A stretch of 27,852 bases of DNA from a virus. Below, piece after piece: positions 1 to 27,852 of this stretch. How positions within the stretch are numbered: the first letter of the stretch is position 1; each line of letters opens with the position of its first letter. The translations under genes were made by a program, and so were the position numbers. The notes beneath the pieces were generated by a model. It was not told where the DNA came from. It was given only the letters and a program-made list of their open reading frames with translations, and made no database searches. The stretch spans positions 1-27,852 of IMG/VR virus record IMGVR_UViG_3300031974_001935; one strand, given 5' to 3'.

Positions 1-1178
1 CCGACTTCTTTTAAATATGTTTCTTTCATTTTATCCCAACTCATACCAATAGCATCTAAGTAAAATAGATTCTCTGGCTTCAACCTTCCCTCTGAATGTA
101 GCTTGGTGTACCTTTTGATAGCTTTCTTCTTCCACCACTTACTAATATAATCTACACCCTCTTCGAACTTTTGTTTCATCTTCAGTTCGTCTTCAGATAT
201 TTCTGACCTAAGAAACTCAGCACCATTCTCATACATCATAGCAAGATATACACCTCTCTTAAACCCATGATGATATTCAGATTGTTTGATACCACACTCT
301 TTGAAAATCATACCGAGAATTCTTTGTTTTACGCCCGATACAGGCCCCTCAATACCTTCCTTCTGAGTTGTTTGTCGTTCATACTCTTCTGACTGATTCT
401 CTTTAATCCAATCGTGCCACAATTCATATATTGAGTCATCAGGTTTGATTGATATCTTACCTGCTGATTCACCCAATGTTTTGAAATGTGGTATTCCATT
501 GTATTGGGAGTGAATACCATATAATGATGTAGTACCAACTGCTACAAGAGTTTGTCCATACTTCCGTTTCCAAAACTCTCTTACTTCTGGCACCGTAGTC
601 ATCATAGCAACCAATTTACCACCTAAGAAGTTATAACCCAATGGTTGGGTACATACGATCGTAGATGCTATTGTTGTATGATTGAGTTTTCCATCTTTGA
701 ATTTATTGTCCTTACTCCACCCAATGTAGTTATCTCTAACTGCCATTGATGTTACATCAGATGCAAGTGATATCTGACCTAAGAGTTTACCACTAACCCT
801 GTCCTTAACATTAATCTTAACATTACGACCAGGATTAGCAGTAAAAGACATTGTATGAATCATTTTTCGGATGTGAGTCCACTTTGTGCTGTCTTTAGTA
901 TCCTCTACGATTTCAACATAAGGTTCTAACTCCTCAATCTCTTTGATAGTTTGTTCCAAATTGTTGATATCAGTAGGACTCCATTGAACATCATACATAG
1001 AGGCAATCTGAGATTTATCTCTAATCATTGATGGTTCTTGTAGCTCTACCCACTTCTTATATAGTGTCTGTTCTTCAACTGACATTGAAGACAGATAATC
1101 CATATTTTCGATTAACGCCTTCTTTTGTGTTTCAAAATCAAACACAGGCTTTTGTGGTTCAGCATCCCAAAAATTCAT
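1..1178 (-). CDS. DUF4338/DruA-like protein, 3' end cut by window edge
   Basis: The frame is open from an ATG at 1178 to the left edge, giving 392 codons without a stop, so the C-terminus is missing. About residues 130-190 hold the pattern GKLLGQISLAS, then AVRDNYIGWS, then a segment around QPLGYNFLGG. This matches my recollection of the DUF4338 family, where a 'LLG...A...RD..IGW' block is the hallmark; the family includes DruA of the Druantia anti-phage system. The biochemical role of the family is not well established. It starts 7 bases after the clamp stop codon, so it is probably co-transcribed with the clamp from the promoter at 1913-1943. Its first five residues, MNFWD, are the same as those of the glycosyltransferase at 4461-5594. 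A role in DNA modification or in countering host defence is inference. Confidence 0.6.
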   Translation of the reverse strand, partial: MNFWDAEPQKPVFDFETQKKALIENMDYLSSMSVEEQTLYKKWVELQEPSMIRDKSQIASMYDVQWSPTDINNLEQTIKEIEELEPYVEIVEDTKDSTKWTHIRKMIHTMSFTANPGRNVKINVKDRVSGKLLGQISLASDVTSMAVRDNYIGWSKDNKFKDGKLNHTTIASTIVCTQPLGYNFLGGKLVAMMTTVPEVREFWKRKYGQTLVAVGTTSLYGIHSQYNGIPHFKTLGESAGKISIKPDDSIYELWHDWIKENQSEEYERQTTQKEGIEGPVSGVKQRILGMIFKECGIKQSEYHHGFKRGVYLAMMYENGAEFLRSEISEDELKMKQKFEEGVDYISKWWKKKAIKRYTKLHSEGRLKPENLFYLDAIGMSWDKMKETYLKEV

Positions 1179-1185
1179 ACTACCC

Positions 1186-1881
1186 TTATTTTACCTCTAC
1201 GAGATAATAACTACTTTTCAAAGAATCATTCTCAAATTGAATGTGAGATAGTCCTTGTGATGAAATCTTCAAAGTAGCAGCTTTTGAACCTCGGTTTGCA
1301 TTGAGGATTTCTTTAAGGTACTTTGCTGAGAATGAGATGGGTTGGATGTCACCCTCACATTTACAATCAACATTGATAGAGATTCTATTGGTGTTGATAG
1401 TGGAGTAACCCAATACTACCTCACCCTTACCTCCAACACAACTGAATGTGAATGTATCTGACTCATTCAATGCACTCTTTGATTTGATGAATTTAGATGT
1501 AAACTCATCATCCAATGTGATTTCTGCATCAAATGGTGGTACTTGCTTCAAATCAGGAACTACAGGAATAACCGAAAGGTCAGCCAACATATAGTTTACA
1601 GATGTTCCATTATCTGAAAACTTGACATAAGAGTCAGTTGATTCTACATTTACACTTGATTCCAATACACCCAAAAGAGCTTTGAGTTGTGATGTGGTGT
1701 AGATACCGAACTCACCATTTGGGAAATCACCCTCTTCGGAAGTAACACTCCCAAGCAAAGTCTTATCGTCAGAGATAAAACTCACTTTCATTTGGGAATC
1801 CGTTGATTCGATTTTTACTGATTCTACCTCACCACCAAGATTGTATCGGTTGATGAAGTTCTCAATACTACTTTTCTTCAT
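1186..1881 (-). CDS. 45: DNA polymerase sliding clamp (T4 gp45-like)
   Basis: This 231-residue protein is close to the length of T4 gp45 (228). The clamp is a trimeric ring that tethers the replicative polymerase to DNA and in T4 also activates late transcription. Recognisable stretches are FGIYTTSQLKALL, the central YMLADLSVIPVVPDLK, NTNRISINV, ISFSAKYLKEILNANRG and the C-terminal SYYLVEVK. All follow the gp45 pattern as I know it. It is the first gene after the promoter at 1913-1943, with a leader of roughly 25 bases, and is followed by the DruA-like gene. The polymerase it would serve lies immediately upstream. Confidence 0.9.
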   Translation of the reverse strand: MKKSSIENFINRYNLGGEVESVKIESTDSQMKVSFISDDKTLLGSVTSEEGDFPNGEFGIYTTSQLKALLGVLESSVNVESTDSYVKFSDNGTSVNYMLADLSVIPVVPDLKQVPPFDAEITLDDEFTSKFIKSKSALNESDTFTFSCVGGKGEVVLGYSTINTNRISINVDCKCEGDIQPISFSAKYLKEILNANRGSKAATLKISSQGLSHIQFENDSLKSSYYLVEVK

Positions 1882-1912
1882 AGTTTTAAATTATTAATAT
1901 TTAGTTGTGTTA

Positions 1913-1943
1913 CAAATATACGAATTTATTTTGGATTACACAA
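1913..1943 (-). promoter_or_regulatory. Bacteroidota-type promoter for the sliding clamp
   Basis: On the minus strand a TTG (1941-1943) is followed by a 20-base spacer and TATATTTG (1913-1920), a full match to the -7 consensus TAnnTTTG. The spacer ends in TTCG, as in five other promoters here. The start codon of the clamp lies 32 bases downstream of the -7 box. Confidence 0.8.
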
Positions 1944-1944
1944 C

Positions 1945-4461
1945 CTAAAACCCAAAAAACTTTGATGCCTTTGCTAAGTTAGGATTTGGCTTCTCCCATG
2001 ACATTGCGTCATAGAAGTCAGTTATTTTGTTGTCTAACTCTTTCTCCCAAATCAAATCATAGTCAATGTATTGTTTTACCAAATCCAATACTTCAGGTGG
2101 GTCGTTGTACCCAGTCAATCCAACCGAACTCAAACCTAATGGATTACTCTTTAGATACACCCACTTAATCTTATCACCATCTTTCATTGGTTCATATTTG
2201 TATGGTACATCATAATATTTGAGTAACTGATTGTATGTGATTGCTGCTTTTACATGAGCGGGTGTTCCTTTTACAAACTCACCCAATGATTGTTTTTTGA
2301 ACACATACTTACTCATATCTTTGACTGCTGAGTTCTTTGCAATATCCACAAAGTGTTGTTCTGCCATAGTGTCTTTGTAGTTCAAAATCTTATCATCAAT
2401 GTTCTCTTTGGGTTCGTCCTTTAGAATGTCCATCAATACCGTTGACATCACTTCTTTGAAATAAGTTGGGAATGAACTTCGTTTTACATCCAATCCTTTG
2501 ACATCTAACTTATCACAATTTATGGTGTTGTCGTTAATAATCCATTGTGCGTATCTCTTCTTTGATACCCAAAATCCACCTTTGGCAATTGTTTCTTGTT
2601 TGATATCAAATCGATGTGAATCTACATTGAACATCTTTTTTGCCATAGTGTCGTACACCAAATTGATGTGGTCTTGTACCTCTTTAGCTACTGATAGGAT
2701 TGCAGGAATCATCTGTTCATCCGAATTAACATCAATGTTTGGATTCCTAGCTTTTACCAATGGTGCTGCTTCGTAGAATACTGAGTCAGTATCTGTATAT
2801 ACATTATAGTCTGCTTCCTCACCAATGTTCTTAATGTAGTATTGGTTAGCAATCATCTCAGTAGTTTTGATTACAGTTTGACCTGTAAGTGTAACTGCCT
2901 CTGCATTGTCAACATCATAAAATCTGAAAGCAGGTAGTCCTAATACACCATAGAGTGAGTTCAACATAATCTTCTGTACTAATTGGCGTTGAGAATAGAA
3001 CTTATAAAGTTCGTCATCTCCCTCCTTACCATACTTCTTCATTAAGTCTTTGTACTCAACCCTCTTATCAAACCATACATTCAGAATCTCAGGTATCACC
3101 CCAACCTTTTCTTGTGTATAGATTACACCATTTGATGCAACTGAGAAGTTCATCTTAGTGATGAAGTCCATAAACTTATCTTTGTCCATCGGTGGGTATT
3201 GTTTACCATTTGTATCAGTAATAAGATACTCATTGAGTTTACCCTTCATATGGGATTCTGCATTATAACCCTGAACCTTACCCAACTTTGTTTCTGGTGA
3301 AATGTTGATGGTCATAATAATTGATGGATACAGAGATGTTAAGTCCAAATCATACACCCATTTATAAAGACCTGGTTTAGGTTGTTTCACATATGCGCCT
3401 GTAAACTTATCCTCACCATCTGAACCATCTTCTTTCCTATTCCTTCTCAAAGGTCTATCAGGTGCAACCCTACCACTCCTTCTTAGGAATGTCAAAATAG
3501 CACCCTCTAACCATTTTGATGAGAACAGAAAGTCTTCATAGAATACATGACCAGCGTGACAGATTGCTCTAGCCAAATCAATGAACTGAAGTTTCTTATC
3601 CATCTCAACTACCAACTCCACATCCACCAAATTGTACTCAATGAACTTTTCTAAATCATCTCTGAACAATTGGTCTAAGTTACCATCATACTCAACCTTA
3701 CCCCTACCCAATTCCAACTGAGCGATCGTGTCTAATCGGTAGTTTGGATATTCTGTATATGTAAAGTTTTTGAACAATGCAATATAGTCCAATGCGGATA
3801 CACCTGCAATGATGTATCTACTACGATACTGATTCCAATGTACTTTTTTGATGGGTGATAATCTATTAGCAACTGAAGTTCCAAACAATCTTTTCAGTCT
3901 GTTATACAGATAAGTGACATCAAAGAAATCAATGTTCCACCCAGTTATGATAGTGGGACATATCTCCTCCCACTTATTTACAAACGATGTCAACATCCCC
4001 TCTTCGTTTTTAAACGAACGGACTTGTGCTCCTTTGATGGTTTTGTTTATCTCATCACCATCATTTACAACATAAACAAAGTAGTCATTTGTTGCTGAGT
4101 CGTGGAATGCAATTGATGTAATCTCATTTGTAGCTTCATTGGTATCTGGCAGACCTGAGTTCATCTCAACCTCAATATCAAAAGTCATAATCACATGCCC
4201 CTTTGACATTTCATCTGAGTCACCATACTCATCAATCAGAAAACGAGTTACCTCATTAACATCCGATTCGTACAACTTCAGATTGTCTTCCTTTTTCCAA
4301 TAGTTAATCTTCTTTAACCTCTCACCATAGATTGATTCATACGAACCATTTCCATCTCTTACATATGCGTAGTTGCGATACTTCTTTGTAAAGTAACCTT
4401 TCTCATCATCCCAACAATGGATGATACCACCATCTTTCTGCCAATATACATTTTGATACAT
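1945..4461 (-). CDS. 43: Family B replicative DNA polymerase (T4 gp43-like)
   Basis: This 838-residue protein has an intact 3'-5' proofreading exonuclease and polymerase. Exo I is FDIE (D95, E97), Exo II is GWNIDFFD (around 174-181) and Exo III is EYNLVD (around 275-280). Polymerase motif A is DLTSLYPSII (373-382), motif B ends KIMLNSLYG (497-505), motif C is YTDTDS (555-560), and a KKRY motif lies in the thumb-proximal region. The C-terminus KASKFFGF resembles the clamp-binding tail of T4/RB69 gp43. T4 gp43 has 898 residues, so this is slightly shorter. Its ATG overlaps the glycosyltransferase stop as TAATG, which suggests translational coupling. No intron, intein or split is visible. Confidence 0.95.
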   Translation of the reverse strand: MYQNVYWQKDGGIIHCWDDEKGYFTKKYRNYAYVRDGNGSYESIYGERLKKINYWKKEDNLKLYESDVNEVTRFLIDEYGDSDEMSKGHVIMTFDIEVEMNSGLPDTNEATNEITSIAFHDSATNDYFVYVVNDGDEINKTIKGAQVRSFKNEEGMLTSFVNKWEEICPTIITGWNIDFFDVTYLYNRLKRLFGTSVANRLSPIKKVHWNQYRSRYIIAGVSALDYIALFKNFTYTEYPNYRLDTIAQLELGRGKVEYDGNLDQLFRDDLEKFIEYNLVDVELVVEMDKKLQFIDLARAICHAGHVFYEDFLFSSKWLEGAILTFLRRSGRVAPDRPLRRNRKEDGSDGEDKFTGAYVKQPKPGLYKWVYDLDLTSLYPSIIMTINISPETKLGKVQGYNAESHMKGKLNEYLITDTNGKQYPPMDKDKFMDFITKMNFSVASNGVIYTQEKVGVIPEILNVWFDKRVEYKDLMKKYGKEGDDELYKFYSQRQLVQKIMLNSLYGVLGLPAFRFYDVDNAEAVTLTGQTVIKTTEMIANQYYIKNIGEEADYNVYTDTDSVFYEAAPLVKARNPNIDVNSDEQMIPAILSVAKEVQDHINLVYDTMAKKMFNVDSHRFDIKQETIAKGGFWVSKKRYAQWIINDNTINCDKLDVKGLDVKRSSFPTYFKEVMSTVLMDILKDEPKENIDDKILNYKDTMAEQHFVDIAKNSAVKDMSKYVFKKQSLGEFVKGTPAHVKAAITYNQLLKYYDVPYKYEPMKDGDKIKWVYLKSNPLGLSSVGLTGYNDPPEVLDLVKQYIDYDLIWEKELDNKITDFYDAMSWEKPNPNLAKASKFFGF

Positions 4462-5594
4462 TAAGCCATTAATTGTTTATGTAGTTCTTTAATCATTTTA
4501 TCTTCATTCAAAGATAGTTCCACAGCCCTTTCGGTTGACATACTGTCTCTTTCTTGTCTGAATGTGTCATCATCCAACATTTTATCCAAATACTTGAAGA
4601 ACTCTTTTTTGTATTTGAAGAACATCCCATTGGGGTCAATCTCGTGATAACAATCAGATTCTTGCCAAATCATTGGTGTACCATTCATCATACAATCAGT
4701 ACCACTTACCGACCAACCATAGTTGGTTTGTCTCATCTGAACACCTACCTTACAATTCTGAAGTCGTTGGTAGTATTCGTGTTTTGGTACTTTTGTATTA
4801 TCAATCCAAGAATGTGGAGCATCACCCTTTAGTTGTGGAATCCAAACCGTAAAATCTTGTCGTTGAGTACGATACTCTTCCATCAGTTCAATAAACTTTG
4901 GATATCCTTTGTATGCAGCGGCACGATGGTTGAATACAATGATATTATCTTTTGATTCTTTAATACCATCAACAATCTTATCTTGAGGTACACCCAAATT
5001 CCACACTTTAAGAACCCCATCTAACTTCTGAGCAAACTCTTCGTTGAATGTCTCTCGTGCTTCATCCAATACCCTATTCTTTTGGTCTTGAGTATTGAGG
5101 TAACATACATCCATTTGAGATACACCAAGTAGTTCAATAGGTAACCACAACCACTTTGGTTTTCCAGCTCTATTGTCCGGCCCATTACACGATTTCATTT
5201 CCCACCAATGACAATAACCCACAACTTTTGTATCCATTGTCTTTTTATACCTACCCACTTGAACCCAATCTGGCAAATGTGAATAGATTACATCGTAGTC
5301 AATGTCTTTGAGTAGGTTGATAAGTTTAGATGATGGGAATGACCTCTGATTCATCATATCACCAGTAATGTCAATTTGGTGTTGTTTGACATTTGGTAGA
5401 TTCAACTTCTTACTGATTTTACCAGTAGGCATTAGGATATTCCAATAGTAATCACCATAAGAGTCCAATGCTTTGATGTGGTTATGAATGACATCAACGA
5501 ATGAATCCTTATCAATGTTGGAAGAGTTGGTGATATTTGGTATCACCAACACCTTCCGTGAATTGTTGTAATCTATACTATCCCAAAAGTTCAT
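4461..5594 (-). CDS. GT-B glycosyltransferase, GT4-like
   Basis: This 377-residue protein looks like a two-domain GT-B glycosyltransferase. The second domain begins near residue 217 with DNIIVFNHRAAAYKGYPKFIEL, and the donor-sugar loop lies near 294-315 (GWSVSGTDCMMNGTPMIWQE), with the small-residue and acidic pattern of family 4-type enzymes. Substrate is unknown; DNA bases are a reasonable inference because it sits between a ParB-like gene and the DNA polymerase and near two Mom-like genes, but surface glycans cannot be excluded. It overlaps both neighbours by one base (TAATG at each junction). It shares MNFWD at its N-terminus with the DruA-like protein. It does not resemble T4 alpha- or beta-glucosyltransferase by eye. 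Confidence 0.7.
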   Translation of the reverse strand: MNFWDSIDYNNSRKVLVIPNITNSSNIDKDSFVDVIHNHIKALDSYGDYYWNILMPTGKISKKLNLPNVKQHQIDITGDMMNQRSFPSSKLINLLKDIDYDVIYSHLPDWVQVGRYKKTMDTKVVGYCHWWEMKSCNGPDNRAGKPKWLWLPIELLGVSQMDVCYLNTQDQKNRVLDEARETFNEEFAQKLDGVLKVWNLGVPQDKIVDGIKESKDNIIVFNHRAAAYKGYPKFIELMEEYRTQRQDFTVWIPQLKGDAPHSWIDNTKVPKHEYYQRLQNCKVGVQMRQTNYGWSVSGTDCMMNGTPMIWQESDCYHEIDPNGMFFKYKKEFFKYLDKMLDDDTFRQERDSMSTERAVELSLNEDKMIKELHKQLMA

Positions 5595-6493
5595 TAAAGT
5601 GTAGCAAATTTGTGCATTCTACTAATTTGACCCGTAAACCACTTGTTGAATAGGGCTCGGGATTTGCCAGTTTGTTGAGGTGTTGTTTTTATTGATTCAC
5701 ACAAGTAATCAAACATAGCCTTCCATTGGCCAAAATTTTGAAGTTTATTCTTTTGAGTGTGCATCTCAAATACAAAGTTCTCAACCCAATCGTTTTGTAG
5801 TTCAGACCCCAAAACACTTTTTAACTTTACCAACTCACTTAACATATGGTCAACATATGGTCTATCCGAGTCCGGCAATCTGAACTGACCCGTTTTAGTT
5901 GGAGTTCGGTCTTTTTTAGTTCTATTTTTTGGATTACTTGGTTGACCATATCCATCGTAGATACCTACCAAATTACCAACTGATAGACTTGTCTTACTAC
6001 TTGTACGAGAGGTGTATTGGTGAATGTTGTTGGCCATTTCTACATAAATGGGCGATTTCATAACACGAGCGGCACGAACTATCATATCATATAGTGTGTG
6101 GTTTTTACCACCAGTATTCAACTCGGTAATAGCGCTGTACATTGCCTCTTCATTATTACCATCAATCCACCACAATACAACACACGGTACAGTTTCATCT
6201 GGGTCATTTGAATTATTCAAGCAATCACCCCTATGGTTTGATTCTGCGATTTTGAATAATTGTACACCTTCCTCGTTAATGAAAGGAGCCACCTTAATAG
6301 CATCCATCCATCCACTATTTTTGATTTTCTCTCCAAGATTGTTGGAGTGATTTTTGTTAAAGTCACGATTTTCTTTCTCTGCTTTAACAATTCTTGCTAG
6401 AGGGATATCCATAATAATCCCTTTCTTTACACCACTTCTAAAATACATTTGTGGTCTTGAGTAATCCGAAATCTTAAACGAAATCTTTTTCAT
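5594..6493 (-). CDS. ParB-like nuclease-domain protein
   Basis: This 299-residue protein has an N-terminal region (about 25-110) with the ParB/sulfiredoxin layout: a helix-entry segment IPLARIVKAEKENRDFNKNH, then LGEKIKNSGWMDAIKV and the motif ESNHRGDCL (84-92), equivalent to the G-x-HR element of ParB-type domains. The remaining two thirds are not recognised; a basic stretch rich in K, R and T follows at about 190-205. ParB-like domains in phages occur in partition, nuclease and DNA-modification proteins. It is the first gene of a tightly coupled set with the glycosyltransferase and DNA polymerase, so a role acting on DNA is likely, but the exact reaction is unknown. Confidence 0.6.
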   Translation of the reverse strand: MKKISFKISDYSRPQMYFRSGVKKGIIMDIPLARIVKAEKENRDFNKNHSNNLGEKIKNSGWMDAIKVAPFINEEGVQLFKIAESNHRGDCLNNSNDPDETVPCVVLWWIDGNNEEAMYSAITELNTGGKNHTLYDMIVRAARVMKSPIYVEMANNIHQYTSRTSSKTSLSVGNLVGIYDGYGQPSNPKNRTKKDRTPTKTGQFRLPDSDRPYVDHMLSELVKLKSVLGSELQNDWVENFVFEMHTQKNKLQNFGQWKAMFDYLCESIKTTPQQTGKSRALFNKWFTGQISRMHKFATL

Positions 6494-6599
6494 ACTTCAA
6501 TAAAATTAAAATTTGTGAGTTAAAAGGATGCTCACTTCCCCTATACTTCTACCAATATAAGAATAATTTTTTAATTGTCCAAATGTTTTTTAATTTTAT
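6494..6599 (-). other. Intergenic leader of the ParB-GT-polymerase operon
   Basis: This gap between the second Mom-like gene and the ParB-like gene holds the promoter at 6552-6582 and a leader of about 50 bases. Within the leader, GTGAG and CTCAC (6515-6519 and 6531-6535) could form a 5-bp hairpin with an 11-base loop. The hairpin is too weak to assign a function. Confidence 0.4.
6552..6582 (-). promoter_or_regulatory. Bacteroidota-type promoter for ParB-GT-polymerase operon
   Basis: TTG at 6580-6582, a 20-base spacer, and TATATTGG at 6552-6559 on the minus strand. The spacer is nearly identical to that of the gp32 promoter (16262-16292), with differences at only a few positions. The -7 box deviates from TAnnTTTG at one base. 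Confidence 0.7.
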
Positions 6600-7403
6600 T
6601 TACCAAAAATTTATCTCATTAGATTCTTCTGGTGGATATGCATCGTGTCTAATAACATCGGTATTATAATCTCTTGCTGATTTAGGGTAAGGTTTGATTT
6701 CATGCTTCAACCTCTTCATCAAATCTTTCTTTTCTTTTTTATTCTGAGGTAGTAATTGGATATATCTATGTTTTGGTGGTTCTTCTCTTCTCCAAAACTC
6801 TTTGTATCCATCCTTACCTATTTCTCTTTTTAAGTGTTCTAAATTACCACTGCCCCAATTGTTGAATACAGTTCTACTATGAATCCATTGATATGGGTCT
6901 TTTGTAAGTGAGATACCCCAATTAGGCATTAGAGCAATATCAGTATTCAAACCTTGATATATCCAATTGGTTGCCTGATAGATACCTCCTAAGTGTTCTT
7001 GACCATTGTCTGCGTATGATAGTAGAACTTTGATGTTCTTATCGTTTTCCTTAATCCACTTAAATGTCTTAGACAATGCGTTTGATTCGATATTAGAACC
7101 ATACCCATCATCAACATACAAACGAGTCAACTCCAATATATTGTCTTTACTCAAACCCTCACATACTGATGTGGATGCCTTTGCTCCAACAGGGAATCCG
7201 TATATTGCACATCCTATAAGTTGGTGTTGATTACCAAACACATCCACTTCATCAGTCTTATAGTAAATACCCAATGCGTATCTACACATAGTCCAAGCGT
7301 GAGTATAGTGTTTCTTTATGATAATATCTTTAGCGATAGACTTTGCTATTCGTGAAACACTCACTCTACTTACATCACAATATTCTTTACCCTCTACTTT
7401 CAA
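6600..7403 (-). CDS. Mom-like DNA adenine modification protein, copy 2
   Basis: This 267-residue protein resembles phage Mu Mom, a GNAT-fold enzyme that modifies adenine (methylcarbamoylation) to protect DNA from restriction. Family-like stretches are HYTHAW (32-37), LELTRLYVDDGYGSNIES (90-107), LLSYADNGQEHLGGIYQATNW (127-147) and WIHSRTVF. It aligns without gaps over the first 150 residues with the upstream gene at 7387-8145. The start is a TTG at 7403: it gives MKVEGKEYCD, matching the paralogue's MKVEGKSYCD, and the next ATG would delete 38 conserved residues. It overlaps the upstream paralogue by 17 bases. Which base it modifies, and with what group, cannot be read from sequence. Confidence 0.8.
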   Translation of the reverse strand: MKVEGKEYCDVSRVSVSRIAKSIAKDIIIKKHYTHAWTMCRYALGIYYKTDEVDVFGNQHQLIGCAIYGFPVGAKASTSVCEGLSKDNILELTRLYVDDGYGSNIESNALSKTFKWIKENDKNIKVLLSYADNGQEHLGGIYQATNWIYQGLNTDIALMPNWGISLTKDPYQWIHSRTVFNNWGSGNLEHLKREIGKDGYKEFWRREEPPKHRYIQLLPQNKKEKKDLMKRLKHEIKPYPKSARDYNTDVIRHDAYPPEESNEINFW

Positions 7404-8145
7404 TTGGCTCTAATTTATGTATTTCCATTTCAATGTCATCATTTCCTTTTGGATATGGGAATGTTGGGTGTTTTAAACTCTTCAGCAACTTTCTCCGTTC
7501 ACCCCCCTTTAGAAGAATGTAAACATATCGATGTTTACGAGGTTCTTTACGAATCCAAAAAGGTTTATTTACCTGTTCTTGTATTTTCTTAGGGTCATTT
7601 GTTTTGTATTGTGGGAATATAGTTTTACCATGTATCCATCTCCCATCTTCCTCAAACTTAAAACTCCAACTATCGTTGAATCTGAGTTTATTGCCCTGAT
7701 AAATCCAATTCGTTGCTTGGTAGATTGTTCCTGCGTGCCCCTCCTTTGGGTCTGAATATGATATTAGTGCTTTTACCTTTGGAACATTTGTTCTTAACCA
7801 ATCAAATGTTTGTGACAAAAACCAACTTTCAATATTTGAACCATACCCATCGAAAACGAACAATCTGACTAACTCCAACACTTCAGTTCTATCTAAAGTT
7901 TCTGATATGGATTGTCCTGTTAACCTCCCGATCGGGTCACCATAACATGCAACACCTATAAGCTTTTCTGAAGTATTGAAGAACTGATGTGAGTCATCTT
8001 CTATATACAAACCCAATGCGTAAGATACCTTTGTCCATAACCCACTATAGTGGTTATTGATTATCATTTCTTTTGCAACTGATTTGGATACACTCCTTAC
8101 TGATAACTTTGATGTATCACAATACGACTTTCCTTCGACCTTCAC
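7387..8145 (-). CDS. Mom-like DNA adenine modification protein, copy 1
   Basis: This 252-residue paralogue of the next gene is also Mom-like. It carries HYSGLW (32-37), LELVRLFVFDGYGSNIES (90-107), ALISYSDPKEGHAGTIYQATNW (126-147) and WIHGKTIF; the spacing from residue 1 to 150 is identical to copy 2, while the C-terminal part differs more. The start is GTG at 8145, overlapping the stop of the upstream HTH gene as TAGTG. Two Mom-like genes side by side suggest duplication followed by divergence in substrate, or a heterodimer. Both use rare start codons and coupled starts, which would keep expression low. Transcription is probably from 8772-8802. Confidence 0.8.
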   Translation of the reverse strand: MKVEGKSYCDTSKLSVRSVSKSVAKEMIINNHYSGLWTKVSYALGLYIEDDSHQFFNTSEKLIGVACYGDPIGRLTGQSISETLDRTEVLELVRLFVFDGYGSNIESWFLSQTFDWLRTNVPKVKALISYSDPKEGHAGTIYQATNWIYQGNKLRFNDSWSFKFEEDGRWIHGKTIFPQYKTNDPKKIQEQVNKPFWIRKEPRKHRYVYILLKGGERRKLLKSLKHPTFPYPKGNDDIEMEIHKLEPIESRG

Positions 8146-8348
8146 TACTGATATTTATCGAATTCACCAATCAATAAATGTGTCCATGTTTCATTGCGAA
8201 CAATCCTACGGATATTAGCAGGTGACACCTTATTGTTCCTAGCCAACACCTTAATATTCCTATGTCCAATGTTCCATAGTCTTCTAATGGTGTTCACCTG
8301 CTGCTCCGTAAGTTTGTGGGCAGGATGTGATTCTCCTCTAAGAGCCAT
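8145..8348 (-). CDS. Small HTH protein, like the C-terminal domain of HNH homing endonucleases
   Basis: I choose the ATG at 8348 (67 residues, MALRGESHPAHK), 7 bases after the MazG-like stop; a longer open frame to 8429 would overlap that gene by over 70 bases and adds nothing family-like. The sequence GESHPAHKLTEQQVNTIRRL, a middle 'LARNNKVSPANIRRIV' helix pair and a final W-T-H-L match the DNA-binding module that often follows HNH nuclease domains in phages. No HNH motif is present here or in an adjacent frame. It may be a free-standing DNA-binding regulator or the remnant of a homing endonuclease. Its stop overlaps the GTG of the first Mom-like gene. Confidence 0.6.
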   Translation of the reverse strand: MALRGESHPAHKLTEQQVNTIRRLWNIGHRNIKVLARNNKVSPANIRRIVRNETWTHLLIGEFDKYQ

Positions 8349-8355
8349 CCTATAC

Positions 8356-8766
8356 CTATTCAAATGGTAGTTCCATCTGATTGTCATCGGGTAGATACTG
8401 AGATACATTAGGTGGTGAATAGTTCTCACCCTTCAATATCTTTCCATCCTCTCTATAGATAGGTTTTCCATCTGCACCCAACTTACTCATATTCGACCTA
8501 TGAACCTCATTGAAAATTGGTTCAATAACCTCTTGCATTCCGTGAGATACAATAGTACCCAACAAAATGTAAAGTTGGTCTGCAAGGGCATCTGCAATCT
8601 CTGTGAGATTACCATCCTTACATGCATCAAAATACTCAATCAATTCTTCCTTACCCAACCGATATCTCAATGAGTAATCATCTTCTGAGATAAGAGTAGG
8701 TTCAGTATTCATTGTAGAGTTATATGATGTCTGAAACTCTGATAGTTGTTCTAATTGTTTTTTCAT
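8356..8766 (-). CDS. MazG-like nucleoside triphosphate pyrophosphohydrolase
   Basis: This 136-residue protein belongs to the all-alpha NTP pyrophosphatase group (MazG/HisE-like). The metal-binding pattern is KEELIEYFDA (E40, E41, E44) followed by EIADALADQLYILLG (E57, D60), then GMQEVIEPIFNEVHRSNMSK and KPIYREDGKILKGENYSPP, which is typical of phage members. Such enzymes remove non-canonical or excess NTPs/dNTPs, or lower alarmone-like nucleotides. It is first in the transcript from 8772-8802. The ATG lies 5 bases after the -7 box, so the mRNA is probably leaderless. Confidence 0.8.
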   Translation of the reverse strand: MKKQLEQLSEFQTSYNSTMNTEPTLISEDDYSLRYRLGKEELIEYFDACKDGNLTEIADALADQLYILLGTIVSHGMQEVIEPIFNEVHRSNMSKLGADGKPIYREDGKILKGENYSPPNVSQYLPDDNQMELPFE

Positions 8767-8771
8767 AACTA

Positions 8772-8802
8772 CTAATATACGAATTTATTTTTGATTATAC
8801 AA
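8772..8802 (-). promoter_or_regulatory. Bacteroidota-type promoter for MazG/Mom operon, leaderless
   Basis: TTG at 8800-8802, 20-base spacer, TATATTAG at 8772-8779. The spacer closely resembles that of the clamp promoter. The stretch TATATTAGTAGTTATG runs from the -7 box into the start codon, leaving only 5 bases between them; the same 16 bases occur at the helicase gene. Confidence 0.75.
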
Positions 8803-8804
8803 AT

Positions 8805-9056
8805 TTAACTTGCGGCTTGAATGTATACATTTTTAGGTTGAACACCTACAAACCTCTTCACTTCAGATTCTCCATACTCTTCAGTTTTTACTAAAATGAC
8901 TGTTGGAACATTTCTGACATTATACTTTTGTGCCAACTCATAATCTGAATCAACATCAATTTTTGTTACAGGCACCTGAGTAGCTACCTCATTCATAATA
9001 GGCCCCAATGTTCTGCATGGGCCACACCACGGTGCTGAAAAATACAAATACTTCAT
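8805..9056 (-). CDS. Thioredoxin
   Basis: This 83-residue thioredoxin has the active site WCGPC near residue 10 and the cis-proline stretch NVPTVILV. It lacks the first strand and helix of cellular thioredoxins (about 105-110 residues), as do many phage versions. Its expected task is to re-reduce the ribonucleotide reductase whose genes lie directly upstream in the same transcript; T4 uses a small thioredoxin/glutaredoxin-type protein (NrdC) for this. A Shine-Dalgarno-like AAAGGA precedes the ATG. It is the last gene of the unit; the next promoter begins within it or just after it, at 8802. Confidence 0.92.
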   Translation of the reverse strand: MKYLYFSAPWCGPCRTLGPIMNEVATQVPVTKIDVDSDYELAQKYNVRNVPTVILVKTEEYGESEVKRFVGVQPKNVYIQAAS

Positions 9057-9074
9057 CTTTTATCCTTTTTATTG

Positions 9075-10841
9075 TTAACCATCACAACTAATACAATTTT
9101 CATCCATTGCTCTGTCAGCGATATCACCTCTCAAAACTGATTCAGTTCTTGTGTAATATAGGGTTTTGACTCCCTGCTTCCAAGCTTCCATATGAACTTG
9201 GTTCAACCACTTTGGAGTTGCTTGTGATGGGAACGCAAGGTTCAATGATACTGATTGGTCGATGTATTGTTGTCTAATACCTGCCTGCCTTACCAACTCC
9301 AACTGATTTACTTCTTTGAATGTTTTGAATACATCCTTTACTCTATCAAACTCTTTGTCACAATCCTTAATGTCCATCAGTTTACCATCACAATAAACCC
9401 AATTGTCCAATTCAGAAATGTCTTGGATTGAACCACCATCAGCAAGTATCTTATCCCAAGTTTCTTTGTTGTTGATACCAACCTTTCTGAGAACCTTCTC
9501 CAACTCTTTGTTTTTACGAATAAATGTACCCTTTGCCGTTTGTTCGGTGAATACATTCGCTGCCCAAGGTTCGATGCCTGGCGATACATTACCACTCAAC
9601 TTTGAATTAGATACCGTTGGTGCAACTGCTCTTAGGTGAGTATTTCTCATACCTGTACCAACACACCATAAGGGTTCACCATATTCTAATGCCATATCCC
9701 TACTCGCTCTCTCTGATTCAATCTTCAACTGAGAGAATATTCTTCTCGTCTCAAATTGAGCAGTAAGTGAATCGAATGGGATTCCATTCTGTTGTAAGTA
9801 TGTATGCCATCCCAATACTCCCAATCCTAATGCTCTACCCTTTTCAGCTGAACGGACTGAGTTTTCGAACCCTCTCATATTCTTTGCTTTCTGAATGAAC
9901 TCCTCCAATACACCATCTAAGAACCAAGTTGATGTATAAACCAAATCGGTGTCTTTCCATTCGTTGTACTTAGATAGATTGAGAGATGATAGACAACAAA
10001 CGAACGAATGTGATTCATCAGTATATAATGTAATCTCACTACAGATGTTTGTCATAAAGACTTTGAGTGAGTTTTGTTTGTATGCCTCAGGGTTTTGTTT
10101 GTTTACATTACCCTTATACATAATATATGGTTCACCCGTTGCTTTTCGTTTCTGAAGTACCTTACCCCATCTTCTTCTAGCTTCGTTATCACCATCTTCT
10201 AACTTCCTCATAAATTTATCACCAACGACCACACATTGATGTAGGTTCAAACATTGACGATTTACATCACCCTTTGGTTCTCTGATTTCAATCCACTCAT
10301 CAAAGTCATTGTGTTCAATGTTGAGGTTCACAGATGCAGCACCTCTACGAACCGCACCTTGATTGGTAGCCAATATCGTTGAGTCGTAAATCTTAGCAAA
10401 TGGAACTACACCATCTGATGTACCATTTCCTGTGATTACACTTCCTGCGGGTCTGATTTGGTTGATACCAATACCAACCCCACCACCATGTTTGGCGAGT
10501 AACATCATCTCCAAATTCTTCTGTCCAATCTCTTGGATAGAATCACCAACATCGATACCAAAACAACTAATGGGTAGTCCTCTATCCGTTCCAGTATTTG
10601 ATAGTACGGGTGTTGCCAAGTTCAACCAACCTCTCCAAATGTAATCAAAGAACTTTGATGCCATTTGTGGTTTACCCAATCTTCTAGCAACTGATGTCGC
10701 TACTCTCCAATATGCATCCTTTGGAGTTTCACCTTCTAAAAGGTAACCCTTAGATATTGTTTTTGCATATATTTCTGTGTTTGCCCAAGATGGAAAGTCT
10801 ACATCAACCTCCCACCCAAATTCTTCTCCATAATTCTTCAT
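9075..10841 (-). CDS. nrdA: Class I ribonucleotide reductase large subunit
   Basis: This 588-residue protein reduces ribonucleotides to deoxyribonucleotides together with NrdB. The active-site cysteine pair is C93 (in PISCFGID) and C283 (in CCLSSLNL). The radical-site motif is NICSE (N265, C267, E269). YYTRTES (562-568) carries the tyrosine pair for radical transfer, and the C-terminal CISCDG (C583, C586) is the shuttle pair reduced by thioredoxin. It is much shorter than cellular NrdA (about 760) and begins close to the catalytic domain, so the N-terminal ATP-cone that senses dATP appears absent. No intein or intron is visible. It starts 6 bases after nrdB. Confidence 0.95.
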   Translation of the reverse strand: MKNYGEEFGWEVDVDFPSWANTEIYAKTISKGYLLEGETPKDAYWRVATSVARRLGKPQMASKFFDYIWRGWLNLATPVLSNTGTDRGLPISCFGIDVGDSIQEIGQKNLEMMLLAKHGGGVGIGINQIRPAGSVITGNGTSDGVVPFAKIYDSTILATNQGAVRRGAASVNLNIEHNDFDEWIEIREPKGDVNRQCLNLHQCVVVGDKFMRKLEDGDNEARRRWGKVLQKRKATGEPYIMYKGNVNKQNPEAYKQNSLKVFMTNICSEITLYTDESHSFVCCLSSLNLSKYNEWKDTDLVYTSTWFLDGVLEEFIQKAKNMRGFENSVRSAEKGRALGLGVLGWHTYLQQNGIPFDSLTAQFETRRIFSQLKIESERASRDMALEYGEPLWCVGTGMRNTHLRAVAPTVSNSKLSGNVSPGIEPWAANVFTEQTAKGTFIRKNKELEKVLRKVGINNKETWDKILADGGSIQDISELDNWVYCDGKLMDIKDCDKEFDRVKDVFKTFKEVNQLELVRQAGIRQQYIDQSVSLNLAFPSQATPKWLNQVHMEAWKQGVKTLYYTRTESVLRGDIADRAMDENCISCDG

Positions 10842-10847
10842 AACTAA

Positions 10848-11846
10848 TTACCAAATATCGTTAAAATCTTCACCCTCATTTGCTTTGGAGTAGTCCGTAG
10901 GTCTTACTGCAAAGAAATCGGTATGAGTTGTACCTCCTGTCAAATGGTAGAACCATTCTAATTCTTCAGCTGATTTTTCGTTGTATTCGAATACACCTTC
11001 GTAACCCAACTCTCTCAGCTTTTCATTCCCTCTCTTCGATATAAAGTTCTTTAAATCCTTTGATTTCAGATTCTCCAAATCACCCATCTCAAACATCTTA
11101 TCAATGAACTTATGTTCCATCTCAATCATATACTTAGCCGCTTGAACAACATCGTCCTTAACAGATTCTAATAAATCAGGGTACTCAGAACACATATCTC
11201 TAAACAATTGACATCCCATCTTTGAATGTAGTGATTCATCTCTAACTGACCATTTCATTTGCTGGCCGATTCCCTTCAAAAGATTTCTCATCTGAAAGGA
11301 ATACAGCACTGCAAACGAACTATATAGAGATACACCTTCTGCGAATGCGCTGAATATTGCTAACGACCTTGCTACCTCTTTTCTCGCTTCTGGATTTACC
11401 AACAAATCCTCATGTGTCCAATCTACCGTAGTAGCGGTTAGATATTCAAACTTTTCTGCAATCGCAGGTTCGTGTAGAAATGCCTCAAAGTCTTCTAATC
11501 CTAATGTTTCATTTAAGTAAGAGTATGCTGTTGCATGGATTGTTTCTTGCGAACCGAACATCATAGCCATCTGTTTGATTTCGTGCTTTGGAAACCAAGC
11601 AGTTACATATTGTGTCCAATAATCAGATACTGCACATTCAGTTTGAGCAAATCCCAATAGGATGTTACCAACCAAATTTTTCTCTGATATATTTAGGTGT
11701 TCATTCCAATCCTTTACATCACCTTGCATCGGAATCTCCGTATGTAACCAAAAGGCTTGTGCTTGTTTCAACCAACCTTCTGTGTAGTATTGTGCATATT
11801 CGAAAGGTTTAAAGGGTATTCTATACTTAAATAAACACTTTTCCAT
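10848..11846 (-). CDS. nrdB: Class I ribonucleotide reductase small subunit
   Basis: This 332-residue protein makes the radical needed by NrdA. Metal ligands by pattern are E70 (AQTE), E101 and H104 (ETIH), E170 (FAEGVSLY), E204 and H207 (DESLH). The radical tyrosine appears to be Y108 (ETIHATAY). The first ligand is usually aspartate in tyrosyl-radical enzymes, but my alignment puts glutamate (E70) there, 31 residues before E101. AAGGAAATATAATG gives a Shine-Dalgarno-like start. It follows the helicase after 54 bases in which I see no convincing promoter, so the nrd genes probably share the helicase transcript. Confidence 0.93.
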   Translation of the reverse strand: MEKCLFKYRIPFKPFEYAQYYTEGWLKQAQAFWLHTEIPMQGDVKDWNEHLNISEKNLVGNILLGFAQTECAVSDYWTQYVTAWFPKHEIKQMAMMFGSQETIHATAYSYLNETLGLEDFEAFLHEPAIAEKFEYLTATTVDWTHEDLLVNPEARKEVARSLAIFSAFAEGVSLYSSFAVLYSFQMRNLLKGIGQQMKWSVRDESLHSKMGCQLFRDMCSEYPDLLESVKDDVVQAAKYMIEMEHKFIDKMFEMGDLENLKSKDLKNFISKRGNEKLRELGYEGVFEYNEKSAEELEWFYHLTGGTTHTDFFAVRPTDYSKANEGEDFNDIW

Positions 11847-11900
11847 TATATTTCCTTGAATTTATACATTAAACTTTAATTGAGTGATTATAAATACTGA

Positions 11901-13259
11901 CTAAACATCAATATCACCCTTCATTTCATTATATTTTTGTAACAAATTTTTTCTTACTAAAGTCTCCCCATTATTCATATCACTTTGAGTCTTTTTACCA
12001 TCAATGGAATCATCAGAAAATATCTGAATTCTACCATTACTCATATTAGCTTTAGATGGTAAGGTCATCCCATCAGGCCCAAATCTGTTTTTGATTACAT
12101 GCCATCGACCAGTTCCTGCCAACTTATCTTCAATCTTTCTACTGAGTGATACCACAAAATCAGCAGTCATCAGTTTTGAGAATGAACCCGCAATCTTTGT
12201 ACCTGTGATAATATCATCATCTGCCCCACTACGATTGATTTGGGATGCTGTAAATAGTGGACACTCATATTCACCTGCAATACCTCTCAACGACTCTACA
12301 ATCTCTTCCAACTCCTCATGTCGTTCTTTACGACTATTACCCTTCAACAAATCTGCATAGTCTACGATGATAATGTCAGGATTCTTACCTTGAAGTTTGA
12401 GTTTGTCTAACGATGCCCTCAATGCCGTAGTAGAGGCAGTTTTGGTTGGCCAGTATTTGATAATGAGTTCACCACTAAGATTAGATACCTGCTCCCTCAC
12501 ATCATCAATATTGTATTTTAGATTAGGAACTGCCGTACCTGTTAGTACCGCATCGTATCTCTTACCTACATAACCCTCATTGAGTTCTAATGTGTAGTGA
12601 ACTACAGTCTTACCCCGTTTAGCAGCAGCCATTCCAACATTAATCAATGCCCAAGACTTACCAATGCCAGGAGGTGCTGCGAACATTATTAACTCACCCT
12701 TACCAAAACCACCATCTGCTAACTCATCGATTATATCCCATCCCGTAGGAATAACATCCCTAACAGTATCATCGTATCGTTCTTGGATATGGACTTTGTA
12801 TTCGTGTCCAACATTAGTATCTTGTCCTGCTTTCATCGCATCATCAATCTTTGATTTGATGACATCGAACTTACCCTCTTCCAATAAGGTAACTGAATCT
12901 AAGATTGCACTCTTAACTTCTTGATTCTTACAGAACTCTAATGTCTTCTCCTTTACATAGTCTAAATCATCAGACTCTAATCCATTCCAAACCTGCTTTA
13001 GATTGTCTACAACCGATTGTTTAAGAACATCCCTTTCAACCTTATTTACCTCAACTTTGAATACATCCAATGTGGGTAATTCGCTATAAGAGTCAAAATG
13101 AGATATAATGTTCTTTACAATCCACTCATTTGCTTCTGAGTCGAAGTATTCAGGTTTGATTATATCGTATACCATCTGAAGAAATACTCTGTCAGATAGT
13201 AATGATGATATAATCTTAATCTGAAAACTTGTTCCAAATTTATTTCCGAACTTATCCAT
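11901..13259 (-). CDS. 41: Replicative DNA helicase, DnaB type (T4 gp41-like)
   Basis: This 452-residue hexameric helicase unwinds DNA ahead of the polymerase. The N-terminal helical domain (about 10-130) begins FQIKIISSLLSD, typical of gp41/DnaB. The RecA-like domain has Walker A APPGIGKS (195-202), the catalytic glutamate E225 (HYTLEL), Walker B IIIVDYADLL (D300) and a downstream SQINRSG motif. T4 gp41 has 475 residues. No gp61-type primase is seen in the window. Its ATG lies 5 bases after a -7 box, so translation would start at the very 5' end of the mRNA. The start is supported by the family-like residues from 11 onward. Confidence 0.92.
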   Translation of the reverse strand: MDKFGNKFGTSFQIKIISSLLSDRVFLQMVYDIIKPEYFDSEANEWIVKNIISHFDSYSELPTLDVFKVEVNKVERDVLKQSVVDNLKQVWNGLESDDLDYVKEKTLEFCKNQEVKSAILDSVTLLEEGKFDVIKSKIDDAMKAGQDTNVGHEYKVHIQERYDDTVRDVIPTGWDIIDELADGGFGKGELIMFAAPPGIGKSWALINVGMAAAKRGKTVVHYTLELNEGYVGKRYDAVLTGTAVPNLKYNIDDVREQVSNLSGELIIKYWPTKTASTTALRASLDKLKLQGKNPDIIIVDYADLLKGNSRKERHEELEEIVESLRGIAGEYECPLFTASQINRSGADDDIITGTKIAGSFSKLMTADFVVSLSRKIEDKLAGTGRWHVIKNRFGPDGMTLPSKANMSNGRIQIFSDDSIDGKKTQSDMNNGETLVRKNLLQKYNEMKGDIDV

Positions 13260-13264
13260 AACTA

Positions 13265-13295
13265 CTAATATACGAAAAAAGGATTAATCTAACAA
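13265..13295 (-). promoter_or_regulatory. Bacteroidota-type promoter for helicase-nrd operon, leaderless
   Basis: TTG at 13293-13295, 20-base spacer ending TTCG, TATATTAG at 13265-13272. The start codon follows after TAGTT, exactly as in the promoter at 8772-8802, while the rest of the spacer differs. This argues that the junction itself is selected. Confidence 0.75.
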
Positions 13296-13297
13296 AC

Positions 13298-14335
13298 TTA
13301 TTTTCTAGTTTGTTTTGAGTGTTTATCCAAATCACTCCAAGTGTTCACCAACCATGTTTCTACATTCTTAAATGCAGTATACAACTTATCAATCATAAAC
13401 TCCTTTTTGAACTGAAATGAGTTTAGTCCGTTTATAGGGGAATCGATGATGTTTCGTACATTTGATTTGATAGAGGAACTGATATCAGGATCGGATAATT
13501 GCATCAGATTGTAGTTTAACTCCACAACATCTTTATTCTCTAAGATTTTGTTCTTCAACTTTTCATCATCTATTTCCGATACTCTCTCAAATAATGTATC
13601 CAATTCCAACCTCTCATTTTGGAGAAATCCTAATTTGTTTACAATGGTCTTCGGCCCTACACCTTTAAGACCACTTATGTTATCGGATTTGTCACCATCG
13701 AATGCTCGATAGAATACCAAATTGTGAGATGGGACACCATACAGCTCTTTTACATCATCTTTACCCATCAACTTCTTTTTGGTAGGTAGATATACTGAAA
13801 TTCTATCATCTACCAATTGTAGGAAGTCTTTATCGGATGACACTATCAACACTTCTTTTTTGAATATGTGTCTAGCAGCATACGCCATTACATCATCTGC
13901 CTCCACATAATCAATGTAACACAAATCAACAGGTAGTAAACCTAAGTACTTAATCAGAGCGTTGAACTGATTCCTCATAGATTGTTGTTGGTCTTCCAAA
14001 TCTTCGTAACCTGCCAATCGGTTCACTTTGGTTAGACCTGTTCTACCATCTTTGTATCCGCTATACATTTTCTTTCTTCGATGAGAACCACCTTTCCCAT
14101 CAAATACCACCAATACTCTCGTTGGTTTGTGGTTTCTAATAAGAGCACCGAGGGATAACAGAAATCCTGTCACCCCTCCTACATGCTCTCCATCATCATT
14201 CAATGTAGGAACTGCCCCAAAGACTCTGATGAACATATTCAATCCATCGACTATCATAACCTTATCGTTTACATCAGATTTTGATGTATTGGTTAGGTTA
14301 TTCAACATTTGTTTGTAGTTAGTCGATACTGTCAT
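13298..14335 (-). CDS. rnh: RNase H / 5'-3' exonuclease of the FEN family (T4 Rnh-like)
   Basis: This 345-residue flap/5' nuclease would remove RNA primers from lagging-strand fragments. Acidic metal-binding residues sit in VMIVDGLN (D30), VVFDGKG (D79), VEADDVMAY (E145, D147, D148) and SSDKDFLQL (D168, D170). The DNA-binding turn is FDGDKSDNISGLKGVGPKT (212-230). T4 Rnh has 305 residues. The open frame extends one codon further to a TTG at 14338, but ATG at 14335 is the better start. It overlaps the end of uvsX by 17 bases, so the two are probably translationally coupled. It shares the gp32-uvsX transcript. Confidence 0.88.
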   Translation of the reverse strand: MTVSTNYKQMLNNLTNTSKSDVNDKVMIVDGLNMFIRVFGAVPTLNDDGEHVGGVTGFLLSLGALIRNHKPTRVLVVFDGKGGSHRRKKMYSGYKDGRTGLTKVNRLAGYEDLEDQQQSMRNQFNALIKYLGLLPVDLCYIDYVEADDVMAYAARHIFKKEVLIVSSDKDFLQLVDDRISVYLPTKKKLMGKDDVKELYGVPSHNLVFYRAFDGDKSDNISGLKGVGPKTIVNKLGFLQNERLELDTLFERVSEIDDEKLKNKILENKDVVELNYNLMQLSDPDISSSIKSNVRNIIDSPINGLNSFQFKKEFMIDKLYTAFKNVETWLVNTWSDLDKHSKQTRK

Positions 14336-15437
14336 CAAATTCCGTTGAGTCTATGTTTGCATTACTCTCAGCCTCTTGATATCCCAAGATGTATGCGTCA
14401 CATATTTGTTTATACATTGATTCTTTCACTTCGGGTCTGTCTTCCAACAAAGTTGAGAAGTCTTTGGCTTGGAACTTAACCTCTTCACCAGTTTCTTCGT
14501 CAACCCATGTATACCAAGCACCACCCTGCTTTACCAACTTATAGGTCTTCATAGTATTCAACCAAGAACCATATCGGTCAATTCCTCTGTCAAAGTAGAT
14601 ATCAAAATCAACTGCTCTCAATGGAGGCCCCATTCGATTTTTGATAACTTGGACTCTGGTCTTAATCCCAACGGCTTGGTCAACACCACCTACTTTAGAA
14701 TTGAGCTTACCCATTTGTTTCATCCTCAATCTACAAGATGCGTGGAAGCCTAATGCTTTACCACCTGATGTAGTATAAGGGTCACCAAATGATACTCCCA
14801 TTCTAACTCTGAGTTGGTTTGTGAATACAACCAATATTCTCTCTCTACCAATGAGATTCGTAATCTTCCTCATCGCTTTTGAGATAATGATTGCTTTTTG
14901 AGTTGCGTAACCTGCTTGGTCGTAGTCTGCAGACAATTCTACTTTAGTAGTTGCAGCAGCTACTGAATCAACTACGATGGTTACCAACCTATTCTTATCA
15001 GATTTTCTGATAGACTCAATGATAGAATCCATTGCATCAAAGATATCTTCTACCGTTTCTAAAGGTACATAAAGTAACTTTTTGGTATCAACACCCAATG
15101 CTTCTAAGAACTCCTGATTGATTGCGTTCTCCGTATCAATGTATACTGCTAAACCACCCTTCTTTTGAGTGTTAGCCAATGTATGTGCTGATAGGAGGGA
15201 TTTTCCACTCGCTTCTAAACCTGTAACCTCAACAATTCTTCCAACAGGAAATCCACCATTAGGTCGATTTGAAATTGCTAAATCTAACATATCGTCTCCT
15301 GTAGACACCCACTCAGTAAGGTCGGTGGGTGTCTGTTCAGAGCCATCTAAGAAATATGCAACTTTTTGTTGTCCTTTGAACTTCTTATTAAGGTTTTCGG
15401 CCAGAAGTGAAGATAATTCATCTCTGTTTGTTGCCAT
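14319..15437 (-). CDS. uvsX: RecA-like recombinase UvsX
   Basis: This 372-residue strand-exchange protein coats single-stranded DNA for recombination-dependent replication and repair. Walker A is GLEASGKS (73-80), the catalytic glutamate lies in YIDTEN (E103), Walker B is LVTIVVDSVAA (D157), and the L2-region FTNQLRVRMGVSFGDPYTTSGG follows. T4 UvsX has 391 residues. The acidic C-terminus (STEFDDSID) resembles that of RecA proteins. It lies 11 bases after gp32, its normal partner in presynaptic filament assembly, and overlaps rnh. The loader UvsY is not recognised in the window. Confidence 0.92.
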   Translation of the reverse strand: MATNRDELSSLLAENLNKKFKGQQKVAYFLDGSEQTPTDLTEWVSTGDDMLDLAISNRPNGGFPVGRIVEVTGLEASGKSLLSAHTLANTQKKGGLAVYIDTENAINQEFLEALGVDTKKLLYVPLETVEDIFDAMDSIIESIRKSDKNRLVTIVVDSVAAATTKVELSADYDQAGYATQKAIIISKAMRKITNLIGRERILVVFTNQLRVRMGVSFGDPYTTSGGKALGFHASCRLRMKQMGKLNSKVGGVDQAVGIKTRVQVIKNRMGPPLRAVDFDIYFDRGIDRYGSWLNTMKTYKLVKQGGAWYTWVDEETGEEVKFQAKDFSTLLEDRPEVKESMYKQICDAYILGYQEAESNANIDSTEFDDSID

Positions 15438-15448
15438 ATACCTTAATT

Positions 15449-16222
15449 TTAGTTGTTAAACAAATCGTCAAATGCGTCTTTTACATCAGATACTTTAGCT
15501 GTCTGAGCGTTATCCGATGATGTGGTTGTTTCGGTTGGTTGAGTTTCCTCTTCTCCACCTTCAGCAACTTGTCCTGTTTCCATCCAAGTTTCCAACAATG
15601 ACTTCATTTCATCGTAAGAATACTTCTTAAACATAGTTGGAAGTTCAATCTGGTCTTTAACCATTTCCAATACATTTCTATCCTCTGTGATAGGTGTTTG
15701 GTTTGGTTTTACTCTGATGTAAGTCTCAGGATAGTTCTTACCCAACTCTTTTGCGGTTTTGAACTCAACAGTGATATCTCTACCACTTGTTGGGTCTGTC
15801 AAATCACCATAATCAGGGTCAGCGAAGAAAGCAAGAAGTTCTTGATAAACTGTCTTACCAAATCCCCAAAACTTAACACCCTCAGATTCTTCTCCTCTAA
15901 CCAATACGGGAACATAAGTTCTCATCTTTGGTGTAAGTTGCTTGGAGAGATTCCAATCATTCCTATCACCTGTAGCCTTCAATTGGTCAGCGAACTCCAC
16001 TAATGGGTCTGCCTCACCAAAGGTCTGAGGTGAAAGAATGTTCTTACCACCAAAGTTGTAGTGAAAGAACAACTCAATGAAAGGGTTTGATTGATTGTGT
16101 ACATAAGGTACGATTCGTACCTGTTGTTTGCCAGGCTTTGGCTTCCAAAGGTTATCTGTTTTAGTCACCTTTGTTTGTAGACTGTCAAGTCTGTTTCGGA
16201 TTGCGTTTAGGTCAATTGCCAT
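15449..16222 (-). CDS. 32: Single-stranded DNA-binding protein (T4 gp32-like)
   Basis: This 257-residue protein covers single-stranded DNA during replication and recombination. Recognisable parts are an N-terminal segment MAIDLNAIRNRLDSLQ for cooperativity, an OB-fold core from WKPKPGKQQVRIVPY through KFWGFGKTVYQELL and the NYPETYIRVKP stretch, and an acidic tail ending DAFDDLFNN, like the T4 tail that binds partner proteins. T4 gp32 has 301 residues and a structural zinc held by one His and three Cys; this protein has no cysteine at all, so the zinc site is absent. It is first in the transcript with uvsX and rnh, with a leader of about 35 bases. Confidence 0.9.
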   Translation of the reverse strand: MAIDLNAIRNRLDSLQTKVTKTDNLWKPKPGKQQVRIVPYVHNQSNPFIELFFHYNFGGKNILSPQTFGEADPLVEFADQLKATGDRNDWNLSKQLTPKMRTYVPVLVRGEESEGVKFWGFGKTVYQELLAFFADPDYGDLTDPTSGRDITVEFKTAKELGKNYPETYIRVKPNQTPITEDRNVLEMVKDQIELPTMFKKYSYDEMKSLLETWMETGQVAEGGEEETQPTETTTSSDNAQTAKVSDVKDAFDDLFNN

Positions 16223-16261
16223 AATTACTCCATTTTTTATTTAGTTAAACATTTATTTCTA

Positions 16262-16292
16262 CAAATATACGAATAATTTTTCAATTATCCAA
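16262..16292 (-). promoter_or_regulatory. Bacteroidota-type promoter for gp32-uvsX-rnh
   Basis: TTG at 16290-16292, 20-base spacer, TATATTTG at 16262-16269, a perfect -7 match. Upstream of the -33 box (about 16297-16315) the minus strand carries repeated ATTGAAA units. The remaining gap to the next gene holds an inverted repeat, 16314-16320 with 16335-16341. Confidence 0.82.
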
Positions 16293-16356
16293 GCTATATT
16301 TCAATTTTCAATTTCAGTACTCATTTAATCCCATGTACTGATATGGTTTTACTTTT

Positions 16357-16659
16357 TTAAAGTCCGTATGAACGAGGTTTACTTTCAATACGTTCAACTA
16401 ACTTAATAGCTTCTAACAAACCCTCAGAATATCCCTTTCTATCTTCTTCTGATATTTTTTTTAGGTTATTGGGTTTATTGAAAGCCTTTAACTCAGCCAA
16501 TATAGTACGAGACATTCTGTTCACCACACTACGTTCTGCTTTCTCAATATCAGACCTATCATAAGTATATGAACCATCCCAACTTTTTGAGAACTCTTTT
16601 AAAGACCTCATCTTTTTGATGTTCTCTATAAATAATTTTCTATTTTGTTTGATAGACAT
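16357..16659 (-). CDS. Small protein with SIKQNR N-terminal module, copy 3
   Basis: This 100-residue protein has no recognised function. Its first residues MSIKQNRKLFIENIKKMR match the two genes upstream, after which the sequence is unrelated to them. The module ends in SLKE, an L-x-E pattern like a T4 prohead-protease site. The rest is charged and mostly helical in character (for example EEDRKGYSEGLLEAIKLVERIE). A short AGGA lies before the ATG. It is the last gene of its unit and is followed by the gp32 promoter. A head-internal protein injected with the DNA is one possibility, by analogy with the T4 internal proteins. Confidence 0.7.
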   Translation of the reverse strand: MSIKQNRKLFIENIKKMRSLKEFSKSWDGSYTYDRSDIEKAERSVVNRMSRTILAELKAFNKPNNLKKISEEDRKGYSEGLLEAIKLVERIESKPRSYGL

Positions 16660-16666
16660 AATAATC

Positions 16667-16993
16667 CTATTTGATATTCTTTTTAACCCACTTATCTACA
16701 ATATCAAAAACTGTAGCAAACATAGGATCTTTATCGTGTCTTAACCCTTGAGCCTGCCAGTTTCTTTTGAGAGTATAGTAGACCTCATTACGGTCATAAT
16801 ATCCATCGTCATAATATTGATCCTTAATGTCCTCAATTGCAGCATCAGCTGCTTTCTTCGCCATTTTCTTTGTATTACCAGTTGCTATAGCAAATGCTTT
16901 AGCATATTGTTTAGCGAAATCATCTTCACTTAGTTGAGTTCTTACCTTTTTGATATTCTCAACCATCAAGTCTCTATTTTGTTTTATAGACAT
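16667..16993 (-). CDS. Small protein with SIKQNR N-terminal module, copy 2
   Basis: This 108-residue protein is of unknown function. An extra codon to a TTG at 16996 is open, but ATG at 16993 follows AGGAGA and matches its paralogues. The first 24 codons are almost identical in DNA to those of the gene at 17007-17363 (three differences over 71 bases), then the sequences part completely. The body is rich in A, K, D and Y, including a tyrosine/aspartate-rich stretch QYYDDGYYDRNEVYY. The module ends QLSE followed by D, a possible protease site. Confidence 0.75.
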   Translation of the reverse strand: MSIKQNRDLMVENIKKVRTQLSEDDFAKQYAKAFAIATGNTKKMAKKAADAAIEDIKDQYYDDGYYDRNEVYYTLKRNWQAQGLRHDKDPMFATVFDIVDKWVKKNIK

Positions 16994-17363
16994 CAAAATC
17001 TCCTATTTAAATAGAATTTACTTTCTCTATTTTCTTAGTTATGTTTACTATGTATCGTATTGCAGAGGCTTTGTCATCAAACGTATTATAATCATTTCCT
17101 GGTTCGAATACTACATATATGTGCCACCTTCGCGAAAATGAATTTTGTTTTATGTGAATTTGTTCTGCATTTCCATATTGATTTTCAAAACTAAGCTCGT
17201 TACCTCTTGTATCTTCTAAACTATAATGATACTTTTTTAATACTTTTTCAAAGTCTTTTTGATCGCCACGACTTATCGGGGCCCATCGGTTGTCTTCACT
17301 TAGTTGAGTTCTTACCTTTTTGATATTCTCAACCATCAGGTCTCTATTTTGTTTGATGGACAT
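16923..17363 (-). repeat. Duplicated 71-base module at the start of two adjacent genes
   Basis: Positions 17293-17363 and 16923-16993 are the same except at three bases. The match stops abruptly at codon 24, where the two proteins diverge. A more divergent third copy lies at the start of the gene ending at 16659. Confidence 0.9.
17007..17363 (-). CDS. Small protein with SIKQNR N-terminal module, copy 1
   Basis: This 118-residue protein is of unknown function. It begins MSIKQNRDLMVENIKKVR with QLSE at 21-24 counted from the same start; the remaining part (for example RRWHIYVVFEPGNDYNTFDD) shows no similarity to the two following genes. GAGGAGA lies close before the ATG. It is the first gene after the promoter at 17384-17413. 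Three genes with one shared leader module and unrelated bodies suggest that the module is a targeting or binding tag. Confidence 0.75.
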   Translation of the reverse strand: MSIKQNRDLMVENIKKVRTQLSEDNRWAPISRGDQKDFEKVLKKYHYSLEDTRGNELSFENQYGNAEQIHIKQNSFSRRWHIYVVFEPGNDYNTFDDKASAIRYIVNITKKIEKVNSI

Positions 17364-17383
17364 AATAATCTCCTCTATTGTAA

Positions 17384-17413
17384 TAAATATACGAAATTTT
17401 TAATTAACATCAA
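17384..17413 (-). promoter_or_regulatory. Bacteroidota-type promoter for the SIKQNR genes
   Basis: TTG at 17411-17413, 19-base spacer ending TTCG, TATATTTA at 17384-17391. The -33 side overlaps the last codons of the upstream 129-residue gene. The start codon is 20 bases downstream of the -7 box. Confidence 0.7.
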
Positions 17414-17789
17414 CGATTCTGAACAGATTTGTTTTCATTATTTTGTAACCATCACCATCAGTTAGTATCATAGAATTACGATAGTCCCCCCATTCTATCT
17501 GATATGATTTATCCAATACACCACCATTCAAATCTTCTATCAATCTGTTTAATGCGTTGATAGTATACATTGTGTTACTTTCTTTCTTTCTGTGAACCAT
17601 AATTGTTGATGGTAAGAATTGTGTTCCTCTGTCAGGAACAATGTTATAACTTATCACCAACTCTTTTGATGGGTCTAACTTCAATATGAATATCTTTCTA
17701 CTGAATAGATTATATGTATCAAATACCCTCTCCAATAAACCTTCAAACGAATCTTCCGATGTAAAGGTACATAATAGTTGCGTCCTCAC
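17400..17789 (-). CDS. Hypothetical protein, 129 residues
   Basis: Function is not recognised. The start is GTG at 17789, preceded by a strong AGGAGG four bases upstream and lying just after the stop of the 745-residue gene; no in-frame ATG exists nearby. The sequence mixes beta-like and helical parts (FSRKIFILKLDPSKELVISY; ALNRLIEDLNGG) and has no visible signal peptide or membrane segment. It is the last gene of the unit that begins with the family A polymerase-like gene, and its 3' end carries the promoter of the next unit. Confidence 0.65.
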   Translation of the reverse strand: MRTQLLCTFTSEDSFEGLLERVFDTYNLFSRKIFILKLDPSKELVISYNIVPDRGTQFLPSTIMVHRKKESNTMYTINALNRLIEDLNGGVLDKSYQIEWGDYRNSMILTDGDGYKIMKTNLFRIVDVN

Positions 17790-17799
17790 TCATCCTCCT

Positions 17800-20037
17800 C
17801 TATGATATGTTTTTTCTAAGGGTTTGTAACACCTTACCAAGTGGTACTTCACTAACACCTTCGAATGTATAGGTGTATCTACCACTATTATTTGTTCCCA
17901 TTCTAAATTTAGAGTACTTTAACTCACCAGTAGTTGATGATATACCATTCAAACCATATCCAGTCATAGTAAAGTAACCATCCTGTTTTGTGGTATTGAA
18001 ATAGAATACAACTACATCACTTAAATCGCCAGAAATCTTTTCTTGGACAAACTCCTCCGATCCTGGATATGTTTCATATGGAGTACCCTTTCCATCGATA
18101 CTTAAACCATATACTTTAAAAAGTGGTAATTTACTTTTACCATATATCATTTCCTTTTCTAAATCTACCATCTGACTATACAGTGTTTTGGCGTCTGCTG
18201 ATAAATCACCTAACATATTTTTAACAACGATAGCAGATTGAAAATTAGTCAATAATTTAGCTACCTTATCTTTGGTTGTTGGTGCTTTGACTTGAATTTT
18301 AGAGAACCCATCATATTGGAATGCCGGGTTCTTCATCGCTGCAGAACTTAATGCTGATAACTCTCTGTTTGTATTATCAACCAACTTATCTAAAACAGAT
18401 TGGTTCTTTGCTATCTCTTCAAACGACTCATATATTGATGGGGTTTTAGCTTCATTCAAAACACCTTCATGCAACCCAGCTTTTAACAATTCCTTCTCTA
18501 ATCGTTTCATTTCGGATTTTGGTGATTTTTGAAATCCCTTCTCAATCTTTTTGAACATACCACTCAAAAGTTTTCCGATTTGGGATATCTTTTCCATCAG
18601 CTTAGTACCAATATTTTTTATAAAACTTACACCCTTTGAAAAGAAATCAGATAGACCTTCATTAAGTTGAACATTTTCTAACGCTAATAATTTTAAATCA
18701 TCATTAGATAACAATCCATATTTGTCTTTTAAGAAACCATATATCTTACCAAGTTGTGCTCCACCCTCTGCTTTCTTCAATGAAATCTGTAGGAACTTTA
18801 TATTAGTACCTTTAACTGAACAAATTCCTTTAGAATCAAATTCGACTTGCTTACCATCGTTTAGTGCACTTATTAATTCAGAGCCAGGAACACTTGACAC
18901 AACAACATCAGCGGTGTTATCTTTTACACCATCTACCAATTCAGACCTCTCTGTTGCTTTGTAGTAATCTTTAATACTTTTGTGAATCAAATATGGTTTG
19001 AACTTAACAACACCTTGTGTAAATTTAGTCATTCCTGCCATAAGTTGTGCAGTTAGGAAGAAATCACTCAATGGCATAGTATCTAACTTACTTAAAATAT
19101 TATTTGGAGCAGCATATTCACCACTCATAGATAATGCTTTCTGAAATATAGATTTAACTGAATTGATTATATTTGGTAAATCATCAGATGATTTTGATGC
19201 GTTTAGGTCTTTAAGGATACCAAACCCATTTACATACAACCCCATCGCTGCAGCGGTTTCTAATGTATCTGTATTCCAATTGATGTCTGTGGGTTTCTTC
19301 CCTTTCCGCATCTTACCAAACATAGATTGGATTTTACCTGCACTACCCTTAATCATATATGTTTTACCAGATGCATCATCTGTTACATATACAACCTTAC
19401 CACTACCCAAATTCACTTCAATAGCATCATCTATTGGTGATGCTTTAGTGAACGGCCCTTTGGGTGCTTTTTCACTAGGAGGTAATCCTTGTTTAAATAA
19501 GTCGGATGTGTTTGTTAATGCGAGAAACTTATCACCTACTGCGTATTTAGAATCAAATACAGATGCTTCGGATAACAAAACTCCCAACCCTTCAACAACC
19601 TCTTTCAACTTATCCTTTTCATAAGCAGTAAGAGAGTTCTTTTTTATGTCAGTATCTATACCATCTTTTTCATCACCCACTTCAGGTCTGTCACCATCTT
19701 TCTCCTTTTCATCATCCTTCTCCTCTTCGTCCTCATCCAAATCAGTATTGTAAATGGTGTCATCTTCGTCATCCCAATCAGGATGTAATTGTGCTGAGAC
19801 TGCTGTTTGATTGTCACCAACATTTATACCTGATGGTTTACCAACATTCATAGAGAAATTAGATGGTGAGTTTGTAAGTACTTCCACTACATATTGGATA
19901 ACATCATTGTCAAGTTCGAAATTCTCCCTCAACACATTTTTCAACCCTCTGATGCATTCCTCAGATTTTGGGTCTGTGAGTTTAGTACCTACCTCTATCC
20001 ACCACAACTCTCTTATCTCATTTAAAAAATCTTCCAT
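17800..20037 (-). CDS. Large acidic protein, candidate head-internal or scaffold protein
   Basis: This 745-residue protein is not recognised as a known family. Residues about 88-130 are extremely rich in D and E. L-x-E sequences followed by a small residue occur at LLSE/A (157/158), QLNE/G (460/461), LHE/G (524/525) and VLNE/A (529/530); T4 prohead protease gp21 cuts after Glu in such (I/L)-x-E contexts. A stretch near 405-432 (IKFLQISLKKAEGGAQLGK) faintly resembles the last strand of a PD-(D/E)xK nuclease fold, a weak hint. Repeated helical lysine-rich segments follow (480-520). It starts 11 bases after the family A polymerase-like gene. A virion-internal protein is a plausible but unproven reading. 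Confidence 0.6.
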   Translation of the reverse strand: MEDFLNEIRELWWIEVGTKLTDPKSEECIRGLKNVLRENFELDNDVIQYVVEVLTNSPSNFSMNVGKPSGINVGDNQTAVSAQLHPDWDDEDDTIYNTDLDEDEEEKDDEKEKDGDRPEVGDEKDGIDTDIKKNSLTAYEKDKLKEVVEGLGVLLSEASVFDSKYAVGDKFLALTNTSDLFKQGLPPSEKAPKGPFTKASPIDDAIEVNLGSGKVVYVTDDASGKTYMIKGSAGKIQSMFGKMRKGKKPTDINWNTDTLETAAAMGLYVNGFGILKDLNASKSSDDLPNIINSVKSIFQKALSMSGEYAAPNNILSKLDTMPLSDFFLTAQLMAGMTKFTQGVVKFKPYLIHKSIKDYYKATERSELVDGVKDNTADVVVSSVPGSELISALNDGKQVEFDSKGICSVKGTNIKFLQISLKKAEGGAQLGKIYGFLKDKYGLLSNDDLKLLALENVQLNEGLSDFFSKGVSFIKNIGTKLMEKISQIGKLLSGMFKKIEKGFQKSPKSEMKRLEKELLKAGLHEGVLNEAKTPSIYESFEEIAKNQSVLDKLVDNTNRELSALSSAAMKNPAFQYDGFSKIQVKAPTTKDKVAKLLTNFQSAIVVKNMLGDLSADAKTLYSQMVDLEKEMIYGKSKLPLFKVYGLSIDGKGTPYETYPGSEEFVQEKISGDLSDVVVFYFNTTKQDGYFTMTGYGLNGISSTTGELKYSKFRMGTNNSGRYTYTFEGVSEVPLGKVLQTLRKNIS

Positions 20038-20048
20038 ATACCATATTC

Positions 20049-21287
20049 CTATACATTTAGTGATTTCATATCAGAATATCTATCACCTATTTCGATTTTA
20101 GTAGGGAAGTCGTTCCCTTCTATAAGTATCTTTAAATCCTTTAATACATTAATTTCATCAGGATGTATATCTAATAAATATGAATCATATGTGTATAACA
20201 CCATTTTTGATTTCTTATCCTCTAAGTATTTCATCACTTTGGATAGTATCTTCATATTCAATTCTGTTTCTGTTGCTTGAAGAAGATAGTTGAACAATTT
20301 GTTTGCGTTCATATCCTTTAGGTTGTTTTTCGACAACCGCCTGCCCATTGGAGTTTTGATGTATCCGTTCCGATTGAACTCCATCCACAACTTATCGATG
20401 ATATGTGATACCTTTTTGAACATTGGTATGTGTAGGTATTGAGATTGCACCCCACCATATAGTTGTCTAAATGTTATACCCTTTGATTCTTCATAAGACA
20501 CCCCATACATATCGGCTAATGCTTGGTGAGCAGATACATCCGTTCGAATTGGATGTCCTACCATCTTACCAATGATACGTGGATGATACCCATCATAATC
20601 AAATTGTACCATCTTACCCCCCTCAAACCTACTTATGAATCTATCCCTACTACCATCGTCTTTGTTTAGAGCTGCATAGTTTACTCCACCAAATTTATTG
20701 GATGGACGAGATGTAAGAGTGTATGGGTGATACTCAGTCCACTCCATACCACTCTCTGTCCAAATACCACCTCTTTCTACTTTGTGTAAAGGCTCTATAT
20801 AGAAATTGTCAAATTTCTTCACACCTTCGGTGGACTCACCTCCGTAATAGAGTAGGAACTCATCTCTGACTCTTCTGATGAATTCTATGTGTTTGGATAT
20901 GGGTATAAGATTGTTTACCCATTTTAGGTCGTAAAACTTTCTGTAGAAATGAGAATGGGTGGGAGTCTGCTCTTTGTTTAGTGTATCGTTGACTTGTAGA
21001 TACTTCACCAAATCAGCATCGTAAGAGTTAGGGAGTTTTAGCAGATTCAATAACGATTTCTTCCCTATTACATATGCTTCTTCGTAACTAAGAGATATGT
21101 CAATTAAGTCTGAGGTTTGATAATCAACATTGTTGATGTTCACTACAAGCTCCTCACCCTTCTCAATGTCATAAATATAAAGTAATGATAATTTGTTCTG
21201 TGTAGGGTGTAAGTGTACATCCGCCCATATAGGGTGGATATACATCTTCTCCATACGGATGTTTCCGCCAGTTACAAAATCAATCAT
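20049..21287 (-). CDS. Family A DNA polymerase-like palm protein
   Basis: This 412-residue protein resembles the palm/fingers of DNA polymerase I. TSRPSNKFGGVNYAAL (192-207) is like the TGRLSS..PNLQNIP element. Motif A is QFDYDGYHPRIIGKMVG with D230, though the usual Glu five residues on is His. Motif B is SKGITFRQLYGG (K269, F273, Y277, G278). TPMGRRL (312-318) and LLQATETEL (335-343) match later conserved blocks, and motif C is YTYDSYLLDI with D368, where the usual Glu after Asp is Ser. No exonuclease domain is evident. Both catalytic aspartates remain, so activity is possible. It is leader gene of a unit with the acidic 745-residue protein. ATG at 21287 lies 4 bases after the -7 box; an ATG at 21254 is an alternative start. 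Confidence 0.7.
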   Translation of the reverse strand: MIDFVTGGNIRMEKMYIHPIWADVHLHPTQNKLSLLYIYDIEKGEELVVNINNVDYQTSDLIDISLSYEEAYVIGKKSLLNLLKLPNSYDADLVKYLQVNDTLNKEQTPTHSHFYRKFYDLKWVNNLIPISKHIEFIRRVRDEFLLYYGGESTEGVKKFDNFYIEPLHKVERGGIWTESGMEWTEYHPYTLTSRPSNKFGGVNYAALNKDDGSRDRFISRFEGGKMVQFDYDGYHPRIIGKMVGHPIRTDVSAHQALADMYGVSYEESKGITFRQLYGGVQSQYLHIPMFKKVSHIIDKLWMEFNRNGYIKTPMGRRLSKNNLKDMNANKLFNYLLQATETELNMKILSKVMKYLEDKKSKMVLYTYDSYLLDIHPDEINVLKDLKILIEGNDFPTKIEIGDRYSDMKSLNV

Positions 21288-21291
21288 TTAA

Positions 21292-21322
21292 CGAATATAC
21301 GAAACTATTCGTTAATTTCCAA
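21292..21322 (-). promoter_or_regulatory. Bacteroidota-type promoter for the polA-like operon, leaderless
   Basis: TTG at 21320-21322, 20-base spacer ending TTTCG, TATATTCG at 21292-21299. Only TTAA separates the box from the ATG. The promoter is embedded at the end of a 25-codon ORF (21305-21382). Confidence 0.7.
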
Positions 21323-21382
21323 AAGTAAGTTTTGCAGTTCTTCCCATTTGTCTGCTTCCACTTCTAATTGATACCAACTCAT
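21305..21382 (-). CDS. 25-residue ORF coupled to the SWIM miniprotein
   Basis: The ATG at 21382 overlaps the TGA of the SWIM gene as ATGA, a common arrangement for translational coupling. It reads MSWYQLEVEADKW... and ends LLLEINE, with a pattern of alternating hydrophobic and acidic residues fitting one amphipathic helix. Its stop lies inside the promoter of the next unit. No family is recognised; it could be chance, but position and composition favour a real microprotein. Confidence 0.45.
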   Translation of the reverse strand: MSWYQLEVEADKWEELQNLLLEINE

Positions 21383-21564
21383 ACTGATAGATGTGTTAAC
21401 TTTTCGTTCAATCGTTTCATATGCTTACAAGGGGTGTATCTGTTGAACTCCCTTGCTTTACACTCACAATCGGTGATAACCCAATCGGTGACCGTAACAT
21501 TGTAGTATGAATGAATTCCTGTCTTTTTGTTACGAGAACCCAATTCTCTGTACTTCCACTTCAT
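21379..21564 (-). CDS. SWIM-type zinc-finger miniprotein
   Basis: This 61-residue protein ends in a CxC-x10-CxH pattern, C33, C35, C46 and H48 in CECKAREFNRYTPCKHMKRL, which is the SWIM zinc-finger signature. SWIM domains bind DNA or proteins and usually form part of larger proteins; here almost nothing else is present. The N-terminal half is basic (MKWKYRELGSRNKKTG). It overlaps the preceding gene as TAATG and the following ORF as ATGA, so it sits in a chain of coupled small genes. Confidence 0.65.
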   Translation of the reverse strand: MKWKYRELGSRNKKTGIHSYYNVTVTDWVITDCECKAREFNRYTPCKHMKRLNEKLTHLSV

Positions 21565-21899
21565 TAGTACCCAACCATTTCAACACCCACATCACTCACA
21601 ATCCCTTTCTTAACACCATAGGGGAACTCTTCATTCAACCAATAGTTCTCAACTAAGGTCAACTCTTTGAGAGCTTCATTGTAGATGTCATCGAAAGTAT
21701 ACCCAGTCCCATAACCACATGGTTGGATGATTTTGGTTACCGCTCTCAAAGCGTCCTCATCACCACTATTGTATGCGTTCTTCAAACGGACAAGAAGTTC
21801 TGTTTTCATCAAATCAGCCACCTTGTTGTTATGGTCGTACATATCTTTGTTCCAAGGTCTGGTGATTTCGATTCCGTATTTAGTTCCTAATACTTTCAT
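21564..21899 (-). CDS. Hypothetical protein, 111 residues
   Basis: Function is not recognised. I choose ATG at 21899, four bases after the upstream stop, giving MKVLGTKYGIEITRPW; the frame is open to a TTG at 21917 that would overlap the upstream gene. The middle is helical and charged (KVADLMKTELLVRLKNAYNSG), and a glycine-rich CGYGTGYTFDD follows. The stop overlaps the SWIM gene start as TAATG. Confidence 0.65.
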   Translation of the reverse strand: MKVLGTKYGIEITRPWNKDMYDHNNKVADLMKTELLVRLKNAYNSGDEDALRAVTKIIQPCGYGTGYTFDDIYNEALKELTLVENYWLNEEFPYGVKKGIVSDVGVEMVGY

Positions 21900-21903
21900 A
21901 GTT

Positions 21904-22149
21904 TTAGATAGTTTCAATAGTTACTTTAGGATTTATCCAGTATCGTTGATTGCGAATCTGTTCGTCACATACAGCTTCCCAACCGATAGTTCTTCGGTAA
22001 CAATTCCCATTACTATCGACCTCTTCAATACGATATCGACCCTTTGGAGTTTCAGCGAGAATCTTCATTCCCCACCAACCACAATAGCACTCTACTTTGA
22101 GCATCGTTCCAACCGTTCTGTTTAACTTTATTCCCATAGTCTCAATCAT
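21904..22149 (-). CDS. Hypothetical small protein with four cysteines
   Basis: This 81-residue protein has no recognised family. Cysteines at 21, 23, 50 and 61, with aromatic residues next to the first pair (CYCGWWG), could hold a zinc ion, though the spacing is not a pattern I can name. It is the first gene after the promoter at 22160-22190, with its ATG about 10 bases after the -7 box; a second in-frame ATG lies four codons on. Confidence 0.6.
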   Translation of the reverse strand: MIETMGIKLNRTVGTMLKVECYCGWWGMKILAETPKGRYRIEEVDSNGNCYRRTIGWEAVCDEQIRNQRYWINPKVTIETI

Positions 22150-22159
22150 TATTACATAG

Positions 22160-22190
22160 TAAATATAGTGATAATATCTGAGACTACCAA
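22160..22190 (-). promoter_or_regulatory. Second-type promoter with upstream TTTAACA repeat
   Basis: TTG at 22188-22190, 20-base spacer, TATATTTA at 22160-22167. Upstream, two TTTAACA units (minus strand; 22199-22205 and 22210-22216) start 11 bases apart, 8 bases from the -33 box. The arrangement is the same at 22956-22986. The outer unit overlaps the stop codon of the preceding gene. Confidence 0.7.
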
Positions 22191-22211
22191 ATCCTAAATG
22201 TTAAAGTTTTG

Positions 22212-22541
22212 TTAAATTATCGTTCTGATACCTTTCCCAAAACGATTCTTAACATAGGAATTACTGATTCGTCCTGCGTCAATTGAGTCCCAACTTGATT
22301 CCCACTTATCAATCTGAGTACCTTCTTTGAATTTGATAGAAACGGAATCATATGAATCAAGGAACTTCATTGGTACTTTACGAAAGATGTTTTTACGATT
22401 TGCTCGGTCTACCTCAATAAAGAGTACCGAACGAACCTTTACTTTACATATCTTCAAGTCCATACTGAAGTCAGTTCCTTTTACAGGAATGGTTACTTTT
22501 ACAATTTCACCCTGCAATCCATCAAGTGGTATCTTTCCCAT
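22212..22541 (-). CDS. Hypothetical protein, 109 residues
   Basis: Function is not recognised. The protein is basic and beta-rich in appearance (GEIVKVTIPVKGTDFSM; KVRSVLFIEVD) and ends in an arginine/lysine-rich tail (NRFGKGIRTII). It starts 19 bases after the preceding gene and shares its transcript. Its stop codon overlaps the activator-like repeat of the next promoter. Confidence 0.6.
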   Translation of the reverse strand: MGKIPLDGLQGEIVKVTIPVKGTDFSMDLKICKVKVRSVLFIEVDRANRKNIFRKVPMKFLDSYDSVSIKFKEGTQIDKWESSWDSIDAGRISNSYVKNRFGKGIRTII

Positions 22542-22560
22542 TGTTTAGTGTTAAAAGTTT

Positions 22561-22932
22561 TTAGTCCAAAATGTTTTTGGTTTCTTTAGTCACTATAAAA
22601 GAAACACTTGACTTCCAAACACGATCATCTTCAAACTCAGCATCCATAAAACTAGCAAATGTGAACTCAAATCCACCTATGTTAAGTGGGAATATATTTT
22701 TAAGTTCTTCTTTAGGAATATCAAATCTGAGTTGGGAAGAGTTGATATAAAATCCTTCACCTTGAGGGCCGTCATAACACTTAACTTCGGGAAGTTCGGT
22801 AGTAATATACTTTTCAGTTTTACTATCCCAATCTCTTTCCATTTCTACTTTAGCACCTGCTTTTTCAAAAGCTTTTCTAAGTTCGATAAAAAGGGTTGGG
22901 TTTTGTTGGACAAATCTCACTTGTGGATTCAT
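22561..22932 (-). CDS. Hypothetical protein, 123 residues
   Basis: Function is not recognised. The N-terminal part MNPQVRFVQQNPTLFIELRK looks helical, followed by mixed strands (GGFEFTFASFMDAEFEDD; SSVSFIVTKE). No membrane segment or metal motif is visible. It is the first gene after the promoter at 22956-22986, with a leader of about 20 bases. Confidence 0.6.
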   Translation of the reverse strand: MNPQVRFVQQNPTLFIELRKAFEKAGAKVEMERDWDSKTEKYITTELPEVKCYDGPQGEGFYINSSQLRFDIPKEELKNIFPLNIGGFEFTFASFMDAEFEDDRVWKSSVSFIVTKETKNILD

Positions 22933-22955
22933 AACACTTTTTATTGATTACATAG

Positions 22956-22986
22956 TAAAAGTAGTAAATACTTTTGAATCTACCAA
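22956..22986 (-). promoter_or_regulatory. Second-type promoter with upstream TTTAACA repeat
   Basis: TTG at 22984-22986, 20-base spacer, TACTTTTA at 22956-22963. Two TTTAACA units (22995-23001 and 23006-23012) start 11 bases apart and lie 8 bases from the -33 box, exactly as at 22160-22190. The flanking bases on both sides, including ATAGTAA-type sequence near the start site, are also alike. Confidence 0.68.
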
Positions 22987-23016
22987 ATCTTAAATGTTAA
23001 ATTTATGTTAAAGTTG

Positions 23017-23646
23017 TTATACTGCGTACTCTGTCAAATCAGTAATATACTCCATCAATGTGGGATACTCTTCTGATTTTAGATTGAGTGTTCTTCTGTT
23101 TGTATCTATGATACCACTTTCTTTGATGTTACCGAACCTATCTAAGATATCGTTGTCAGGTCCTGTGATTTTCCATCTTAGGTTGAACTTCTTCCAAAGT
23201 ATTGAATCCAATCCATTTGGTGAACCTACACTATCATAGTCTTCTTTATTCAACTCCAATAATTGTCCATCATTTACTTTGTATGCAAAATATCTTACCA
23301 CATACCCAACTTCAATATCTCTGTCAGTAACCTTCTCTGTATTTGGATTTGGAATCTGACTTATTGGGACATCCAATGTTTTTATAGAGTTGTATTCAAA
23401 GTTCTTTGATGTGTCTATACCCAACTCATTTTGTTGACCAATAGTCTTAGTGTCAATATATGGTATTAGAATCTTTGACTTACCATCAATGTAGGTTGCT
23501 TCTGAGAATACCTCATCAGTAGTGTATCTATGGTATTGTCCGATGTATTCTGTTCCATCAACATACATCCACTCTTTACCTGATGTTACCAATCCTTCGG
23601 TGATCTGTGCCTTTGTATAGTATATTCGCTTTCTATTGTCTGACAT
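23017..23646 (-). CDS. Unknown, probable tail or baseplate protein
   Basis: This 209-residue protein is not recognised. Its sequence is rich in Y, D, T and I with many short strand-like stretches (SKILIPYIDTKTIG; EVGYVVRYFAYKVNDGQLLEL), typical of virion proteins. It begins 2 bases after the hub-like gene ends and is the last of four genes transcribed together, so a baseplate or tail role is inferred from context only. Confidence 0.6.
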   Translation of the reverse strand: MSDNRKRIYYTKAQITEGLVTSGKEWMYVDGTEYIGQYHRYTTDEVFSEATYIDGKSKILIPYIDTKTIGQQNELGIDTSKNFEYNSIKTLDVPISQIPNPNTEKVTDRDIEVGYVVRYFAYKVNDGQLLELNKEDYDSVGSPNGLDSILWKKFNLRWKITGPDNDILDRFGNIKESGIIDTNRRTLNLKSEEYPTLMEYITDLTEYAV

Positions 23647-23648
23647 AA

Positions 23649-25520
23649 TTACCCAATCTTCATAGCAGTTTTGATATCAGTTTCCCAACCACCATTTCCA
23701 TCAAATGATTGTTCAACACCCATAACTAAAAATCGTATACCATCTGATTTGTAATCAACAGGCAGTCTATCAACTGTTACGGGTGATAAAAATGGTATGT
23801 TGGTGATGCCATCTAATTTTATACCGAGACTTATCTGAAATGGTAATGTTACAAAACTACCACCTTCTGGGTCTGCCACTAACTTTTCTCTCATTGCATA
23901 AGCTATTGAGTTTGCTCTTGAATCATCGATACCATCTTTACCTATACCTTCTTTAGATGGGATGTCTTGATCTTCTGGTTGTTCTGGTTCAGGGTCTTTT
24001 TTTGTTTTTATGTCTGGAAATGAGTACAATCCACTCTTAGTGAATGGTGCTAGATTCACAACACCATTTCTAACATTACCAACTGTCATCATAGTCATAA
24101 TATCAATATCAAATTCAGTATCTATGCTAACATCTTTGACAATGGTTCTATCACCTATTACTGAAAATGGATATGGTTCTGGGTTGTCTAATTGAGCAAC
24201 ATTAAAGTAATTTAAAATTTCATATTGACCACTTTTGTTCTCTTTACTAGGGTCTTCCGTTTTTGGAACTACTTTTATATCGACCAATCCACCTGATAGT
24301 TTTTTTATATCATCTGATAAATCTTTTATGATGGTTGTCATTTGGGGAGGTCTGAACTTTTCATTTACTGTAGTACCTCTGTTTTTGACAATTGATGTAA
24401 TCTTATCAATGGATACCAATATGTTTCTGATATCAGCGTCTTTATCTCCCAGTACCTCCATATACTTATTACCCTCACCATAATCTGCCATATTACCAGG
24501 AAAAATATATTTTCTTGGGTCTGCTGAACCGAACTCTTTTGTGTTCTTTTTGATTTCTGTGTTTTTTTCAGAAAATACGAAAGTTTCTTTAGTTGTATCA
24601 CCACTCAGTTTATTAGCTAAAGCTATAAATGACTCAAATCTTACAAATGGTGTTCTGATTGGATCATCAGCACCGATTCCCAAAAACCCATCTGAAGCAC
24701 CTACATTGTCTATAGCTGCCATAAATAAATCATATTGTCCAGATGCATCCTTACTCTCTTTTATTTCACCATTGTCTATACTAACATCAGATGCATTTTC
24801 ATCTGGATCTACACCAAATGCTGCTTTGTACTTTGCGATAAGTGCCATAGATATATCGGCAGGATTTACACCCTCTGCACCTAATGCATTTATTTCTTTG
24901 GTGTCTGTTAACTCTAATGTTCCACCAACGGAGGCTGCTGATGCAAATGCGTCACCCGTCAATCCCTTTATGTTACAACTAAAAGAACCATCTGAACCCA
25001 TAGAGTATCCAAAGTTATACACTTTCATAATGTCCTCACCCCTCTCTCCATCGAGAGTTGAGTTCATCCACCCATATTCAATTTTTACTCTAGCACCAAT
25101 TCTAAAATATTCGGTTACTACCCTATTTAGGTCATCTAATGTGTATACCTCAAATGATATGTCTACTTCTCTGATGAATGAATTGTATAAATCACCACCA
25201 CCATCTAAACTCATCTTTGCTGATGAGATTTTTGGTTTGAATCTTCGGACACCCCCTTCATCTGTATACATATTTAGATGTCCACCTTGTGGAGCTTCTC
25301 CTATTGGGAATCCACCTTCCACCTTAGTTACGACATCAAATACCGATGTAGATGAAGGAGTATCATTGGTATATTTTTCGGGTGGTAATACACTCATTCT
25401 AAAGTAAGCGTACTTTTTATAGTTCCAATACGGATCTCTATTTTTTACAGCATTCGCCCTAGTGTCAAGAGTTTCTCTTATACCCTGAGGAAATTTTGGA
25501 TTAAAATTGAAGTTTGCCAT
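23649..25520 (-). CDS. Baseplate hub-like structural protein
   Basis: This 623-residue protein looks like a contractile-tail hub component. Clues are a stretch near 143-160 (FRIGARVKIEYGWMNS), a glycine/serine-rich segment, and the C-terminus IRFLVMGVEQSFDGNGGWETDIKTAMKIG, which follows the 'v..v.h....GW.T...' ending of hub proteins of the gpD/gp27 kind. A proline/acid-rich linker lies near 530 (KDPEPEQPEDQDIPSKEG). Neighbours are a LysM-like small protein and a large tail protein, an order common in baseplate operons. The exact T4 counterpart cannot be named. Confidence 0.6.
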   Translation of the reverse strand: MANFNFNPKFPQGIRETLDTRANAVKNRDPYWNYKKYAYFRMSVLPPEKYTNDTPSSTSVFDVVTKVEGGFPIGEAPQGGHLNMYTDEGGVRRFKPKISSAKMSLDGGGDLYNSFIREVDISFEVYTLDDLNRVVTEYFRIGARVKIEYGWMNSTLDGERGEDIMKVYNFGYSMGSDGSFSCNIKGLTGDAFASAASVGGTLELTDTKEINALGAEGVNPADISMALIAKYKAAFGVDPDENASDVSIDNGEIKESKDASGQYDLFMAAIDNVGASDGFLGIGADDPIRTPFVRFESFIALANKLSGDTTKETFVFSEKNTEIKKNTKEFGSADPRKYIFPGNMADYGEGNKYMEVLGDKDADIRNILVSIDKITSIVKNRGTTVNEKFRPPQMTTIIKDLSDDIKKLSGGLVDIKVVPKTEDPSKENKSGQYEILNYFNVAQLDNPEPYPFSVIGDRTIVKDVSIDTEFDIDIMTMMTVGNVRNGVVNLAPFTKSGLYSFPDIKTKKDPEPEQPEDQDIPSKEGIGKDGIDDSRANSIAYAMREKLVADPEGGSFVTLPFQISLGIKLDGITNIPFLSPVTVDRLPVDYKSDGIRFLVMGVEQSFDGNGGWETDIKTAMKIG

Positions 25521-25524
25521 AACA

Positions 25525-25821
25525 TTATTTGTTTAGTTCTCTGAATTCATCAATGATATCTATATAGTTTGTAGGTATTCTGATTTGTTTACCAATAGGT
25601 ACTTCCAAACTACCTTGTCCTATATTGTTAGCTCTCGCAATAATCCACCATAACCCAACATCCTCATAATATTTGTATGCGAGGTTATCTAACCTATCAC
25701 CTTGAATACCTATGATATAAATATCATCTGAACTTTTCTCAATGATTGGGTATTGTACAGTCTTTTTGTACCTCTTACCACTTTCAGTTTTTAGTATGTT
25801 TATGTTTTTGTATCTATTCAT
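25525..25821 (-). CDS. LysM-like small baseplate/tail protein
   Basis: This 98-residue protein has a LysM-type region at about 35-85: GIQGDRLDNLAYKYYEDVGLWWIIARANN followed by VPIGKQIRIP. The pattern 'GDR.D.LA...Y.D...WW.IA.AN......P.G..IRIP' is that of tail proteins such as gpX of P2-like phages and the related wedge protein gp53 of T4. These join the hub to the wedges. It starts 3 bases after the large tail gene and ends 4 bases before the hub-like gene. Confidence 0.75.
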   Translation of the reverse strand: MNRYKNINILKTESGKRYKKTVQYPIIEKSSDDIYIIGIQGDRLDNLAYKYYEDVGLWWIIARANNIGQGSLEVPIGKQIRIPTNYIDIIDEFRELNK

Positions 25822-25824
25822 TTT

Positions 25825-27852
25825 TTAAAAATTCCAATCATAAACCTTTTGTCTGTACTGAGGTCTTCTATCATCCAATATCTTAAATCCGATAGCCACA
25901 TCAGCACCCATTGGTATTTCACCAATTGGTTCATTTGAACCTAACATAGATATCTCCCAAGGTAATTCATCTGATATGGTATATGTCAATGACTCTATAA
26001 ATGCCAATTTGTTGTAGTATAAGTTGCCCAATCTGAATCTTACCAATATTCCCTCATATCCGTTTTTACCACTATATTTTGGCATTGTCATTGTAGACAA
26101 TCTTTGGAGTTTGTTCCAAAGTGGTTTCATCTCTATTCTTGATGTAGCGTATGCTTGGAAGTTAAATGAAACACTTCTATCGAATGTAGAGTATTTGTAT
26201 GCTTGGTCTGCTCTACCATTATATTGTATACTATCCCAAGAAGGTGAGAATGTATCTGATATACCGCTAACAGTTCCTCTGAACTGAATTCTATCTCCTC
26301 CATTTTCATTGGTAACCCAAAAATGAACTAAATCATTTAATTCACCACTACCGATGGGACTCGCAGTAACCTTATCGTATCTATCACTATTACCCTCATG
26401 CTCTTCTGTTCTCCACCATTCAGTCCGATTCTCTGTTTCTGATATTTTACCTGGAGTTGGAAAGTTAACTCTTTTGTTTATATTGTACTCACTATAATCA
26501 TCAGATTTTGCAATATCCTTTTGTTTACCATCCAACAAACTTCTGAAGTCTATCGTTGGTGAATTGGGAATTCTATCGGGTAGTTTTCCATATGCTACCG
26601 TTTCATACTTTTTGATAGTATCTGTATCTGTTTTTAGGTTTACACCACCACCAGTTTCGTTAGGTTGTGATGTTAGTCCAAAATCTGTGTACTCATCTGT
26701 ACCTGCAACAGGTAAATCATCTTTGTATGTATCAAAAGTACCTAAAGTCTGTGCTTTCAGTCCCAAAGGTTCATATGTCTGAGTGTAGTCAGCGGTATCA
26801 TTACCCGACTTTTGAGATGAGTTGTTGATCGTATTTTCATACCTCGTAGTGGTTGTTACACCAATCCCATAAACAGAATCAAAACCACCTCTTGTATCTG
26901 TCTGACTTATGAATGGTGAACCGACAAATGTGGTAGGTGAAAACAAATCGGTTTTGTATATGTCACTCAACTTATCATAGTAACCACTTATTAATGGTAT
27001 CTTATATTTACCAGTAACATCTAACCCAAGAATACCACTTCGGTCAGGCCGTAATCCACGATTTTGACCCCCTGCTGCGGTAAGTGTATTTGCTGGTGTA
27101 AATACCTTTCCAAATTTTTGACTCCTCTGAAGTCCGACTTGTTTAGCAGTCCAAGTTATACCACGTGGGGTTAATAAGAACTGACTCAATCTGACTACAT
27201 CTAATGTCGCTCTTTGTGTTGCAGTTACAGCACCACCTCTTATAAATGAGAACGAACCAAACCCTAATGTTTGTGGTTCTCCCTTTTCTCTCTGAATACC
27301 GCTCAGTATAAATGGTTGTTTGAATATCGAAGAGTTATGCGAATCTTCTTTCAGATTGAATTTATTATAAGTGGTTTTTAATACCTTATCTGTGTACTCT
27401 TTTCCAATACCACTATCATTTTGTGTCGATACTTTGTATTCATTTGATACGAACTTTCCAGTGATTGGAACAATACCATCAAATTGTGTTTGGTCTGGAT
27501 TTACACCAATAAATTTTGTAGATTCTACACCACCAAAAATCGAAGTGAATCCCTTTGAGTGAATGTCTTGAAAGTAGTTTACATCAGTTGGTGTTGTTGC
27601 CCTATCTGAATGATTTGGATTGAAGTTAAATGTAGTTGGTGTTGTTTCACCCTTATCCTTATCACCCTGCACCACTTTGGTTGGGGTGGTTTCTCCTAAA
27701 AAGTTAGAACTCCTATCAGATGGAGTTGGTGTTGTTTCACCTAAGAACTGAGATGTTGGTTCTGATGTTGTTGGAGTGGTTTGTCCCAAATACCTTTCTT
27801 CCAAACTCATAGGTTTTGGTGTTGTTTCACCTAAGAACTGAGATTGATTATC
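25825..27852 (-). CDS. Large tail/baseplate protein with N-terminal repeats, 5' end off window
   Basis: An ATG at 27810 would give 661 residues, but the frame stays open to the right edge and the preceding residues (SQFLGETTPKP) continue the same repeat, so that ATG is internal and the true start lies outside. Five 15-residue repeats with core [FY]LG[EQ]TTPT occupy 27616-27840. The C-terminal third resembles phage tail proteins: WDSIQYNGRADQAYKYSTFDR, LWNKLQRLSTMTMPKYSG, LVRFRLGNLYYNKLAFIESL and PWEISMLGS. It is followed by the LysM-like and hub-like genes. Role in the baseplate is inferred. Confidence 0.65.
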   Translation of the reverse strand, partial: DNQSQFLGETTPKPMSLEERYLGQTTPTTSEPTSQFLGETTPTPSDRSSNFLGETTPTKVVQGDKDKGETTPTTFNFNPNHSDRATTPTDVNYFQDIHSKGFTSIFGGVESTKFIGVNPDQTQFDGIVPITGKFVSNEYKVSTQNDSGIGKEYTDKVLKTTYNKFNLKEDSHNSSIFKQPFILSGIQREKGEPQTLGFGSFSFIRGGAVTATQRATLDVVRLSQFLLTPRGITWTAKQVGLQRSQKFGKVFTPANTLTAAGGQNRGLRPDRSGILGLDVTGKYKIPLISGYYDKLSDIYKTDLFSPTTFVGSPFISQTDTRGGFDSVYGIGVTTTTRYENTINNSSQKSGNDTADYTQTYEPLGLKAQTLGTFDTYKDDLPVAGTDEYTDFGLTSQPNETGGGVNLKTDTDTIKKYETVAYGKLPDRIPNSPTIDFRSLLDGKQKDIAKSDDYSEYNINKRVNFPTPGKISETENRTEWWRTEEHEGNSDRYDKVTASPIGSGELNDLVHFWVTNENGGDRIQFRGTVSGISDTFSPSWDSIQYNGRADQAYKYSTFDRSVSFNFQAYATSRIEMKPLWNKLQRLSTMTMPKYSGKNGYEGILVRFRLGNLYYNKLAFIESLTYTISDELPWEISMLGSNEPIGEIPMGADVAIGFKILDDRRPQYRQKVYDWNF
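27616..27840 (-). repeat. Five tandem 45-base (15-residue) coding repeats
   Basis: Units start at 27840, 27795, 27750, 27705 and 27660 on the minus strand. Each carries GETTP or GQTTP at the same place, and a sixth, shifted TTPT follows. Units 1 and 3 share 29 identical bases (27816-27844 and 27726-27754), indicating recent duplication or gene conversion. Confidence 0.9.

What the first reader, a model, noticed from the sequence alone, without database searches (positions are those of the whole stretch)
1..1178. Phage relative of the Druantia protein DruA beside the sliding clamp
The truncated gene carries the LLG...AVRDNYIGWS block that I associate with DUF4338, the family of DruA. DruA belongs to a bacterial anti-phage system whose mechanism is unclear. 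A lytic phage carrying it in its replication module suggests another job for the family: DNA modification, anti-restriction, or a decoy against host Druantia.
Basis: partly seen in the sequence, partly recalled or inferred. Interest (0 to 1): 0.65.

Follow-up and report, generated by a model that had tools for sequence, protein, structure and literature searches.

The report
Clamp-linked DruA-family protein in T4-like phages
This phage gene really is a distant cousin of DruA, a bacterial anti-phage protein of unknown mechanism; it is predicted to be an acyltransferase-like enzyme, sits inside the phage's own DNA-replication operon, and carries a tail that probably ties it to the sliding clamp, so it most likely decorates new phage DNA rather than defending bacteria.

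Summary
Window 3-1178(-) encodes a DruA/DUF4338 protein (Pfam PF14236, E 9.8e-24; PADLOC DruA, E 1.7e-21), complete except for two residues and the stop. In 75 distinct loci of this T4-like lineage it lies between sliding clamp (gp45) and clamp loader (gp44); cyanophage relatives lie between gp44 and gp62. Twelve DruA-bearing phage records hold no DruE-type domain and the phage branch is deeply separate from Druantia DruA, so this is not a Druantia system. AlphaFold2 models of the phage protein and of a true Druantia DruA both give a GNAT acyltransferase core; the top-listed structural match for both is phage Mu Mom (Z 10.2 and 9.8, nearly tied with other GNATs). Invariant residues cluster in the expected acyl-CoA cleft; dN/dS is about 0.08, as for the clamp. 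New here: the disordered N-terminal FWD resembles the polymerase's C-terminal clamp-binding-type tail (FFxF), and a neighbouring Mom enzyme and glycosyltransferase carry similar termini. T4 alpha-glucosyltransferase is a precedent for a clamp-bound DNA-modifying enzyme. Best reading: a clamp-docked, replication-coupled DNA-modifying acyltransferase (inferred, about 0.45). The decoy idea has little support. Cyanophage DruA-like proteins were already published; the clamp link seems new.

The parts
3..1178 (-). DruA-family (DUF4338) gene, 392 of about 394 aa; last 2 codons and stop lie outside the window
   Evidence: Pfam PF14236 E 9.8e-24; PADLOC DruA E 1.7e-21; C-termini of relatives
1164..1172 (-). 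N-terminal FWD motif (residues 3-5), putative sliding-clamp-binding tail
   Evidence: Conserved M-x-FW[DE], or FFDE in a deep branch, in nearly all of 149 relatives; residues 1-3 pLDDT under 50 and block 1-10 mean 55, i.e. disordered
207..929 (-). GNAT-fold core (residues about 84-324)
   Evidence: AF2 model pLDDT 89.3, pTM 0.84; Foldseek top hits are GNATs; VIA-align Mom 8bv8 Z 10.2 over model residues 79-324
630..647 (-). QPLGYN (residues 178-183), P-loop-like segment at strand 4 / helix 3, followed by invariant GGKL
   Evidence: Q178, P179, G181, N183, G187, K188, L189 invariant in 64 phage sequences
516..533 (-). TTSLYG (residues 216-221), end of strand 5, second wall of the presumed acyl-CoA cleft
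   Evidence: T216, T217, L219, Y220, G221 invariant; 15 of 26 invariant columns fall in 39 residues around the two motifs, p 2e-10
1186..1881 (-). Sliding clamp (gp45/PCNA-like)
   Evidence: Weak PCNA_C match; synteny with annotated gp43-gp45-gp44-gp62 blocks
1948..1959 (-). FFGF at the polymerase C-terminus, position and type of the T4 clamp-binding motif
   Evidence: [QKE]FFxF at or within three residues of the pol C-terminus in essentially all 110 sequences; Mel-JY01 pol ends KFFNFK
1945..4461 (-). Family B DNA polymerase (gp43)
   Evidence: 49.5% identical to PolB of Microcystis phage Mel-JY01
4461..5594 (-). Glycosyltransferase-like gene with N-terminal MNFWD
   Evidence: Sub-threshold Pfam GT4/GT1 matches; terminal motif conserved
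6600..7403 (-). Mom-family protein 2; C-terminus ...NEINFW
   Evidence: PF25680 E 4.4e-45; FW at the C-terminus in 27 of 28 relatives
7387..8145 (-). Mom-family protein 1, no FW tail
   Evidence: PF25680 E 1.8e-44; matches Mu Mom 8bv8 E 2.5e-12

Best explanation
The gene encodes a GNAT-fold enzyme of the DruA family that works for the phage. A short disordered N-terminal FWD tail docks it on the phage sliding clamp, next to polymerase, a Mom-family enzyme and a glycosyltransferase that carry the same kind of tail. Tethered behind the fork, it uses an acyl-CoA (or similar donor) to modify bases of newly made phage DNA, which would protect the DNA from host nucleases. Shown by computation: family, fold, conserved cleft, operon position, purifying selection, shared terminal motif. 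Inferred: that the motif binds the clamp, that the enzyme is active, and that its substrate is DNA.
For: Family. Fold: AF2 model with GNAT hits; Mom 8bv8 is the top-listed VIA match for the phage protein (Z 10.2, 166 aligned, 3.6 A) and for a true Druantia DruA (Z 9.8, 183 aligned, 4.2 A). Active-site-like conservation across lineages about 25% identical. Clamp operon: 75 distinct loci gp45-druA-gp44 and 44 gp44-druA-gp62; the nearest cultured relative has the same block without druA and without Mom. 8 of 9 large contigs of this lineage with DruA also encode Mom. Terminal F[FW] motif on DruA, GT, Mom2 and pol. Precedents: T4 clamp-binding motifs are short hydrophobic and acidic C-termini (PMC2988020; PMC7892883); T4 alpha-GT, a DNA-modifying enzyme, binds gp45 (PMC13216743). 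DUF4338 has been called a GNAT (PMC10853773). ParB_N-HTH-DruA fusions in marine bacteria recall ParB_N-methyltransferase proteins (own knowledge); that region weakly matches a type II methyltransferase model (E 0.0014).
Against: Mom's lead over other GNATs is under 1 Z unit for both models, i.e. a tie, and profile-profile comparison with Mom is weak (1.7% and 13% probability). Mom's serine motif NxES is absent; a glycine sits there. The P-loop fits the GNAT consensus except for its last residue (N for G/A). Both pelagiphages and one of two cyanophages tested lack Mom, and pelagiphage and cyanophage DruA lack the FWD tail; pelagiphage druA is not adjacent to the clamp. No modified base has been measured. 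In T4 the clamp contact did not explain the extent of glucosylation (PMC13216743).
Confidence: 0.45

Rival explanations
1. A clamp-docked GNAT that acylates proteins (replisome, RNA polymerase or host factors) rather than DNA.
For: Most close structural neighbours besides Mom modify proteins or small molecules. Phages are known to use GNATs on host RNA polymerase (Rac; PMC7824862). Clamp-operon position fits.
Against: Company of Mom and a glycosyltransferase with the same tail; ParB_N-HTH fusions point to DNA.
Confidence: 0.22
2. A non-catalytic replisome accessory factor that uses the old GNAT fold to bind DNA or the clamp.
For: Operon position and selection as strong as on the clamp; Mom's serine is absent; P-loop imperfect.
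Against: 15 of 26 invariant residues lie in the presumed acyl-CoA cleft and several are shared with Druantia DruA.
Confidence: 0.18
3. A decoy or inhibitor of host Druantia type I.
For: Homology to DruA.
Against: Separate deep branch, about 20-25% identity, conserved cleft, dN/dS about 0.08, fixed place in the replication operon, clamp-motif-like tail.
Confidence: 0.06
4. A working defence component carried against other phages (DruA acting in a mini-Druantia).
For: DruA belongs to Druantia in bacteria; Druantia-type loci show helicases nearby.
Against: No DruE-type MZB domain (PF09369) in 12 DruA-bearing phage records, while control genomes ring; replisome neighbours.
Confidence: 0.04

Closest known systems
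DruA of Druantia type I (PF14236, PADLOC DruA)
   Same: Homologous core: GGK motif, RDxxIGW block, T and Y of strand 5/helix 4, GNAT fold in both AF2 models
   Different: No DruE in the records tested; QPxGxN instead of PPYNxLL before GGK; different N-terminal region; separate clade; phage replication operon
DruA-like proteins of Synechococcus phages (Phold paper PMC12774648; PHROG 19197)
   Same: Same phage-type clade; already reported as structurally DruA-like (TM 0.73); sit between gp44 and gp62
   Different: No N-terminal FWD tail; different place in the clamp operon; about 25% identical
Mom of phage Mu (PF25680, PDB 8bv8)
   Same: GNAT fold; top-listed structural match; true Mom genes lie 5-7 kb away in the window
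   Different: No significant sequence or profile match; lacks the NxES motif
T4 alpha-glucosyltransferase docked on gp45
   Same: Precedent for a phage DNA-modifying enzyme bound to the sliding clamp (PMC13216743)
   Different: Unrelated enzyme family; motif identity with FWD not tested

Membership tests
DruA / DUF4338 (PF14236) | Profile match above the curated cut-off | tested here: met
   84.4 bits against 27
DruA / DUF4338 (PF14236) | Conserved core residues (R of RDxxIGW, P...GGK, T, G, Y, R) | tested here: met
   Invariant columns shared with Druantia DruA
Druantia defence system | DruE helicase (MZB/DUF1998) with DruA | tested here: not met
   0 of 12 DruA-bearing phage records, control rings in 8 of 14 genomes
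GNAT superfamily | GNAT fold | tested here: met
   AF2 model, Foldseek and VIA matches; predicted model only, and no Foldseek E under 0.001
GNAT superfamily | Q/RxxGxG/A acyl-CoA motif | tested here: inconclusive
   QPLGYN fits except for the last position
GNAT superfamily | Acyl-CoA-dependent activity | not testable with these tools
   Needs biochemistry
Mom (PF25680) | Sequence profile match | tested here: not met
   No PF25680 hit at E up to 1; hhalign 1.7% and 13%
Mom (PF25680) | NxES motif holding the serine of the S124A inactive mutant | tested here: not met
   NFLG(G) in its place, aligned by eye
T4-type sliding-clamp clients | Short aromatic/acidic motif in a disordered terminus, like the pol C-terminus | tested here: met
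   MxFW[DE] against [QKE]FFxF; low-pLDDT tail
T4-type sliding-clamp clients | Physical binding to gp45 | not testable with these tools
   No complex prediction or assay available

The most novel reading that the evidence does not exclude
DruA is at root a Mom-like nucleic-acid acyltransferase. T4-like phages run it as a clamp-docked enzyme that hypermodifies DNA at the fork together with Mom and a glycosyltransferase, all recruited by one shared FW clamp motif, and Druantia I re-uses the same chemistry for defence.
Probability: 0.27. Interest if true: 0.82.

Novelty: new variant of a known kind. Interest (0 to 1): 0.58.

Why it matters
Nobody has assigned a mechanism to DruA in the papers found here. 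A phage version fixed in the replication operon, with an enzyme-like cleft and a clamp-motif-like tail, turns the question into simple tests: does it bind the clamp, does it bind acyl-CoA, and does phage DNA lose a modified base without it. If the shared FW tail is right, it also gives a sequence handle for spotting clamp-recruited DNA-modifying enzymes in phage genomes.

Tried and rejected
Sequence search of the PDB with the DruA-like protein: no hit. NCBIfam: nothing significant. Profile-profile DruA against Mom: weak, so close homology to Mom is not claimed. The glycosyltransferase has no relative in the phage collection at E 1e-5. YunG-like neighbours of druA occur in only three MAG loci, so they were not pursued. 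Genome-wide counts of terminal F[FW] alone are only modestly enriched (FW 5 seen against 1.8 expected; F[FW] 19 against 6.4); the argument rests on conservation across relatives and clustering in one module. The gp45-centred search returned only close relatives (9 loci, all with druA), so it does not measure how universal the gene is. Two Pfam calls failed on bad frames, so the helicase genes beside bacterial DruA were identified by annotation and DEAH motifs only. The genome copy of the window is the window itself.

Full report
What is there. The minus-strand gene at 3-1178 encodes 392 residues starting at an ATG. Relatives end two residues later, so it is practically complete. It is a DruA/DUF4338 protein by Pfam (E 9.8e-24), PADLOC (E 1.7e-21) and PHROG 19197.

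Which phage. The window is a T4-like replication and virion fragment. Its DNA polymerase is 49.5% identical to that of Microcystis phage Mel-JY01 and about 30% to cyanophage polymerases; the host is not known. The record itself is only 27,852 bases.

Position. Counting each distinct DruA protein once, 75 loci of this lineage read gp45-druA-gp44, with many of the others cut by a contig end or carrying a glycosyltransferase insertion; 44 cyanophage-type loci read gp44-druA-gp62; pelagiphage-type loci place it between a deformylase gene and MazG or a peptidase, away from the clamp. Mel-JY01 has polymerase, clamp position, gp44, small gene, gp62 in the same order with no druA. So druA is an extra gene placed inside a conserved replisome block, at two different points in two lineages.

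Selection. dN/dS of druA is about 0.06-0.11 in nearly all pairs tested (one very close pair 0.28), against 0.09 for the clamp. This is the pattern of a working, conserved gene and not of an arms-race decoy.

Fold. AlphaFold2 on a 64-sequence alignment gave pLDDT 89.3, pTM 0.84. Foldseek against the PDB lists GNAT acyltransferases, though none under E 0.001. VIA-align puts Mu Mom (8bv8) first at Z 10.2, 166 residues, 3.6 A, with other GNATs up to 9.9, a tie. A model of a true Druantia DruA (Chromobacterium L343; PADLOC DruA 722 bits; pLDDT 85.7) again has Mom first, Z 9.8, 183 residues, 4.2 A, next 9.0. An earlier paper calls DUF4338 a GNAT domain (PMC10853773). Sequence profiles of DruA and Mom do not match convincingly, so a special kinship with Mom is a lead, not a result.

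Active site. Among 64 phage proteins, 26 columns are invariant; 15 lie in the 39 residues at strand 4-helix 3 (QPLGYN..GGKL) and strand 5-helix 4 (TTSLYG..S.Y), where GNATs hold acyl-CoA (hypergeometric p 2e-10). Several are shared with Druantia DruA. Mom's NxES motif, which holds the serine of the inactive S124A mutant, is not kept (alignment by eye).

Relation to Druantia. In a tree of 68 proteins the phage-type sequences separate from Druantia DruA (SH-aLRT 93; long branches make the root and deep joins unsure). Twelve DruA-bearing phage records hold no DruE-type MZB domain while the same search rings in 8 of 14 control genomes. It is therefore a DruA-family protein, but not a Druantia system. 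The phage-type branch also holds solo genes in bacterial bins and ParB_N-HTH-DruA fusions in marine gammaproteobacterial contigs. Viral structure search adds giant-virus relatives.

The terminal motif. In this lineage the polymerase ends in [QKE]FFxF in essentially all 110 sequences. DruA begins M-x-FW[DE] (FFDE in a deep branch) in nearly all of 149; the Mom2 enzyme ends in FW in 27 of 28; and many of the glycosyltransferases begin with FW[DE], or in other branches FFTDP, FFGT or IFDF, while one subgroup (MxVLVIPNYTNF) lacks the tail. Some gp44 proteins begin AFFEE, and an endonuclease ends NFFDF. In the window only four of 31 genes have F[FW] within eight residues of a terminus, and all four are in the first seven genes: DruA, polymerase, glycosyltransferase, Mom2; by hand calculation the chance of that clustering is about 0.001. 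The DruA tail is predicted disordered. T4 clamp clients use short hydrophobic and acidic C-termini that are interchangeable between gp43, gp55 and gp33 (PMC2988020; PMC7892883). T4 alpha-glucosyltransferase, a DNA-modifying enzyme, co-purifies with gp45 (PMC13216743). So a clamp-docking role is likely, but binding is untested.

Mechanism. Best reading: a clamp-docked GNAT that modifies newly replicated phage DNA, working beside Mom and a glycosyltransferase. 8 of 9 large contigs of this lineage with DruA also have Mom, whereas Mel-JY01 has neither; but both pelagiphages and one of two cyanophages tested have DruA without Mom. Rivals are protein acylation, a non-catalytic replisome factor, and, much less likely, a Druantia decoy or a defence role.

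Novelty. DruA-like proteins in Synechococcus phages were reported in the Phold paper (PMC12774648), and DUF4338 is annotated in pelagiphage Mosig. The clamp-operon rule and the shared FW tail were not found in the literature searched, which covers open papers only.

Noticed in passing
window 6600-7403(-) and 7387-8145(-): Two overlapping tandem Mom-family genes (PF25680); only the downstream copy carries the C-terminal FW tail.
   Followed up: partly
L382:5047-6804, L385:1160-2914, L387: ParB_N-HTH-DruA fusion proteins in marine gammaproteobacterial contigs, with no helicase seen nearby; same layout as ParB_N-DNA methyltransferases.
   Followed up: partly
L380:969-3478: Two tandem DruA genes next to a dUTPase and a family B DNA polymerase in a Thermoplasmata bin, probably a virus.
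   Followed up: no
L038 and L040: 6839-7999 and 7989-9212: Tandem DruA paralogues, both with an N-terminal FWD.
   Followed up: no
L389:3023-3550, L376:5209-5568, L388 near 6851: YunG-family gene beside phage-type druA in three bins.
   Followed up: partly
window 5594-6493(-): 299-aa protein with only weak ParB-like matches, between the glycosyltransferase and Mom genes.
   Followed up: no
window 16357-17363(-): Three consecutive small genes starting MSIKQNR(D/K)L..ENIKK, an apparent tandem family sharing an N-terminal segment.
   Followed up: no
BFVD A0A3G4ZXG3, A0A5K0UAJ3, A0A3G4ZRA1: Giant viruses (Faunusvirus, Yasminevirus, Dasosvirus) have proteins structurally close to phage DruA (E 3e-17 to 9e-10).
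   Followed up: no
NC_020484 (Pelagibacter phage HTVC008M) 86116-87258: Its DruA copy lacks a stretch of the C-terminal half that other phages keep; the record also showed a second matching place.
   Followed up: no
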